Shown piece after piece: positions 1 to 64,000 of a stretch of DNA of 64,000 nucleotides (positions are counted from its first letter, which is position 1; each line of letters begins with the position of its first letter). The stretch covers positions 1 through 64,000 of the forward strand of contig NZ_QPGB01000002.1 of assembly GCF_003335215.1 (NCBI RefSeq), written 5' to 3'. The translations under genes were made by a program, and so were the position numbers. This DNA comes from Parvibium lacunae (GTDB lineage: Bacteria; Pseudomonadota; Gammaproteobacteria; Burkholderiales; Burkholderiaceae_D). The notes beneath the pieces are model-generated. The model saw only the letters and a program-made list of their open reading frames with translations, made no database searches and was not told the DNA's origin.

Positions 1-148
1 GACAGGATTGGGCTTGGCTATCTGCCGTGAAATCGTTGAGGCGCATCACGGTCGTATCAGTGCCCATAACAATGCCTCGCCCGATAACCCCTCACGACCA
101 GGCGCCGCCTTCGAAATTAGATTGCCATTAACAAACAAAGAATTGTGA
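1..148 (+). CDS. Sensor histidine kinase, C-terminal end (partial)
   Basis: Only the last 48 codons lie in the window, read from base 2 to a TGA at 146-148. They begin with TGLGLAICREIVEAHHG, the G2 box of a HATPase_c domain, where GLGLA closes the ATP lid and the following helix ends the domain. This is the standard end of a membrane or hybrid histidine kinase, and no receiver domain follows. The next gene, 156 bases downstream on the same strand, begins with a receiver domain, so the two may form a signalling pair (inference). The input domain lies outside the window, so the signal is unknown. Confidence 0.85.
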   Translation, partial: TGLGLAICREIVEAHHGRISAHNNASPDNPSRPGAAFEIRLPLTNKEL

Positions 149-304
149 CGTTAACAGAGATAGTCCATTTTTCTCTTACAAGAAGCTTAGATGAGAGCAG
201 CCAGTGCCACGTCCGGCCAGGGGGCCAGACACCACGAGACGATTGGCAATGTCTGATTGATTTAATTCAGCTTTTCTATCCTATTTTTGGCATGAAAGGG
301 CACC

Positions 305-1204
305 ATGAACCCAGGTAACCAAGCAATGATTTTGGTCGTTGATGACGAACCCTTAAATCTGGAAATTATTGGCGAGTATCTCGACGACCCACGTTTTGTC
401 CTGACCTTTGCCGAAAATGGCCAGGAAGCCTGGGAAAAGCTACAACAATCTCCCCCTTTCGATCTGATTGTCCTCGATCGCATGATGCCCGTGATGGATG
501 GGATGGAGTTGCTGCATAAACTCAAAGCGGAAAGCCGGTTCAGTAAAATTCCGGTCATCATGCAAACCGCCGCAGCCAGTAAAGAGCAAGTCGCGGAGGG
601 ACTTCGGCAAGGCGCGTATTACTACCTGACCAAACCCTATGAAGAAGAAATTCTGCGCTCGATTGTTGAATCCGCACTCGGGGAGCAACAGCGCCTTGAA
701 AATCTACGCGAGGAGCTCAAAGCCCAAGCGGGCTTAATGAAACTGCTACACCAGGCTGAATATCACTTTAGGACATTGGAAGAAGCACGCCGCTTGGCCG
801 CTTTACTGGCCGAGACTTGCCCGAACCCCAGCAAAGCGATGACAGGACTCGCGGAACTCATGATCAATGCGGTCGAGCATGGCAATCTCGGTATTACCTA
901 CAGTGAAAAAAGCCGGTTAAATGCCGAGGGCCGGTGGTCCGACGAAATCGAGTTACGCTTGCAACAACCGCTTTACGCCGAGAAGTTCGCCACGGTATCC
1001 CTACAGCGTGAGACCAATCAGATCCGTTTCACCATCACCGACCAAGGGAATGGCTTTAATCCAGAAGGCTATTTAGAGCTTTCGGCTGAACGGGCCTTCG
1101 ATACCCACGGGCGCGGTATTGCTATGGCAAAAATGTTCAGCTTTCACAGCATCGAATACCAAGGTAAGGGCAATATAGCGGTTGCAATTGTGGATCTAAG
1201 TTAA
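305..1204 (+). CDS. Response regulator receiver fused to RsbW-like HATPase
   Basis: A 299-residue protein with two signalling domains. Residues 7-125 are a CheY-like receiver with acidic pair D13/D14, phospho-acceptor D58 in VLDRMMP, T88 and K110. A helical linker (about 125-170) leads to a small GHKL ATPase with N box ELMINAVEHGN (184-193) and G boxes DQGNGF (246-251) and HGRGIAMAK (268-276), the form found in anti-sigma-factor serine kinases such as RsbW/SpoIIAB. There is no HisKA dimerisation domain and no DNA-binding domain. I infer that phosphorylation controls an ATP-dependent switch or partner kinase, perhaps in a partner-switching pathway. No anti-sigma antagonist or PP2C gene is next to it. 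A second start at M8 is possible. Confidence 0.85.
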   Translation: MNPGNQAMILVVDDEPLNLEIIGEYLDDPRFVLTFAENGQEAWEKLQQSPPFDLIVLDRMMPVMDGMELLHKLKAESRFSKIPVIMQTAAASKEQVAEGLRQGAYYYLTKPYEEEILRSIVESALGEQQRLENLREELKAQAGLMKLLHQAEYHFRTLEEARRLAALLAETCPNPSKAMTGLAELMINAVEHGNLGITYSEKSRLNAEGRWSDEIELRLQQPLYAEKFATVSLQRETNQIRFTITDQGNGFNPEGYLELSAERAFDTHGRGIAMAKMFSFHSIEYQGKGNIAVAIVDLS

Positions 1205-1262
1205 CGACAAGCCAGAATATTAGCTCACAGCACATTTGCCCATAAAACTGGGGAGCAGATAA

Positions 1263-1301
1263 GATAAGGGCCGCCACACCAATAGCGTGGCGGCCCTTAT
1301 C
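1263..1301. terminator. Bidirectional hairpin terminator
   Basis: A perfect 15-bp inverted repeat (GATAAGGGCCGCCAC and its complement) around a 9-nt loop sits between the convergent receiver-ATPase gene and the fumarase gene. The AT-rich stem base can serve both strands, although no long T run follows. Confidence 0.75.
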
Positions 1302-1321
1302 CATTTAGCCGACAGAGTTGC

Positions 1322-2836
1322 TTAGCTTACAACCACCGGAATTTTGCCAATCTTAGCTTGCCATTCTTTCGGTCCAGTTTGGTGAACCGAGGTACCCAAG
1401 CTATCCACTGCCACCGTCACGGGCATGTCTTTCACCTCAAACTCATAAATCGCTTCCATACCTAGATCAGCAAAGGCCAGCACTTTAGAGGCACGAATCG
1501 CTTTAGACACCAAGTAGGCCGAACCACCGACTGCCATCAAATACACCGCTTTGTTGTCTTTAATCGCATCAATCGCAGTTTGACCGCGCTCGGACTTGCC
1601 AATCATCCCTAGTAAGCCAGTCTGTTCCAGCATGGTCCGGGTGAATTTATCCATCCGAGTGGCGGTAGTGGGACCGGCAGGGCCGACGACTTCATCGCGC
1701 ACCGGATCAACGGGGCCAACGTAGTAAATAAAGCGGTTGGTGAAATCCACCGGCAGTTTTTCGCCCTTGGCCAGCATATCGGTCATGCGTTTGTGCGCAG
1801 CATCACGGCCCGTCAAAATCTTGCCATTCAGCAGCAGTACTTCGCCAGGCTTCCAGCTCGCCACCTCGTCACGGGTAATCCCATCCAAATTCACCCGCTT
1901 GCCGTTGGTCGGGTTGTAGGTAATGTCGGGCCAGTCTTCCAGGCTCGGCACTTCTAACTCGGCAGGGCCGCTGCCATCCAACACAAAGTGAGCATGACGG
2001 GTAGCGGCACAGTTGGGAATAATCGCCACGGGCAGGTTCGCCGCATGGGTTGGGTAGTCTTTAATCTTCACATCCAGCACAGTAGTCAGGCCACCCAAGC
2101 CTTGCGCGCCAATCCCCAGTGCATTCACTTTCTCATACAGTTCTAAGCGCAGTTCTTCCACCCGGTTTTGCGGGCCACGTGCAATCAGGTCTTGAATATC
2201 AATCGGCTCCATTAGGGCTTCTTTGGCCAGTAGCATGGCTTTTTCAGCAGTCCCGCCAATGCCGATCCCCAACATACCGGGTGGGCACCAGCCCGCGCCC
2301 ATGGTTGGCACTGTTTTCAGCACCCAGTCCACAATCGAGTCTGAAGGGTTCAACATCACAAATTTCGACTTCGCTTCGGAGCCGCCGCCCTTGGCCGCCA
2401 CGATCACATCGACTGTGTTACCGGGCACCACTTCGTAGTTAATCACCGCCGGGGTATTGTCTTTGGTGTTCGTGCGTTTACCGGCGGGGTCGGCCAACAC
2501 AGAGGCGCGCAGTTTATTGTCGGGATGGTTGTAGGCTCGGCGTACACCTTCGTTCACCATGTCCGCCACACTCATATTCCCTTCCCACTGTACATTCATG
2601 CCGATTTTCAGGAACACGGTCACAATCCCGGTGTCCTGACAAATCGGCCGGTGGCCTTCGGCACACATGCGCGAGTTCGCCAAAATCTGCGCCATGGCAT
2701 CTTTTGCCGCCGGGGACTCCTCTTTCAGATAAGCCTGATACAAATTCTGAATGTAATCCTTGGGATGGTAGTAGCTGATAAATTGCAATGCATCTGCAAT
2801 CGATTGAATAAAATCATCACGTTTGATCAGTGCCAT
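1322..2836 (-). CDS. fumA: Fumarate hydratase class I, iron-sulfur dependent
   Basis: Reversible hydration of fumarate to L-malate in the TCA cycle, in the cytoplasm. The 504-residue single chain has the layout of class I fumarases: an N-terminal [4Fe-4S] domain followed by the C-terminal beta domain. Cys66 (in RPICQDTG), Cys184 (GWCPPG) and Cys276 (IPNCAATRH) have nearly the same spacing as the three cluster ligands of E. coli FumA (118 and 92 residues here, 119 and 94 there). Downstream motifs such as VGPAGPTTATRMDKFT and GGSAYLVSKAI are also typical. Being oxygen-labile, class I enzymes usually serve low-oxygen or iron-replete growth, which fits the cbb3 oxidase later in the window. The YqhA-like gene is 20 bp upstream on the same strand, so the two are probably co-transcribed. 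Confidence 0.97.
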   Translation of the reverse strand: MALIKRDDFIQSIADALQFISYYHPKDYIQNLYQAYLKEESPAAKDAMAQILANSRMCAEGHRPICQDTGIVTVFLKIGMNVQWEGNMSVADMVNEGVRRAYNHPDNKLRASVLADPAGKRTNTKDNTPAVINYEVVPGNTVDVIVAAKGGGSEAKSKFVMLNPSDSIVDWVLKTVPTMGAGWCPPGMLGIGIGGTAEKAMLLAKEALMEPIDIQDLIARGPQNRVEELRLELYEKVNALGIGAQGLGGLTTVLDVKIKDYPTHAANLPVAIIPNCAATRHAHFVLDGSGPAELEVPSLEDWPDITYNPTNGKRVNLDGITRDEVASWKPGEVLLLNGKILTGRDAAHKRMTDMLAKGEKLPVDFTNRFIYYVGPVDPVRDEVVGPAGPTTATRMDKFTRTMLEQTGLLGMIGKSERGQTAIDAIKDNKAVYLMAVGGSAYLVSKAIRASKVLAFADLGMEAIYEFEVKDMPVTVAVDSLGTSVHQTGPKEWQAKIGKIPVVVS

Positions 2837-2856
2837 GATCGGATACCCTTAAAAAA

Positions 2857-3465
2857 TTAATGCTGAGCAGGAGACAATAAACGATCGCAATACGCAATCG
2901 CGAGTGCAGAGAATAAAAAGACAACATGGATACCCGTTTGGGCGACCAGCGTTTTGACATCATATTGCGGGGCGTTAATGAAAGTTTTCAGTAAGTGAAT
3001 CGAGGAAATGCCGATGATCGCAGTCGCTAGTTTGACTTTGAGGACGGAGGCATTCACATGCGATAACCACTCAGGCTGATCGGGATGACCGTCTAACCGC
3101 ATCCGTGAAACAAAGGTTTCATAACCACCGACGATCACCATAATCAGCAAATTAGAAATCATGACAACATCAATCAACCCGAGCACCAGCAACATGATCA
3201 TGGTTTCATTCAGTTTAGTTGGGGTACTCTGCCCCTCAACGACGGTGAGATTCACGGCCTTGGCAATCGCCGCCACCGCCGTCTCGGAGCCAAACGCGGC
3301 TTCAATTAAATGAACCAGCTCAACCCAAAAATGCGCCACATAAACAGCTTGCGCGAGAATCAACCCTAAGTACAGGGGAAGTTGTAACCAGCGACTGGCG
3401 AAAATCAGGGCAGGTAAGGGGCGTAAACGAGCTGAAGCGTGATTAGGTGGCGTTGGCGTGTTCAT
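2857..3465 (-). CDS. YqhA/UPF0114 (TIGR00645) family membrane protein
   Basis: A small inner-membrane protein of unknown biochemical role. I chose the ATG at 3465 (202 residues). The frame can be extended to a TTG at 3474, but neither start has a clear ribosome-binding site. Three or four hydrophobic segments are visible: [21 protein letters not shown], the [27 protein letters not shown] stretch, [17 protein letters not shown] and the final [14 protein letters not shown]. The segment [26 protein letters not shown] is the most recognisable part of the YqhA/UPF0114 family. It lies directly upstream of fumarase with 20 bp between them, so it is likely the first gene of a two-gene transcript. The link to fumarase function is positional only. 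Confidence 0.8.
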
Positions 3466-3533
3466 AACAATCAAGCGAATAGAAATGGCTCGTGCAAGAG
3501 CCCAAAAACAAAAACAGTATTATGCAAGAAAAG

Positions 3534-4364
3534 CTATTGGATTGTCACAGTAGAAGACACGGTTGCGGGTGCCGGATTGCCCGATAAATCGTAGGCTTGG
3601 ACTCGCAACACATGATTGCCAACGGCCAGATCGGTCGTCGGCGCATAGTAGTTATCTTTCGTCCCCAACTTAACCGCGACGCCATCTAAATAAACATCAA
3701 AGTAGGTTTCATTCGCACCGCCATAGACTTTCGCCCACTGCCAGCGAAAACGTTTATCGGTGGTGGTCAGGGTGCCGCCAGAGGGAACCTCAAACACAGG
3801 CGTGGTGGGTGCAATCGTGTCAATCGTTATTGTCGATGCCGAAAAAACTGGGCCTTTAGACTCGCCAGCAGGACCATTGGTGGCCCGAAACTGTACATTT
3901 TTATCACCATCAGTGCTGAAACTGACCGTCACCGTATCTCGCTGCAGGGGGATATTGCGACTCCAATTTATCCACGTGCCACCGAAATTCGTGCTGTATT
4001 CCAACCCAGCGCCATCCACGGGTAAGGTCACACTGTAGCGCAACGTACGCCTGCGGGTGTAATTATCGCTGTCGCTAAAACCCGTGTTGTCGGCCGCAAG
4101 CAGCTCGGCATAGGGCGCATCACTGGGCTTGGGGTAAGCCGGGGTCGAGCCAACCGGCGACGTCGTTGCACTGCTGTCTTCGTCCGTGCCCCCGCCGCAA
4201 CCAGCTAATGCTATCGCGAAGATAACCGTCATCAACCCCGCTATGTTGCAGCGTCGTCGGGTCAGCCTCAAAAAAGGCGGGGCGTAAAAAGAGAAGTGCA
4301 TTAAAATAAGAGAATGGTCACCGTCAGGCGCGATTGTAACCGAGCCGCCAGGCTTCATACGCAT
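3534..4364 (-). CDS. Putative lipoprotein with Ig-like domain
   Basis: Predicted outer- or inner-membrane lipoprotein of unknown function. A positively charged n-region (RLTRRR), a hydrophobic stretch and the lipobox LAGC at Cys56 (276-residue numbering) are followed by a Gly/Ser/Thr-rich linker. The mature part is rich in beta strands: GLEYSTNFGGTWINWSRNIPL and the segment ending [25 protein letters not shown] look like two Ig-like/Big-type folds. TIDTIAPTTPVF is the hinge phrase often seen between such repeats. The start is uncertain: ATG at 4364, the second Met, or ATG at 4301 (255 residues), which leaves a more normal signal peptide. It is transcribed away from mnmC across a 173-bp gap. 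No catalytic motif is visible. Confidence 0.65.
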   Translation of the reverse strand: MRMKPGGSVTIAPDGDHSLILMHFSFYAPPFLRLTRRRCNIAGLMTVIFAIALAGCGGGTDEDSSATTSPVGSTPAYPKPSDAPYAELLAADNTGFSDSDNYTRRRTLRYSVTLPVDGAGLEYSTNFGGTWINWSRNIPLQRDTVTVSFSTDGDKNVQFRATNGPAGESKGPVFSASTITIDTIAPTTPVFEVPSGGTLTTTDKRFRWQWAKVYGGANETYFDVYLDGVAVKLGTKDNYYAPTTDLAVGNHVLRVQAYDLSGNPAPATVSSTVTIQ

Positions 4365-4540
4365 AGCCCGTCAGCAAAACCGCTTGAGATGGCTTACAAA
4401 CATAACTTTGTCGTGAGAGATTGACGCAATTTAACAAATTCTGGCTGGTTGCCGCGTGATACGCTGGTTATGGCCTGTTATGTCTGTTGTATGGTGCTCT
4501 TTTGTAGTGCTCTTTTCGTGGATTTGTTACTGGTTTTGTG

Positions 4541-6607
4541 ATGCCAACCCCTGCTGCCACCCCTGCCGATCTCGCACAACACGCCCAGCCCGCTCCTGAC
4601 ATCGCCGCCATAGACTGGTCACAAACACAACCGCATAACCAACAATTCAATGACATTTACTTTTCAACTGTCGATGGCTTAGCGGAAACGAATTATGTTT
4701 TTATTCAACACAATCAGCTCCTGGCCCGCTGGCATCGCCTGCCGAGCCACAGCCATTTCACGATCATTGAAAATGGGTTTGGCACAGGATTGAATTTCTT
4801 GTGTGCTTGGCAAGCATTTCTGGCTCAAGCGCCTGCCGACAGTCACCTGCATTTTGTGTCAACGGAACGGTATCCCCTCACCCGCACTGACTTACAGCAG
4901 GCGTTGCAGCTCTGGCCCAGCCTAAGTCTCGAAAGTGCTGCGTTACTGTCACAGTATCAACTCCCAAGCCGAGGCTTTCATCGCTATCATTTCGCGCAAG
5001 ATCGCATTCACCTGACCTTGCTGGTGGGCGATATGAATCAGTTATTGCCCCAGCTACAAGCACAAGCCGACTGCTGGTTTCTGGATGGTTTTGCCCCGGC
5101 GAAAAACCCTGATATGTGGTCTCCTACGTTATTTCAGGAGATGCGCCGACTCTCTAAGCCTGGAGCAACCTTTGCCACCTTTACCAGTGCCGGCGAAGTC
5201 AAACGAGGGCTGCAAGCCGCTGGCTTTGACGTTCAAAAAGTGCCCGGCTATGGCCGTAAGCGTGACATGCTATGTGGTTATCTGCCGGATCAAACAAGCA
5301 GCGACGCACGGACTTGGCGTGCCACCTGTCGTCCCCCCCAGTCAGTAGCGATTGTCGGTGCGGGCTTGGCGGGCTGCCATGCTGCTGCTGCGTTGGCTCG
5401 ATATGGCTGGTCTGTCAGTCTGTTTGAGCAAGGTCAAGCCGTTGCCAGCGCGGCCTCAGGGAACCCCGTTGGGGTTTTATATGCCCGACTGTCAACGCAA
5501 CTTAAAGAGCAGCAACTGCAGCTACGCGCCCTATCCAAATTCATCCTTCAAGGCTTGGAATACAGCAGCCGCTTGCTATTGGGGCTTGCCCCAGCAAACA
5601 CAACAGGAACGGCCGCCACCGCGCCAACCAGTACGCCTGCCGGGGTGTTGCAATTGGCATTCAACGACGCTGAATTAAGCCGCGCGCAAGGCATTTTAGG
5701 AGCCGGGCTACCGACAAATTTAGTGCAGTGGGTCAGTGCGGCTCAAGCCAGTGAACTTGCTGGGATTGAAGTCCGCTATCCTGGCCTGTTTTATCCACAA
5801 GCGGGTTGGACCAGCCCGCCCTACTGGTGCCGTGCGCTCACCCAACATACGCAGATACAGACCCACCTCACCACCACGGCTGTTGAGCTCTGTGTTAGCG
5901 CTGCTGGAGTAGCGGCTGGGGTAACCGCTGGTCTCGCCCCAAGTCTCATCATCAATGGGCAGAGCCAATGGGAGGTACGCTGCAAATTGGCGGAGACAAA
6001 CGGCTTCGGGTATCGTTCAAGGCATGATCATTTGATCCTCGCCAACGCGCATGAAGCAAATCTCTTGCTGGGTAAACAGGGGCTTCCGGTGCTGCCCATG
6101 CAATATTTACGCGGACAGATTACCCAATTTCCGGCTTTACCAGCGAGTCAACCCCTGCGCACGGTGCTGTGTGCGGAAGGGTATTGTGCCCCCGCCAGCG
6201 CAGGCTGGCATACCTGTGGCGCGACGTTTGACAAGTCCGAACGCGATTTAAGCGTGCGCAGCGCAGACCATCTACAAAACTTGATGGCGCTGGCCCAGCT
6301 TTCCCCCGCGCTCAGCCAGAGTGCCGCCCCCTATCTCGGCGCTGGCACATCAGCCCCAGCATTACAAGGGCGAGCCGCTTTCCGCTGTGCCACGCCCGAC
6401 TTTAAACCGATTGTAGGTTGGTTAGCGCAGCCCAACGAACTCCCCCTTGGCTTAACCCTAGCCCACGGTGCGCGAGGGCTGATTACCGCCCCACTCAGTG
6501 GCGAAAGTTTGGTTGATAGTCTATTAGGGCTGCCCCATTGCCTAAGCCAAACGATGCAAGAAAGCATTGATCCCATGCGATTTATGCAGAGCAAAAGACG
6601 GATTTAA
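4541..6607 (+). CDS. mnmC: Bifunctional tRNA mnm5s2U34 biosynthesis protein MnmC
   Basis: Carries out the last two steps of 5-methylaminomethyl-2-thiouridine formation at U34 of tRNAs for Lys, Glu and Gln. The FAD-dependent C-terminal half removes the carboxymethyl group from cmnm5U, and the N-terminal SAM-dependent half methylates the resulting nm5U. The N half shows the SAM loop ENGFGTGLNF near residue 80 and the DUF752 phrase DGFAPAKNPDMWS. The C half opens with the Rossmann motif VAIVGAGLAGCHAAAALARYG near residue 271 and closes with HGARGLITAPLSGESL, the FAD-contacting end. Its 688 residues match fused MnmC proteins. ATG at 4541 was preferred to an in-frame GTG at 4538, and no strong ribosome-binding site is present. 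It is monocistronic, with a 121-bp gap before acs. Confidence 0.96.
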   Translation: MPTPAATPADLAQHAQPAPDIAAIDWSQTQPHNQQFNDIYFSTVDGLAETNYVFIQHNQLLARWHRLPSHSHFTIIENGFGTGLNFLCAWQAFLAQAPADSHLHFVSTERYPLTRTDLQQALQLWPSLSLESAALLSQYQLPSRGFHRYHFAQDRIHLTLLVGDMNQLLPQLQAQADCWFLDGFAPAKNPDMWSPTLFQEMRRLSKPGATFATFTSAGEVKRGLQAAGFDVQKVPGYGRKRDMLCGYLPDQTSSDARTWRATCRPPQSVAIVGAGLAGCHAAAALARYGWSVSLFEQGQAVASAASGNPVGVLYARLSTQLKEQQLQLRALSKFILQGLEYSSRLLLGLAPANTTGTAATAPTSTPAGVLQLAFNDAELSRAQGILGAGLPTNLVQWVSAAQASELAGIEVRYPGLFYPQAGWTSPPYWCRALTQHTQIQTHLTTTAVELCVSAAGVAAGVTAGLAPSLIINGQSQWEVRCKLAETNGFGYRSRHDHLILANAHEANLLLGKQGLPVLPMQYLRGQITQFPALPASQPLRTVLCAEGYCAPASAGWHTCGATFDKSERDLSVRSADHLQNLMALAQLSPALSQSAAPYLGAGTSAPALQGRAAFRCATPDFKPIVGWLAQPNELPLGLTLAHGARGLITAPLSGESLVDSLLGLPHCLSQTMQESIDPMRFMQSKRRI

Positions 6608-6728
6608 GGCCTTTTTCTGTAAGAAAATAGTCAGTCAATCCCGTTAAAGTGCGCTTAGCATTTTTAGTATTGATCAAAACTGAGCGCAATAAGACTCAGT
6701 CACCCTAACGTATAACCTGGAGTGAGAC

Positions 6729-8708
6729 ATGTCCGGCATCGAATCCGTTTTGCAAGAAAACCGCCTTTTCCCCCCGAGCCCAGCGACCGTGAGCGCTGCC
6801 ACGATTAGCGGCCAAGCCGCCTACGATGCACTGTGTGCCGAAGCAGAAAAAGATTACGCAGGTTACTGGGCACGCCTCGCCCGTGAGAACTTGCTCTGGC
6901 AAAAGCCCTTTACCCAAACACTCGATGAAAGCAACGCGCCTTTCTTTAAGTGGTTTGCCGATGGCGAGCTGAATGTTTCCTACAACTGCTTGGAACGCAA
7001 CCTGCAAAACGGCAATGCCGATAAAGTCGCAATTATTTTTGAAAGTGACGGCGGCGAGGTCAACAAAGTCACGTATCGGCAGCTCTATGAAAAAGTCTGT
7101 CAACTCGCGAACGGCATTAAGTCACTGGGCTACCAAAAAGGCGAGCGCGCAATTATCTACATGCCCATGAGCGTCGAAGCCATTTGCGCCATGCACGCCT
7201 GCGCTCGCTTGGGCCTGACGCACTCCGTGGTATTTGGCGGCTTCTCAGCGAAGTCCCTGCAAGAACGGATTGTGGATGCACATGCCACCTTGGTGATTTG
7301 TGCCGACGAACAAGTGCGTGGCGGTAAAAACATTCCGCTCAAACCCGCTGTCGAAGAAGCATTTGCGATGGGCGGTTGCGAGCATGTGCGTAAAGTGATT
7401 GTGTATCAACGCACTGGCGGCAAAGTCAATTGGGATGCCAATCGCGATGTCTGGATGCATGAACTTGCCGCCAACCAAGCTACCGATTGCGCGCCGACTT
7501 GGGTGGATGCCGAGCACCCGCTCTTTATCCTCTACACCTCCGGCTCGACCGGTAAACCGAAAGGCGTACAGCACTCCAGCGCCGGCTATTTGCTGCATGC
7601 CATGCTCACCATGAAGTGGACGTTCGACATTCAGCCGAATGATGTTTTCTGGTGTACCGCCGATGTCGGTTGGGTTACCGGCCATACCTACATTGCCTAT
7701 GGCCCACTGGCCGTTGGCGCGACGCAAATTGTGTTTGAAGGCATTCCAACCTACCCCCACAGCGGGCGCTTCTGGGAAATGATTGCCAAACACAAAGCCA
7801 GCATTTTCTACACCGCGCCCACCGCGATTCGTTCCTTGATTAAAGCCAGTGAATCTACCCCTGCTTCACATCCGCGCAATTACGACCTCAGCTCCTTGCG
7901 CCTGATGGGTTCGGTCGGTGAACCGATTAATCCCGAAGCCTGGATGTGGTACTACGAAAACGTCGGCGGCAAGCGCTGCCCGATTGTGGACACTTGGTGG
8001 CAGACCGAAACCGGCGGCCACATGATTACCCCCCTGCCCGGCGTGCATGGCCTCAAACCCGGTTCTTGCACCATGCCCTTCCCCGGCATTGCCGCCGCGA
8101 TTGTGGATGAAACCGGCAACGATGTGGAAAAAGGCAAAGGTGGTTTCCTCGTCATTAAAAAACCCTGGCCCTCCATGATTCGCGCCATCTGGGGCGACCC
8201 TGAGCGTTTTGTTAAGAGCTACTACCCCGCCGACTTCAATGGCAAATACTACCTAGCAGGTGATGGTGCCAACCGCGACTTAGATGGCTACTTCTGGATC
8301 ATGGGCCGAATTGACGATGTGCTGAATGTCTCTGGCCACCGCTTGGGCACCATGGAAATTGAATCGGCCTTGGTCGCGAACCCACTGGTGGCGGAAGCCG
8401 CTGTGGTGGGCCGCCCTGATGACCTGACCGGTGAAGCAGTGGTTGCGTTTGTGGTGCTCAAACAATCACGCCCCAACGCGGAAGAAGGCCAGAAAATCGC
8501 CAAAGAACTGCGGGAATGGGTGGGCAAAGAAATTGGCCCCATCGCCAAACCCAAAGAAATTCGCTTTGGCGAAAACCTACCTAAAACCCGCTCCGGAAAA
8601 ATCATGCGCCGCCTGCTGCGTGACCTCGCCAAAGGTGCCGAGATTACGCAGGATATTTCGACACTTGAGAATCCGGCCATTCTGGATCAACTGAAAGTGG
8701 CGCAGTAA
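6729..8708 (+). CDS. acs: Acetyl-CoA synthetase (AMP-forming)
   Basis: Activates acetate with ATP and CoA to acetyl-CoA through acetyl-AMP, in the cytoplasm. Its 659 residues are the usual length. Motifs of the ANL superfamily are present: the phosphate loop [12 protein letters not shown] near residue 269, [11 protein letters not shown], the hinge region [20 protein letters not shown], and [14 protein letters not shown] near 620, which holds the catalytic lysine that is acetylated in characterised enzymes. A ribosome-binding site (CTGGAG) lies just upstream of the ATG. With isocitrate lyase at 27 kb and an acetate-type symporter at 11.6 kb, it points to growth on acetate. A 24-bp perfect palindrome follows the stop codon. 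Confidence 0.98.
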
Positions 8709-8716
8709 ACGAAACA

Positions 8717-8740
8717 TGTACCGCTGGGCCCAGCGGTACA
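8717..8740. terminator. 24-bp perfect palindrome after acs
   Basis: TGTACCGCTGGG is followed at once by its exact complement, starting 8 bp after the acs stop. As RNA it would form a stable hairpin, but no T run follows, so it could be a transcript-end stabiliser, a factor-dependent terminator or a protein-binding palindrome. Confidence 0.5.
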
Positions 8741-8904
8741 GATAGCCAGATTTCGGTGCAGGCTAGCTTGCATAGCAAGTGAAACAAGCGAGGCACAGTG
8801 GCCATATTCAAAACCGTGTATGAAATTGAAATTTATTAAACAAGAAAATTTGCATCTCTGGACATAATAGACATTTACCGCAACGCAGAACGGGTTTGCC
8901 CTAA

Positions 8905-8932
8905 TTAACACCTTCTCTCCTCTCTCTACAAT
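8905..8932 (+). promoter_or_regulatory. Probable sigma-70 promoter of the serine hydrolase gene
   Basis: TTAACA and TACAAT are separated by 16 bp, which predicts a start near 8939 and a very short leader that still holds the GGGAGAAG ribosome-binding site before the ATG at 8951. Assigned by pattern only. Confidence 0.45.
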
Positions 8933-8950
8933 GCTAGACACAGGGAGAAG

Positions 8951-10048
8951 ATGATGAAAAATTTATTTCAGCTATACAAAGCCTATTTTGCTAACGTGGT
9001 TGCATATTTGGCAGTGACCCTCCTATACGGTGCCCCTGCAATCGCACAAATAAACTGGCAATCGTCAGCCATGCAAGACTACGGCAAGGGTTTTGAAAAT
9101 CTCAGGCAAGCACTCAGTGACGATAGCCGTATCCGAGGCGTTGTAGTCATTCATAATGAGCAACTACAATTTGAATACTACCGGCAAGAACTAAATCAGC
9201 ACACTTTGCATGATGCAGCTTCCGTAACAAAAAGCGTCTTATCCAGCCTAATCGGGATTACCACCGAGACGCATCATTTGAACCTGCAAGCTGGGATCAG
9301 GGCTTCCATGGAACAATACCCAACGCTCCAAGTATCCCCTGACATGTCCGCACCCACAGAATTACAACTGTGGCATTTACTGACTTTAAGCACAGGCTAC
9401 GCAGCACAAGTACGTGATCGTTCGGGTGATTATTTTGCCTTTAAGCGAACGATCCAGAAAGGCGCTGCTCTACAGGAAGCATGGCAACGCCCTCGTTTAT
9501 TTCAGCCTGGCCAAGGTTTCGTGTATAACAATATAGAACCTCATCTGCTTTCGATACTGTTGACGCAGCTCACACAACAAACGGCCCGCGAATTCGCTGC
9601 TAAACGTCTATTTCTGCCCCTGCAAATTTCGCAATATGAATGGCCCTCGGCGGGAATAGATACGATTGGCTCGACTGACCTAAAACTCACCACTCGCGAC
9701 ATGGCCAAATTAGGCCAACTGTGGCTACAAGACGGTTTCTGGGAAGGCCAGGCAATTATCCCGAAACAATACTTGCAGCAAGCCACGCAAGCTTATCAGC
9801 CGGTTCCTTCATCTGGCATATTGGGAAAGTTAGGTTATGGTTATCTGTTCTGGATTGTCTTATCCGATGCCACCACACCAGCGGCTTTTTTTGCATCTGG
9901 TCATGGCGGGCAATTAATTTATGTTGTACCCGGCAAAAAACTCGTTGTGGCCATTAACGCTGAATCCACGGATGCCCAACACGCTACCGGCGCAGTACAA
10001 ACAGCCCGCATATTGAAACAACACTTATTACCTATTTTTGAAAACTAA
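8951..10048 (+). CDS. Secreted serine hydrolase, beta-lactamase/PBP class C fold
   Basis: A 365-residue exported protein of the PF00144 family (class C beta-lactamases, DD-peptidases and esterases). A signal peptide is visible (hydrophobic VVAYLAVTLLYGAPAIA, probable cut after AIA near residue 32). The nucleophile motif SVTK is at 91-94, a YNN motif (YxN equivalent) near 193, and HGG, replacing the KTG/HxG box, near 318. This set fits an esterase or peptidoglycan-acting hydrolase. Whether it touches beta-lactams cannot be told from sequence. It has its own promoter and ribosome-binding site and ends in a strong terminator, so it is a single-gene unit. The start could also be the second ATG, at 8954. 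Confidence 0.85.
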   Translation: MMKNLFQLYKAYFANVVAYLAVTLLYGAPAIAQINWQSSAMQDYGKGFENLRQALSDDSRIRGVVVIHNEQLQFEYYRQELNQHTLHDAASVTKSVLSSLIGITTETHHLNLQAGIRASMEQYPTLQVSPDMSAPTELQLWHLLTLSTGYAAQVRDRSGDYFAFKRTIQKGAALQEAWQRPRLFQPGQGFVYNNIEPHLLSILLTQLTQQTAREFAAKRLFLPLQISQYEWPSAGIDTIGSTDLKLTTRDMAKLGQLWLQDGFWEGQAIIPKQYLQQATQAYQPVPSSGILGKLGYGYLFWIVLSDATTPAAFFASGHGGQLIYVVPGKKLVVAINAESTDAQHATGAVQTARILKQHLLPIFEN

Positions 10049-10055
10049 CCCGACA

Positions 10056-10084
10056 AAAAAGCCACGCAATCCGCGTGGCTTTTT
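10056..10084. terminator. Rho-independent terminator, usable from both sides
   Basis: AAAAAGCCACGC and its complement flank a 5-nt loop, with A and T runs on the two sides. It lies between the convergent serine hydrolase and aspA genes. Confidence 0.9.
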
Positions 10085-10103
10085 GCTTCCAAACTAACTC
10101 AAA

Positions 10104-11516
10104 TTATTTCTTCAACTTCACCGGCTGGGTCAACACCGCAGGCTGCAAAATCTCATCCAATTGCGCTTGCGTGAGCAAGCCTAATTCCAGCACTAAGTCA
10201 CCGACACTGCGGCCTGTCTCTACAGCAGTACGTGCCACTTTGGTCGCGTTTTTGTAGCCGATATAGGGATTGAGTGCCGTCGCCAAACCAGCGGATTGCT
10301 GCACACGCTGCAAGAGCAGTTCACGATTGGCAGTAATACCTTGTACGCACTGCTGGCGCAGGGTGTGGCAGCCATTGGTGAGATGGCGAATGCTCTTGAC
10401 CAAGCTCCAGAAAATAATTGGTTCAAACGCATTCAACTGCAACTGCCCACCTTCTGCCGCCATCGTCACAGCGATATCATTGCCGACCACTTCAAAGGCG
10501 ATTTGGTTCACGACTTCAGGGATCACGGGATTGACCTTGCCGGGCATGATGCTGGAACCAGCTTGCTTAGCAGGCAGGTTAATTTCACCTAAACCAGCTT
10601 GTGGGCCGCTAGAAAGCAAGCGTAAATCGTTACAGACCTTGGAGAGCTTGACCGCCACACGCTTGAGTACGCCTGAAAGCTGCACATAGGCGCCGGTATC
10701 TTGGGTGGCTTCAATCATGTTGTCGGCCTTGATCATGTGCAGGCCGGTAATTTCGCTGAGGTATTGCGTGGCAAGGCCCGCGTATTCAGGATCGGTGTTA
10801 ATCCCCGTCCCAATCGCGGTGGCCCCGAGGTTGATTTCGCGCATCAGGGCTTGCGCTTCGCGCACCCGTTGTTCGTCTTCCGCCAACATCACGGCGTAGG
10901 TGCTGAACTCTTGCCCGAGGGTCATGGGCACCGCATCTTGTAATTGGGTACGGCCCATTTTGAGCACATCGGCAAACTCTTTGGCCTTAGCATCGTATGC
11001 CTGACGCAGTTGAGCCATGGCCACCAAGAGTTGGTCGATCAAATACACCAAACCCAGACGAATTGCGGTGGGGTAAACATCATTGGTGCTTTGCGATTGG
11101 TTCACATCATCATTCGGATGCAGGTGTTCGTACTGACCTTTGCCAAAACCCAAAATTTCGAGGGCACGATTGGCAATGACTTCGTTAGCATTCATATTGG
11201 TGGAAGTCCCCGCCCCACCTTGAATCACATCGACTACAAATTGTTCATGTAGCTTGCCGGCAATGATGTCATCACAAGCTTTGAGAATCACTGCCGCTTT
11301 TTCGGTTTGCAGCAAACCCAATGTTTGGTTTGCTCGGGCTGCGGCTTTTTTCACTTGGCACAGTGCTACAACCAGTTCTTTAATGGAGCCAATCTGAATC
11401 CCTGAAATGGGAAAATTTTCAACCGCACGCAGGGTATGTACGCCCCAATAGGCTGCTGCCGGAATCTCGCGATCGCCTAACAAATCACTCTCAATCCGAA
11501 TAGTTTGTGCTGACAT
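10104..11516 (-). CDS. aspA: Aspartate ammonia-lyase
   Basis: Reversible deamination of L-aspartate to fumarate and ammonia, feeding the TCA cycle. The chain has 470 residues from the ATG at 11516, which is preceded by AAGGAG. A frame extension to 11630 has no family support and was dropped. Superfamily signature GSSIMPGKVNP near residue 320 carries the mobile catalytic loop. The phrases GGAGTSTNMNANEVIANRA and HPNDDVNQSQSTNDVYPTA are the substrate-binding stretches of aspartase rather than fumarase C. The neighbouring divergent gene is a sodium/solute symporter. A shared function in C4-dicarboxylate or amino-acid use is plausible but unproved. Confidence 0.97.
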   Translation of the reverse strand: MSAQTIRIESDLLGDREIPAAAYWGVHTLRAVENFPISGIQIGSIKELVVALCQVKKAAARANQTLGLLQTEKAAVILKACDDIIAGKLHEQFVVDVIQGGAGTSTNMNANEVIANRALEILGFGKGQYEHLHPNDDVNQSQSTNDVYPTAIRLGLVYLIDQLLVAMAQLRQAYDAKAKEFADVLKMGRTQLQDAVPMTLGQEFSTYAVMLAEDEQRVREAQALMREINLGATAIGTGINTDPEYAGLATQYLSEITGLHMIKADNMIEATQDTGAYVQLSGVLKRVAVKLSKVCNDLRLLSSGPQAGLGEINLPAKQAGSSIMPGKVNPVIPEVVNQIAFEVVGNDIAVTMAAEGGQLQLNAFEPIIFWSLVKSIRHLTNGCHTLRQQCVQGITANRELLLQRVQQSAGLATALNPYIGYKNATKVARTAVETGRSVGDLVLELGLLTQAQLDEILQPAVLTQPVKLKK

Positions 11517-11621
11517 CTGCGGCTCCTTGAATGGGGGAAAGTAAAGTCTGCACTGTAATGAGTGTGGTAAGCATGAGCCAATACTCTTTACACATAGCCA
11601 GGGCTGGCGCAGAGTACGGCA

Positions 11622-13682
11622 ATGCGCCACCCCCCTGCGGCACTGGTCCGCAATTATCTTCTTCTTGTGTTGGGTTTACTGATTTTTTTGGCAAGCACAG
11701 CTTGGCTCGAAAATCAGGGGATCTCCGCTGCCTGGCTGGGCTATCTCTTTCTGTTCGCCACCATTGCGCTGTACGCCATCATCGGCTTGTTTTGTCGTAC
11801 CAGTCAAATTGACGAATACTATGTTGCAGGTAGGCGGATTCCTGCTGTTTTCAATGGCATGGCGACTGCGGCAGATTGGATCAGTGCCGCATCCTTCATT
11901 GGTCTGGTCGGCACGCTCTATGTCACGGGCTATGATGGCTTGGCTTATGTTCTGGGTTGGACGGGCGGCTATGTCTTAGTCGCCCTGCTGATCGCCCCTT
12001 ATCTACGTGAGCTAGGGGGATTTACAGTTCCTGAATTTTTAGGCCGCCGTTTTGCCAGTCGCACCGTGCGCTTCGCTGCAGTCCTCGCTGTTCTGCTTTG
12101 CTCCTTCATTTACCTCGTAGCGCAAATTCAAGGAATTGGTTTGATTACCCAGCGCTTTGTTGGGGTGGAGTTTACTGTCGGCGTCTTTTTGGGCTTAGCG
12201 GGTGTCCTGGTTTGCTCATTTTTAGGGGGCATGCGGGCAATTACCTGGACCCAGGTCGCGCAATACCTCATTTTACTGATTGCTTTTGTTTTGCCAACGG
12301 CCTGGGTAGCATGGCAACAAACGGCGAGCCTGTCGCCGCTGACCGTCTTGCAGCGCTCGCTGGCAACCATTGCAACACAAGAAAGTCGTTTAAGGGATGA
12401 CCCGGCAGAGCAGCAAGTCCAGCAAGCATTGCGCAAGCAAGCTGCCAATTACCAAGCAAAGATCGATCAATTACCGGTAAGTTACAACCTTGAAAAACAG
12501 GCACTTGAAATGCAGATCATGCATCTGCGTCAAGATCATGCCTCGCTGCGTGAAATCAAGGCGGCAGAAAAGCAATTAAGCCAGTTTCCCGTTTCACCGG
12601 AGGAAGCCAACCGACGCTGGCAAGAAGCGCGGGATCAATATCTAAAACGGGCCGAGCCACCGGGAGACTACGCCCAACCCTATACCCACAGCAGCAACCT
12701 GGCGCAGGCTTCGACGCAGCATTACGTCAGCGCTGAGGCGGCACGTCAGCAAAACCGATTAAATTTTATCGCCCTGCTGTTTTGCTTAATGCTGGGCACA
12801 GCAAGTATGCCCCATATCCTGACGCGCTATCTCACCACGCCCACCGTTGCCAGTGCCCGGCAATCGGTGGCTTGGACCTTATTTTTTATTTTGCTGCTTT
12901 ACCTTGCTACGCCAATCTTAGCTGCGCTGGTTAAAGCTGCCGTGATGACGGATCTCGTTGGTAGCTCACTGAAAGCGTTGCCAACTTGGCTAACCAGCCT
13001 CAAAAAGCTTGATGTGAATTTCGCCCATTTCACCGATTGGAATCACGATGGTATCTTGCAATATGCAGAGCTAAGCTTACATCCCGATATTGTCATGCTC
13101 GCCTTGCCCAGCATGTTTGGTCTGCCATCTGTCATTGCAGGGCTCATTGCTGCGGGGGCGCTTGCGGCTGCCCTTTCTACCGCTGATGGGCTGTTACTCA
13201 CGCTCGCCAACACCATGTCGCACGATGTTTACTTTGCTCGCTTACACCCTCAGGCCAGCACTCAACGACGGGTCACGATTGCCAAAATCACCTTACTAGT
13301 AGTGGCCCTGCTCGCCGCTTATGTCACCTCGTTAAAGCCTGGGAATATTTTGAGCGTCGTCGGCGCTGCGTTTTCACTCGCGGCATCAAGCTTATTCCCA
13401 GCCTTGATCATGGCCGTCTTTTTCCCACATTACAGCCCACGGAGTATCTTTTGGGGTATGTTAACGGGAACCGCATTATGTCTGTTTTATATGTTTGCGC
13501 ATTATCCACTATCGGCTAATTTACTGGGTTGGCAAATGGGTAAATGGGCAGGCATTGAACCGGTTGCTGCCGCCGTATTCGGCGTCCCAGCCGGTTTCAT
13601 CACGATCGCCTGTGTGGAGGTCTTCTACCGGTTCAAACGCAGCTTTAAACCAAAAAAAGCCTCATCACGAACGGCAAAATAA
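11622..13682 (+). CDS. Sodium/solute symporter, VC_2705-like, with soluble insert
   Basis: A 686-residue inner-membrane transporter of the SSS family (ActP/PutP relatives), best matching the VC_2705 subfamily. The start of the fold is clear: EYYVAGRRIPAVFNGMATAADWISAASFIG, with TM segments before and after. Between TM helices near residues 228 and 378 lies a charged, largely helical insert of about 150 residues, rich in Gln/Glu/Lys and likely coiled coil. Near residues 472-483 the loop DWNHDGILQYAE matches an EF-hand calcium loop at positions 1, 3, 5, 6 and 12. The C-terminal half has the usual LPSVIAGLIAAGALAAALSTADG motif. The substrate is probably a short-chain carboxylate such as acetate, suggested by family and by acs nearby. 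The ribosome-binding site is weak. Confidence 0.88.
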   Translation: MRHPPAALVRNYLLLVLGLLIFLASTAWLENQGISAAWLGYLFLFATIALYAIIGLFCRTSQIDEYYVAGRRIPAVFNGMATAADWISAASFIGLVGTLYVTGYDGLAYVLGWTGGYVLVALLIAPYLRELGGFTVPEFLGRRFASRTVRFAAVLAVLLCSFIYLVAQIQGIGLITQRFVGVEFTVGVFLGLAGVLVCSFLGGMRAITWTQVAQYLILLIAFVLPTAWVAWQQTASLSPLTVLQRSLATIATQESRLRDDPAEQQVQQALRKQAANYQAKIDQLPVSYNLEKQALEMQIMHLRQDHASLREIKAAEKQLSQFPVSPEEANRRWQEARDQYLKRAEPPGDYAQPYTHSSNLAQASTQHYVSAEAARQQNRLNFIALLFCLMLGTASMPHILTRYLTTPTVASARQSVAWTLFFILLLYLATPILAALVKAAVMTDLVGSSLKALPTWLTSLKKLDVNFAHFTDWNHDGILQYAELSLHPDIVMLALPSMFGLPSVIAGLIAAGALAAALSTADGLLLTLANTMSHDVYFARLHPQASTQRRVTIAKITLLVVALLAAYVTSLKPGNILSVVGAAFSLAASSLFPALIMAVFFPHYSPRSIFWGMLTGTALCLFYMFAHYPLSANLLGWQMGKWAGIEPVAAAVFGVPAGFITIACVEVFYRFKRSFKPKKASSRTAK

Positions 13683-13710
13683 AAAAGCCAAGTTATTCAC
13701 TTGGCTTTTT
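13682..13710. terminator. Rho-independent terminator, usable from both sides
   Basis: AAAAAGCCAAGT and its complement surround a 5-nt loop, with A and T runs on either side. It sits between the convergent symporter and glutamate dehydrogenase genes, starting at the symporter stop codon. Confidence 0.9.
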
Positions 13711-13738
13711 AACTTGGAACAACCTTAGTGGATGTCAC

Positions 13739-16700
13739 TTAGGCAATAGCGCGTAGCTCCCGTAAGGCGACAGACAACATCGCGAGATCACAGTGGTCGG
13801 AGACTTGCAGATCACGCAGCAAACGTTGCGCGCTATGCAAGGTACGTTGACCAGCCTGACGCCATTGAATCAATGCCGCAGCCAAGTCGCTGGTATCACT
13901 GGCCTGCTGCGCTAACTGGAGTGTCAAATTGCGCTGTTGCAGGGCTAAATCATCGCGCAGCGCCGCCCGTGCCAGCGTTTGCCAGTGCGTATCAGTTGGC
14001 AATGCGGCAATCTGTTGACGCACCCAGTCGAGTTCCAACTCAGCCCCCACTGCATGATAAAAACGGGCAGCGGTCTGAACGGGAAGCTGATGCTCCGTTG
14101 CCAACTCGACAATATCCAACAATGCCGCACCGGTTTCCAGTACCGCGACAGCGTCAGCCAAGCCGGCTGGCACTCGCTGGGCGATAAGATCATCAACAAT
14201 ACGCTGTATTGGCTGACGGCCGCTTTCGGTCATGCATGCCAACGCCTGCTCCAACAACTCAGCCACATGAGGACGCAGGCGAGCAATATTACTGCCCAAC
14301 TGTGCCAGCAACTCAGGCTGCTGGGCACTGCGACGCATCAGCCAGACAACCGCTTTTTGAACAAAACGGGAAATCTGAATCAGCATATCACCTTGCGCTT
14401 TGTCACTCACTTGGTTGTCTAAGCCATCAATTTGCGCCCACAATTGCTCAAGGCCAAAGAGCTCTTTGGTCAGGATATAGGCTCGGACAATCGGGCCAGG
14501 GGCCGCGCCGGTTTCTTCCTGAGCACGATGGACAAACGTTGCACCAACGCGGTTCAGCATGGTGTTAGTGATGCAAGTGGCAATGATTTCGCGCTTCAAC
14601 GGGTGTTTTGTCGCCGCATCAGCGAACCCTGTTTGGATGGGTTTGGGGAAATATTGCAGCAAAGTCGGCTGGAAGAACGCATCATCCGGGATATCGCTGG
14701 CAATCAAATCATCAAACAATTGCATCTTGGCATAGGCTAGCAACACCGCATTCTCTGGCGTTGAGAGGCCAAGGCGAGCTTTGCGTCGTTCCAATAACTG
14801 TTCATCAGTCGGTAAATACTCAATACGACGCTTCAAGCGACCGCTGGCTTCTAGCGCATGCATTAGACGAGTTTGGCCTTCGAGTAACTGCAGGCCACGG
14901 CGCGTGGTCACCGATAAGCACTGTGTTTGATAGTAATTATCTTCTAACACTAACAAGCCGACTTCTTCAGTCATGTTCGCCAGCAGTTCATTGCGCTGCT
15001 TGAGCGTCATATCCCCTGCCGCAACCAATCCATTCAGAAGAATTTTGATATTGACCTCATGGTCCGAACAGTCAACCCCTGCGGAGTTATCAATCGCATC
15101 GGTACAGAGCTTGACGCCGTGCATCGCGGCTTCGATTCGCCCAAGCTGGGTGCAGCCTAAGTTACCGCCTTCCCCCACAACTTTACAACGTAAGTCAGCC
15201 CCATTGACACGAATCGCATCATTGGCGCGATCACCAACCTGTTGATGTGTTTCTGTACTGGCCTTGACATACGTGCCAATGCCGCCGTTATAGAGCAGAT
15301 CAACAGGCGCTTTCAGAATCGCCATTTTCAATTCATTCGGGGTCAGGCTATCTGCATCAATCCCCAATACCGCCTTGACTTCAGGCGATAGAGGAATCGT
15401 CTTGGCCGAGAGCGGATAAATCCCACCGCCTGCGGAAATCAAAGCACGGTTGTAATCTTCCCAAGAAGACCGAGGCAAGGCAAAAATGCGCTCACGCTCC
15501 TCAAAACTGCGTGCCGCATCCGGATTCGGATCAAGGAAAACATGACGATGGTCAAACGCAGCTAACAAGCGAATATGCCGCGATAGCAACATCCCGTTAC
15601 CGAACACATCGCCGCTCATATCGCCGACGCCGACTACCGTAAAGTCCTGCGTTTGGGTATCACGACCCATTTCACGGAAATGCCGCTTCACGGACTCCCA
15701 GGCGCCGCGTGCGGTAATCCCCATTTTCTTGTGGTCGTAGCCATTACCACCGCCTGATGCAAAGGCGTCCCCCAGCCAGAAGCCATATTCTTCAGAAACG
15801 CTGTTTGCAATGTCGGAAAAGGTTGCAGTACCTTTGTCTGCCGCCACCACCAGATAGGGATCATCAGGATCATGGCGAACGACTTGAGCAGGTGGCACAA
15901 GCTGACCGGTAACCAAGTTATCCGTGAGATCAAGCAAACCACGCAAGAAAGTTTTATAGCATTCAATGCCCTCACGCTGATAGGCTTCGCGGTCACTCAT
16001 TGGGGGCGCTTTCTTAAGGACAAAGCCGCCTTTGGAACCAACGGGGACAATCACCGTATTTTTGACCATTTGCGCTTTGACCAGACCAAGAATCTCGGTG
16101 CGGAAATCTTCGCGACGATCTGACCAACGCAAGCCGCCCCGCGCTACTTTACCGCCACGCAAGTGAACCCCTTCGACCCGCGCTGAATAGACAAAAATTT
16201 CAAACATGGGCCGTGGTTCCGGCATGTTCGGAATTTTAGAAGGGTCGAACTTGAATGAAATGTAGGCCTTATGCTCTCCCTGTGCGGTAAGTTGATAGTA
16301 GTTGGTCCGCAGTGTCGCCAAAATCGTTTCCAGGTACTGGCGGACGATCCGATCCTGATCAAGGTTGGCGACTGCCTCAAAATCACTACGTAGCTGGTTG
16401 ACGATGACATTGGCCAGCTCATCACGCTGCGCCACACTCAATTCATTAAGCTCAAAGCGCGTGACAAATAGCGCCACCAATTGACGGGCAATGTGTGGAT
16501 AAGCGGCCAGGGTATTCGCGATGTAACTCGCGCTGTACGTTAACCCCAACTGCTTGAAGTAAGCGGCATAAGCGCGCAACAAGACGATCTGACGCCACTC
16601 CAAACCAGCAGCCAGCACGAGTGAATTAAAATCATCGTTTTCAACAGCACCGGCCCACGCTTGCTCAAACAGCCCTTCAAAAAGCGCCTTCACCGCTGGA

Positions 16701-18595
16701 AGGTCATGGTCTAATTTGTCGCTGACATGCTGCAGGGTATCGGGCCGCACTTGCAAACCAATATCATGCAACCAGACTGGCTCGGCGCCCTCGGGCGTAA
16801 TGGCGTAGGGACGTTCATCCAACACGCGCACCCCCATGCGCTCCAGCATCGGCAAACTATCAGAGAGTGCTAACGGCCCACCACGATGACAGACTTTGAA
16901 ACGCAACATGCCGGGCAAAGCACCAAGCGGGCGATAGAGGTTGATGGCAAGCGGGGCGTTATCGCTAAGGGCATCAAACAGCGCAATATCTGCAACCGCA
17001 CCAATGGCTGGATACTCTTCACGGTAACCGGCTGGAAATGCCATTGCATAGGCACGGTAACGGGCATTGCCCTCTGCCTCACCATAACGCTCAACCAGCG
17101 CTTCTTGGAGATCATCGACCCAACGCCGGACTGCCTGGATCAGGCGCGCCTCGACTGCACGAACATCAATTTGCTCAGTGGCGGTGTTTTCGGGGCGCGT
17201 GCGAACCACCATGTGAATCCGCGCCAGCATGGACTCCGAGAGATGCGGTGTGAACTCGACGGCATAGCCTTGAAAAGCCTCAAGCAGAATACTTTGAATG
17301 CGCTGGCGCAACTCCGTGTTGTATTTTTCACGGGGAACAAAGAGTAAACAGGAATAGAAGCGGTTGAATGGATCACGCCGGACAAACAAGCGAGTGCGCT
17401 GGCGCTCTTGCAAACGCAAAATACCGGTTGCAGTCGCAAACAACTCATCCGTGGTGCTCTGGAACAACTCGTCCCGTGGGAACGTATCCAAAATCGCTTC
17501 CAACGATTTAGCCAAGTGACTGCGCGGCAAAAAACCAGCTGTTTGCATGACTTGTGATACTTTGCGGCGAATAAGCGGAATTTCTTCTGGATGCTCGGTA
17601 TACACCGTGGACGTGTAAAGACCAATAATCCGCGCTTCACCGATCACTTTACCCTGCGCATCAAACCGTTTCACCCCAACATAATCTAAGTAGCCGGGAC
17701 GGTGAACCGTCGCCCGCGTGTTCGCGGTTGTCAAGAAAATGCATTCTGGCGCTTGAATGATTGCTTCAGAATAAGCGGGAGCTTCAGCCAGGGAGGGTTC
17801 ACTATTTCGCTCATCACGCAAAATCCCGAGACCTGTTTTAGCAACAATCTGTAGATAATTCTTGCCCCCTTGCTGCACCAAGTCATACTCGCGATAGCCC
17901 AGAAGGGTAAAGTGGTCTTCCAGCAACCACTGAATGAAAGCCTGACTCTCGGCGATTTCTTCCTGACCGTAATTGGCCCCAGCGCAAGCGGCAGCGGCGG
18001 CCCGCACTTTGTCGCACATGGTTGCCCAGTCTTCAACAGCACAGCGGACATCGCTCAGCACATCAATGAGTGCCTGTTGCAGGCGCTCGCGCTCGGCTTC
18101 GGCAGCAATTTGGTCTAACTCAATATGTATGTAGGACTCAAGGTGCGATCCTGCGACATCGCTATCGCGTGGCAAAATGTGTTGCAGGCGTCCCTGGTCA
18201 TCGCGTTGAACGCGAATCTGCGGGTGAATAATCAAATGCAAGGCATAGCCACTGCGGTTGATTTCCATGGAGACCGAATCAACCAGAAACGGCATGTCGT
18301 CATTGACAATCTCAACGACCGTATGTGTCGATTCCCAGCCATGCTCATCCGCATTAGGTTGATAAACACGGGCTTTCACCTCACCCGGTTTACGCTGCTG
18401 CGCTAGCTGCAGATGAGATAATGCGGTGCCATACAAATCAGCGATTTTGCGAGACTGCAGCTCTTCACTGTCAACATTCTGGAAATAGTGCTCTAGAAAA
18501 GGATTAGCAAGTGCCTGCGTGGCATCATTCAGCCGACCCGCCGCATATGTTTTAAGCTCGCGAATCAGTGTTTGCTTGAGATTTTGTTCAGTCAT
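13739..18595 (-). CDS. gdhB: NAD-specific glutamate dehydrogenase, large (about 180 kDa) type
   Basis: Catabolic oxidation of L-glutamate to 2-oxoglutarate and ammonia with NAD. At 1618 residues it has the length of the L_180/Bac_GDH class. The first ~700 residues hold the ACT-like regulatory modules typical of this class. The catalytic core follows, with GGLRWSDRREDFRTEILGLV and VKNTVIVPVGSKGGFVLKK (about 815-855) and the dinucleotide-binding stretch VVGVGDMSGDVFGNGMLLS near 985. A long C-terminal helical region ends the chain. No frameshift or truncation is seen. It is transcribed alone, away from folA across a 176-bp gap. The gene symbol follows common usage for this class. Confidence 0.96.
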   Translation of the reverse strand: MTEQNLKQTLIRELKTYAAGRLNDATQALANPFLEHYFQNVDSEELQSRKIADLYGTALSHLQLAQQRKPGEVKARVYQPNADEHGWESTHTVVEIVNDDMPFLVDSVSMEINRSGYALHLIIHPQIRVQRDDQGRLQHILPRDSDVAGSHLESYIHIELDQIAAEAERERLQQALIDVLSDVRCAVEDWATMCDKVRAAAAACAGANYGQEEIAESQAFIQWLLEDHFTLLGYREYDLVQQGGKNYLQIVAKTGLGILRDERNSEPSLAEAPAYSEAIIQAPECIFLTTANTRATVHRPGYLDYVGVKRFDAQGKVIGEARIIGLYTSTVYTEHPEEIPLIRRKVSQVMQTAGFLPRSHLAKSLEAILDTFPRDELFQSTTDELFATATGILRLQERQRTRLFVRRDPFNRFYSCLLFVPREKYNTELRQRIQSILLEAFQGYAVEFTPHLSESMLARIHMVVRTRPENTATEQIDVRAVEARLIQAVRRWVDDLQEALVERYGEAEGNARYRAYAMAFPAGYREEYPAIGAVADIALFDALSDNAPLAINLYRPLGALPGMLRFKVCHRGGPLALSDSLPMLERMGVRVLDERPYAITPEGAEPVWLHDIGLQVRPDTLQHVSDKLDHDLPAVKALFEGLFEQAWAGAVENDDFNSLVLAAGLEWRQIVLLRAYAAYFKQLGLTYSASYIANTLAAYPHIARQLVALFVTRFELNELSVAQRDELANVIVNQLRSDFEAVANLDQDRIVRQYLETILATLRTNYYQLTAQGEHKAYISFKFDPSKIPNMPEPRPMFEIFVYSARVEGVHLRGGKVARGGLRWSDRREDFRTEILGLVKAQMVKNTVIVPVGSKGGFVLKKAPPMSDREAYQREGIECYKTFLRGLLDLTDNLVTGQLVPPAQVVRHDPDDPYLVVAADKGTATFSDIANSVSEEYGFWLGDAFASGGGNGYDHKKMGITARGAWESVKRHFREMGRDTQTQDFTVVGVGDMSGDVFGNGMLLSRHIRLLAAFDHRHVFLDPNPDAARSFEERERIFALPRSSWEDYNRALISAGGGIYPLSAKTIPLSPEVKAVLGIDADSLTPNELKMAILKAPVDLLYNGGIGTYVKASTETHQQVGDRANDAIRVNGADLRCKVVGEGGNLGCTQLGRIEAAMHGVKLCTDAIDNSAGVDCSDHEVNIKILLNGLVAAGDMTLKQRNELLANMTEEVGLLVLEDNYYQTQCLSVTTRRGLQLLEGQTRLMHALEASGRLKRRIEYLPTDEQLLERRKARLGLSTPENAVLLAYAKMQLFDDLIASDIPDDAFFQPTLLQYFPKPIQTGFADAATKHPLKREIIATCITNTMLNRVGATFVHRAQEETGAAPGPIVRAYILTKELFGLEQLWAQIDGLDNQVSDKAQGDMLIQISRFVQKAVVWLMRRSAQQPELLAQLGSNIARLRPHVAELLEQALACMTESGRQPIQRIVDDLIAQRVPAGLADAVAVLETGAALLDIVELATEHQLPVQTAARFYHAVGAELELDWVRQQIAALPTDTHWQTLARAALRDDLALQQRNLTLQLAQQASDTSDLAAALIQWRQAGQRTLHSAQRLLRDLQVSDHCDLAMLSVALRELRAIA

Positions 18596-18721
18596 GACTG
18601 GCTAACCATGTAAAGGGGGTTAAACTGCAAAAAGAAGTGCGAGTAGCTTACAGAAATGCCTCTGGACTGTCTTATCGGCCATTTTCCCCAACCGATTAAG
18701 CATGATCTAATGCATTATCCG

Positions 18722-18727
18722 TATAAT
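18722..18727 (+). promoter_or_regulatory. Probable -10 element for folA, inside an inverted repeat
   Basis: A perfect TATAAT lies 45 bp before the folA ATG, but no good -35 box stands 16-18 bp upstream. GCATGAT (18700-18706) and ATCATGC (18726-18732) form a 7-bp inverted repeat with a 19-bp gap that overlaps this element, a possible operator in the gdh/folA divergent region. Confidence 0.4.
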
Positions 18728-18771
18728 CATGCTCTATTTTATGCATCGTCGTCTTATTTGATTACCTTGTT

Positions 18772-19281
18772 ATGATGCCCTACCCTAATCTGAGTTTAAT
18801 TGTTGCAACTGCAAAAAATCGGGCCATCGGCATTAACAATACCCTGCCCTGGCACTTACCGGAAGACCTACGCTACTTCAAAACCCTCACGACCGGCCAT
18901 ACCATCATCATGGGGCGCAAAACCTATGAATCGATAGGGAAGCCCTTGCCAAACCGGCGCAATATCGTCATCAGCCGCCAAACGAGCTATGCCCCAGAGG
19001 GGGTTAGCGTTTTTCACACGCTGGATGTTGCCCTTGCAGCCTGCGCGCAGGAGCAAGAAGTCTTTTTGATTGGCGGTGCCATGCTCTATGAACAAGCGCT
19101 GCCCCTGACACAGCGCCTGTACATCACCGAGATTGATCTGGACGTAGCGGGAGATGCCTTTTTCCCACCGATCCCCCCAGCGTTTAAAGAGGTTTGGCGC
19201 GAAACCCATGTCAACAGCACCACGCCGCCGATTAGATTTTCATTTACACGCTGGGAAAGACTGCCCGCTGGGGTTGACTAA
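18772..19281 (+). CDS. folA: Dihydrofolate reductase
   Basis: Reduces dihydrofolate to tetrahydrofolate with NADPH, the trimethoprim target. The 169-residue chain carries all classic stretches: NRAIGINNTLPWHLPEDLRYFK (substrate loop with the W and the acidic catalytic residue), the cofactor motif MGRKTYESIGKPLPNR, and VFLIGGAMLYEQALPL. The length is normal for a bacterial enzyme. A second ATG directly follows the first, at 18775, and could be used. It stands alone after a probable -10 element. Another folate gene, folC, is at 50.3 kb. Confidence 0.97.
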   Translation: MMPYPNLSLIVATAKNRAIGINNTLPWHLPEDLRYFKTLTTGHTIIMGRKTYESIGKPLPNRRNIVISRQTSYAPEGVSVFHTLDVALAACAQEQEVFLIGGAMLYEQALPLTQRLYITEIDLDVAGDAFFPPIPPAFKEVWRETHVNSTTPPIRFSFTRWERLPAGVD

Positions 19282-19468
19282 GGCGGAAACGCCCATAGGC
19301 TGATGCAACACCTGCTTACAAGTCGTCAGCCTAACGCCACACTGGCTGTAAAGACAGCATGCTAAGATGCATTTGTACTGTCAATGAGGAAATGACAGAT
19401 AAAAACGATAGTCACCTTGGGCAAAACACAAACATAATCGTGCCCAACGCCGCTCAGGAAATCAGTTT

Positions 19469-20917
19469 ATGGGTATTCGCCTCGTCTCGAAGAGGAATCG
19501 TTCGCGTCTGGATAGACGCGCACTAAAAGTAGCGCTCAATCTGTTATCAGATTACAGACTGATATTGTCAGTGCTATTAGTCTCAAACAGCGCTTCCGCG
19601 TTAAATTTAGATATTCGTCACTACAGTCAAACGCATCCTACTCATAGGGAAAGCCTCGATTCACTGCATGAATGCAGCAAGACCGTGCCTTTGAGCCTAG
19701 CAAATGCGCGGCAGCGCCTAGCAGAAGGTAACCGCGAGCTCAGACAAGCCAAAAACAATATCGCACTCGCCAGCGCAGACCAAGCCAGCGCGGCGGCTCG
19801 TCCGAATCCCCAGCTTTCTTATAATATGGCTAGTATCAACCCCAATGGTGGGATCGGTGGCGGGGCTTGGCCAGATAAGCGGATTGACCAGATAGTCCGC
19901 CTGGATCAATTAATTGAACGCGGCAACAAGCGAGAATTACGAATTGCGGTTAGCGATGCCAATAAACAAGCGAGTGAAGCAGACTACGCAAATACCCTAC
20001 GGGAACAGCGACTGGCGCTGGATATTGCCTATTACGACCTCAAACTGGCCGAGCAAAAATTAAGTATCACCCGTGATAACGCCCAACTCTTCGCCGACAC
20101 CTTACAAAAGCAACAACTGCGGCTGCAAGCCGGCGATATTGCCGGCGCTGATCTTGCCCGTATCCGGGTTGATGCATTACGGGCAAAAAGCGAACAACAA
20201 CAAGCTACCCTCGAACTCCGCCAAGCGCAAGCCAGCCTGGCGTTGCTATTGGGGCTGGAAAACTGCAGCGATGCGCTACAGACGATTGACCCTTGGCCCC
20301 AGCTCAGTGATACCAGCACGGCTTCTGTTTTACCGGATAACCCAGAACTAGACCGTTTAGTGAATCAGCGCAGTGATGTCGTGGCTGCGCAGCAGCGCCG
20401 GCAAGCCGCGCAGCAAGCTTATGCCTTAGCGCAATCGCTACGCAGCCGCGATGTCAGTGTGAATGCCCAGTATGAGCGCTTTCAGCCCAACAGCCCAAAT
20501 ACCTACGGCATTGGGGTGTCGGTTCCGCTCTTTTTAGGCTATGACTACCGGGGTGAAATCCGCCGCGCACAAGCCTCACTCGACCAAGCCGACTACGAAC
20601 TACAAAAAACCCAGCAAATTGCCGCTGCTGAAATCCGCCAGGCTCAGCAGCGCTATCAACTCACGCGCAATCGCTGGCAGGAATATCAAGAACAGATTCT
20701 GCCTGCCGCGCGTAAGGCAACGCAGGCCACTGAATTCGCCTGGCGGAATGGGGCAGCCTCATTACTAGACTGGCTGGATGCACGCCGAACCTTGCGGGCA
20801 GTCGAACTCGATGCCGCCCAAATTGATGCACAGCTGGCACGGGCACGGGCGGTCGTACAAGCCACCTTAGGCTTGAGCGCTGATTCGCCCCCCCGCACGC
20901 CGACATCTGCGCCCTAA
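19469..20917 (+). CDS. Outer-membrane efflux protein, TolC/CzcC family
   Basis: Outer-membrane channel component of the RND system that follows. The 482 residues start after AGGAAATC with an unusually long basic n-region before the hydrophobic segment LILSVLLVSNSASA, so the true start may be internal. The mature part has the duplicated helical hairpins of the OEP family: coiled-coil stretches rich in Ala, Gln and Arg (RQRLAEGNRELRQAKNN; AQRARAVV-type repeats), and GIGVSVPLFLGYDYRGEIRRAQA in the second half. It is the first gene of an operon with the adaptor 36 bp downstream, the pump and a LysR regulator. CzcC-type by linkage to a CzcA-type pump. Confidence 0.85.
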   Translation: MGIRLVSKRNRSRLDRRALKVALNLLSDYRLILSVLLVSNSASALNLDIRHYSQTHPTHRESLDSLHECSKTVPLSLANARQRLAEGNRELRQAKNNIALASADQASAAARPNPQLSYNMASINPNGGIGGGAWPDKRIDQIVRLDQLIERGNKRELRIAVSDANKQASEADYANTLREQRLALDIAYYDLKLAEQKLSITRDNAQLFADTLQKQQLRLQAGDIAGADLARIRVDALRAKSEQQQATLELRQAQASLALLLGLENCSDALQTIDPWPQLSDTSTASVLPDNPELDRLVNQRSDVVAAQQRRQAAQQAYALAQSLRSRDVSVNAQYERFQPNSPNTYGIGVSVPLFLGYDYRGEIRRAQASLDQADYELQKTQQIAAAEIRQAQQRYQLTRNRWQEYQEQILPAARKATQATEFAWRNGAASLLDWLDARRTLRAVELDAAQIDAQLARARAVVQATLGLSADSPPRTPTSAP

Positions 20918-20953
20918 ACTCCTATCATTGCCGTTAAAAGGACACTCTCAGTC

Positions 20954-22138
20954 ATGTTCGGTTCTGCCTCAATCCGCAATGTATCGCGTAAAACCTTTTT
21001 TGTACTGGCTCTGCTTGGCATCGGTGTTGCCTTGGTAATCAAATACGGGCAATCCAACACAGCGCCAGCTCCCCTTGCCAAAGAAGCCAGCAGCCATATC
21101 AAGGTCTTGTCTCCCTCACGTATCGCCATTACCGCAGGCGCACCCCAATTGGCGTATCTCAAAAGTGAACCCACTGAGACCTTTCCGCTCCCATTGGTTG
21201 AACCCCTCAACGCTCGGATCGCCTACAACGAAAACAACACCGCCAGAATCACCAGCCCGATCGCGGCACGGGTTATCCAAATTCAAGCTGAACTGGGTGA
21301 CAACGTAAAGCAAGGCAGTGGGCTGGTGACGCTGGATGCCCCAGACTACGCACAAGCTGTCGCCGATGTCCGTAAAGCAGAAGCCGACTTAGCACTCAAA
21401 GATAAGCAACGTCAACGCGCTGAAATACTCTGGCGCGGGGAAGCCATCGCCCGCCGTGAGGTAGATAATGCCGAAGCTGACTTTCAAGTTGCTGTTGCCG
21501 AAACTCAGCGCGCACGACAGCGCTTGGCGAACCTGACCCATGGCGACAAGGCCAGTACGCAGCAAGGATTACTTACCCTGCGTGCGCCCCTCAATGGCAC
21601 GATTGTGGAACGCCACATCAACCCTGGCAGCGAAGTAGGAACGGGGGATAATCAACCCCTGTTTGTGATCTCTAATTTGAACACCCTGTGGGTTTACGTT
21701 GATTTACCGGAGCGCTACCTGGGTAAAGTCGAACCCGGGATGAATGCGATTCTGACGGCTGACGCTTATCCTGCTGAGCGCTTTGGCGGTACAGTCGAAA
21801 AAGTATCGGCTGTGTTAGATCCCACGACACGTCGCTTTACCGTGCGTTGTCTGTTTCCAAATTCTGAACTGCGGCTAAGACCAGAAATGTTTGCCCAAGT
21901 CACCTTTGCCGCTAAAAACTCACTGGATGTCTGGCGAATTCCCAATTCAGCCTTAATCGTACAGGGGATTCAACAATATGCTTTTATCGAACTCCAACCT
22001 GGGGAATATGAAAAGCGCTCGCTTGATATCCTCAGCAAAGACCATCGCTATAGCTATGTTAGCGGCAACCTAAGTGGCCAACGCGTGGTTGTGAAAGGCG
22101 CTCTATTGCTCAATGCCGAATTACTGGCCGGTAATTAA
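20954..22138 (+). CDS. RND efflux periplasmic adaptor, CzcB-like
   Basis: Membrane-fusion protein linking the inner-membrane pump to the outer-membrane channel. An N-terminal anchor (TFFVLALLGIGVALVIKYG) is followed by the beta-barrel/lipoyl and hairpin parts. ITSPIAARVIQIQAELGDNVKQGSGL is the first lipoyl half, a coiled-coil hairpin of about 70 residues comes next, and LRAPLNGTIVERHINPGSEVGTG is the second half. LWVYVDLPERYLGKVEPGM belongs to the beta barrel. The 394-residue length fits. No N-terminal His/Met-rich metal-binding extension is present, unlike CzcB or CusB, so metal specificity is not shown by this subunit. Confidence 0.9.
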   Translation: MFGSASIRNVSRKTFFVLALLGIGVALVIKYGQSNTAPAPLAKEASSHIKVLSPSRIAITAGAPQLAYLKSEPTETFPLPLVEPLNARIAYNENNTARITSPIAARVIQIQAELGDNVKQGSGLVTLDAPDYAQAVADVRKAEADLALKDKQRQRAEILWRGEAIARREVDNAEADFQVAVAETQRARQRLANLTHGDKASTQQGLLTLRAPLNGTIVERHINPGSEVGTGDNQPLFVISNLNTLWVYVDLPERYLGKVEPGMNAILTADAYPAERFGGTVEKVSAVLDPTTRRFTVRCLFPNSELRLRPEMFAQVTFAAKNSLDVWRIPNSALIVQGIQQYAFIELQPGEYEKRSLDILSKDHRYSYVSGNLSGQRVVVKGALLLNAELLAGN

Positions 22139-22159
22139 CTTGACTGACGAGACTCTCTG

Positions 22160-25100
22160 ATGCGCGCGCTCATTGCTTTTGCAATCCAACAACGGGCCTT
22201 TATCCTACTGTTAACTGGCCTGTTAGCTGTCTTCGGATTTCGTTCTTTTTCAGCGATTCCGATCGAAGCCTTTCCTGACGTCCAAGATGTTCAGGTACAA
22301 ATCGTCACGCAATACCAAGGGCAAGCACCCGAAGAAGTGGAACGGGCAATCAGCTTACCGATTGAACGTGAAATGAGCGGTGTTCCGCGCATGACCCAAA
22401 TGCGCTCCATTTCTATTACCGGTCTCTCAATCGTTACCCTCACGTTTGCCGATGGCACCGATGATCACTTTGCACGGGCCAAGGTACTCGAAAAACTGCA
22501 ACAAGTAAGTTTGCCCCCTGACGCGCAACCGGTCTTAGCGCCGCTAACGACCGCAGTTGGCGAAATCTATCGTTACATTCTTGAAATCCCAGAAAGCATG
22601 AGCCTGCGTGAAGCGCGTGCGATACATGATTGGGTCATTCGCCCGGAATTACGCTTTGTGCCAGGGGTGGCAGATATTGTCAGTTATGGTGCCACGATTA
22701 AACAGTATCAAGTTCGTATCAATCCCTCATTATTGAAAAAATTTGGCGTCACGATCAACGACGTAGCGCAAGCCCTAGAAGCCGGTTCAAGCAATGTTGG
22801 CGGTGGGACTATCCGTACTGGGGAAGAAGCCTACGTCCTGCGCAGTGTGGGCATTTTCCGCTCACTGGATGATATTGGCGATGTCATCGTGGCTGACCGC
22901 CAAGGTAAAACGATTACTGTACGTGATATTGCGATAGTCCAGATTGGCGATCGTCCGCGTACCGGCGTTGTCTCCTTCACCAACACGGAAGAATCGAAAA
23001 ATAGCGTTGTGCAGGGCATTGTGCAAATGACCAAAGGCCAGAACCCTGCAGTCGTGATTGCAGCACTGAAAGAAAAAATTGAATTGCTGAATATCAATGG
23101 CAGATTACCGAAAGAAATCCGCATTCGACCTATCTACGATAGAACCAAGCTGATTGACAACACCCTACATACTGTCGGCCATAACTTACTGGTAGGGGCG
23201 GCATTGGTTGTCGGCATTCTCCTCGTATTTCTACGTAACTGGCGAGCAGCGCTGATTGTTGCCGCAGTAATCCCGCTATCCCTCTTGTTTGCCTTTATTG
23301 CGATGGATCTCAAAGGTCTTTCAGCCAACCTCATTTCGCTCGGTGCCGTTGACTTCGGGATCATTATTGACAGTGCGGTGGTGATGGTCGAAGCACTCAT
23401 GGTTAAGCTGGCCATGGAACATCAAAATCTAGCCATGAATATCCGCACCCCAGAGCGGGCGCTCGGCTGGCGCTTGAGCACCTTACGTACAGTTGCAGCA
23501 GACATGGCGAAACCGATCCTGTTTTCCAAAATCATCATTATTTTGGCATTTCTACCGATCTTTACGTTTCAACGCGTTGAGGGGCGAATTTTTTCTCCCG
23601 TTGCGTTTACGCTCTCTGCCGCGCTGATTGGCGCCATTCTACTCACCTTGCTGCTGGTGCCTGTATTACTCGCTTTCACTATGCATCGCAGTGACATGGG
23701 CGAAAAACATTTAGCCTGGATGGAAGCGCTACAGAAAGGCTATCGACACAAACTACAACAAGCGATGATGTTCAAAAATCGCGTCATCTATGGCTCTTTA
23801 GTCATACTCGCCCTGACACTCAGTACCGTCCCTTTAATGGGAACCGAGTTTTTACCCAAGCTGGATGAAGGCAATATCTGGTTGACCATCTCACTAGCGC
23901 CATCGACGAATTTAGTGCAATCCAAAGAAATGGAAGAAACTATTCGTAGCGTGCTGCGTACCTACCCTGAGGTAAATATGATGATTGGCCAAGTTGGCCG
24001 CCCGGATGACGGGACCGATCCCAAAGGCCCCAATAATATTGAAATTCTTGCCGATCTCAAACCTCATAGCAGTTGGCGCCCCCAATTCAAAGACAAAGAG
24101 GCATTGGTCTCAGATATGTCACGAGCCCTGAGTCAAATACCAGGCTTACCCACCAATTTCTCGCAAGTGATTCAAGACAATGTTGAAGAATCGCTCTCTG
24201 GCGCTAAAGGCGAAATTGCGGTCAAAATTTTCGGCCCCGATCTAGAAATTCTGCAGGATAAAGCAGAGCTGATTGAGACTATTCTCAAGCGGATTCCCGG
24301 CAATGCCGATGTTGCCGCGATTCCTGTTGGCGGGCAAGCCGAAGTCACCATCACCCCTGACCGCCGCAAGATGGCCCGCTACGGTATCAATATCGCCGAC
24401 ATCAACCGGGTCATTGCCACTGCGTTTGGCGGGGCCGATGTGAACGACTTCTTTGAAGGAGACCGTAAATTTGATGTCACGTTACGGCTCCCCGCAGAAT
24501 ACCGGGACTCGATGGAGGACATCTTAAATTTACAAGTCCCGATCCCCAGCGCCATTGATGGCAACATTCAACGGGGTAACTTAACCTTGTCCGAACTTGC
24601 TACAGTCGAAATCCGGCAAGGCGCCTCGCGGATCGCCCGCGAAGGCGGCGGCCGGGTAGGCATCGTAAAAACCAATATCCGTGGGCGGGATATGGGTAGC
24701 TTTGTGCGCGAAGCACAGCAACAAGTTAAAAAAGAAATTCACTTACCCCCCGGTTACTTCATTACCTGGGGGGGGCAATTTGAAAATCAGCAACGCGCCT
24801 CCAAACGCTTAGCAGTGATTGTCCCGATCAGTCTGCTGGGTATTTTTATTGTTCTATTTTGGGCCTTCCGCTCGACCCGGCTGGCATTGCTGGTTCTAGG
24901 CATGGTACCGTTTACTCTGATTGGCGGTCTGGCAGGGCTGGGCCTGGCAGGATTAAATCTATCGATCTCAGCTGCCGTCGGCTTTATCGCCGTAGCGGGT
25001 ATCTCTGTGCAAAATGGAGTGATTTTGGTTGAGCAATATCTGGATAATTTACAGAACGGGGAAGCCCCGCTAACCGCTTTAGTTGAAGGCGCGATCGCTC

Positions 25101-25306
25101 GACTTCGGCCTATTTTAATGACTGCACTCATGGCTGGCTTCGGCCTGCTACCTGCCGCTTTGTCTAATGGCATTGGCTCAGAAACGCAGCGCCCATTTGC
25201 GATTGTGATCGTTGGGGGTATCATTTCTGCGACCTGCTTCACCCTGTTTTTGTTACCCGTCTTGTTGGCACGTTTTGGCTTGCCTCCCACCTCGACACGA
25301 CCCTAG
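22160..25306 (+). CDS. RND efflux pump, heavy-metal efflux type (CzcA family)
   Basis: Proton-driven inner-membrane transporter of 1048 residues, the usual length for the heavy-metal efflux (HME) family. It begins LLTGLLAVFGFRSFSAIPIEAFPDVQDVQVQIVTQY, and the FPDVxxxxV stretch is typical of CzcA/CusA. The proton-relay helix GAVDFGIIIDSAVVMVEAL holds D398, D404 and E411, matching the two Asp and one Glu of CzcA. DGTDPKGPNNIEILADLKP is another HME-family signature, in the porter domain. These features separate it from drug-type AcrB pumps. Substrate could be Zn, Co, Cd or Ni, or monovalent Cu/Ag. No decisive Met triad was identified, so the ion is open. It is followed 9 bp later by a LysR gene. 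Confidence 0.93.
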   Translation: MRALIAFAIQQRAFILLLTGLLAVFGFRSFSAIPIEAFPDVQDVQVQIVTQYQGQAPEEVERAISLPIEREMSGVPRMTQMRSISITGLSIVTLTFADGTDDHFARAKVLEKLQQVSLPPDAQPVLAPLTTAVGEIYRYILEIPESMSLREARAIHDWVIRPELRFVPGVADIVSYGATIKQYQVRINPSLLKKFGVTINDVAQALEAGSSNVGGGTIRTGEEAYVLRSVGIFRSLDDIGDVIVADRQGKTITVRDIAIVQIGDRPRTGVVSFTNTEESKNSVVQGIVQMTKGQNPAVVIAALKEKIELLNINGRLPKEIRIRPIYDRTKLIDNTLHTVGHNLLVGAALVVGILLVFLRNWRAALIVAAVIPLSLLFAFIAMDLKGLSANLISLGAVDFGIIIDSAVVMVEALMVKLAMEHQNLAMNIRTPERALGWRLSTLRTVAADMAKPILFSKIIIILAFLPIFTFQRVEGRIFSPVAFTLSAALIGAILLTLLLVPVLLAFTMHRSDMGEKHLAWMEALQKGYRHKLQQAMMFKNRVIYGSLVILALTLSTVPLMGTEFLPKLDEGNIWLTISLAPSTNLVQSKEMEETIRSVLRTYPEVNMMIGQVGRPDDGTDPKGPNNIEILADLKPHSSWRPQFKDKEALVSDMSRALSQIPGLPTNFSQVIQDNVEESLSGAKGEIAVKIFGPDLEILQDKAELIETILKRIPGNADVAAIPVGGQAEVTITPDRRKMARYGINIADINRVIATAFGGADVNDFFEGDRKFDVTLRLPAEYRDSMEDILNLQVPIPSAIDGNIQRGNLTLSELATVEIRQGASRIAREGGGRVGIVKTNIRGRDMGSFVREAQQQVKKEIHLPPGYFITWGGQFENQQRASKRLAVIVPISLLGIFIVLFWAFRSTRLALLVLGMVPFTLIGGLAGLGLAGLNLSISAAVGFIAVAGISVQNGVILVEQYLDNLQNGEAPLTALVEGAIARLRPILMTALMAGFGLLPAALSNGIGSETQRPFAIVIVGGIISATCFTLFLLPVLLARFGLPPTSTRP

Positions 25307-25315
25307 CACCGGTAA

Positions 25316-26248
25316 ATGGATAAATTCAAACAGCTTGAAACGTTTGTGGCCGTCGCGACCAAAGGCGGCCTATCCGCAGCGGCCAAACTTGAAAACGTTG
25401 CGCCGGCGATTATCGGTCGGCGTATCGATGCCCTCGAAGCCCGCCTCGGGATCAAATTACTTATTCGAACGACACGACGGGTCACACTCACTCAGGAAGG
25501 CCAAGCCTTCCTAGAGAATTGTGAGCGGATTCTGCAGGACTTAGACACCGCTGAAAATGCGGTCGCCCTCGGAAGTGTGCAGGCGGGTGGGCAGATCAAA
25601 CTCAGCGCCCCAGGTGGCTTCGGACGACAGCATGTCGCTCCCCTGCTCCCCACATTCACACACCGGCATCCCGCCGTCCAGCTGCATTTGGATTTGAGCG
25701 ATCGTTATGTGGACTTAATTAACGAAAGTATTGATCTCGCTATTCGGATTGGGCAACTGCCAGACTCTAACCTGATCTCCGTCAAATTAGCTGATAATCC
25801 ACGCGTTATCGTTGCCAGCCCCAGCTATCTCAGTCAACATGGCACACCACAGACGCCGCAAGACCTCACACAACATCGTTGCCTGACTCTGGGCCAGGAA
25901 TCTGCCCAGCATCGTGGCTGGCTGCTTAAATCAAGCCCCCATGATCCGCGCCAGCTCGGCTATATAAAAGTTCGAGGTGACCTTGCCTGCAATGATGGTT
26001 CGGCCCTGCTTGATTGGGCGATTAAGGGTTATGGGCTGGCATGGCGCTCTATGTGGGAAGTGCGCGGTGCCCTCAGCCGTGGACAGCTTGTTACCGTATT
26101 GAATGAATACGCCGCGCCACCAGTTGGGATTTATGCGGTTTTCCCAGACAAACGACTATTGCCGCTGCGGGTTCGCCTGCTGATTGATTTCTTTAAACAA
26201 ACTTACGGCGATACAGAATACTGGCTCACCGGCAAGGTTACGCAATAA
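25316..26248 (+). CDS. LysR family transcriptional regulator of the efflux operon
   Basis: A 310-residue regulator with an N-terminal winged HTH (FKQLETFVAVATKGGLSAAAKLENVAPAIIGRRIDALEARLG) and a periplasmic-binding-like effector domain (GGQIKLSAPGGFGRQHVAPLLPTF; IDLAIRIGQLPDSNLISVKL). Its ATG is 9 bp after the pump stop codon, so it is probably the last gene of the RND operon and may control it. This is unusual, since czc/cus operons are commonly run by two-component or MerR regulators. The sequence resembles CrgA/DmlR-type LysR proteins. The ligand is unknown, and an unlinked target cannot be excluded. Confidence 0.9.
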   Translation: MDKFKQLETFVAVATKGGLSAAAKLENVAPAIIGRRIDALEARLGIKLLIRTTRRVTLTQEGQAFLENCERILQDLDTAENAVALGSVQAGGQIKLSAPGGFGRQHVAPLLPTFTHRHPAVQLHLDLSDRYVDLINESIDLAIRIGQLPDSNLISVKLADNPRVIVASPSYLSQHGTPQTPQDLTQHRCLTLGQESAQHRGWLLKSSPHDPRQLGYIKVRGDLACNDGSALLDWAIKGYGLAWRSMWEVRGALSRGQLVTVLNEYAAPPVGIYAVFPDKRLLPLRVRLLIDFFKQTYGDTEYWLTGKVTQ

Positions 26249-26250
26249 CA

Positions 26251-26769
26251 CTAAGGATTGCGCACCAAACGGACGTAATTGGTTGGGCTTTTATTGATCC
26301 AATTGGCAAACTCGCCGCTGGCAAAATCCACCAGAAAAGGATTTTTGCCATTATTTTCTTCCGCCAAAAATGACCAGTGCATCGCTTGTGGCGTCTCTGG
26401 AAACCATTTGGCGTTGATTGCTGGGTGCTTGCAGGCCTTCTCCGCCAGGCTATGCATTTCAGCATGGGTTGGTAAACGCCAGGCTCGCTTGGTCGCTGTG
26501 GCTGCCTTTTTTGCTAACTCTTGTGCCTCGTTCAGGCCGACTTTGATTGCCTCGCCCGCACATTGTTTGCCATCCCATTGCAGACCTTCGACACAACGCC
26601 GCCAGATCAGGCCCGACACGGTGTCTTTCACCTCTAAGCCGCCTAAGCCGCTTTCATAGCGGCTATCGGGTCGCGTCAATTTTGCGCCTTGGCATACCTG
26701 CTCTGCAAGCGTAACAGATGCAAAAAATAGCCCTGCGCCCAAGCTAATGATTAATTGAGCCAGTCTCAT
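26251..26769 (-). CDS. Exported DUF1566 (Lcl) domain protein
   Basis: A 172-residue secreted protein. The start at 26769 was chosen because GGGAGGTGG lies immediately upstream of it; the frame's upstream ATG at 26784 would place that ribosome-binding site inside the coding region. A signal peptide (RLAQLIISLGAGLFFASVTLA) precedes a DUF1566/Lcl-like domain with the typical phrases VKDTVSGLIWRRCVEGLQWDG, WRLPTHAEMHSLAE and the closing NYVRLVRNP. Several Cys (CQGAKL, RRCVEG, QCAG, ACKHP) could pair in the periplasm. Function of the family is not established; related domains occur in surface and fibre-like proteins. It converges on the LysR gene, with only 2 bp between stop codons. Confidence 0.8.
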   Translation of the reverse strand: MRLAQLIISLGAGLFFASVTLAEQVCQGAKLTRPDSRYESGLGGLEVKDTVSGLIWRRCVEGLQWDGKQCAGEAIKVGLNEAQELAKKAATATKRAWRLPTHAEMHSLAEKACKHPAINAKWFPETPQAMHWSFLAEENNGKNPFLVDFASGEFANWINKSPTNYVRLVRNP

Positions 26770-26832
26770 TTCCACCTCCCGCATGATTCACCTTTCTGAC
26801 ATTACGGCAACCTCCATAAAAACTAAATACCC

Positions 26833-26869
26833 AAAAAAAAGCCGCATGAACCTGACGGTTACATGCGGC
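26833..26869 (-). terminator. Terminator downstream of isocitrate lyase
   Basis: On the minus strand an 8-bp stem (GCCGCATG and complement) continues as an AACC/GGTT stem around a TGAC loop with one bulged base, then runs into eight T. It lies 130 bp beyond the aceA stop and ahead of the DUF1566 gene. Confidence 0.8.
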
Positions 26870-27001
26870 GAGCACTGGGAATCGACTACCGTTTTACTGG
26901 ACTGATTAACATCAAGCGACGCTCAGTCTCGTTATCGGTAGGTCTGTCTCCTCGTCGCGACGCTCCCCTTTATTCATATCAATCAGTACAAACAGCAGTC
27001 A

Positions 27002-28312
27002 CTAAGCCACTTTATGCTCAAAGAACTGCTCATTTTCCGTGGAGCCTTTAAGGGCGGTCGTGGACGACTGCCCGCCCTCAATCGTTTGGGTGACGGCATC
27101 AAAATAACCAGTACCCACCTCGCGCTGATGCTTCACTGCGGTGAACCCCCGCTCAGCAGCGGCAAACTCGGCCTCTTGCAGCTCAACAAAGGCGCTCATG
27201 TTGTTTCTGGCATAGCCATAAGCCAAATTGAACATGCCGTAATTCAAGCTGTGGAAACCGGCCAGCGTAATAAATTGGAACTTGTAGCCCATGGCTCCTA
27301 ACTCACGCTGAAATTTGGCAATCGTGGCGTCATCTAGATTCTTTTTCCAGTTAAATGAGGGAGAACAGTTATACGCCAGCATTTTCCCGGGGAACTGTTT
27401 ATGAATCGCCTCAGCAAACGCTTTCGCATAAGCCAGATCAGGCTTACCGGTTTCACACCAGACTAAATCCGCATAGGGGGCATAGGCCAAACCACGAGAA
27501 ATCGCCTGCTCCAGCCCAGGGCGTGTACGATAAAACCCTTCAACCGTGCGCTCTCCCGTGCAGAATGGCTGGTCAGTCTCATCCACATCACTGGTCAGCA
27601 AATCTGCGGCTTCCGCATCTGTCCGCGCGATCAACAAAGTCGGCGTACCCATCACATCAGCTGCCAGACGCGCTGCGCTCAGCTTGGCAACAGCCTCTCG
27701 CGTCGGCACCAACACTTTGCCACCCATGTGCCCACATTTCTTGACTGAGGCCAATTGGTCTTCAAAATGAACCCCTGCCGCGCCCGCTTCAATCATCCCT
27801 TTCATCAGCTCGAATGCATTCAGCACGCCGCCAAAGCCCGCCTCCGCATCCGCCACGATCGGCGCAAAATAATCTACATAATCAGCGTCTTGCGGGGTCT
27901 TACCCTCCATCCACTGAATCTGATCAGCACGCTGGAAAGTATTGTTAATTCGGCGGACAACCGCGGGGACTGAATTCGCGGGATACAAAGATTGATCGGG
28001 ATACATTTCTCCAGCAATATTGGCATCGGCCGCTACCTGCCAACCAGAAAGATAAATTGCCCGTAAGCCTGCCTTAACTTGCTGCATCGCCTGATTGCCC
28101 GTCAACGCCCCAAGCGCATTAATAAATGGCTGGCCCTGCAAGTCTTGCCACAAACGCTCAGCGCCACGCTTAGCCAAGGTATATTCAATCGGTAATGAAC
28201 CACGCAGGCGAACCACTTCTGCCGCACTGTATTGACGCTTGATCCCTTTCCAGCGGGGGTTTTCTGACCACTCTTTTTGCAACTTCTGTGCAGCTAACTC
28301 ACGTGCGCTCAT
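27002..28312 (-). CDS. aceA: Isocitrate lyase
   Basis: Splits isocitrate into glyoxylate and succinate, the first step of the glyoxylate shunt needed for growth on acetate or fatty acids. The start is the ATG at 28312 after AGGGAGAG (436 residues); an 11-codon extension to 28345 lacks family support. The catalytic motif KKCGHMGGK lies near residue 190. Other family stretches are [48 protein letters not shown] and [17 protein letters not shown]. No malate synthase gene is adjacent. The 286-bp region upstream is AT-rich and holds a possible promoter. Upstream of that lies the decayed toxin patch. Confidence 0.97.
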
Positions 28313-28400
28313 CTTGCTCTCCCTATCAATTAAAAAATGCATCACCTTAAAAACGGCTTCAGATCACTCACCTGTCATGATCAACATCGATCACCCTGCA

Positions 28401-28429
28401 TTCATATTAATTTTTCAGCGCAACTGCAA
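28401..28429 (-). promoter_or_regulatory. Possible promoter of aceA
   Basis: Reading the minus strand, TTGCAG and TATGAA are 17 bp apart, giving a leader of about 80 nt. The -10 match is moderate and the surrounding DNA is AT-rich, so chance is possible. Confidence 0.3.
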
Positions 28430-28598
28430 CAAGCGCTATTTTTAGGTTAGGCAATATAAATAAATTCATTGAAATCAAACACTTAAAAATTTATTTTTAT
28501 AATGCGGAAAGACTTTTTTGCTAATGAAATATCAATTTGTGGCGACGCACAAGCGCTTTTCAGATAATAAAATCCGCCTTTCACAATATGAAATAATC

Positions 28599-28874
28599 TT
28601 ATATCTTATATAAGACATAGCGAGCTAAGATAATCACTCGCCGGGAGTGGAGTCGCCCTTCAACGCCGTTGTAGAGCAGGTAGCCGTTGGCGTCGTAGCT
28701 TTGGCCAAGGGTGTTTACTGGGCCCCAGGCACCATCGGGCAGGTGCAGCGGGAGTGCTTGTTGCCAGTGGTCGCCTTGGTCTTGCCAGGCCCCAGGGTTG
28801 AGGAGAACGTCGCCGCTTTCTTTGACAAGAAATTGGATGGATTGGCTGCTGAGTTGGACGATATCCTTGTACAT
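28599..28874 (-). pseudogene. Fragment of an unidentified accessory protein
   Basis: A 91-codon frame (ATG at 28874) whose first ~75 residues look like real protein, with G/C-rich third positions: SIQFLVKESGDVLLNPGAW and LPLHLPDGAWGPVNTLGQS followed by YDANGYLLYNG. The last residues (from about RLHSRRVIILARYVLYKI) look out of frame and run into AT-rich DNA. I do not recognise a family. The wording vaguely resembles C-terminal parts of large secreted toxins or RHS proteins, but this is not enough to assign. It sits at the downstream edge of the toxin patch, just beyond repeat-like sequence, so a truncated remnant is the most likely reading. Confidence 0.4.
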
Positions 28875-28887
28875 GCTCAACTTCGCT

Positions 28888-28955
28888 ATCCCCCCGTCCC
28901 CTATTTACCCCGCGATTTATTGTTCGTCCCAGATTTATTAGTGGTACGTCCCCGT
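28888..28955. repeat. Repeat-like sequence with three spaced GTCCC cores
   Basis: Three GTCCC cores occur at 28896, 28926 and 28948, each in a similar setting (on the minus strand ACGGGGACGTACCAC, TCTGGGACGAAC and TAGGGGACGGGG). The spacing is 30 and 22 bp. Sequences of this style occur around REP-associated transposase elements in other proteobacteria, as far as I recall. No transposase remains here. The block begins exactly where the small frame at 28956-28997 hits its stop. Confidence 0.4.
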
Positions 28956-28997
28956 TTATTCGCCATTCAAGATAGAGTCCAGTTGCCATATTTTCAT
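28956..28997 (-). pseudogene. Truncated gene start, probable immunity gene remnant
   Basis: A strong ribosome-binding site (GGGAGG) precedes an ATG at 28997 and 13 codons (MKIWQLDSILNGE). The frame then stops as it enters the repeat-like block. Its place, 13 bp behind an orphan toxin tail, is where an immunity gene is expected, so I read it as an immunity gene cut off by insertion or deletion. This is an inference from position. Confidence 0.4.
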
Positions 28998-29010
28998 AAA
29001 GCCTCCCAAA

Positions 29011-29157
29011 TTATTCATTTAATGGCACGACATTTACTTTGTATCCTAAGGACTCCCATAGCTTTTTGGTAGCAGCCCACTGCGTTTCAGTTATCCCTGC
29101 ACCAGCACCGAATCGGCCAGACCAAGCATTAATTGTTACAGTGTTATTTGGGCCAGA
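29011..29157 (-). pseudogene. Orphan toxin C-terminal fragment
   Basis: An open stretch of 48 codons with no start of its own, in the same frame as the preceding immunity gene and directly behind that gene's TAG. It reads SGPNNTVTINAWSGRFGAGA, then GITETQWAATKKLWESLGY and KVNVVPLNE before a TAA. The composition is that of a real protein end. Such start-less tails followed by an immunity-type gene are the usual form of displaced orphan modules in CdiA, Rhs and other polymorphic toxin loci. No catalytic motif was identified. What remains is too short to encode a full toxin domain. Confidence 0.5.
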
Positions 29158-29469
29158 CTAGCAATTAGCCAATCTTTTTTCTAAATCTAAACCGATTCGT
29201 CTTACTAAATCAGCTGATTCCTCTGCTAATGAGTGAATAGAATTTCCATAATCATCATGGCAAATTTTAATTGAATGCCCTTCAATCTCAATTACCCATT
29301 TGCGAGCATCTGGGCCATCTATTGTATTGATAGCCCTCGCTTGATATTCATTTTTCAAGAATAGAAAAAGTTTATCAAATCCATCCCACCCAGAAACTGC
29401 TGGTACATCAACATCAACAATACCATTTCCTCGTTCCAGTATAACAACAGGTTTTCTATGCGCGTTCAT
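29158..29469 (-). CDS. Putative immunity protein of a polymorphic toxin
   Basis: A 103-residue cytoplasmic-type protein, acidic and without signal peptide or membrane segment, starting 2 bp after the toxin stop codon. The sequence begins MNAHRKPVVILERGNGIVDV and ends LVRRIGLDLEKRLANC. The mixed alpha/beta pattern (VDVPAVSGWDGFDKLFLFL; DGPDARKWVIEIEGHSIKI) and the small size are common for immunity proteins. I could not place it in a named family. The GGAAATAACC just upstream includes a weak ribosome-binding site. Function as the antidote to the preceding toxin is inferred from position alone. It is intact even though its toxin gene seems broken upstream. Confidence 0.6.
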   Translation of the reverse strand: MNAHRKPVVILERGNGIVDVDVPAVSGWDGFDKLFLFLKNEYQARAINTIDGPDARKWVIEIEGHSIKICHDDYGNSIHSLAEESADLVRRIGLDLEKRLANC

Positions 29470-29471
29470 GG

Positions 29472-30098
29472 TTATTTCCTTGTTAATCCTAGAGCATCGT
29501 CAACATTTTTATTTGACCGAGTAGCACCATCGCGAACATAGATCCAAACATCATCGCCTCGCAACCCCTGCTCATAAGCTTTACGTACAACATCCTGCAA
29601 TGTTTTAGGTTCCGGAAGCTCTGCTGCGGCTGCTCTATCGCTCATTAATTCGCGAGCCTGAAGTTTTATTTCATTGCGCATCTGAAAAGATTGCAGCGCT
29701 TGTTCACGAAGAGAGAGAGTTGAATCAATTTGGGTTGGAATTGCATCAAGTTGATTGTGATACCAAATGCGTGTTTGTTCATTGCTCAATGAATAGGGCT
29801 TTAATGTCGTATTTACTCCACTCCCCACCCTCTGCAACGAGAATGGTAACGGATTAGCATTCAGCGTACCATACTCAAAAGGCCGTGGGGTAATCTTCCA
29901 ATCCGGCACACCCAAATCACGCAAGTACTTGGCTGAGCCTTGGATTCCTTGCGCAATGCCTTCACCTACATCAGCACCCAGCACGGGCAGTCGGTTGAGT
30001 TGTTTAATACCCAGCCCGCCGACTTTACTCCCCACTGGCCCTAGCGCTGCGCCTGCCATAAACTCAGGCACGGTCTCTGGGGCCAGAGCGCTTACCAC
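29472..30098 (-). CDS. Polymorphic toxin C-terminal part (CDI/FHA-like), probably 5' broken
   Basis: From a GTG at 30098 this frame gives 208 residues, but the readable protein continues upstream without a start as VTNPVNRLREETLAFF and RRGAQAPEGSLAYRFYGTG to about 30230. The pretoxin-like part (ALAPETVPEFMAGAALGPVGS) is followed by a helical C-terminal domain of about 75 residues: MRNEIKLQARELMSDRAAAA then DVVRKAYEQGLRGDDVWIY and NKNVDDALGL. Similar tails, of the type RNxxxxxARxLMxDRxxA with a closing xVNxxxGL, occur at the ends of large hemagglutinin-type toxins, as I recall them. The mode of killing is unknown. The next gene, 2 bp away, is the likely immunity gene. Without an intact N-terminal delivery part it is probably not secreted. 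Confidence 0.55.
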   Translation of the reverse strand: MVSALAPETVPEFMAGAALGPVGSKVGGLGIKQLNRLPVLGADVGEGIAQGIQGSAKYLRDLGVPDWKITPRPFEYGTLNANPLPFSLQRVGSGVNTTLKPYSLSNEQTRIWYHNQLDAIPTQIDSTLSLREQALQSFQMRNEIKLQARELMSDRAAAAELPEPKTLQDVVRKAYEQGLRGDDVWIYVRDGATRSNKNVDDALGLTRK

Positions 30099-30160
30099 AG
30101 CATAGCCAGTGCCATAGAACCGATAGGCTAGGCTGCCTTCAGGGGCTTGCGCACCGCGTC

Positions 30161-30508
30161 TTACAAAGAAGGCAAGCGTTTCTTCTCTGAGTCTATTAAC
30201 CGGGTTAGTGACAGCTGTGTGAGCGCGGGGTTATTGCTGGTAAAGGTCAGTAAGCCAGCTTCGCTAGGCGCTTGCGGGGGCATGGCGCTACTGGTTTCTG
30301 CATAGCGTGCTAGGCGGGCGTCTTCAGCTGGGCTTTGGTCGGGGATGGCACCGAGTTGGCTCGCAAGAGAGGCGCGATAGTCAGCCGCTGTATCGGGGTA
30401 TCCAAATTTATCCAGCATTTGAATGAGCCGGAGTTTTTCGTTAATAGGTAACGCTTCACCTGGCAATGACCATTGCAATCGATCTCCCCCACCCCCAATA
30501 TCCGTCAT
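30161..30508 (-). pseudogene. Upstream part of the same toxin-like gene, frameshifted
   Basis: 115 codons from an ATG at 30508, with AAGGG 14 nt before it. It starts MTDIGGGGDRLQWSLPGEAL and contains EKLRLIQMLDKFGYPDTAADY. The end (LIDSEKKRLPSL) looks out of frame. The adjacent frame reads VTNPVNRLREETLAFFVRRG across the same bases and continues into the next downstream frame. A one- or two-base indel between about 30163 and 30231 would join the two pieces. I do not recognise a family for this N-terminal part, and it has no signal peptide or two-partner secretion domain. Confidence 0.5.
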
Positions 30509-30518
30509 TGTGAGTTTA

Positions 30519-30647
30519 TTACCCTTGCCGGCGAGTGAAGATGGCTTCGCCGCTGGCTAATTGCACAAGGGCATTGGTCAACGGGTCAAACCCCTCACTC
30601 AACAGCGGTACCGCTCTGGAAGCTAGCGCGTTACTGGCATAGTTGAC
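30519..30647 (-). pseudogene. Tail of a lost gene, overlapping the MFS 3' end
   Basis: A start-less frame of about 42 codons (VNYASNALASRAVPLLSEGF, then DPLTNALVQLASGEAIFTRRQG) ends in a double stop TAATAA 7 bp before the ATG of the next fragment. It overlaps the last codons of the MFS gene in another frame. It looks like the 3' end of a gene that once preceded the toxin piece, so the left edge of the MFS gene may be a deletion junction. Confidence 0.4.
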
Positions 30648-31840
30648 TGACGCGCAAACCCTGCCAACACGACATTCAGACTAAAAGCGATAGCAACGCA
30701 CAGAAACGCCCAGTGCGGCGATTGCTGATCGAGCAACCAGCCCAGCACCGCCGGGCCGGTTGCAGCGCCAGTATCGAGGCCCGCATAGACCATGCCATAG
30801 ACCCGCCCGCTAGCCCCTGGCGGTGCGGCTTTGCGAACCAGCATATCGCGCGAGGGATTGGTGATGCCCGCGACCAAGCCAAGCAGGAAAAGCACGGGTA
30901 ATAACCCCGGCGTGGGAATCAGGTGCGCGGCAAGTAAACCCGCAATTAGGGCTGCAGCAATCATGCCGCCCGCTGCAATGCGCTCATGGTGCTGCGCCCG
31001 GTTGGCCGCAAAGCCTCCCAGCAACATGCCAGTAGCCCCGCCGAGTAACAGCGTGGTTAGCATCGACGTTGCCTGCACAGGCGTTAAAGCGTAGGCGCTT
31101 TGTAGCAAGGTAGGCAAAAAGTTCTGCAGACCCATGACAGCAAATGTCGCGAATAAAAAGAAAAAGAAACAAGCAATGATTGGGCGTGTCAGTAAGGCCT
31201 GCAGATGCAGCGGCTGATGATTGGCTTTTTGCTGCGCGTGGTGACCGCCATCCAGAATCTGCCGCTGCAAAAAGACAAATAAGGCAACGGCGATCGCAAT
31301 CGCCATCGCCACTTGTAATGCCACCCGCCAGCCTAAGCTGTGTGAGAGCGCCAGCATGGTGAGCGGCGCCGCAATGTACCCCAAGTTGCCAGATAAAGCA
31401 TGCGTAGAAAAAGCATGGCCAAGGCGGCTGAGGGAGACGCGCGCATTAAGTAGCGAGAAATCGGCCGGGTGAAACACGCTATTACCCAAGCCAATCAGTG
31501 CGGCCCCGAGATATAACCCTGCCTGACCTTGCGCCAGTGAAGCGACCCCGGCCCCGACTGCTAAACACAATAGACCAAATAGTAAGACTCGTACCGCGCC
31601 CAGACGATCAACCACAAAACCGCTGAGGGCCTGAAACACCCCAGAGACCACGTAAAAACAGGTCATCGCCATACCGAGCTCAGCGTAAGTCAGTTGCAGG
31701 TCTTGCTTGAGTGCGGGAAAGAGTGCAGGTAAGGCGAGCTGGAAAAAATGGGAGGTGCCATGGGCGATTCCGATCACTGCAATGATATGGGTATCGGCCC
31801 GCCAAGAAGACGCACCCAGTGGTAGTGGGGAAGTTGTCAT
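30623..31840 (-). CDS. MFS transporter, probable drug-type exporter
   Basis: Inner-membrane major facilitator of 405 residues from the ATG at 31840, which has TTGGAG upstream; an extension to 31897 is not needed. Twelve hydrophobic segments are apparent. GIAHGTSHFFQLALPALFPALK and LGMAMTCFYVVSGVFQALSGFVVDRLGAVRVL resemble the fosmidomycin-resistance (Fsr) branch, and GLVAGITNPSRDMLVRKAAPPGASGRVYGMVYAGLDTG fits that group. The substrate is unknown. It is divergent from an AraC regulator across 132 bp, a common arrangement of exporter and regulator. Its last residues (ARQSTMPVTR) overlap the decayed accessory patch, so the C-terminus may be altered. Confidence 0.88.
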   Translation of the reverse strand: MTTSPLPLGASSWRADTHIIAVIGIAHGTSHFFQLALPALFPALKQDLQLTYAELGMAMTCFYVVSGVFQALSGFVVDRLGAVRVLLFGLLCLAVGAGVASLAQGQAGLYLGAALIGLGNSVFHPADFSLLNARVSLSRLGHAFSTHALSGNLGYIAAPLTMLALSHSLGWRVALQVAMAIAIAVALFVFLQRQILDGGHHAQQKANHQPLHLQALLTRPIIACFFFFLFATFAVMGLQNFLPTLLQSAYALTPVQATSMLTTLLLGGATGMLLGGFAANRAQHHERIAAGGMIAAALIAGLLAAHLIPTPGLLPVLFLLGLVAGITNPSRDMLVRKAAPPGASGRVYGMVYAGLDTGAATGPAVLGWLLDQQSPHWAFLCVAIAFSLNVVLAGFARQSTMPVTR

Positions 31841-31972
31841 GAGAGACTCCAAGACTGAGCATGATTGAGTAATCATCACGATAAAACAAATCGACATAGT
31901 CTAAAATGCAACAAACAGACAAAGACTATCGCTAACCCGCCAAGCTTACCGCGTTACCTGCACAATACCCCT

Positions 31973-32827
31973 ATGCCGCCCCCCCATACTTTTGCTCGCC
32001 AACATACTGTTCTGGGCATTACCGAAATCAGCCAAGGCGATGATGTGCCCATTCCCACGCCAGCGCGCCCGATACGGGTGCGCGTCAGGCCGCAAGATAG
32101 TATTGCAGGGTTGCCCCTGCACCAGCATCCTTGGGCGCAACTGACCTATAGTTTGAAAGGCGTGATGCGGGTTTCTACCCCCAGCGCAACCTGGATCGTG
32201 CCACCGACCCGCGCGATTTGGATTCCACCCCGCATTCCCCATGAAGTGCAGCTTTTTTCGGGAGCCCACCCGCATACCTTATACGTTGATGCGGCGATGA
32301 AGCCAATTAGCCATCAGGCCTGTTGTGTGATTGAAGTGCGGCCCTTCATGAGTAGCCTAATCAGTGAGCTGGCGAAGTTAGCCAAACAGCACGAAAGAAC
32401 GTTGCGCGAAGAGGCGCTGGCCATACTTTTACTAGAAGAGTTAGCGCAAGCAGCGCGCCTCCCCTTGCACCTGCCGCTGCCGCAAGACCGCCGCTTGCGT
32501 AACTTGTGCGAATACCTGCTCCACCACCCCGCCACAACGCAGACGCTAGCGGCGTTGGCGGCAGACTGTGGCGCGAGTGAGCGCACTATCAGCCGCCTCT
32601 TTTTCAAAGAGTTAGGGATGCCATTTACCACTTGGCGTACGCAATTGAAACTCATGCAGGCACTAACACTCGCCAGCGATGGCACCCCTTATCAAGCGAT
32701 TGCACAAGCACTCGGCTACCAAAGTGCGAGCGCTTTTAGCGCTATGTTTAAAAAAGCCTTTGGGGTGCCACCGAGTCTGTTTTTAAGGCCTGCTAAAGAA
32801 TCTGGTGAGGCGAGTAGCCCCAATTAG
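31973..32827 (+). CDS. AraC family regulator with cupin domain
   Basis: A 284-residue regulator. The N-terminal cupin contains HQHPWAQLTYSLKGVMRVST and PPTRAIWIPPRIPHEVQ, the phrase seen in NimR-type AraC proteins. The C-terminal pair of HTH motifs reads TQTLAALAADCGASERTISRLF and YQAIAQALGYQSASAFSAMFKKAFG. I chose the ATG at 31973; the frame continues back to a TTG at 31865 that lies in the divergent promoter region. It probably controls the divergent MFS gene (inference from layout). Its 3' end overlaps that of cysB by 4 bp, tail to tail. Confidence 0.9.
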   Translation: MPPPHTFARQHTVLGITEISQGDDVPIPTPARPIRVRVRPQDSIAGLPLHQHPWAQLTYSLKGVMRVSTPSATWIVPPTRAIWIPPRIPHEVQLFSGAHPHTLYVDAAMKPISHQACCVIEVRPFMSSLISELAKLAKQHERTLREEALAILLLEELAQAARLPLHLPLPQDRRLRNLCEYLLHHPATTQTLAALAADCGASERTISRLFFKELGMPFTTWRTQLKLMQALTLASDGTPYQAIAQALGYQSASAFSAMFKKAFGVPPSLFLRPAKESGEASSPN

Positions 32828-33747
32828 GTAATCGCCAACCCTTGCATCACCACCTCACGCGTGAGCGCTGGCGAGAGTGTCTGCATAAACTGATAGGCAT
32901 ACGCCCGCAAATAGCGCCCGCGCCGAATGGCGACACGGGTAATATTGTCGGCAAAGAGGTGGCCGGCATCGAGACATACCAGACCGTGGTCTTTTTTCGG
33001 GTCATAGGCCATGGATGCCACAATCCCTACCCCTAAACCTACTTCAACATAGGTTTTAATAACGTCGGCATCCATTGCAGTGAGTACGATCTCAGGAACG
33101 ACCTGTGCTTGTTGAAAGGCGTCATCGACTTTTTTACGGCCAGTGAAACCGGCGTCGTAGGTGATGAGAGGATGGGTTGCCAAATGTGCCAAAGTCAGTT
33201 TCTTGACCGTTGCTAGAGGGTGGTCAGGCGTGACCAACAACACATGGTGCCAAGAGTAAGCAGGAAAGGTGACCAGTTCAGGAATGTTTTCCAAGCCTTC
33301 CGTCGCGATACCAATATCCGCTTCGCCAGTTTGTAGCAGCTCGACAATGTGTGAAGGTGCAACTTGCTGCAACGCCAGTGTCACCCCGGGAAAAGCATCG
33401 CGGAAAGTTTTAATCACTTGCGGTAAAGCATAGCGCGCTTGTGTATGAGTGGTTGCAACGGTTAAGCGGCCCTGGGTTTGGCCGGTAAACTCCTCGCCCG
33501 CACGCTTGAGATTGTCTTGTTCTTGCAGCAAGCGTTCGATAATCGGTAACACCGCCTGCCCTGGCTCAGTGAGCCCTAGCAGGCGCTTGCCGGCACGTAC
33601 AAAAATCTCAAAGCCTAGCTCTTCTTCCAGTTCGCGAATCTGGCGCGACACACCAGGCTGTGAAGTATAAAGAGCTTGCGCAACATCGGTCAGATTAAAC
33701 TGCCGGCGCACTGTTTCACGGACAGAGCGAAGTTGCTGAAAGTTCAT
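32824..33747 (-). CDS. cysB: LysR-type regulator CysB
   Basis: Controls sulfate uptake and assimilation genes; in characterised relatives the inducer is N-acetylserine or O-acetylserine. The 307 residues show the CysB/Cbl-specific start MNFQQLRSVRETVRRQFNLTDVAQALYTSQPGVSRQIRELEEELG, a winged HTH with the usual SQPGVSRQI recognition helix. TTHTQARYALPQVIKTFRDAFP and ADIGIATEGL lie in the effector domain. It stands 2 bp behind cysA and is the last gene of the sbp-cysT-cysW-cysA-cysB operon, a layout known in other betaproteobacteria. It may therefore regulate its own transport operon. Confidence 0.94.
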   Translation of the reverse strand: MNFQQLRSVRETVRRQFNLTDVAQALYTSQPGVSRQIRELEEELGFEIFVRAGKRLLGLTEPGQAVLPIIERLLQEQDNLKRAGEEFTGQTQGRLTVATTHTQARYALPQVIKTFRDAFPGVTLALQQVAPSHIVELLQTGEADIGIATEGLENIPELVTFPAYSWHHVLLVTPDHPLATVKKLTLAHLATHPLITYDAGFTGRKKVDDAFQQAQVVPEIVLTAMDADVIKTYVEVGLGVGIVASMAYDPKKDHGLVCLDAGHLFADNITRVAIRRGRYLRAYAYQFMQTLSPALTREVVMQGLAIT

Positions 33748-33749
33748 GG

Positions 33750-34871
33750 CTAGGCGGCTTGTTGTGCAAACACACGAAAGCCGGAGGGCTGCGCCCAGAC
33801 TAATTCACCTGCTTGTAACCCAAGCTGCTGAAAAGTCGCGACCGGCAGATCCACTTCTATCCACTCACCGGTTTCACTACGCTCTAACTCCAGACGCGCT
33901 GAAGGACCAATGATATAAGCACGAATGTAACGTGCGCGAATGGCTCCTTCAACAGCGGGATGTTCGCTGACTTTAAGCAGATTGATTTCATGCGGGCGAA
34001 TGTAGGCAGTTGCCGCAACGGGCTCGCTACCTGTCGTCAACGTAGTCGGCGCTGATTCATCAGCAATTGCAGATGAGATAGAGGTCGATAACGGCAAACG
34101 TGTTTCGCCCAAGTCCAGGTGCTGACCATCAGCGCGACCATGAAAAAGGTTAACGTTGCCCAAGAAGCCGTACACAAAGGGGGTGCTGGGATGGGCATAA
34201 ACGGCATCTGGTGTGCCGACTTGTTCGATTCGACCATGGTTGAGCAAGACCACTTGATCGGCCACTTCGAGCGCTTCTTCTTGATCGTGCGTGACAAAAA
34301 TACTGGTGACATGCAACTCATCATGCAAACGACGCAGCCAACGGCGCAATTCCTTGCGCACTTTTGCATCCAACGCCCCAAAAGGCTCATCCAATAATAA
34401 TACTTTCGGTTCTACCGCGAGAGCACGGGCCAAGGCGATACGCTGACGCTGCCCGCCCGATAGTTGTGCTGGGTAACGGTCTGCAAGCCAATCCAGTTGT
34501 ACCAGATTTAAAAGGCGATGTACTCGTTCGCCAATTTCAGCTTCGCTTGGCCTTTCCTGGCGCGGTTTAACACGTAGGCCAAAGGCGACGTTTTCAAAAA
34601 CAGTCATGTGTTTAAACAAAGCGTAGTGCTGGAATACGAAGCCCACATTACGCTCGCGCACATGATCTTGAGTTGCATCTTCACCATCAAAGAGCACTTG
34701 CCCACTGTCGGGAATATCCAGCCCGGCAATCAGCCGCAACAAGGTGGTTTTGCCACAACCAGATGGCCCCAGCAAAGCAGTGAGCTGGCCTTGAGGAAAA
34801 TCGAGGGAGACATTATCGAGTGCGGTAAAAGTACCAAAACGCTTGATAATATTTTTAACTTGAATACTCAT
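33750..34871 (-). CDS. cysA: Sulfate/thiosulfate ABC transporter ATPase CysA
   Basis: ATP-hydrolysing subunit of the sulfate importer. From the ATG at 34871 (GTGGAATC upstream) it has 373 residues; the frame extension to 34922 overlaps cysW and was rejected. Walker [10 protein letters not shown], signature [15 protein letters not shown], Walker [13 protein letters not shown] and the switch His in [12 protein letters not shown] are all intact. The C-terminal regulatory region (TOBE-like) follows, with [11 protein letters not shown]. It lies 11 bp after cysW. The phrases [24 protein letters not shown] and [24 protein letters not shown] are typical of CysA rather than of other importers. Confidence 0.97.
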
Positions 34872-34882
34872 AATAGATTCCA

Positions 34883-35767
34883 CTAATTTGAAGGCTGGGT
34901 GAGCTGTTGCTGCACTCGCCATTCCAGCAGGGTTTTTAGAATTAGGGTGACCAGGGCCAAGATACTCAGGATAGAAGCCACCGCAAACGAGGCGGCGAAC
35001 TGATATTCGTTATATAAAATTTCAACATGTAGCGGTAATGTATTGGTCATACCGCGAATGTGGCCAGACACCACTGACACGGCACCGAATTCGCCCATCG
35101 CCCGCGCATTACAGAGGATGACACCATACAACAAGCCCCATTTGATATTGGGCAAGGTCACACGCCAAAACATCGCCCATCCTGAAGCGCCGAGGGTAAT
35201 TGCCGCTTCCTCTTCTTCGCTGCCTTGTGCTTGCATCAGTGGAATCAGCTCGCGGGCGACAAATGGAAAGGTCACAAAAATGGTTGCCAGCACAATGCCC
35301 GGCACTGCAAAAATAATTTTAATATCGTGCGCCTGCAGCCATGGACCAAACCAGCCCTGAGCCCCAAATAACAAGACAAAAATCAAGCCAGCAATAATCG
35401 GCGAGACTGAAAACGGTAAGTCAATTAGGGTAATTAAAAGCTGTTTGCCACGGAATTGAAACTTGGTAATGGCCCAAGCCGCCGCAACCCCAAACACAAT
35501 ATTCAGCGGCACCGATAAACCAGCGATTAACAGGGTGAGCTTGAGTGCCGCCAGCGCATCAGGCTCAACCAAGGACGCCAGATAAACATCCCAGCCCTTT
35601 TTCAGCCCCTCATAAAATACCGTACCCAAAGGCAAGATTAAGAAAACCAAGACAAAAAGTAGTGCAACGGTAGTGAGTACATAGCGTAGCCAGCGCGGCT
35701 CTTCCACCGCGATACTCCGCCGCCGCGCGCCCGCCCCGACTAAAGAACTGCCAACTGCGCCTGCCAT
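34883..35767 (-). CDS. cysW: Sulfate ABC transporter permease CysW
   Basis: One of the two membrane subunits of the sulfate importer. The 294-residue chain begins with a basic cytoplasmic stretch (GARRRS) and has six hydrophobic segments. The EAA loop for docking the ATPase reads [32 protein letters not shown], and [20 protein letters not shown] is the family phrase that follows it. The ATG has AGGAATC upstream. It is the third gene of the operon, 8 bp after cysT. Confidence 0.96.
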
Positions 35768-35775
35768 AGCGATTC

Positions 35776-36699
35776 CTATACTTTCATGCCAGAGCGTTTG
35801 CGGCTCCAGACTTGTAATCCGTTAATCAACAGTAACAATACAAACGACACGGCAAGCATTGAAACCGCCAGTGCGGTAGCCCCCACGTAGTCGTACTGCT
35901 CCAATTTTGTCAAAATCAATAGCGGCGTAATTTCAGTTTCAAAGGGCAAATTGCCGGAAATAAAGACGACGGAACCAAACTCACCGACAGCACGGGCAAA
36001 TGCCAGCGTAAAGCCAGTTAGCACCGCCGGTAACATGGTTGGCAAAATCACCCGCAAAAAGGTTTGCGCACGGCTGGCTCCCAAGCTCGCAGCCGCTTCT
36101 TCCAACTCTATTTCGAGGTCTTCTAACACGGGCTGCACTGTGCGCACGACGAACGGCAAACCGATGAAGGTCAGTGCAAGCACCACCCCGAGCGGCGCAA
36201 AGGCAACCTTGATTCCTAGCGGTTCCAGATATTGGCCGATTAACCCATTGGGGGCATATATGGCGGTTAGGGCGATCCCTGCGACGGCAGTGGGTAAAGC
36301 GAAAGGCAAATCGACCAATGCATCAATCACCGTTTTGCCAACAAATTGATAGCGCACCAGGACCCAAGCGAGCAGCACCCCGAATATCACGTTTAACAGT
36401 GCGGCAATCAGAGAAGCGCCAAAACTGAGCTGATAGGAAGCGACCACGCGCTCGGTCGTGATGGTTTCCCAAAACTGGGCCCAACTTAAATTCGCGGTTT
36501 TTAAAATGACGGCTGAGAGCGGAATCAACACGATTAGCGAGAGATAAACCAAGGTAAAACCCAGTGATAAGCCAAAACCAGGTAATACCGAATAATGCCG
36601 CCCCCCCCAACGACGCCCAGCCACAGGCGAGCTTGTGGTTGGCGCATTGGCGGGTGTAGTTTGTGCAGAAACAGACATGGAAGACATGGCATCAGTCAT
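35776..36699 (-). CDS. cysT: Sulfate ABC transporter permease CysT (CysU)
   Basis: The other membrane subunit of the sulfate importer. It has 307 residues with a Ser/Thr/Pro-rich N-terminal tail of about 35 residues before the first membrane segment ([24 protein letters not shown]). The EAA loop is [31 protein letters not shown], followed by [22 protein letters not shown]. Its ATG overlaps the stop codon of sbp (TAATG), indicating translational coupling. Internal Met residues at 5 and 8 are alternative starts. Confidence 0.96.
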
Positions 36700-37745
36700 T
36701 ATTTGTTGGTATAGATCTGGTCAAACGTCCCACCATCATCAAAGTGAGTTTTTTGGGCTTTTTGCCAGCCACCGAAAACCTCATCCACCGTGAAGAAATT
36801 GAGCTTAGGAAACTGCGCAGCATATTTCTTCAGAACCTCAGGATTACGAGGGCGCAGGTAGTTTTGTGCAGCGATTTCTTGCCCAGCCGGGGTGTAGAGA
36901 AACTCGAGATAAGCTTGGGCCACTTTACGGGTGCCTTTTTTGTCCACGACCTTATCAACCACAGCGACGGGCGGCTCGACTTGGACGCTTAAGCTGGGAT
37001 AGACCACTTCAAATTGACCCCGCCCAAATTCACGGGCAATCATCTCTGCTTCGTTTTCAAAGGTGATCAAAACATCGCCGATTTGGCGCTGCATAAAGGT
37101 GGTGGTTGCTGCGCGCCCTCCCGTATCCAGCACCGGCACGTTCTTGAATACGGCACTGACAAACTCGCGAGCCTTGGCTTCACTGTTTTTATTTTGCTTT
37201 AGCGCATAAGCCCAAGCGTTCAGGTAGGTATAGCGGCCATTACCCGCAGTTTTTGGATTAGGAATAACCAGTTTTAAGTCTGGTTTGATCAGATCAGACC
37301 AGTCCTTTACCCCCTTGGGATTCCCTTTACGTACAATAAATACAGTGGCAGAAGTAAATGGCACGCTGCCGTTTGGCAAACGCTTATTCCAGTCTGCGGG
37401 AATCAGGCCAGCTTTGGTGTGCAAGATGTCAATGTCACTGGCCAGGTTCATGGTAATCACGTCTGCTTCCAAGCCATCCACCACCGCGCGCGCCTGTTTT
37501 CCTGAGCCACCATGTGACATTTGTACATTAACTGGGGCGCCCCCCTTGGCTTTCCAGTCTTGCAGGAAGGCGGGATTTAAATCTTTATAAAAATCACGCA
37601 TGACGTCATAGCTGACGTTAAGGATGGTTTGCTCTTGAGCCTGAACGGGGTTGAGTAAACTGATCGCAGCGATGCCAGCCAAGCCAGCAAGCGACTGAGC
37701 AACCGCATGGATGATTCGTGACCCTACAAAACGGCGACGTAACAT
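36699..37745 (-). CDS. sbp: Periplasmic sulfate-binding protein
   Basis: Captures sulfate in the periplasm and delivers it to CysT/CysW. The 348-residue precursor has a basic start (MLRRRFVGSR) and a hydrophobic stretch ending NPVQAQ, so cleavage near residue 36 is likely. Mature stretches TILNVSYDVMRDFYKDLNPAF, MSHGGSGKQARAVVDGLEADVITMNLASDID and NPKTAGNGRYTYLNAWAYAL are those of Sbp/CysP. The first gene of the operon, with TGGAG ahead of the ATG. The 128-bp region upstream is AT-rich, with repeated TTA/TAA stretches (ATAAGTAACTAAG, TTATTCGTTTACTGCTTATTA on the minus strand). That is the kind of region CysB binds, but no exact site is claimed. Confidence 0.96.
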   Translation of the reverse strand: MLRRRFVGSRIIHAVAQSLAGLAGIAAISLLNPVQAQEQTILNVSYDVMRDFYKDLNPAFLQDWKAKGGAPVNVQMSHGGSGKQARAVVDGLEADVITMNLASDIDILHTKAGLIPADWNKRLPNGSVPFTSATVFIVRKGNPKGVKDWSDLIKPDLKLVIPNPKTAGNGRYTYLNAWAYALKQNKNSEAKAREFVSAVFKNVPVLDTGGRAATTTFMQRQIGDVLITFENEAEMIAREFGRGQFEVVYPSLSVQVEPPVAVVDKVVDKKGTRKVAQAYLEFLYTPAGQEIAAQNYLRPRNPEVLKKYAAQFPKLNFFTVDEVFGGWQKAQKTHFDDGGTFDQIYTNK

Positions 37746-37873
37746 GGTGACTCCATAAATATCATAACGGAAGCCGCAGCTTACGCGTTTTTGTAATAAG
37801 CAGTAAACGAATAATTTCTTAGTTACTTATTTGTTTTTTGCATAAGTGAAATTAAAGATGGCAATACGGTTAA

Positions 37874-39472
37874 CTAGGGCAGCCCATTTGCGATTGCTTG
37901 CGTGATGGTTTTCACGAGCAAGGAACACATGCTAGGCAGCATCTTGTCGTCAACATCGCCAAAGCCAATGACCAAACCACGACGCTGGCAGCGCTGGGCC
38001 AACTGGCGGTTCCAGTCTGTATCGTGGTGCGCTTCACGGGGGGCGATGGAATAAGACGATAGCGGGCGCGCATATATGCCACATGTCATTAGCGCCTGCG
38101 CGATCAACACATCATCGATACCGGCAGGAAAATGGGCGCAAAGATGCAGCCCTGCCTGTTCCCCGGTTAGGGGAAAAGCATCGCCAAACGCCGCATACCA
38201 TCGCTGTGAAATGTAGCGGCTGCGGGCTTGATAACGTTGTTTTTGGCGCTGACAATGCCTGCTGAAATGACCATCATGCATCCAGGCTGCGAGGGCGGCC
38301 TGCTTGGCATAACCCGGTTCGCGATACTGGCGAGCTTGCCAAGCGACCACCGACGGTACCCAAGACGTCGGAACCACCATGTAGGCAATCTGTACAGCCG
38401 GAAATAAGCTTTTACTAAACGTCCCTAAATAGACGACCTTGGCGAGGGAGTCCGTTTTCTGTGCCAAACCATATAACGATAACAACGGTGGTCCAGCATA
38501 GCGGAACTCACCGTCATAATCGTCTTCCAAAATACACAGATCATGCTGGGACGCAAGCTGTAAGAGCGCTTGCCGTCGTGCCAGACTCATCACAGACCCC
38601 AATGGGTATTGGTGTGAGGGGGTAATGTAGCAAAGCGCGGCCGTGGCCCATTGCGCAGTAGCGCGTGCCTCAACGCACAAGCCCTCAGCATCGACGGGAC
38701 AGGGCACAACAGTTAAGCCTGCAGCGCTCAGCGCCGCATACGCGCCGCCATAACCGGGCGATTCCATGATGGCAAGGTCGCCAACATCGGCCAATAACTC
38801 TGCCATAAGCTTAATCGACTGCTGGGTGTTAGCGGTGATAATCACCTGCGCTGGCGTGCAATGAATCCCCCGTGTCAGTAATAGATGTTCAGCAATCGCT
38901 TGTCGTAGCGATAATTCACCCCCATTCGCGACATACCCCTGCCATTCCAGCTTGGGATTTTTTTGGTAGTGGTTCAGATACCGATGCCAACTCTCAAGCG
39001 GAAAACGACTTAAATCGGGAACCCCCACCGCAAAAGGCCCGCGCATCGGCCCCCAAGGTGCTCCCTGTTGATTGATGCCCTGTGCCCGCTGGCTTAGCCA
39101 TAGGTCTTGCGTTACGGGCAGGGATATTGTCTCGGGCAGACTCCGCTGGGCCACCATCGGCATCGACTTGACAAATAAACCACGACGTGGATGGCTCTCG
39201 ATCAGGTCGTCAGCCAATAACTGCCCAAGCGCATCGAGCACCGCATTGCGTCCCATCGGCAACGATTGCCACAACTGCCGTGAAGACGGCAAGCGTGTTC
39301 CGGCAGCGACACGGGCCGATAAAATATCTTCACGCATCCACGCATAGAGCTGTCTGGGCTTGCTATAGCGCTCAGCGGCACTCGGCGCGGTCAGTAACCC
39401 TTGAAAGCGCGATTGAATGACCTCTAGCCAAGTGGCAGTAACCCAAGCATTTTTCGTCGTTATCTCTGTCAT
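37874..39472 (-). CDS. MocR/PdxR-type regulator (GntR HTH + aminotransferase)
   Basis: A 532-residue regulator. The N-terminal winged HTH of the GntR family contains YAWMREDILSARVAAGTRLPSSRQL and GRNAVLDALGQLLADDLIESHPRRG. The C-terminal class I aminotransferase domain binds PLP: YITPSHQYPLGSVMSLARRQALL, LEDDYDGEFRYAGPPLLSLYG and the lysine in GTFSKSLFPAVQIAY, the expected Schiff-base site. I chose the ATG at 39472; the frame begins with a TTG 12 bp earlier. MocR proteins often control vitamin B6 genes, and the divergent neighbour is a PNPOx-like flavoprotein, so that gene is the likely target. This is an inference from layout. Confidence 0.93.
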   Translation of the reverse strand: MTEITTKNAWVTATWLEVIQSRFQGLLTAPSAAERYSKPRQLYAWMREDILSARVAAGTRLPSSRQLWQSLPMGRNAVLDALGQLLADDLIESHPRRGLFVKSMPMVAQRSLPETISLPVTQDLWLSQRAQGINQQGAPWGPMRGPFAVGVPDLSRFPLESWHRYLNHYQKNPKLEWQGYVANGGELSLRQAIAEHLLLTRGIHCTPAQVIITANTQQSIKLMAELLADVGDLAIMESPGYGGAYAALSAAGLTVVPCPVDAEGLCVEARATAQWATAALCYITPSHQYPLGSVMSLARRQALLQLASQHDLCILEDDYDGEFRYAGPPLLSLYGLAQKTDSLAKVVYLGTFSKSLFPAVQIAYMVVPTSWVPSVVAWQARQYREPGYAKQAALAAWMHDGHFSRHCQRQKQRYQARSRYISQRWYAAFGDAFPLTGEQAGLHLCAHFPAGIDDVLIAQALMTCGIYARPLSSYSIAPREAHHDTDWNRQLAQRCQRRGLVIGFGDVDDKMLPSMCSLLVKTITQAIANGLP

Positions 39473-39572
39473 CAAGCGCGCCAAACTGGTTCTAATAAAT
39501 TAAAAAAACTGTCTCTTTTTAAGGTAACAGAAAAATTTTACAGTAAGGCTCCGACTCCACCAAGGAACCATG

Positions 39573-40238
39573 ATGGCTAACCGTAAAGATTTTTCTCCTA
39601 CCGATAGGACGCGCTTGAAGCGTAAAAGTAATCGGGGGCGCTATGATGCAAAAACCGTCTATGATATTTTAGATGCCGCCATTTTTGCCAGTATTGGATT
39701 CGTGATTGATGGCCAACCGCACCTGATTCCAACCGCCATCTGGCGCGAAGACGTATGGCTCTACATTCATGGCTCCAATGGGAGTCGCTTAATCCAACAC
39801 CTTGCTAGCGGTGCCCCCGCCGTTGTGTCTGTTACCCATTTAGATGGACTGGTACTCGCCCGCTCGGCGTTTCATGGTTCGGTGAACTATCGCTCGGTTT
39901 GCTTGTATGGAGAATTTGAAAAGGTTGAAGCCGCAGAAGAAAAGTATCGCCAAATGCAACTATTTTATGAAAAGCTGGTACCCGGTCGGTGGCAAGATAT
40001 GCGTCCACCGACAGCCAATGAGCTTGCCGCCACGAGTGTGCTCATGATTAGAATTGAGGAAGCCGTTGCCAAGATTCGCAGCGGCCCACCGATTGATGAT
40101 GAGGCTGACATGTTGCTACCGCATTGGGCTGGCGTCATTCCAACTCAGCAGGTGTGGGGGCAACCCCAAGCAGATGAAAAACTCAACCCCTGGGTTGTCA
40201 TGCCAGACTATCTGGCGCGATATGGCGCGCAAGGGTGA
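39573..40238 (+). CDS. PNPOx-like FMN-binding split-barrel protein
   Basis: A 221-residue protein of the pyridoxamine 5'-phosphate oxidase-like superfamily. It contains IGFVIDGQPHLIPTAIWREDVWLYIHGSNGSRLIQHLASGAPAVVSVTHLDGLVLARSAFHGSVNYRSVCLYGEFEKVEAAEEK, the typical split-barrel core. This belongs to the group with HGS and RSAFHxSxNYRSV motifs that is often found beside MocR genes. It is not canonical PdxH, whose substrate-binding motifs are lacking. The ATG at 39573 was chosen because AAGGA is 6 nt upstream; another ATG at 39570 is only 3 nt from it. Role could be flavin, B6 or haem-related, and the substrate is unknown. Confidence 0.85.
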   Translation: MANRKDFSPTDRTRLKRKSNRGRYDAKTVYDILDAAIFASIGFVIDGQPHLIPTAIWREDVWLYIHGSNGSRLIQHLASGAPAVVSVTHLDGLVLARSAFHGSVNYRSVCLYGEFEKVEAAEEKYRQMQLFYEKLVPGRWQDMRPPTANELAATSVLMIRIEEAVAKIRSGPPIDDEADMLLPHWAGVIPTQQVWGQPQADEKLNPWVVMPDYLARYGAQG

Positions 40239-41090
40239 TTACTCAAACCTCACCACCACCTGAGGATTGCCAGGTAAGCCATCATAAATTGCCATGATGG
40301 TTTTACCAGCTGCGCTGGGGATGAGTTTGGAGAAGGAGCCTAGGCTTAATAAGTCTCCAGCTTTAAGCCTAACCCCACGCCGTTGCATTTCTTGCACCAG
40401 CCACAGCACGGCATTAAGCGGATGATCAAGAATCGCGGTTCCCGGGGCGCTGTCAAGCTGCGCACCCGAATCATCCAGCAGTTTCACTTGCATACTGGCC
40501 AACAACGGCACCAGCTCAGCCGTCATTGGCAATGGTTTGCCGAGCGCGCCCTGGCGGGCGCCGACATTGATGATGGTAATGCTATTCGCATTGGCCTGGC
40601 GCATATCGGAAAAGGCTAGGTCGGGCAATTCAATAAAGGGAATCACCGCTTTTACATGTTTAAGCAAATCGGCCTGCGTGCGGGCTTGCATGATGCCAGC
40701 GTCTTTCACTTCCACTAATAAATCGGCTTCAAATAATGGACGGGCACCGAATTGTGCGGGCAGTTTGGCGGGGGAAGTGAGCAAGAGATTTTTGAACAAT
40801 ACCCCCGCCACCGGCGCGTCCGCCCCAAAACGCTTTTGCGTCGCGGGGTTGGTCAAACCGGCTTTGTAGCCTGCCACGGGGCCAAACGCTTGCTGCAAAT
40901 AGCGCACCACTTTCTGTTGGCTGCACAGGGCGTCGGCTGCAGTGATATTGCTGGCCTCAAGGCTAATCAGTTCTTTATTGACGTAGCGGCTGGCAAGCTG
41001 TGCCGCTTCTAAATCACTCAGGCAAGCCGCACTGGCATGGCTGAACGGGAGCCAAGCTAAACACATGACGACCACACAGCGCTTGAACAT
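40239..41090 (-). CDS. Exported hydratase-like protein, FAH/MhpD fold
   Basis: A 283-residue protein with a clear signal peptide (MFKRCVVVMCLAWLPFSHASA, cut near 21) followed by a domain like 2-keto-4-pentenoate hydratase/FAH. Matches include YKAGLTNPATQKRFG (Lys76), FEADLLVEV (E121, D123) and IELPDL (E154), the positions of metal ligands and catalytic lysine in MhpD-type enzymes, with Asp in place of one usual Glu. C-terminal HPLNAVLWLVQEM and LKAGDLLSLGSFSKLIP fit too. These enzymes are normally cytoplasmic, so export is unusual. Cys23 and Cys56 might pair in the periplasm. It follows the patatin gene by 9 bp and is probably the last gene of that operon. It converges with the PNPOx-like gene, stop to stop. 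Confidence 0.8.
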   Translation of the reverse strand: MFKRCVVVMCLAWLPFSHASAACLSDLEAAQLASRYVNKELISLEASNITAADALCSQQKVVRYLQQAFGPVAGYKAGLTNPATQKRFGADAPVAGVLFKNLLLTSPAKLPAQFGARPLFEADLLVEVKDAGIMQARTQADLLKHVKAVIPFIELPDLAFSDMRQANANSITIINVGARQGALGKPLPMTAELVPLLASMQVKLLDDSGAQLDSAPGTAILDHPLNAVLWLVQEMQRRGVRLKAGDLLSLGSFSKLIPSAAGKTIMAIYDGLPGNPQVVVRFE

Positions 41091-41099
41091 GGTGTTTCC

Positions 41100-42209
41100 T
41101 TATAAAAAGACTTTGGCAATATCGAGGCTGGATTTTTCACCGACGCTACGCCAGTGATAACGCAGCCATTGTTTGGCGGCGTGGTAGCCGAGATCGTGTA
41201 ACTTGCTGAGAAATTCCCAACTGGTATTGAATTTTGACGAAGCGCCAAATTCGAGCAGGTCTTGCCCACCATCAATCATGTGCATATAAATGCGTTTGTA
41301 GTGGGCCTCTTGCGCTGACTTACGGCGGAATAAGCGCTGCACAAACCGTGGGGTACGATTTTTAGGGGAGGCTTCTTGAATCTGCCCTTCTTCGAGCATA
41401 CGCTGCACAAATTCAATCGCCCGCATTTCCAGCATCAACGACGAATTAAACGAAATTTCATTCACACGGTCGATGATCTCTGCTGCCGTATCCGGCACTT
41501 GCGCACGCTCCAGCGGATTAATGGCGACCAATAAAATATCCGGTGCATTGGTGGCATATAGCGGGAACAACGATGGATTCCCCATGAAGCCGCCATCCCA
41601 GTACGCTTGGCCTTTAATTTCGACCGCCTGAAAAACAAAGGGCAAACAGGCCGAGGCCATCACCGCGTCGGCACTTAACTCCTCACCCGTGAATACTTTG
41701 GCATGGCCAGTACGCACATTGGTTGCACAGAGGTAAAGGTGAAATGGGCACACTTGCTTGATTTTCTCAAAATCAATCTGGGCCTCGACGACATCACGTA
41801 AGGGATTGAGGTTTAGAGGATTAAGTTGATAGGGAGAAGCGATCCGACTGAGTAAATCAAACCCCATAAAAAAGGGATTGCCTTCCATCGAATAATCGCT
41901 ACCGGTGGCCGCATTCCAGCTACCGAAGCCAGGGCCATCGCTAATGCTTTGCCAAAACGTGGCGAGTTTTTCGCGTGCGCCTGTATGCGGGTCTTGTGGG
42001 TGGCTGGCCCACCCGGCTGCCAGCGCCGCCGCATTCATCGCGCCTGCACTGGTGCCGCTGATCGCCTCTATCTCAATCCGCCCATCTTCGAGTAAGGCGT
42101 CTAATACACCCCAGGTATAGGCCCCATGGGAACCGCCACCTTGTAAAGCAAGGTTAAGCGGCTTTTTTAGCGTTGAGTGAGGAGAAGCCTGCTGTACGGC
42201 GCGATTCAA
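41100..42209 (-). CDS. Patatin-like phospholipase
   Basis: A predicted acyl hydrolase acting on phospholipids or related esters. The 369-residue chain has the oxyanion loop QGGGSHGAYTWG (23-34), nucleophile elbow GTSAG with Ser54, and the catalytic Asp in WDGGFMGNP (Asp205), so the Ser-Asp dyad is complete. No signal peptide is seen. The start is a TTG at 42209, supported by GGAGAGGT 5 nt upstream and by the TTGA overlap with the stop codon of the preceding MFS-PlsC gene; there is no Met before residue 58. Translational coupling with the acyltransferase suggests that deacylation and reacylation of lipids are coordinated. Confidence 0.93.
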   Translation of the reverse strand: MNRAVQQASPHSTLKKPLNLALQGGGSHGAYTWGVLDALLEDGRIEIEAISGTSAGAMNAAALAAGWASHPQDPHTGAREKLATFWQSISDGPGFGSWNAATGSDYSMEGNPFFMGFDLLSRIASPYQLNPLNLNPLRDVVEAQIDFEKIKQVCPFHLYLCATNVRTGHAKVFTGEELSADAVMASACLPFVFQAVEIKGQAYWDGGFMGNPSLFPLYATNAPDILLVAINPLERAQVPDTAAEIIDRVNEISFNSSLMLEMRAIEFVQRMLEEGQIQEASPKNRTPRFVQRLFRRKSAQEAHYKRIYMHMIDGGQDLLEFGASSKFNTSWEFLSKLHDLGYHAAKQWLRYHWRSVGEKSSLDIAKVFL

Positions 42210-44095
42210 CGTACCTCTCCACGCAATGCTTGAACTTTTTCTTGCAAGGCATCCGGTGTCGCCTGCTCAGGCGGCACTGGCTCGCCGACCCGAACGACTA
42301 GGGGGAGAAAAATGCCATGAAAATTTTTCCACGCAAACGCTTTACCCCCCTTACGAGAAAAGAAAGAACCCCATAAACCGGAAAGCGCCATCGGCGTCAC
42401 TGGCACCGCATCATTACTCAGTAGGCGCGTAATGCCAGGCCGGAAGGGGTAGAGTTCGCCGGTATCGGTAATGCGCCCTTCGGGGAAAATACAGAGCAGT
42501 TCGCCGTCACGCAGCACCTTGGAGGCCCGTGCGAAAGCCTTTTCCATGAGTTCAGGGTTAACTTTAGCCGAGGCAATCGGAATCGCCCCGCTATGCTTAA
42601 ACATCCATGACAGCAGCGGGATTTTGAAAATCTGGTGATCCATGATGAAACGAATCGGTCGCGGGCTGACCGCCATCAACACCACGGCATCGACAAAGCT
42701 GACATGGTTGCAAATTAAGATTGCCGCCCCTTTTGCGGGAATCTTCTCGGCCCCTTCAACCCGCAAGCGGTACAAGCTATGGATCAATAACCAAGCGAGA
42801 AAACGAATCAGAAATTCAGGCACTAAGGAGTAGATATAAATCGCCACCCCGGCGTTTAAGATACCCACCACCAAAAACAACTGCGGCATGCTTAAGCCAA
42901 TGCCATTCAGTAGCCAGACCGCCAAACCGGCTGAAAGCACCATCAGTAAGGCATTCAAAATATTATTAGCGGCAATAATCCGCGCGCGATGCGTTGCCTC
43001 GGAACGGGTTTGAATCAGGGCATACAAAGGCACACTGTAGAAGCCCCCAAACATCGCCAACAAAAAGACATCGGCCAACACGCGTAGATGCGCCCAACTC
43101 TGGATAAAGCTCGACCAGGTATGAGGCTGTACCAAATGGGTCACGAGTTGGCTTGCAAAGTACAAGTCCACTGCAAAGAGCGTCATCCCGATTGACCCGA
43201 ATGGCACCAGGCCAATTTCGACCTTGCGCCCTGAGAGTCGCTCACACAGCAGAGAGCCGAGGCCAATCCCAAAAGAAAACACAGCGAGCAAGAGCGTGAC
43301 GACCGACGCATCCCCGTGCAAGACCTCTTTGGCAAATGCCGGGAATTGGGTGAGATAAATAGCACCAAAAAACCAGAGCCAGGAAATGCCCAACATGGAA
43401 AGCCAAACAACTCGGTTTTGGTAAGCCGTGCGCAGGTTTGTCCAGGTTTCCGAAACAGGATTCCAGTTAATCGCTAAATCGGGGGTGATTGCCGGTGAGC
43501 GTGGAATGAAATGGCTGGTGAGCAAGCCCACTAGCGCTACCAGCAGGGAGGCCGCTGCTGCGAAGTAGGCGCTGTACTCGCCCAAATTCGCCAGGCTACC
43601 GCCCAACATCGTGCCCAGCAAAATGGCAACGAAAGTCCCCATTTCAACCAAGCCATTGCCCCCCACAATTTCTTCTCGCACCAAATGCTGCGGCAAATAG
43701 GCATACTTCACAGGCCCAAAAATAGTGGAGTGCAAGCCCATCATAAACGTACAGGCTAATAAAACCGGGACATTTTTGTCGATAAAACCATAGGTGGCAG
43801 CCGCCATAATGAGCAATTCAAGCCACTTGACGCTGCGCATAATCAAGGCTTTGTCGTACTTGTCGGCCAGCTGGCCACTGGTAGCGGAAAATAAGACAAA
43901 CGGCAGAATAAAGAGGCCTGCAATCGCATTCGCCAGCACACTTAGTGGTAACGTTGAAATTTCCGCCGCATGAAAAGTAACCAGCAACGTAAATGAAAAT
44001 TTGAAAATATTATCGTTCGCTGCGCCTAAAAACTGCGTCCAGAAAAACGGGGCAAAGCGCCGTTGCGTGAGTAGCTGAAATTGACTCTGGCTCAC
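42206..44095 (-). CDS. MFS transporter fused to PlsC acyltransferase (LplT-Aas like)
   Basis: A 629-residue fusion. The first ~400 residues are an MFS transporter with 12 hydrophobic segments, beginning QRRFAPFFWTQFLGAANDNIFKFSF, as in lysophospholipid transporters of the LplT type. The last ~200 residues are a 1-acyl-glycerol-3-phosphate acyltransferase-like domain with NHVSFVDAVVL (near 463), FPEGRITDTGELYPFRPG and PVTPMALSGLWGS. Unlike E. coli Aas, no acyl-ACP synthetase domain follows. The start is a GTG at 44095 after GGAGAG; the frame extends to 44140 without support. I infer flipping and reacylation of lysophospholipids. It sits in an operon with patatin and yggL. Confidence 0.9.
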   Translation of the reverse strand: MSQSQFQLLTQRRFAPFFWTQFLGAANDNIFKFSFTLLVTFHAAEISTLPLSVLANAIAGLFILPFVLFSATSGQLADKYDKALIMRSVKWLELLIMAAATYGFIDKNVPVLLACTFMMGLHSTIFGPVKYAYLPQHLVREEIVGGNGLVEMGTFVAILLGTMLGGSLANLGEYSAYFAAAASLLVALVGLLTSHFIPRSPAITPDLAINWNPVSETWTNLRTAYQNRVVWLSMLGISWLWFFGAIYLTQFPAFAKEVLHGDASVVTLLLAVFSFGIGLGSLLCERLSGRKVEIGLVPFGSIGMTLFAVDLYFASQLVTHLVQPHTWSSFIQSWAHLRVLADVFLLAMFGGFYSVPLYALIQTRSEATHRARIIAANNILNALLMVLSAGLAVWLLNGIGLSMPQLFLVVGILNAGVAIYIYSLVPEFLIRFLAWLLIHSLYRLRVEGAEKIPAKGAAILICNHVSFVDAVVLMAVSPRPIRFIMDHQIFKIPLLSWMFKHSGAIPIASAKVNPELMEKAFARASKVLRDGELLCIFPEGRITDTGELYPFRPGITRLLSNDAVPVTPMALSGLWGSFFSRKGGKAFAWKNFHGIFLPLVVRVGEPVPPEQATPDALQEKVQALRGEVR

Positions 44096-44179
44096 AATCG
44101 ACTCTCCTACGCTAAGGAAACAGGGATTGATCTTCGCCAATGACGCGAAGCGCTGGCGATGCGGGCATCAAGGCCGTGA

Positions 44180-44557
44180 TCACCCTAATGTGGGTTGCTC
44201 ATACCAGCCGTCAGCCAAGACGGCTTGCAGTGTTTGTATTGCTGGGTCTTGTATTAACTTGGCTTGTACTTGCTGTGCCAATTCCGGGGTCACTGAGCCA
44301 TGTGGATGCAGGAACAACCATCCTTGCGTCATGGCAAGCGGTAACTTACCACCAAAGCCCCCAACTTCAAGACCAAATTCGGCTGCCGTTTCGATCCAGC
44401 GGACGATCCAATCATCCCATGCCGTTTCGTCTAGGGGCTGCTTAAAGTGAAGCGCAATAAATAGACCGACTTCCTTAAACTCTGCCACGTGCAGCTTTTT
44501 GCGCTGGCGGCGATTCATGCGGCTGATCCGACTTGCTCCTGGCACCGTTTTCAACAT
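44180..44557 (-). CDS. yggL: YggL (DUF469) family ribosome-associated protein
   Basis: A 125-residue protein matching the YggL/DUF469 family by MNRRQRKKLHVAEFKEVGLFIALHF at its start. E. coli YggL associates with the 50S ribosomal subunit. The core (DETAWDDWIVRWIETAAEFGLEVGGFGGKL) and the 110-125 residue size also fit. The ATG at 44557 has AGAGGT directly against it, and Met14 (at 44518) is an equally good family start. It is 84 bp ahead of the MFS-PlsC gene on the same strand and may lead that operon, although the gap could hold a separate promoter. Confidence 0.8.
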   Translation of the reverse strand: MLKTVPGASRISRMNRRQRKKLHVAEFKEVGLFIALHFKQPLDETAWDDWIVRWIETAAEFGLEVGGFGGKLPLAMTQGWLFLHPHGSVTPELAQQVQAKLIQDPAIQTLQAVLADGWYEQPTLG

Positions 44558-44610
44558 ACCTCTATCCCTCTCTCTCTGGCTGACAGCTTGCTGGTAATTG
44601 AAATTACCAT

Positions 44611-44643
44611 AAAAAACGCCAGTGACTCACATCACTGGCGTTT
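44611..44643 (-). terminator. Rho-independent terminator of pnp
   Basis: A 12-bp stem (AAACGCCAGTGA and complement) with a 6-nt loop is followed on the minus strand by a run of T. It lies 20 bp after the pnp stop codon and before yggL. Confidence 0.9.
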
Positions 44644-44663
44644 ATCTCTAGCGCGACGCTGGC

Positions 44664-46811
44664 TTATTGCTGCTGCTGTTGCTGCTGTTGCTGCTGTTGC
44701 TGCTCAGCACCTTCATTCAGCAACGCTTTCATGCTCAATCGCACGCGGCCTTTGTCATCCATTTCGATCACTTTTACGCGAACAACCTGACCTTCTTTCA
44801 GCACCGATTTAATGTCAGCGATACGTTCGTTGGCAATCTGGCTGATGTGCAAGAGGCCTTCTTTACCGGGCAGTAAGGATACGACCGCGCCAAAGTCGAG
44901 CAGCTTGGTAATCGGGCCTTCGTAGATTTGGCCCATTTCTACTTCCGCGGTAATCGCGGCGATACGGGCTTTGGCCAGCTCACCTTGTTCCGCGCTGAAG
45001 CAGGCGATGGTGACGGTACCATCATCTTGCAAATCAATCTGAGTCCCGGTTTCTTCGGTCAGCGCACGGATCGTCGCGCCACCTTTACCGATTACATCAC
45101 GGATTTTTTCAGGATTGATTTTCATCGTGATCATACGGGGAGCGTGATCTGACAGTTCAGTACGCGCACCGTTAATCGCTTGTTGCATCTGGCCGAGAAT
45201 GTGCATACGGGCTTCTTTAGCTTGCGCCAAGGCCACTTGCATGATCTCTTTGGTAATGCCTTGGATTTTGATATCCATTTGCAAGGCGGTAATCCCATTT
45301 GCGGTACCGGCCACTTTAAAGTCCATATCACCTAAGTGATCTTCATCACCCAGAATGTCGGTCAACACCGCGAACTTGTTGCCATCTTTAATCAAACCCA
45401 TGGCAATACCCGCCACGTGATCTTTAACAGGCACGCCCGCATCCATCATGGACAAGCAACCACCGCACACGGAGGCCATTGAAGAAGAGCCGTTGGACTC
45501 GGTGATTTCAGAGACCACGCGCAGGGAGTAACCGAATTCGTCTGCGGACGGCAGCAAAGGCACCAAAGCCCGTTTTGCTAAACGACCATGGCCGATTTCA
45601 CGACGCTTAGGAGCACCGAAGCGGCCAGTTTCGCCGGTGGCAAATGGGGGCATGTTGTAGTTGAACATGAAGCGATCACGGTATTCACCAGCCAGCGCAT
45701 CAATGATTTGTTCATCTTGTTTCGTGCCCAAGGTGGTCACCACCAAGGCTTGGGTTTCACCACGGGTAAACAAAGCGGAACCATGGACGCGTGGCAGGAC
45801 GCCTAAACGAATGCTGATCGGACGTACGGTACGGGTATCGCGGCCGTCAATCCGTGGCTCGCCCTCCAGAATCTGGCTACGCACAATCTTGGCTTCCAGA
45901 TCAAACAGCAAGTTATCCACTTCGGTGCTGTCCGGTGCGGCGGCATTTTGCGCAGCGGCTTCGGCCGCCAAGGCTTCATGCACTTGCGCATACACTTTGC
46001 GCACTTCTTGGGTACGGGCTTGTTTTTGTTTGATTTGGTAGGCAGTGCGCAACGCGGCTTCGGCCAAGGCACCTACACGGCTAATCAGAGTTTCATTCTT
46101 CGCCGCAGGCTGCCAATCCCAAGCGGGTTTGCCTGCTGTCGCGACCAACTCATGAATCGAATTGATCACGGCTTGCATTTGCTCATGGCCATACACCACC
46201 GCACCCAACATCACGTCTTCAGTGAGTTGATGCGCTTCGGATTCCACCATCAACACAGCTTGCTCGGTACCGGCAACCACGAGGTCAAGCTGGGTTTCTT
46301 TGAGCTGGCTAGCGGTGGGGTTCAACACATACTGACCATTGATATAACCCACACGGGCGGCACCAATCGGGCCATTAAAAGGCACACCAGAAATCGACAG
46401 TGCCGCAGAGGAAGCGATCAGCGCGGGAATGTCCGCATCAATTTCCGGATCGAGCGACAACACATGCACAATCACTTGCACTTCGTTGTAGAAACCTTCG
46501 GGGAACAGCGGGCGCAACGGACGGTCGATCAAACGACTGGTCAGCGTTTCTTTTTCGCTAGCACGACCTTCACGTTTGAAAAAACCACCGGGGATACGAC
46601 CTGCTGCATAGAATTTTTCCGCGTAGTCAACCGTTAAAGGGAAAAAGTCTTGGCCAGGTTTTGCTTCTTTTTGGGCCACGACGGTCGCTAGGACCACGGT
46701 GTCTCCCATTGAGGCCACCACTGCACCACTGGCTTGACGGGCAACTTCGCCCGTTTCGAGGGTGACGGTATGTTGGCCGTAGGGAAAACTGACTTTTGCA
46801 ACATTAAACAT
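44664..46811 (-). CDS. pnp: Polynucleotide phosphorylase with polyglutamine tail
   Basis: 3'-5' phosphorolytic exoribonuclease of the RNA degradosome. The 715-residue chain has two RNase PH domains ([63 protein letters not shown]), a KH domain ([27 protein letters not shown]) and an S1 domain ([31 protein letters not shown]). The protein ends right after S1 with LLNEGAE and 12 consecutive Gln, encoded by CAG/CAA triplets at 44667-44702. The tail replaces the longer variable or degradosome-binding ends of other PNPases. It follows rpsO, the ancestral order. Confidence 0.98.
44667..44702 (-). repeat. CAG/CAA trinucleotide tract in pnp
   Basis: Twelve consecutive glutamine codons. On the plus strand they read as units of TTG CTG CTG, a near-perfect 9-bp period. 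The tract can expand or shrink by slippage without breaking the frame. Confidence 0.95.
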
Positions 46812-46894
46812 ATTTATTTCCTTTCAATCTGGGCGCGCATTTTGCGCGTCCCTCCTGAGCATCCACGGTGGCTCAGAACACCGCTTAAAAATGA

Positions 46895-46924
46895 AAATGC
46901 CCGCGTAGTTCTACGCAGGCATTT
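46895..46924 (-). terminator. rpsO-pnp intergenic hairpin
   Basis: AAATGCC-C-GCGTAG pairs with TACGC-A-GGCATTT around a short loop, followed on the minus strand by T-rich sequence. It lies between rpsO and pnp, where E. coli has a terminator and RNase III processing sites. The role here is inferred from position. Confidence 0.65.
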
Positions 46925-46958
46925 CCATGATTAACCAACTTGATCGCGCAAGAGACAA

Positions 46959-47228
46959 TTACTTACGCAGACCTAAACTTTGAATCAATTTGGTGTAAGA
47001 CTCAGGCTTACGACCTTTCAGGTAATCGAGCAGCTTGCGGCGGCGGCTTACCAGTTTCAACAAACCACGGCGGGAGTGGTGATCTTTAGTATGTGCCTTA
47101 AAGTGGCCGGTTAACTCGTTGATGCGGGCGGTCAGCAAAGCGACTTGCACTTCGGGGGAACCGGTATCGCTCGCAGCACGTTGATATTGTGCAATCACTT
47201 CTTTTTTGTTGATCTCTGCAACAGACAT
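46959..47228 (-). CDS. rpsO: 30S ribosomal protein S15
   Basis: Binds 16S rRNA in the platform of the small subunit and helps bridge to 23S rRNA. The 89-residue chain is full length and holds the standard stretches [50 protein letters not shown]. The ribosome-binding site AAAGGAT is 7 nt before the ATG. The adjacent downstream gene is pnp and the upstream promoter is at 47316-47345. In E. coli S15 represses its own translation; whether the leader here folds alike was not tested. Confidence 0.98.
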
Positions 47229-47315
47229 TTTTTATCCTTTAATTAGCTTAGAAACAGGCGGTCACACTGGATGGGCGTGCCGTGAAAAAAACTTACTTCG
47301 GAAAGCAAGACCAAG

Positions 47316-47345
47316 ATTATAGCGCAACATCAAGCCCCCGGTAAA
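47316..47345 (-). promoter_or_regulatory. Probable promoter of rpsO-pnp
   Basis: Reading the minus strand, TTTACC and a perfect TATAAT are 18 bp apart. The predicted transcript start is about 80 nt ahead of the rpsO ATG. The -35 box ends 15 bp from the purF stop codon. Confidence 0.55.
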
Positions 47346-47359
47346 GGGCTGCGCCAGAC

Positions 47360-48877
47360 TCAGCTATCGTTTCCCATAAAGCCGAGGTTGAGCTGGCTGC
47401 CGACCCCTTCTTTCTCAGTCGGGTTCAGGCGTGCATATTCGACTTTTTCAAGGTATTCGGGGGTGATATCGCCCGTTATGTAATGTCCATCGAAGCACGA
47501 AGCCTCAAAGTTGTTGATTTGCGGGGCTAAATCCCGCACCGCCCGCTTCATGTCATCGACCGTTTGATACACCAGGGCGTCAGCGCCAATCAACTTGCAG
47601 ATTTCTTCGTCAGTATGACCATGCGCGATCAGTTCACCGCGGGTCGGCATATCAATCCCATAGACGTTGGCGAAACGCACAGGGGGGGCCGCTGACGCAA
47701 AAATTACCTTTTTCGCACCAGATTCCCGGGCCATCATCACGATCTCGCGTGACGTCGTACCACGCACAATCGAATCATCGACAATCATCACGGTTTTGCC
47801 CTTGAACTCCATCCCAACGGCATTGAGCTTTTGCCGAACTGATTTACGGCGGGTACTTTGCCCCGGCATGATAAAGGTGCGGCCGATGTAGCGATTTTTA
47901 ATAAACCCTTCACGGTAATCAATATTGAGTAGTTTGGCCAATTGCATGGCGGCGGGGCGAGATGAATCTGGAATCGGCATCACGACATCAATCTCACCGG
48001 GGGCAAAGCGTTGGCGCACCTGTTCAGCGAGTGACTCTCCCATTTTTAAACGGGCGGCATACACCGAGACGCCATCAATCACAGAATCAGGGCGGGCCAA
48101 ATACACATACTCAAAAATACAAGGATTCAGGCTGGCGACCGGCGCACATTGCTGACTAAAAAATTGGCCGTCGAAGGTGATGTAGACCGCTTCACCCGGT
48201 TGGATATCTCGTTTAACCGTGAAGCCCATGCCTTCGAGGGTTACCGATTCACTGGCCAGCATATATTCCATCCCACCCGCTGTTTGGTTTTCACCCAAAA
48301 TCAAAGGCCGAATGCCATAGGGGTCACGGAAGGCAACCAAGCCATAGCCAGCAATCATTGCCACAACCGCGTACGACCCCCGCACGCGACGGTGTACCCC
48401 TTCAATCGCCTTAAATACGGTGGTGGCATCTAGAGACAGCCCGGAACTGCTGTCATGTAACTCATGGGCAAAGACGTTCAGCAACACTTCGGTGTCAGAG
48501 TCGGTATTGACATGGCGCCGATCAATGCGAAACATCTCGTCCTTGAGCTGTTCAGCATTGGTCAGGTTACCGTTGTGCGCCAAAATAATCCCAAAGGGGG
48601 CATTCACATAAAATGGCTGGGCTTCTTCCGAATTGGCGGCTGAACCCGCGGTCGGATAGCGCACTTGACCAATCCCCGCATTACCGGGCAAGGAACGCAT
48701 ATTGCGGGTACGAAAGACATCACGGACCAAGCCATTGCCTTTGTACATATTGAATGCTTTACCATGCGCGGTGGCAATCCCTGCTGCATCCTGGCCACGA
48801 TGTTGTAGCAGCAACAGGCTATCGTAAAGCAACTGATTCACAGGGCTTTTGGCGACGACTCCAACAATCCCGCACAT
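47360..48877 (-). CDS. purF: Amidophosphoribosyltransferase
   Basis: First committed step of purine synthesis, forming 5-phosphoribosylamine from PRPP and glutamine. The start is the ATG at 48877 (AAGGAG upstream), so Cys2 is the glutaminase nucleophile after Met removal; the frame's earlier TTG would bury it. The 505 residues comprise the Ntn glutaminase (MCGIVGVVAKSPVNQLLYDSLLLLQHRGQDAAGIAT) and the phosphoribosyltransferase (PRPP loop VMIVDDSIVRGTTSREIV; IPDSSRPAAMQLAKLL). It is the last gene of the trpA-accD-folC-SPOR-cvpA-purF run, 62 bp after cvpA. Confidence 0.98.
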   Translation of the reverse strand: MCGIVGVVAKSPVNQLLYDSLLLLQHRGQDAAGIATAHGKAFNMYKGNGLVRDVFRTRNMRSLPGNAGIGQVRYPTAGSAANSEEAQPFYVNAPFGIILAHNGNLTNAEQLKDEMFRIDRRHVNTDSDTEVLLNVFAHELHDSSSGLSLDATTVFKAIEGVHRRVRGSYAVVAMIAGYGLVAFRDPYGIRPLILGENQTAGGMEYMLASESVTLEGMGFTVKRDIQPGEAVYITFDGQFFSQQCAPVASLNPCIFEYVYLARPDSVIDGVSVYAARLKMGESLAEQVRQRFAPGEIDVVMPIPDSSRPAAMQLAKLLNIDYREGFIKNRYIGRTFIMPGQSTRRKSVRQKLNAVGMEFKGKTVMIVDDSIVRGTTSREIVMMARESGAKKVIFASAAPPVRFANVYGIDMPTRGELIAHGHTDEEICKLIGADALVYQTVDDMKRAVRDLAPQINNFEASCFDGHYITGDITPEYLEKVEYARLNPTEKEGVGSQLNLGFMGNDS

Positions 48878-48939
48878 AGCCAACTCCTTAAAACATAAAT
48901 AATCGATTCAGAGGACAACACCAAGCACGTAGCGACAAG

Positions 48940-49434
48940 CTACCCAAGCCGGGCCACCTGGGCCGCAATCGCCTCAGGTAACCAGGGCTGTACCAATAAC
49001 AACGCACCTTCCACATAGGGCCGAAAAATGGCCTCGTGCCACCAAGCTTGTTGGGGTAAAGCGGTAAAACTTGCCCCCAAGACGAGGGTTAAAATAATCA
49101 CGCTACCGCGCAAGAAACCAAATATGATGCCTAAACCGCGATCTGCCAATGTCAGACCCGCTGATTGAATCAACTGCACCAGCACTTTGCTCAACAGCGA
49201 TAACAATAGCAGGCTCACTATCAACACAATGACAAACGCCAGCAGCAAACGCACTAACTCACCCGGGATCACGGTCGGCAACATCGCCGCGAAGGGTGCC
49301 CCCAGGACGTTAGCAGCAACAAAGGACACCCCCCAAGCCACCAAAGACATGAGCTCTTTCACCAAGCCCCGCAAGACGCTGATCAAGATCGAACAGCCCA
49401 AAATAAACAGGAACAGATAGTCAAAGACTGTCAT
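48940..49434 (-). CDS. cvpA: CvpA family membrane protein
   Basis: A 164-residue inner-membrane protein with four hydrophobic segments, beginning TVFDYLFLFILGCSILISVLRGLVKELMSLVAWGVSF, the CvpA signature. In E. coli cvpA lies before purF and affects colicin V production. In other bacteria it bears on envelope homeostasis. Its exact activity is unknown. Its ATG overlaps the stop codon of the SPOR gene (ATGA), showing translational coupling. The conserved GLGIIFGFLRGSVIILTLVLG segment lies in the C-terminal half. Confidence 0.93.
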   Translation of the reverse strand: MTVFDYLFLFILGCSILISVLRGLVKELMSLVAWGVSFVAANVLGAPFAAMLPTVIPGELVRLLLAFVIVLIVSLLLLSLLSKVLVQLIQSAGLTLADRGLGIIFGFLRGSVIILTLVLGASFTALPQQAWWHEAIFRPYVEGALLLVQPWLPEAIAAQVARLG

Positions 49435-50270
49435 TTTTCGATAACCAGGGCTGCATTCAATGCCAGGGGTTGCAAACGTTTCTGCGCTGCTTCCGCAGCG
49501 GCCTTGCTTGAAAACGGACCAAGCCGGACACGGGTGCGCGGGCCGCCAGACGTCTCTAACACGGCTGTTTGTGGATGAAAGCCACTACCACGCAGTTTAG
49601 TTAATAACTGATCGACCTTCTCTTGATTCGCAAACGCGCCGATCTGTAGCCAGTAGCGTTCGCCACCACTCTCCGGTTTGCGGTCTTGCGGCTTTACCGC
49701 CTCGGCGGCAGGGCTCGCCCCTTTGCCTTCCAGTAATGCCTGGGCACGGGCCTGCTGACTTGACTCGCGTGTGGCGTCAACGGCAGCTTTCTCTTTCTGG
49801 GCGACGCTGGCGCTACTCTCAACAGCCTTAGCGGACGCTTCCACAGCCGCTTTGGCGGGTTTATTCACGGCGTTATTCAGGGTGCTATTCACCGGGTTAT
49901 CAACAGACTTATTCACTGTATTCTCGGTTGAATCAGCTGATGGCAGCCCAATGGGCTGCGGCGTCTCCTTAGAAGTCGCTGGCGCCGGGTTTGCTTCCTC
50001 GGATAAAGGGCGCTCATTGGCCAGACGCTGGTTGGAGGCCGGTACTGTTTTACTCGGGATAGTGATGGCAATCTCGCGAGTCCGTGGCTTAGGCTCACTA
50101 TCAAAAATCATCGGCAGAACAATGATTGATGTCATCACCAAGGTTGTCACGCCCAAGAGACGATGACGGGCCCGTCGCTTCAACGCCAGCGCGGGATCTT
50201 GGGGCAAGGAGCCCGATCTCGCCGCACGCGGATCAGTAGTGTCAGTAGATTGGCGCTTAAAAATAGGCAT
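49431..50270 (-). CDS. SPOR domain protein (DedD-like)
   Basis: A 279-residue protein with an N-terminal cytoplasmic tail, one membrane segment (HRLLGVTTLVMTSIIVLPMIF, about 37-57), a long linker rich in Asn, Ala, Lys and Val, and a C-terminal SPOR domain (ERYWLQIGAFANQEKVDQLLTKLRGSGF; PRTRVRLGPFSSKAAAEAAQKRLQ). SPOR domains bind denuded septal peptidoglycan, and DedD acts at the division site. Position in the folC-cvpA-purF block also fits DedD. The start at 50270 was preferred to a TTG extension at 50288. The linker part VNKSVDNPVNSTLNNAVNKP has imperfect VNxxxxN repeats. Confidence 0.88.
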   Translation of the reverse strand: MPIFKRQSTDTTDPRAARSGSLPQDPALALKRRARHRLLGVTTLVMTSIIVLPMIFDSEPKPRTREIAITIPSKTVPASNQRLANERPLSEEANPAPATSKETPQPIGLPSADSTENTVNKSVDNPVNSTLNNAVNKPAKAAVEASAKAVESSASVAQKEKAAVDATRESSQQARAQALLEGKGASPAAEAVKPQDRKPESGGERYWLQIGAFANQEKVDQLLTKLRGSGFHPQTAVLETSGGPRTRVRLGPFSSKAAAEAAQKRLQPLALNAALVIEK

Positions 50271-50300
50271 GGAAAAGCATGCTAGCAAGAAAACAATAAC

Positions 50301-51596
50301 TCATGACTGCAGCCCGGTTCGCTGCGCTAAAACCGGCGCAACCGTCATGAACGATCCAAAGACAACAATTCTATCACCCTCCGCTGCTTGCGATTGCGCC
50401 GCTGCCAATGCTTCTGTTGGCGAAGCGAATAGTTGGATCGCCGGTGCCGCAGCCGGTGAATGCGTTGCCAATAACGCGGTGAGACGTTGCGCCAAACTGG
50501 CTGCACTGGCTCCGCGAGGCGGTGGCAGATCACATAAATACCAGTAATCAACGCGCTCGCGGATAGCCTGCAACACCCCGTCTATATCTTTATCCTGCAT
50601 CATCCCCAAGACCACATGGGTGTAGGGATAAAAGCCCATGTTGTCGAGGTTCTGAGCCAAGGTCGCGGTGGCATGGGGGTTGTGGGCGACATCTAGAATG
50701 AGTGTTGGTCGCCCAGGCAGCACCTGAAATCGGCCCGGCAATTCAACCAACGCAAACCCTTCACGGATGGCTTGGTTAGGGACTGGCAGAGTAAGTTTGA
50801 GAGCCTCCAGCGCAGCCAGTACGGCTGCGGCATTAAGGAGTTGATTGGCCCCACGCAAAGCTGGGTAAGCTAGCCCAGCACGACGCATCGCCCGCCCGCC
50901 ATAAGCCCATTGCTGTTTGTCACCGGCATAATTGAAATCGCGACCGGCACGCCAAAGGTCTGCGCCGATTTGCTGGGCATATTGCACCAAGCTTTCCGGT
51001 GGCAAAGGATCAGCACAAATTGCGGGCTTCCCCGTGCGATAGATGTGGGCTTTTTCCCAGCCGATCGCCTCGCGCGTATCGCCGAGATATTCCATATGAT
51101 CCAGGTCAATGCTCGTGACAATCGCACAGTCCGCATCAACCGCATTCACTGCATCCAGACGGCCACCCAACCCCACTTCGAGGATGATTACATCGGGCTG
51201 CTCTGCTTGAAATAAGCGCAGGATAGCAAGGGTCGTAAACTCAAAATAAGTCAGCTCGATGGGGCTAGGGGCAAGACGTGCGTTTTCCACCGCGGCAAAC
51301 TGTGCCATCAAAGGCTCATCCGAAACAGCCTGACCTTGTAGTCTGGCACGCTCGTTGAAATGCACTAAATGCGGCGAGGTATACAAGGCAACACGATAGC
51401 CTGCACGTAGCAAAATCGCTTCCAGCATGGCGCAAGTAGAACCTTTACCGTTGGTACCGCCAACGGTAATGACAGGGCACTCAAACTGCAGATTCAGACG
51501 TTCTTTTACCGCGTTAACACGGTCCAAGCCCATGTCGATGGTGCGGGGATGAATCGATTCGATATACCCCAGCCAGTCAGCTAATTGCGCGAACAT
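50301..51596 (-). CDS. folC: Bifunctional folylpolyglutamate/dihydrofolate synthase
   Basis: Adds glutamate to dihydropteroate to make dihydrofolate and lengthens the glutamate tail of folates. The 431-residue Mur-ligase-family enzyme has the P loop VGGTNGKGSTCAMLEAIL, PHLVHFNERARLQGQAVSD and EVGLGGRLDAVNAVDADCAIVTSIDLDHMEYLGDTREAIGWEKAHI, with DVAHNPHATATLAQNL in the C domain. The ATG at 51596 has GAGAGG upstream. It lies between accD (51-bp gap) and the SPOR gene, the classical order. The second folate gene of the window is folA. Confidence 0.97.
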   Translation of the reverse strand: MFAQLADWLGYIESIHPRTIDMGLDRVNAVKERLNLQFECPVITVGGTNGKGSTCAMLEAILLRAGYRVALYTSPHLVHFNERARLQGQAVSDEPLMAQFAAVENARLAPSPIELTYFEFTTLAILRLFQAEQPDVIILEVGLGGRLDAVNAVDADCAIVTSIDLDHMEYLGDTREAIGWEKAHIYRTGKPAICADPLPPESLVQYAQQIGADLWRAGRDFNYAGDKQQWAYGGRAMRRAGLAYPALRGANQLLNAAAVLAALEALKLTLPVPNQAIREGFALVELPGRFQVLPGRPTLILDVAHNPHATATLAQNLDNMGFYPYTHVVLGMMQDKDIDGVLQAIRERVDYWYLCDLPPPRGASAASLAQRLTALLATHSPAAAPAIQLFASPTEALAAAQSQAAEGDRIVVFGSFMTVAPVLAQRTGLQS

Positions 51597-51647
51597 AAGC
51601 CTCTCGATTCAGCTTGAAGATAAAGGTCACTGAGCAGACAAGAATGT

Positions 51648-52532
51648 TCAGGCGGTTAACGTTTCCACAGACTGCTTTTGCAGTAGGGCCAACAGATGTC
51701 CGATTTCGCGCTTGAGCTGGCGTCGATCAACGATCATATCGACGGCACCCTTTTGCTGTAAAAATTCGGCGCGCTGGAAACCTTCCGGCAGTTTCTCGCG
51801 AACAGTTTGCTCAATCACCCGTGGCCCGGCAAAACCAATCAGGGCTTTCGGTTCGGCGATGACCACATCGCCCAGGAACGCGAAGCTGGCTGAGACGCCA
51901 CCCATAGTCGGGTCGGTCAACACCGAAATAAAGGGCAGCTTGGCCTCCGCTAATTGTGTCAGCATTGCCGTTGTTTTAGCCATTTGCATGAGGGAAAGCA
52001 ACCCTTCCTGCATGCGTGCGCCGCCCGAGGCCGTCACGCAAATAAACGGGACCTTTTGTTCGAGAGCCGTTTGCACCCCTCTCACAAAGCGCTCTCCCAC
52101 CACTGACCCCATGGAACCGCCCATGAAATCAAACTCGAAGCACGCCAGCACCACGGGCAAGCTTAGAACCGTCCCGCCCATCACCACCAGCGCATCGGTT
52201 TCCCCACTGTCTTCCATCGCAGCAGCGATCCGCTCAGGATATTTTTTACTGTCTTTGAACTTTAGGCTATCGATCGGCAATACTTCTTGACCAATCTCGT
52301 AACGGCCCTCGGCATCGAGCAACATCTCGATTCGGGCGCGCGCATCAATCCGCATATGGTGGTCACATTTCGGGCAAACGCCCAAATTGGCTTCCACATC
52401 TGTTTTGTAAAGTACCGCATCGCAGCTCGGGCATTTTAACCACAAGCCCTCTGGCATATTGTTTTTCTTTTGGCCTTCTTCTTCCCGCTGAGTATTAATG
52501 CGTGGGGGTAATAATTTCTCTAACCAACTCAT
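51648..52532 (-). CDS. accD: Acetyl-CoA carboxylase carboxyltransferase beta subunit
   Basis: Transfers the carboxyl group from biotin to acetyl-CoA to form malonyl-CoA, with AccA. The 294-residue subunit has the N-terminal zinc ribbon [23 protein letters not shown] (four Cys) and the crotonase-fold core ([66 protein letters not shown]). AGGAG lies ahead of the ATG. It sits 34 bp after trpA. accA is not in this window. Confidence 0.98.
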
Positions 52533-52566
52533 TTGCCTATTCTCCTAACCCGTAGCCCAAGTTCCA

Positions 52567-53364
52567 TTAACTATCCAGCGCAGTTCGAATCTCGCGGAGA
52601 AATGTTTCAACCGCACTCACCGCCTGCGCGGGGCCAACCTGCTCCATCTCTTGAATAATCCGACTGCCAATGACCACCGCATCGGCGCAAGCCCCGATCG
52701 CTTTTGCGGTGGCACCATCACGAATACCGAAACCCACGCCGACTGGCAATCGAGTTTGCTCTTGAATCACGGGCACTCGTGCCGCCACGGCATCAATATC
52801 AACATGGCCCGCCCCGGTAATACCCTTAAGCGAGACATAGTAAATATAGCCAGAGCCTTGTTCGGCAACATGCGCAATCCGCTCTGGGGTTGAGGTCGGG
52901 GCGAGTAAAAAAATCGGGTCAATTGCCTGTGACCGAAGCTGCGCGGCCAGCGCCACTGATTCTTCAGGCGGATAATCGACGGTTAACACGCCATCAACTT
53001 GCGCCGCCACACAGGCTTGTGTAAACGCTTCATAACCCATCCGCTCAATCGGATTGGCATACCCCATTAAAACAATGGGGGTCTCTGTGTCGGTCTGGCG
53101 GAAAGTCGTGACCATCTGAAAAACCTGTTTCAGCCCGACCTGCTGGGCCAGCGCCCGTTCGCTGGCACGCTGGATTACCGGGCCATCGGCCATCGGGTCA
53201 GAAAAAGGAACACCAAGTTCAATAACATCTGCGCCGCCACGCACCAAGGCGTGTAACAGTGGTACCGTCAGTTCAGGGTGGGGATCACCCGCCGTAATAA
53301 ACGGGATAAGGCCCTTGCGGCCCTGCGCCTTGAGGCTGGCCAGCCTATGAGCAATTTTTGACAT
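52567..53364 (-). CDS. trpA: Tryptophan synthase alpha subunit
   Basis: Cleaves indole-3-glycerol phosphate to indole and glyceraldehyde 3-phosphate. The 265-residue chain has [52 protein letters not shown] (with the catalytic Glu and Asp) and [11 protein letters not shown] and VVIGSRII at the phosphate site. The start at 53364 follows the family; the nearest possible ribosome-binding site (AAGGA) is 16 nt away, inside the hairpin at 53379-53409. An in-frame ATG at 53388 is an alternative. The frame extension to 53502 has no family support. No trpB is upstream, where a plus-strand lipase gene begins. Confidence 0.95.
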
Positions 53365-53378
53365 AAACAGGAGGACAC

Positions 53379-53409
53379 AATCCTTCATTGCGCTGCGCGA
53401 TGAAGGATT
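53379..53409 (-). promoter_or_regulatory. Hairpin in the trpA leader
   Basis: AATCCTTCAT and ATGAAGGATT form a perfect 10-bp inverted repeat around an 11-nt centre that can add a GCGC/GCGC pairing. The downstream arm on the minus strand contains AAGGA and an in-frame ATG, so the structure could hide translation signals. No T run follows, so it is not a classic terminator. Confidence 0.5.
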
Positions 53410-53617
53410 AACGCCATAACAGACAATGGCCAGAATTATACGCTGAAGCGCTGATAGCCCCCAGCCTCTGCATAAAAAATGCCGAATAGTGCGCTGCCGC
53501 ATAATTGTGCGACATTAGCACCACACCTAGAGCAGCTTCTCTATCTGCGCATAATCAAGCCGCTTGTTTAAGCGACCCGCTTCGATTACGCTGCAAAAAA
53601 CCTGATGGAGGCAGACC

Positions 53618-54850
53618 ATGAATCATTCTAAGTTAGCCAAGACACGACGCCAACTGGGTGGCCTCGCGCTGCTGTCAAGCCTGGCCTTAGTCGGCTGCGG
53701 CGGTGGTGGCGGCGGTGGCAGCACCAGTGGTAACGGCAGCCCAGCACCAGCCAGCCAATTCGTTGTTTTTGGCGATAGCCTCTCTGATGCAGGCACCTAT
53801 GTCATGGTTGGCCTGGCGAAAGCAGGAACAGTGAATGGCAAAACCTACTCTGCCGCGGGTCGCTTCACCACCAATCCAGGGAAGACTTGGGTCGAATATC
53901 TGGCAGAGCGTTACGGAACCGTACTGGGCCCCAAACTCTTCACTGGGCCAAGTGTTGGCCCAGGTGGCACCGCGGGAACAGTGAATGCCGGGGGCACGAA
54001 TTATGCGCAAGGCGGCGCCCGGGTTGCGGTATCGCCGGGCATTGGCGCTTTCGCTACCAATACCGCCGGTGATCTGATTGATGCTAGCGGTGTACCCTTA
54101 TCGGGATACACGATTGTGGGAAGCAACTGCGTTCCCACTGTCGGCACACCCGTGTCAACGGGCATCACGGCAACGTCGATCACCAGCCAGATAGACAGCT
54201 ACTTGGCCGACAACCCGACGATTCCCGCTGACAAAACCATCATTATTTCAGGCGGGGCCAACGATATCTTTGTTCAGCTCACCGGGATTAACAAGTGTAC
54301 CGCCGCCTTTGCGGCCCAGGCACAAGCAAACGTGGTGACGGCTGCTGGCCAACTGGTTACGCAAATTAACCGCTTACTGACGGCAGGGGCCGCGCGGATC
54401 GTTATTGGAACCTTGCCAGATTTATCAAAAACGCCGCTGGGATTAGCTAACCCGACGGCACAAACTTTTTTGCAAGGCATGTCGCAAAGCGTCATTAACA
54501 ATACGCTTGTCACCACTTTTACCGGCAACACTAAAGTTCAGTTTGCCCGGATGGACACTTTCTTGAATAATGTGCTCGCCAGTCCCAGTACTTACGGGAT
54601 TACAGTTACCAACACCGCAACGGCGTGTGACTTAACCAAAATGTACACGCGGATTACAGACTACGCCACAGGCGGCACGCCGAGCCCAGCGAACCGTACG
54701 ACCTCAGCGCTGGCATGTAATGAAATCGACTATGTCACCAGCAATGCGGCGAGCACCTATATCTTTGCCGATACGGTGCATCCTAGTAGTACGATTCATC
54801 AGCAATTTGCCAATAACATTTATACCCAGTTACGCGCCGCAGGGTGGTAA
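53618..54850 (+). CDS. GDSL/SGNH-family lipase or esterase, lipoprotein
   Basis: A 410-residue membrane-anchored hydrolase. The lipobox LALVGC places Cys27 as the lipidated residue, followed by seven to eight Gly and a Ser/Gly/Pro linker. The SGNH blocks are present: block I FVVFGDSLSDAGTY (Ser54), block III GGANDIF with the oxyanion Asn, and block V DTVHPSSTIHQQ (Asp385, His388). Block II may lie around GGTNYAQGGARV. The dyad and oxyanion residues look complete. Substrate may be lipids or short-chain esters. The ATG follows ATGGAGGCAG. It lies between trpA and pgsA as a single gene and breaks up the usual trpB-trpA neighbourhood. Confidence 0.92.
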   Translation: MNHSKLAKTRRQLGGLALLSSLALVGCGGGGGGGSTSGNGSPAPASQFVVFGDSLSDAGTYVMVGLAKAGTVNGKTYSAAGRFTTNPGKTWVEYLAERYGTVLGPKLFTGPSVGPGGTAGTVNAGGTNYAQGGARVAVSPGIGAFATNTAGDLIDASGVPLSGYTIVGSNCVPTVGTPVSTGITATSITSQIDSYLADNPTIPADKTIIISGGANDIFVQLTGINKCTAAFAAQAQANVVTAAGQLVTQINRLLTAGAARIVIGTLPDLSKTPLGLANPTAQTFLQGMSQSVINNTLVTTFTGNTKVQFARMDTFLNNVLASPSTYGITVTNTATACDLTKMYTRITDYATGGTPSPANRTTSALACNEIDYVTSNAASTYIFADTVHPSSTIHQQFANNIYTQLRAAGW

Positions 54851-54860
54851 GACGAGAACA

Positions 54861-54888
54861 CTGCCCGTATCGCGCCGATGGCGGGCAG
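54861..54888. terminator. Hairpin between convergent lipase and pgsA genes
   Basis: CTGCCCG pairs with CGGGCAG, with a further TCG/CGA pair inside. It is followed on the plus strand by CTTAGTTGTT. Position between convergent genes supports termination, but the T run is poor. Confidence 0.5.
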
Positions 54889-54900
54889 CTTAGTTGTTAG

Positions 54901-55473
54901 TTATGTACGGCTTTTTATGACTGGCCATGCTTGGTTGAGGTAATAGCACATTGACCATACCGTGAGAACAACCGCCACCCACAGCAAGAGGGTGCCCAAC
55001 GCCAGCGCTTGACCCAAAATCGGCAGCGGCCCGCCATAGAGTAATAACGGAATCGCCACCATTTGGGCAATGGTTTTAACCTTGCCCAGCCAATTGACAG
55101 CGACACTATTGCGGGCGCCTAGCTGGGCCATCCACTCGCGTAAGGCCGAGATGGTGATTTCACGGCCGATAATAATCAGGGCTGCGAGCATGTCAGTGCG
55201 CCCCAAATGCAGCAACACTAATAGCGCGGCACCCACCATCAGCTTATCGGCTACCGGATCTAAAAAGGCCCCAAAAGCAGAGGTTTGATGCCACTTACGG
55301 GCCAAATAACCATCCAACCAATCGGTTAATGCCGCACCAATAAACAAGACCGTTGCCGTGATATCACGCTCGCTTGCCGTCAACCAGCCGCTAGGCAGGT
55401 AGTACAACAAAATCAGCAGGGGAATGGCGATAATACGCAGCCAAGTCAGCAAAATGGGAAGATTAAAAGGCAT
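54901..55473 (-). CDS. pgsA: CDP-diacylglycerol-glycerol-3-phosphate 3-phosphatidyltransferase
   Basis: Makes phosphatidylglycerol phosphate, the committed step to PG and cardiolipin. The 190-residue membrane protein begins MPFNLPILLTWLRIIAIPLL and has the full CDP-alcohol motif ALTDWLDGYLARKWHQTSAFGAFLDPVADK (DGxxARxxxxxxxxGxxxDxxxD form). Four to five hydrophobic segments are visible. It follows uvrC by 28 bp, the widespread uvrC-pgsA pair. The ribosome-binding site is weak. No tRNA genes follow, though some proteobacteria have them there. Confidence 0.97.
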   Translation of the reverse strand: MPFNLPILLTWLRIIAIPLLILLYYLPSGWLTASERDITATVLFIGAALTDWLDGYLARKWHQTSAFGAFLDPVADKLMVGAALLVLLHLGRTDMLAALIIIGREITISALREWMAQLGARNSVAVNWLGKVKTIAQMVAIPLLLYGGPLPILGQALALGTLLLWVAVVLTVWSMCYYLNQAWPVIKSRT

Positions 55474-55501
55474 AAATATTGTGTGAAAAACAAGGCTGCA
55501 A

Positions 55502-57475
55502 TCAATGCAGGCGGCGGTAAATTTCTTCAGCCAGCTGACGAGAAATCCCCTCTACCTGAACCAAATCTTCAATACTTGCAGATTGTACGCCACGTAAGCC
55601 CCCAAAATGAACCAGTAGCCGCTGCCGCCGTTTCGCGCCGATTCCTGGAATATCTTCCAGACGTGATTGATTACGCTGCTTGGCGCGCTTGGCACGCATC
55701 CCGGTAATCGCAAAGCGATGGGCTTCATCACGGATCTGGGCAACCAGCAATAATGCCGGATGTTCTAATCCCAGACTCAGTGGCTCGCGCTCATCGGTAA
55801 AGAACAAGGTTTCCAGGCCAACTTTACGGCCCTCGCCTTTGGCGACCCCAATTAGACAATCGGTACTGAGCCCAAGCTCGTGAAACACCGCCACGGCGAT
55901 GTTCAGTTGGCCTTTACCACCATCAATCAGAATCACCTCCGGCAGCGCTCCCTGGCCGGCAGCCACCCCTTCGTAACGGCGGCGCAAGGCTTGGCTCATA
56001 GCGGCATAGTCATCCCCAGGCGTAATATCGGTAATGTTGTAACGCCGATATTCTTTGGGTTGCAGGGCATGCTGCTGATACACAACACAGGCAGCTTGGG
56101 TCGATTCGCCCATGGTATGGCTGATATCAAAACACTCGATGCGCAATGGATCAAGTGCCTCAGGATCAAGCCCCATGCCTAATACCTCGGCTAGACTGCG
56201 GGTACGCATACGCTGCGAACTGGCTTCCGCAAGCGATTGACTGAGGGCCAGTTTGGCATTCGAATTCGCCATGTCCAGCCATGCCCGCCGTTGACCTTGC
56301 GGCTTATGTTGCACCAACAGGCGACGGCCCGCCTGGCTTTCTAGCATCGCCAATAAGTCAGGCTCTGCGACAGGATGACTACAGATCAACACAGGCGGTA
56401 CTGGTGCCTCAAGATAATGTTGAGCAATAAACGCAGTGAGCAGCTCGCTGGCCAACGCTGCGATGGGGGTCGCGACTGGCGCCTCTTCAGCAGCGCACAT
56501 ACGCTCTGCTGCCAGACTCTCGTCAGTAACGTCCAATGCCTCTGGTAATGGCAGATCAACGGGTAATTGCGGGAAAAAGGTCCGATCACCCAAATGCCGA
56601 CCACCGCGCACCATGGCCAAAGTCAGGCAGGCGGCACCGGCCTCAATCGCCACCGCCAAAATATCGGCATCTACCGCCTGCCCTGCTTCCATCGCTTGCT
56701 GCTGTTGCATCGTGGTTAAGGCGGTGATTTGGTTGCGAACCAGCGCCGCTTCCTCAAAACGCAGTGCTGTCGCCAGGGCGGTCATACGCGCACTCATTTC
56801 CTCTAGCATCGCCCGACTTTCGCCGCGTAGAAAACGCATTGCCTGCGCAACATCTTGTGCATACGCCGTCGCCGATATTTTATCGACACAGGGCGCACTA
56901 CAGCGCTGTATCTGATGTAGCAAGCAAGGGCGGGATCGATTCTGAAAAACCGAGTCCTCACAAGTCCGCAGTTGAAAAACTTTTTGCAAAATCTGCACCG
57001 AATGCTTGACCGCGCTGGCATTTGGGAATGGCCCAAAAAATTGACTGCGCTTATCGGTCGCCCCGCGATAGAAACTCACGCGTGGAAAAGCATGCCCAGA
57101 AAACTTTAAATAGGGATACGACTTATCATCCCGAAACAAAATGTTGTAACGCGGATGCTGCGTTTTAATGAGGTTATTTTCGAGTAATAACGCTTCGGCT
57201 TCGGAGCGCGTGACGGTGATCTCAATCTGCCGAATTTGCCCAACCATGTGCGCAATCCGGGGCGAGATCAGGTTTTTTTGAAAGTATGACGACACGCGTT
57301 TTTTCAAATCGCGTGCTTTACCGACATAAAGCAGATTACCGGTTACACCGAGCATGCGATAAACGCCAGGCAAGTGGGGCAACTGCCGCAAAAATGCCGT
57401 CGCATCAAAGGCTTCTTCGGGCACTGGCGCGGCTACTTCAGCAGCGGGGGGGGAATCGGGTTTATCGGGCTGCAT
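55502..57475 (-). CDS. uvrC: Excinuclease ABC subunit C
   Basis: Makes both incisions in nucleotide excision repair. The 657-residue chain has the GIY-YIG domain ([31 protein letters not shown]), the UVR motif ([23 protein letters not shown]), the RNase H-like endonuclease ([36 protein letters not shown]) and tandem HhH motifs at the end ([31 protein letters not shown]). The Cys of the [17 protein letters not shown] stretch also match. The start at 57475 overlaps the end of the upstream glycosylase gene by 14 bp, so the two are coupled. A longer frame to 57514 is less likely. Confidence 0.97.
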
Positions 57476-58106
57476 GCGTGAGATAGTCACGAATATCTGC
57501 CACCACCGCATCAAACATGGCAGGGGTTAACCGCCCAGTTTGGGTGTTGTAGCGGCTTACATGGTAGCTATCCACCAAACGCAAGCCGCTGACCAGCTCA
57601 TGCACCGCATGATGAGCGAAAGGATAGGCACTTCTTTTGAGGTCAAGCGCCATCAGTACGGCCTGATGGGCGACCGCACCCAGCGCCAAAATAACGCGCG
57701 GCTGACACTGCGTCAGCTCGACCCGTAAATACCCATTACATTGCTTGATTTCAGCCGGGGTAGGTTTATTTTCTGGTGGTAAACACTTGACTGCATTGGT
57801 CACCCGGCAATTCAGTAACTGCAAGCCATCGTCGCGAGCGAGGGCTTCTGGCTGGTTCGCAAACCCATGCCGATGTAGCGTGCTGTAGAGCAGTGGCCCG
57901 CACCAATCCCCGGTAAAAGGCCGCCCGGTGCGGTTAGCGCCATGCATTCCTGGGGCCAAGCCCACAATCAGCAAATCCGGCCGGGCCGCGCCAAAGGCGG
58001 GCACGGGGCGCGCAAAATAACTTGGGTGTTGGCTGCGCACGATCGCTAGCGCTGAGGCCAATCTGGGGCACGCGGTGCAATCATGGTCATAGTCTTGACG
58101 AGACAT
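57462..58106 (-). CDS. Family 5 uracil-DNA glycosylase (UdgB-like)
   Basis: Removes uracil and other deaminated bases from DNA. The 214-residue chain has CTACPRL near its start, part of the Fe-S ligand set, motif [27 protein letters not shown] and motif [18 protein letters not shown], the form seen in family 5 enzymes such as Thermus [30 protein letters not shown] supplies further Cys. The start at 58106 was preferred because the upstream 23 codons are AT-rich and unlike the family. It overlaps uvrC, giving a base-excision and a nucleotide-excision enzyme on one transcript. Confidence 0.9.
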
Positions 58107-58259
58107 ACGTTTAACCCAATAAAACAGATTGATGGAGATAAAATTGACGTTAACGTTAATTTGAATAACAATCACTGATCGACCAACAATCCGAGTTGCC
58201 GTGTCGCGACCAGTGACTTAGCAGGATATCTTGACCGCCTTGAATAAAACGGAAATGCG

Positions 58260-58682
58260 ATGAATCATCCAGCCAACCCGCATGATACAGCCCAATTCGC
58301 CGCACGCGGCGCGGAAGGCCTGCCCGGCCTGTTAGGTTTTACCGTCCTGAGCCAAGCAGACAAACAGTTGACCGCACAAATGGCGATCAAACCCGAATTC
58401 ATGGCACCCAATGGCTATTTACATGCGGGAACCGTGGTCGCCTTCGCAGATACGGCGGCAGGCTATGCAACCCAGCTACATTTACCGCCTCAAGCCCGTG
58501 GCTTCACCACCGTTGAGCTGAAGACTAATTTTTTAAGCACCGCCAACAGCGGGAAGCTCGTGGCACGCGCTCAGGCCATGCATCTGGGGCGAACAACCCA
58601 AGTCTGGGATGTTGTTGTCAGCCATGAAGAAACCGGTAAGACGCTGGCACTCTTTCGCTGCACACAAACCCTCTTGTACTGA
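58260..58682 (+). CDS. PaaI-type hotdog thioesterase
   Basis: A 140-residue hotdog-fold protein predicted to hydrolyse acyl- or aryl-CoA thioesters. The signature PEFMAPNGYLHAGTVVAFADTAAGYAT contains the HGG-like region (here LHAG) and the acidic residue of the central helix; GFTTVELKTNFLSTANSGKLVARAQAMHLGRTTQVWDVVV is the second beta part. The length is right for PaaI/YbgC relatives. It is divergent from the udg gene across 153 bp and stands alone. The substrate is unknown. Relatives include PaaI of phenylacetate breakdown and MenI, but no such genes are nearby. Confidence 0.88.
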   Translation: MNHPANPHDTAQFAARGAEGLPGLLGFTVLSQADKQLTAQMAIKPEFMAPNGYLHAGTVVAFADTAAGYATQLHLPPQARGFTTVELKTNFLSTANSGKLVARAQAMHLGRTTQVWDVVVSHEETGKTLALFRCTQTLLY

Positions 58683-58816
58683 CCCAGTCTTAGCCTGCTC
58701 GACACTGATTTCGCATTACATCCCGAACTGTCTATAACAAATCGCCCAACATCACTGCGGCGCGTGTTTCTCCTCTCATACAGATTAGCCGACTTGCCCA
58801 AGCAAGAAGGGTGGGC

Positions 58817-58858
58817 TTGACATACATCAACCCGATTCCTTCTCACCTCAATTATGGT
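58817..58858 (+). promoter_or_regulatory. FNR/Anr box and -10 of the ccoNOQP promoter
   Basis: TTGAC-ATAC-ATCAA (58817-58830) matches the FNR consensus TTGAT-N4-ATCAA at 9 of 10 positions. A TATGGT at 58853-58858 gives a start near 58865, which places the box at -41.5, the class II activator position. Low-oxygen induction of the oxidase is the expected result. Confidence 0.75.
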
Positions 58859-58890
58859 GTTGCTGTATTCGTGGCTCATGGAGAGGTGAA

Positions 58891-60339
58891 ATGCAAAATC
58901 AAACAGCTGTTGCCAATACCTACAACTATCAGGTTGTGAGGCAATTCGCGGTAATGACCGTCGTTTGGGGGATCGTTGGCATGCTAGTGGGGGTCATTAT
59001 CGCCGCCCAACTCGCCTGGCCAGCCTTAAATTTTGATATTCCGTGGTTAACTTATAGCCGCTTGCGACCCTTACACACCAATGCAGTGATTTTTGCTTTT
59101 GGTGGCTCGGCCTTATTTGCGACCTCCTATTACGCGGTTCAGCGGACCTGTCACACCCGCTTATTTAGTGACAAACTGGCGGCATTCACGTTTTGGGGCT
59201 GGACTCTCGTGATTTTGCTCGCGGCGATTTCACTGCCACTGGGGATCACCTCGGGCAAAGAATATGCCGAGCTCGAATGGCCGATTGACTTACTGATCGC
59301 TGTCGTTTGGGTTGCCTATGCCATTAATTTCTTTGGCACCATCATCCAGCGCAAAACACCGCATATCTATGTTGCAAACTGGTTTTTTGGTGCCTTTATT
59401 ATTACTGTTGCGGTTCTGCACATCGTCAATAGTGCGGCTATGCCCGTCAGCCTGCTGAAGTCTTATTCAGCTTACGCAGGGGTGCAAGATGCCATGGTGC
59501 AATGGTGGTACGGCCATAATGCAGTCGGCTTTTTCCTGACGGCAGGCTTCTTGGGCATGATGTATTACTTCATCCCCAAGCAAGCGAATCGCCCCGTCTA
59601 TTCCTATCGCCTCTCGATCATTCACTTCTGGGCCTTGATTTTTACCTACATGTGGGCCGGCCCGCACCACTTGCACTACACCGCCTTACCCGACTGGGCA
59701 CAGTCACTAGGCATGTTGTTTTCGCTGATTCTCTTGGCCCCGAGCTGGGGCGGCATGATCAACGGGATTATGACGCTCTCGGGAGCTTGGCATAAATTAC
59801 GGTCAGACCCGATTCTCAAATTTTTGATTGTGTCACTGTCTTTCTATGGCATGTCCACTTTCGAAGGACCGATGATGTCGATCAAAACAGTGAACGCCCT
59901 CTCTCATTACACCGACTGGACAGTTGGCCATGTTCACTCAGGGGCGCTAGGTTGGGTTGGGCTGGTTTCCATGGGCTCCATTTACTACTTACTGCCCCGA
60001 GTTTTCGGCCGTGACAGCATGTATTCCACCAAGTTGATCGAAGTTCATTTCTGGGTTGCAACCCTGGGAATCGTGCTCTACATCGCTTCCATGTGGATCG
60101 CTGGCGTCATGCAGGGCTTGATGTGGCGTGCCACCAACCCGGATGGCAGCTTGACCTACACCTTTGTTGAAAGTGTGAAAGCAACCTATCCCTACTATGT
60201 CCTACGTTTAGGAGGCGGCCTGCTGTATCTGCTCGGCATGGTCATCATGGCCTACAACACTTTCAAAACGGTTGCCGCTGGGCGGGCTTACAACGCCCCG
60301 ATTCCAGCCGCTCAAATTCATGCTGTTGCGCATGCGTAA
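58891..60339 (+). CDS. ccoN: cbb3-type cytochrome c oxidase subunit I
   Basis: Catalytic subunit of the high-affinity oxidase that reduces O2 at low tension and pumps protons. The 482-residue chain has 12 membrane segments and the haem-copper His residues: [44 protein letters not shown] (with His near CuB), [16 protein letters not shown] and [24 protein letters not shown]. The tyrosine-containing and CuB regions agree with CcoN, not with aa3-type subunit I. AGAGGTG precedes the ATG. It is the first gene of ccoNOQP. Confidence 0.98.
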
Positions 60340-60349
60340 TGGGAGAATA

Positions 60350-60976
60350 ATGATGAGTCAAAACGCAAGCAAACACGAAGTTATTGAAAAAAATGTAGGG
60401 TGGATGATCCTACTGATTGTGCTGTTAATCAGTGTCGGGGGCTTGGTCGAAATTGTGCCGCTGTTTTTCCAGAAATCGACGACCGAGCCTGTCCAAGGAT
60501 TACAACCCTATACCGCACTACAACTGGCAGGCCGCGATATTTATATCCGCGAAGGTTGCTACAACTGCCATTCACAAATGATTCGACCATTCCGGGCTGA
60601 AACAGAGCGCTATGGTCACTACTCCGTCGCTGGCGAGTTTGTTTATGATCGCCCCTTCCAGTGGGGCTCGAAACGGACCGGGCCTGATCTCGCGCGTGTG
60701 GGCGGACGTTACTCCGATGAGTGGCACCGCATTCACCTCAACAACCCCCGTGATCTGGTGCCTGAATCCAATATGCCAGGCTACCCTTGGTTAGCAAAAA
60801 ACACCCTTGACCCACAGGGCATCGCGCCAAAAATGAAGGCCTTACGCAAATTAGGCCACCCCTACAGCGACCAACAAATTGCAGAAGCCCCGGCTGCTGT
60901 ACAAGGTAAAACAGAAATGGAGGCGCTGGTTGCCTACCTGCAAGTGCTCGGCACCAGCATCAAAACCAGTCGCTAA
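60350..60976 (+). CDS. ccoO: cbb3-type cytochrome c oxidase subunit II (mono-haem)
   Basis: Membrane-anchored cytochrome c subunit. The start at 60350 follows GGGAGAA (208 residues; Met2 is at 60353); an extension into ccoN was rejected. One N-terminal membrane segment ([22 protein letters not shown]) leads to the haem-binding CYNCH motif in [56 protein letters not shown] is the standard CcoO sequence, with [11 protein letters not shown] providing the axial Met. It lies 10 bp after ccoN. Confidence 0.97.
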
Positions 60977-60998
60977 TGGGTTGAAAGCGAGGATAAAC

Positions 60999-61190
60999 AT
61001 GGATATCAATACCCTACGCATTGCAGTGACCGTACTCAGTTTCTTTACCTTTCTCGGGATTATCTGGTGGGCACTGGCAAAAAAACACCAAGCCCGCTTT
61101 GAGCGCGCCGCTTATGCCGTTTTAGAAGATGAAACGCCCGCCGCTAGCTGGGCGACCGAACAAAATCTGAAAGGAACCCATCATGGCTGA
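60999..61190 (+). CDS. ccoQ: cbb3-type oxidase subunit IV, CcoQ
   Basis: A 63-residue protein with one membrane segment (TVLSFFTFLGIIWWALAKKH). Family members stabilise the cbb3 complex. The start at 60999 follows GAGGATAAAC; a longer frame running back into ccoO was rejected. The position between ccoO and ccoP is diagnostic. Its end overlaps the ccoP start by 8 bp. Confidence 0.9.
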   Translation: MDINTLRIAVTVLSFFTFLGIIWWALAKKHQARFERAAYAVLEDETPAASWATEQNLKGTHHG

Positions 61191-62103
61191 TTTCACCCAC
61201 TCACTTTGGGGGACCTACATCACCATCGTTACGATTATCAGTATTCTTGGTTGTCTTTGGCTCTTACTCGCCCTGCGCAGCAAGAAACAAGACCCAAATC
61301 AGCCCGTCAAAACAATGGGGCATGTGTGGGATGAAACCCTAGAAGAATATGACCACCCGCTACCGCGCTGGTGGCTCTGGTTATTCATTATTACCCTGGT
61401 CTTTGCAGCCGTTTATTTGTATCTTTACCCAGGTTTAGGCACGCACAGCGGCGCCTATGCTTGGAGCTCAGCAGGGCAGTATGAAGCTGAAATGAAAAAA
61501 ATGGATGCCAAAGTCGCGCCTCTATTTGCAAAATATTTACAGCAAGAAATTCAGCAAGTCGCGGCGGACCCTGCTGCCCGGGCCATGGGCGAGAAATTAT
61601 TTCTCAACTATTGCGCTCAATGTCACGGCTCGGATGCACAGGGCTCCAAAGGTTTTCCTAATTTAACGGATAAAGATTGGTTGTATGGCGGTGATCCTGC
61701 CACCATTAAGCTAACCATTCTCAATGGCCGACAAGGCATGATGCCCCCGATGGCAGCAGCAGTCGGGGGAGAAGACGATGTGCGTAATGTTGCTAACTAC
61801 GTACTGAGTTTGTCGGGGTCAGCCCATGACTCCATCAAGGCAGGTTTCGGTAAAGAAAAATTTGCAGCCTGCGCGGCCTGTCATGGTGCCGATGGCAAAG
61901 GCAACCCTGCGCTTGGCGCCCCTAATCTGAGTGACAAAACGTGGCTCTATGGTGGCTCAATTGACACCATTATGGAGACCATCAATAAGGGCCGGAGTAA
62001 CGCCATGCCTGCCTTTAAAGAAAGGCTAGGCGAAGCCAAAATACAAGTGCTAGCCGCCTATGTATGGAGTTTATCTAACCAAGAGAGTAAGCCCGCTCAG
62101 TAA
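61183..62103 (+). CDS. ccoP: cbb3-type cytochrome c oxidase subunit III (di-haem)
   Basis: Electron-entry subunit with two c-type haems. The 306-residue chain has two N-terminal membrane segments (ITIVTIISILGCLWLLLALR and WWLWLFIITLVFAAVYLYL) around DETLEEYDHPLPRWW. The haem sites are CAQCHGSDAQGSKG and CAACHGADGKGNPALGAPNLSD; each CXXCH is followed by a Met ligand region (MMPPMAAAVG; NAMPAFKERLG). GAAAGGAACC precedes the ATG. It is the fourth gene of the operon. The region behind it holds a hairpin before ccoG. Confidence 0.97.
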   Translation: MADFTHSLWGTYITIVTIISILGCLWLLLALRSKKQDPNQPVKTMGHVWDETLEEYDHPLPRWWLWLFIITLVFAAVYLYLYPGLGTHSGAYAWSSAGQYEAEMKKMDAKVAPLFAKYLQQEIQQVAADPAARAMGEKLFLNYCAQCHGSDAQGSKGFPNLTDKDWLYGGDPATIKLTILNGRQGMMPPMAAAVGGEDDVRNVANYVLSLSGSAHDSIKAGFGKEKFAACAACHGADGKGNPALGAPNLSDKTWLYGGSIDTIMETINKGRSNAMPAFKERLGEAKIQVLAAYVWSLSNQESKPAQ

Positions 62104-62143
62104 CGATCAATGGGCACCGTTGCCAGAGCCCGATGCACCGAAT

Positions 62144-62170
62144 CCCACCGCAGATGTCTCATGCGGTGGG
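62144..62170 (+). terminator. Intercistronic hairpin between ccoP and ccoG
   Basis: CCCACCGCA and its perfect complement flank a 9-nt loop in the 80-bp gap. No T run follows and ccoG is on the same strand, so it may stabilise the upstream mRNA or attenuate rather than end transcription. Confidence 0.45.
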
Positions 62171-62205
62171 CACAGAGATAAATCTTGAAAGCCGAAAGTA
62201 ATGCC

Positions 62206-63819
62206 ATGCCTGCTGATGATCTCTCCCCTGCCGCTGGTCTCGACATAGACCGTCAACAGGCAGAAGCAACCGAGTCTCAAGCAGCCGCATCCCACCATCC
62301 TCACACCACGATACCGCTCGCCCAAGTAGCGGCAGATCTAAAAGAAAAGACGGTCGCACAACGACAGCGCCTGCAAAATGAGCGCCCCACCAAAGCCCCG
62401 TCAGATCGCGATACAGACCTGGATTTGTATGAAGTGCGGAAAAAAATTTATCCCCGCGCCGTAGAAGGCTGGTTTGCAACCTGGCGCTGGAGTCTGGTTT
62501 GGTTAACCCAACTTCTCTATTACGGAACCCCTTGGCTGCAATGGAATGGCCGGCAAGCGGTCTTGTTTGATTTAGCCGAGCGTAAATTCTATATTTTTGG
62601 GTTGATTTTATGGCCACAAGATTTTATCTACCTCACGATTCTGCTCATCCTCTCCGCCTTTGGCTTATTTTTATTTACAGCTGTGGCCGGCAGACTTTTT
62701 TGTGGCTATGCCTGCCCCCAAACCGTATATGCGGAAATCTTTCTCTGGATAGAACGCAAAATAGAAGGTGAAAGAGGCGCACGCCAAAAACTAGATGAAG
62801 CCCCATTTTCAGCGCACAAATTCAGAATAAAGGCTACCAAATTTAGCGTGTGGGGGTTGATTGCGTTATGGACTGGCTTCACGTTTGTGAGCTACTTCAC
62901 CCCCATGCAAGAGCTCTTGCGCGAAGCCCATAGCAGCAATGGCAATTTACGGTTTGGGGGCTGGGAATCTTTCTGGATGCTCTTTTATGCTGGCTTTACC
63001 TTTTTACAAGCCGGTTTCATGCGCGAGCAAGTGTGCAAATATATGTGCCCCTACGCACGCTTCCAAAGCGCCATGTTCGACAAGGACACCATGGTGATCA
63101 CTTATGATCAAGGCCGTGGTGAGCCGCGTGGGGCTAGAAATAAAAAAGCCGATCCAGCGACACTCGGACTCGGTAGCTGTGTGGATTGTGGCATCTGCGT
63201 TCAAGTTTGCCCAACAGGGATTGATATTCGCCAAGGATTGCAATACGAATGCATTGGCTGTGCGGCCTGTATTGATGCTTGCGATCAAGTGATGGACAAG
63301 ATGCACTATCCACGAGGGCTGATCCGTTACTCCACTGAAAACGGGATCAAACATAAATGGGATAAGTCGCAGATGCTGCGCCGGATTTTACGCCCCCGCA
63401 TTCTCATCTATAGCGGTATCTTGCTCATCATCCTAGGCCTCACCCTAAGCAGTTTGCTGCTGCGTGATCCGTTTAAAGTCGATATCATCCGCGACCGTGG
63501 CAGCCTCGGGCGGGAAGTCGCAGACGGCTATATCGAAAATGTTTACCGCGTGCAGATTATGAATACCGACGAGCAACCGTATCAGTTTCAATTCACACCG
63601 CATGGATTGGACCACATTGAGATCGTCGGCGAGCCGCAGTTCACGCTCGCGGCAACCGAAACCCGTATGATTGCTATCAAACTGCGTGTGCCGCCACATA
63701 CTGGCAAACCAGGTGCGAATCCCATTCAACTCGATATTGAGCGAATCCCGCTGAATGACGCCGCTACACTAACCCACGCTGTTGTTCACGAAAAAGCCGT
63801 TTTTCATATTCCGCGCTAA
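62206..63819 (+). CDS. ccoG: Cytochrome c oxidase accessory protein CcoG (FixG/RdxA)
   Basis: Membrane Fe-S protein that supports cbb3 assembly, possibly by reducing copper on its way to the oxidase. From the ATG at 62206 it has 537 residues; the frame reaches a TTG at 62185. An acidic N-terminal stretch of about 70 residues is followed by membrane segments, the Cys motif GRLFCGYACPQTVYAE, KYMCPYARFQSAMFD, and two [4Fe-4S] motifs, CVDCGICVQVCPTGIDIR and CIGCAACIDACDQVMDKM. The C-terminal domain (MNTDEQPYQFQFTPHGLD) is Ig-like, as in other CcoG proteins. It follows ccoP, the known ccoNOQP-ccoGHIS order. Confidence 0.95.
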   Translation: MPADDLSPAAGLDIDRQQAEATESQAAASHHPHTTIPLAQVAADLKEKTVAQRQRLQNERPTKAPSDRDTDLDLYEVRKKIYPRAVEGWFATWRWSLVWLTQLLYYGTPWLQWNGRQAVLFDLAERKFYIFGLILWPQDFIYLTILLILSAFGLFLFTAVAGRLFCGYACPQTVYAEIFLWIERKIEGERGARQKLDEAPFSAHKFRIKATKFSVWGLIALWTGFTFVSYFTPMQELLREAHSSNGNLRFGGWESFWMLFYAGFTFLQAGFMREQVCKYMCPYARFQSAMFDKDTMVITYDQGRGEPRGARNKKADPATLGLGSCVDCGICVQVCPTGIDIRQGLQYECIGCAACIDACDQVMDKMHYPRGLIRYSTENGIKHKWDKSQMLRRILRPRILIYSGILLIILGLTLSSLLLRDPFKVDIIRDRGSLGREVADGYIENVYRVQIMNTDEQPYQFQFTPHGLDHIEIVGEPQFTLAATETRMIAIKLRVPPHTGKPGANPIQLDIERIPLNDAATLTHAVVHEKAVFHIPR

Positions 63820-63843
63820 TAACCCATTATGACTGGACTGACG

Positions 63844-64000
63844 ATGAATATTCCCTCCGCTTCAAGCCCGGCCCCCGCCCTACCCTGGTATCGGCATCGT
63901 TGGCCGTGGTTTCTCATGCTTGGCCCAGGGCTGGTCGTGATTGCAGGCTTAATCACCGCTTATATTGCTTGGCATGGCCAAGATGGCCTAGTCGTTGACG
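63844..64000 (+). CDS. FixH/CcoH family protein (partial, N-terminal)
   Basis: The window ends 52 codons into this gene. A short tail (MNIPSASSPAPALPWYRHRW) is followed by one membrane segment (FLMLGPGLVVIAGLITAYIAW) and GQDGLVVD, the start of the DGLVVDDYYK phrase that marks FixH/CcoH proteins. It is 24 bp after ccoG, on the same strand, which fits ccoH in the cbb3 assembly cluster. An in-frame ATG at 63829 is an alternative start. No further domain can be judged. Confidence 0.8.
   Translation, partial: MNIPSASSPAPALPWYRHRWPWFLMLGPGLVVIAGLITAYIAWHGQDGLVVD

Follow-up and report, generated by a model that had tools for sequence, protein, structure and literature searches.

The question raised by this locus is whether an exported hydratase-like protein takes part in the lipid turnover that the genes directly ahead of it appear to encode. 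Within the window (the whole 64,000-nucleotide stretch of Parvibium lacunae DNA that was analysed), four minus-strand genes follow each other closely. They encode a YggL-like protein, a fusion of an LplT-type MFS transporter with a PlsC-type acyltransferase, a patatin-like hydrolase, and a protein with a signal peptide and a predicted MhpD-like fold. A sequence-only reading of the region had joined all four in one operon and had taken the last protein for an uncharacterised step of the lipid system. The partnership of the hydratase with lipid turnover is not supported by our comparison with related loci. We think it reasonably probable that the region is a short transcript with a phospholipid-remodelling unit of two translationally coupled genes, followed by the gene of a stand-alone exported enzyme.

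All four open reading frames of the closely packed group were found again. The yggL-like gene (44180-44557, minus strand; 125 aa; PF04320, E = 6.5e-13) is followed on the same strand by the LplT-PlsC fusion gene (42206-44095), the patatin-like gene (41100-42209) and the hydratase-like gene (40239-41090; 283 aa), the end of which abuts the stop codon of a convergent gene (40238). The junctions described earlier are directly visible in the sequence: the TTG start codon of the patatin gene (42209) falls in the TGA stop codon of the fusion gene, with GGAGAGG just upstream, and the ATG of the hydratase gene lies 9 bp past the patatin TAA and has an AAGGA site. The TTGA stop/start overlap (42206-42209, minus strand) probably couples translation of the fusion and patatin genes. 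For the fusion, the reading frame is open up to TTG 44140 (644 aa), but translation more likely starts at GTG 44095, since the alignments to most relatives begin no earlier than about residues 11-19 and a GGAGAG site precedes this GTG. The gap between yggL and the fusion gene would then measure 84 nt, not 39 nt, which could leave room for a promoter.

A terminator-like hairpin of 13 pairs followed by a T run (44614-44643, minus strand) is located in the gap between pnp and yggL. It is a probable upstream transcript border, and yggL would therefore be the first gene of the transcript. Nine terminator-like sites were counted in the region, which is not above chance (shuffled mean 7.4, sd 2.4). 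A scan for promoters returned one site (shuffled mean 4.8), and neither count is evidence alone. Rfam gave no matches at gathering scores between 37 and 48 kb. We infer co-transcription of the four genes in one probable short transcript; tight gene packing of this kind is common among bacteria. The four-gene order was found at none of the loci examined elsewhere, and because the comparison genomes include no congener of the window's genome, the history of this order is not traceable. Recent foreign origin of the hydratase gene was also considered from its composition and dropped, the G+C difference being uninformative (54.3% in the hydratase gene, 51.6% in patatin plus fusion, 52.3% in the window).

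The fusion carries the Pfam domains MFS_1 and Acyltransferase. It matches NF005291 (acyl-ACP-phospholipid O-acyltransferase) over profile positions 3-576 of 1140 (E = 1e-158) as well as the LplT model (E = 1.5e-25), so that both an MFS (LplT) and a PlsC domain are present by Pfam and NCBIfam. An acyl-ACP synthetase domain is absent: the NF005291 match ends at position 576 and Pfam gave no AMP-binding match. The acyltransferase motifs NHVSFVD, GAIPI and FPEG are found. The Patatin domain of the next protein scores 95.8 bits (cut-off 27.7), with a GGGSHG motif and intact Ser-Asp dyad motifs (GTSAG, DGG); it also matched five NCBIfam models, in each case below the cut-off. Its nearest solved sequence is PlpD (E = 2e-10), and the crude rule used here detects no export signal in it.

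Relatives of the fusion (E 1e-60) were found in 75 of 100 genomes, some of them matching the MFS half only, those of the patatin (E 1e-40) in 26 and those of yggL (E 1e-4) in five, the window's own genome being included each time. A tblastn survey of 137 loci (L057-L193, among them L093-L095 from the own genome) showed patatin alone in 24 loci, the fusion alone in nine, and both together only in the own-genome locus L094 and in locus L077 of genome G066; the 25 patatin loci examined outside the own genome are a subset of the matches and include some paralogues of about 40% identity. In G066, the fusion gene is followed by the patatin gene with a 4-bp GTGA overlap, and each is about 61% identical to its counterpart. 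The G066 contig extends only about 460 nt past the patatin gene. G066 gave no match to the hydratase at E 1e-25, being among the 392 family genomes scanned, and none to yggL at E 1e-4. The fusion/patatin pair is thus genuine but rare. In none of the four other genomes with yggL does this gene adjoin the fusion gene; the two lie on different contigs or, once, 1.2 Mb apart.

Based on the protein families, the motifs and the overlap retained in G066, the fusion and the patatin are best read as phospholipid-remodelling proteins, which agrees with the earlier suggestion of phospholipid repair by the first enzymes. The cytosolic patatin would cleave acyl chains off phospholipids; lysophospholipid would be flipped inward by the MFS half of the fusion and re-acylated by its PlsC half. 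Such a pair would offer a compact system for how hydrolysis and re-acylation are coupled. The patatin could also be an intracellular esterase of the hydroxybutyrate or ketone-body type and not a phospholipase, its pairing with the fusion being secondary. This appears unlikely to us, despite two relatives from genus g5 (L176 and L180) in which an acetoacetate decarboxylase gene follows the patatin homologue, so that the patatin substrate need not be a phospholipid. A short-chain dehydrogenase gene lies on the other side of the homologue in L180, and the upstream ORF in L176 resembles by eye the end of one. The window's genome, however, has no acetoacetate decarboxylase match and encodes two further patatins, and the overlap kept in G066 speaks for a tie to the fusion.

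The fourth protein had been described as carrying an FAH/MhpD-type fold. It matches no Pfam family at E 0.001, and membership was not found for PF01557, which we take to be the FAH superfamily family in Pfam, yet FAH-fold chains such as 6j5y align (Z 17.7). Its closest named models, HpaH, MhpD, DmpE and DmpH, give 58-66 bits, far from their equivalog cut-offs of 350-409. The AlphaFold model (mean pLDDT 93.8) was built from alignment A2, which holds 60 rows, the window protein and 59 of its 80 best relatives. With Foldseek and VIA-align, MhpD, HpcG and NahK (Z 30-33) and an AP-3 decarboxylase-hydratase took the top ranks, and the match to MhpD (1sv6) covers the whole length of the predicted fold (Z 33.2, 2.1 Å, 256 residues). 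The FAH-fold enzymes FAHD1 and YisK reached a Z of about 17, well under the MhpD group. The predicted model thereby agrees with the MhpD side of the earlier assignment.

A candidate active site is conserved in this fold. K76, E121, D123, E154, N175 and R179 are invariant across the 60 A2 rows. In a second alignment, A1, which shares the window and two places with A2, they are present in 22, 22, 22, 23, 23 and 21, respectively, of the 23 rows. Two distant members from genome G050 deviate in A1, with E121 changed to S in L003, and K76 to R and D123 to S in L024. Aligned to MhpD, E121 and D123 fall on the EAE motif, E154 on a later Glu and K76 on the lysine of GRK, positions that bind metal and substrate in MhpD. 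The metal-site acids and the lysine are found in the window protein, with Asp in place of Glu at D123. R179 occupies a Gly position of MhpD and marks the hydratase subfamily.

MhpD-type hydratases are known as cytoplasmic enzymes of aromatic ring breakdown. The protein encoded here starts with a signal peptide (41025-41090, minus strand; residues 1 to about 21/22), with cleavage near ASA/AC as judged by eye from relatives; the script rule instead places it at SHA, residue 19. This rule asks for a hydrophobic stretch and, after it, either a lipobox or a motif resembling a cleavage site, and is crude, not a trained predictor. It called 77 of 80 relatives (61 SPI-like, 16 with a lipobox) and 22 of 23 A1 rows, compared to only 2 of 25 ordinary MhpD-like relatives used as a control; with a plain hydrophobicity threshold, the numbers were 77 of 80 and 4 of 25. 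The control rules out chance or artefact as the source of the signal. In the three uncalled relatives (L151, L162 and L174), the picked starts look truncated or misplaced by our reading. The signal peptide claimed for the fourth protein is therefore the rule among its homologues; a general absence from them was looked for and not found. Judging from these N-termini, the hydratase-like protein is very probably exported and some members of its subfamily are apparently lipid-anchored. The subfamily thereby departs from the MhpD/HpcG/NahK family, which is known as cytoplasmic and free of export signals.

Two cysteines fit an extracytoplasmic location. C23, directly past the likely cleavage site, and C56 occur both or neither: both in 55 and neither in five of the 60 A2 rows, and both in 19 and neither in four of the 23 A1 rows, with no discordant row in either alignment. 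Since the rows are related and A1 and A2 share the window and two places, these counts do not represent independent events; by our reading, the rows without the pair belong to three parts of the tree. A disulfide formed in an oxidising compartment would leave such a pattern.

Strong relatives of the hydratase-like protein (E 1e-25) occur in 21 of 392 family genomes (36 plus 356, the latter G060-G415) and in six of 369 class genomes, counting the own genome. A scan of the named genomes with the single protein found no relative; the alignment search of these genomes returned at least 363 relatives among at least 584 candidate stretches, and the analysis went on with the best 80 of these relatives. 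These best 80 comprise many members from Acidovorax and other Comamonadaceae, and further ones from Zoogloea, Dechloromonas, Azotobacter, Herbaspirillum, Siccirubricoccus, a cyanobacterial MAG and a MAG labelled Myxococcota. The window protein sits in the tree on a long branch without firm support. A search of plasmid proteins gave 447 records, all below 60% identity, with 26-30% among the 15 matches listed.

We examined 100 hydratase loci (the best 80 and 20 others; L057 and L096, as well as L058 and L100, are identical places) for the other three genes. More than 2.5 kb was available on both sides in 67 loci and on at least one side in 97. Relatives of the patatin, the fusion or yggL were found in none of the 100 (tblastn, E 1e-5), and equally in none of a set of 30 short loci that shares 20 places with the wider one. 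The proposed four-gene neighbourhood consequently held up in one part only: the hydratase and yggL are separate at the loci examined elsewhere, and fusion and patatin stand together there once, in G066. What recurs next to the hydratase gene is an HSL-type esterase gene (PF07859), directly downstream on the same strand in 34 of the best 80 loci, its match starting -1 to 104 bp past the hydratase, and further away in two more. A gene that we read as FabI-like (PF13561) lies directly upstream in seven of the 80, and a TAXI-type solute-binding gene (PF16868) is nearby in five. Just downstream, glycosyltransferase (four loci), peptide deformylase (three, by eye) and chalcone-isomerase-like genes (three) were also seen. 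These neighbour counts rest on simple ORF picks that include shadow ORFs in G+C-rich loci, and they cover the minority of neighbours that were annotated. The tree places the Aquabacterium member (L097) in one group and the other 33 of the 34 esterase-linked members together in a second, largely Comamonadaceae one, so these cases amount to few events and the esterase linkage could have a single origin.

The 20 other loci show diverse neighbours, namely glutamate-synthase-like, Trk, M18 peptidase, amino-acid kinase/GNAT and GGDEF-EAL genes. Among the neighbours identified, a canonical MhpD-like gene appears only at L068, at a distance of about 3 kb from one of the two G050 members with altered likely catalytic positions, and a ring-breakdown context would fit there. 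The hydratase gene is found in many contexts; by raw count, ester- and acyl-processing enzymes recur beside it, in few lineages. Three apparent partners were discarded. A 752-aa hydratase "fusion" (family f172) proved, in L072 and L074, to be a hydratase ORF of its own (296 or 300 aa) overlapping a separate kinase/GNAT gene by 4 bp. A conserved 410-aa upstream ORF in Acidovorax has no family match and is taken as a shadow antisense to the iron-type alcohol dehydrogenase gene that related loci show at this position. An apparent pnp neighbour consisted only of 70-75-residue stretches in five of 80 loci, which are S1-like by our reading.

The exported enzyme might still add a step of its own to the lipid pathway and process, in the periplasm, a head-group or an oxidised acyl fragment from phospholipid turnover. 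The 9-bp distance to the patatin gene and the recurring HSL-type and FabI-like neighbours argue for it. We nevertheless regard it as quite improbable, because the patatin, the fusion and yggL are missing from all 100 relative loci, the esterase linkage reduces to few events, and other members adjoin unrelated genes. Further, the patatin has no export signal by the same rule, which would put patatin and hydratase on different sides of the membrane. A lipid link through ester or acyl neighbours (HSL, FabI and, here, patatin) is possible. In its broadest form, this would be an exported, disulfide-bearing MhpD descendant of Betaproteobacteria and others, kept in tandem with a changing ester or acyl enzyme (HSL in Comamonadaceae, patatin here, FabI elsewhere), with a periplasmic 2-oxo acid derived from lipids or esters as its substrate. 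We strongly doubt this version; if true, the metabolism of envelope lipids or esters would have a branch not known so far. It is very improbable that the exported protein is a periplasmic binding or structural protein that keeps an old fold and is no longer an enzyme. The two distant G050 members with altered likely catalytic positions would be in line with such a loss, but K76, E121, D123, E154 and N175 are invariant in A2 and nearly so in A1. That the hydratase gene lies behind lipid genes, in this genome alone among those examined, is no reason to call its product a lipid enzyme.

We therefore return to the reading of a remodelling pair followed by a stand-alone enzyme. Taking sequences and predicted model together, we read the hydratase as a putative periplasmic 2-oxo-acid enzyme that would have evolved separately from the phospholipid-remodelling pair ahead of it. 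The protein would be secreted via Sec and held by a C23-C56 disulfide, and a metal bound by E121, D123 and E154 would act together with K76. Its periplasmic substrate might be a small 2-oxo or 2-hydroxy-dienoic acid, which it would hydrate, dehydrate, tautomerise or decarboxylate. A 2-oxo-acid reaction in this compartment would follow from export as the rule (77 of 80, with at least 363 candidate relatives) and from the retained likely catalytic residues. At title and abstract level, no published description of a periplasmic or exported MhpD/FAH-type hydratase was found in the open-access literature, where the papers returned deal with genomes, proteomes, expression or other subjects, and the subfamily is apparently broad and uncharacterised there.

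Both parts of the locus have known counterparts. LplT and Aas are reported to form a complex in E. coli, and single-ORF fusions are mentioned as uncharacterised (PMC11416262). The window's fusion resembles LplT-Aas of E. coli and fused LplT-PlsC-Aas proteins in joining an MFS flippase and an acyltransferase, here in one polypeptide; it differs from these in lacking an acyl-ACP synthetase (AMP-ligase) domain and in having its stop codon overlapped by a patatin gene. The patatin shares the oxyanion motif, GxSxG and DGG with PlpD, RssA and their kin, and differs from these patatin-like phospholipases by the missing export signal under the rule used. The exported protein shares its whole-length predicted fold with the MhpD, HpcG (HpaH) and DmpE hydratases and the NahK/DmpH 4-oxalocrotonate decarboxylases; it is 16-26% identical to the MhpD/HpcG/NahK family, with the Lys and acidic positions aligned, and scores about one fifth of the cut-offs or less with the curated HpaH, MhpD, DmpE and DmpH models. 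Its subfamily is a variant of the MhpD-type hydratases, themselves a known family, and is set apart from MhpD, HpcG, DmpE, NahK and DmpH by a signal peptide or lipobox, a co-occurring Cys pair, EAD in place of EAE and NVGAR in place of DNASC/DNASA.

The exported hydratase of the MhpD/HpcG fold and an HSL-type esterase (PF07859) form a recurrent gene pair. The esterase gene lies directly after the hydratase gene at L122, L133 and 32 more of the 80 named relative loci (L096-L175, the best 80 of 363 relatives), and the hosts of this pair are Comamonadaceae and one Aquabacterium. Two of the relatives, L105 and L169, are MAG records bearing the title Bordetella parapertussis. In the tree of hydratase relatives, L105 clusters with unclassified Burkholderiales MAGs, and therefore this name is probably wrong.

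Other contexts of the exported family were also observed. At three loci of genus g5 (L059, L063 and L066), the hydratase gene adjoins a gene for a glutamate-synthase-like protein (PF01645, 531-555 aa). Relatives of two adjacent ORFs of the window (394 and 1048 aa; 20954-25306, plus strand), a candidate RND efflux pair going by their size, are found near the hydratase in g5. One genome, G050, carries two divergent copies (L067 and L068), each with an altered likely catalytic residue; a canonical MhpD-like gene is located about 3 kb from the L068 copy.

For the patatin, an acetoacetate decarboxylase gene comes after its relative at L176 and L180, with a short-chain dehydrogenase gene flanking the other side at L180. 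This neighborhood could possibly represent a ketone-body or polyhydroxybutyrate gene set.

Upstream of the four genes in the window lies pnp (44664-46811, minus strand), whose product reads from sequence as polynucleotide phosphorylase. Shortly ahead of the pnp stop codon, CAG/CAA repeats code for 12 consecutive glutamines, with which the protein closes. At the 3' end of the hydratase gene, a pyridoxamine 5'-phosphate-oxidase-like gene (39570-40238, plus strand) follows with zero spacer between the two stops. It forms a divergent pair with a MocR/PdxR-like regulator gene (37874-39484, minus strand), which scores 353 bits against a PdxR cut-off of 320.
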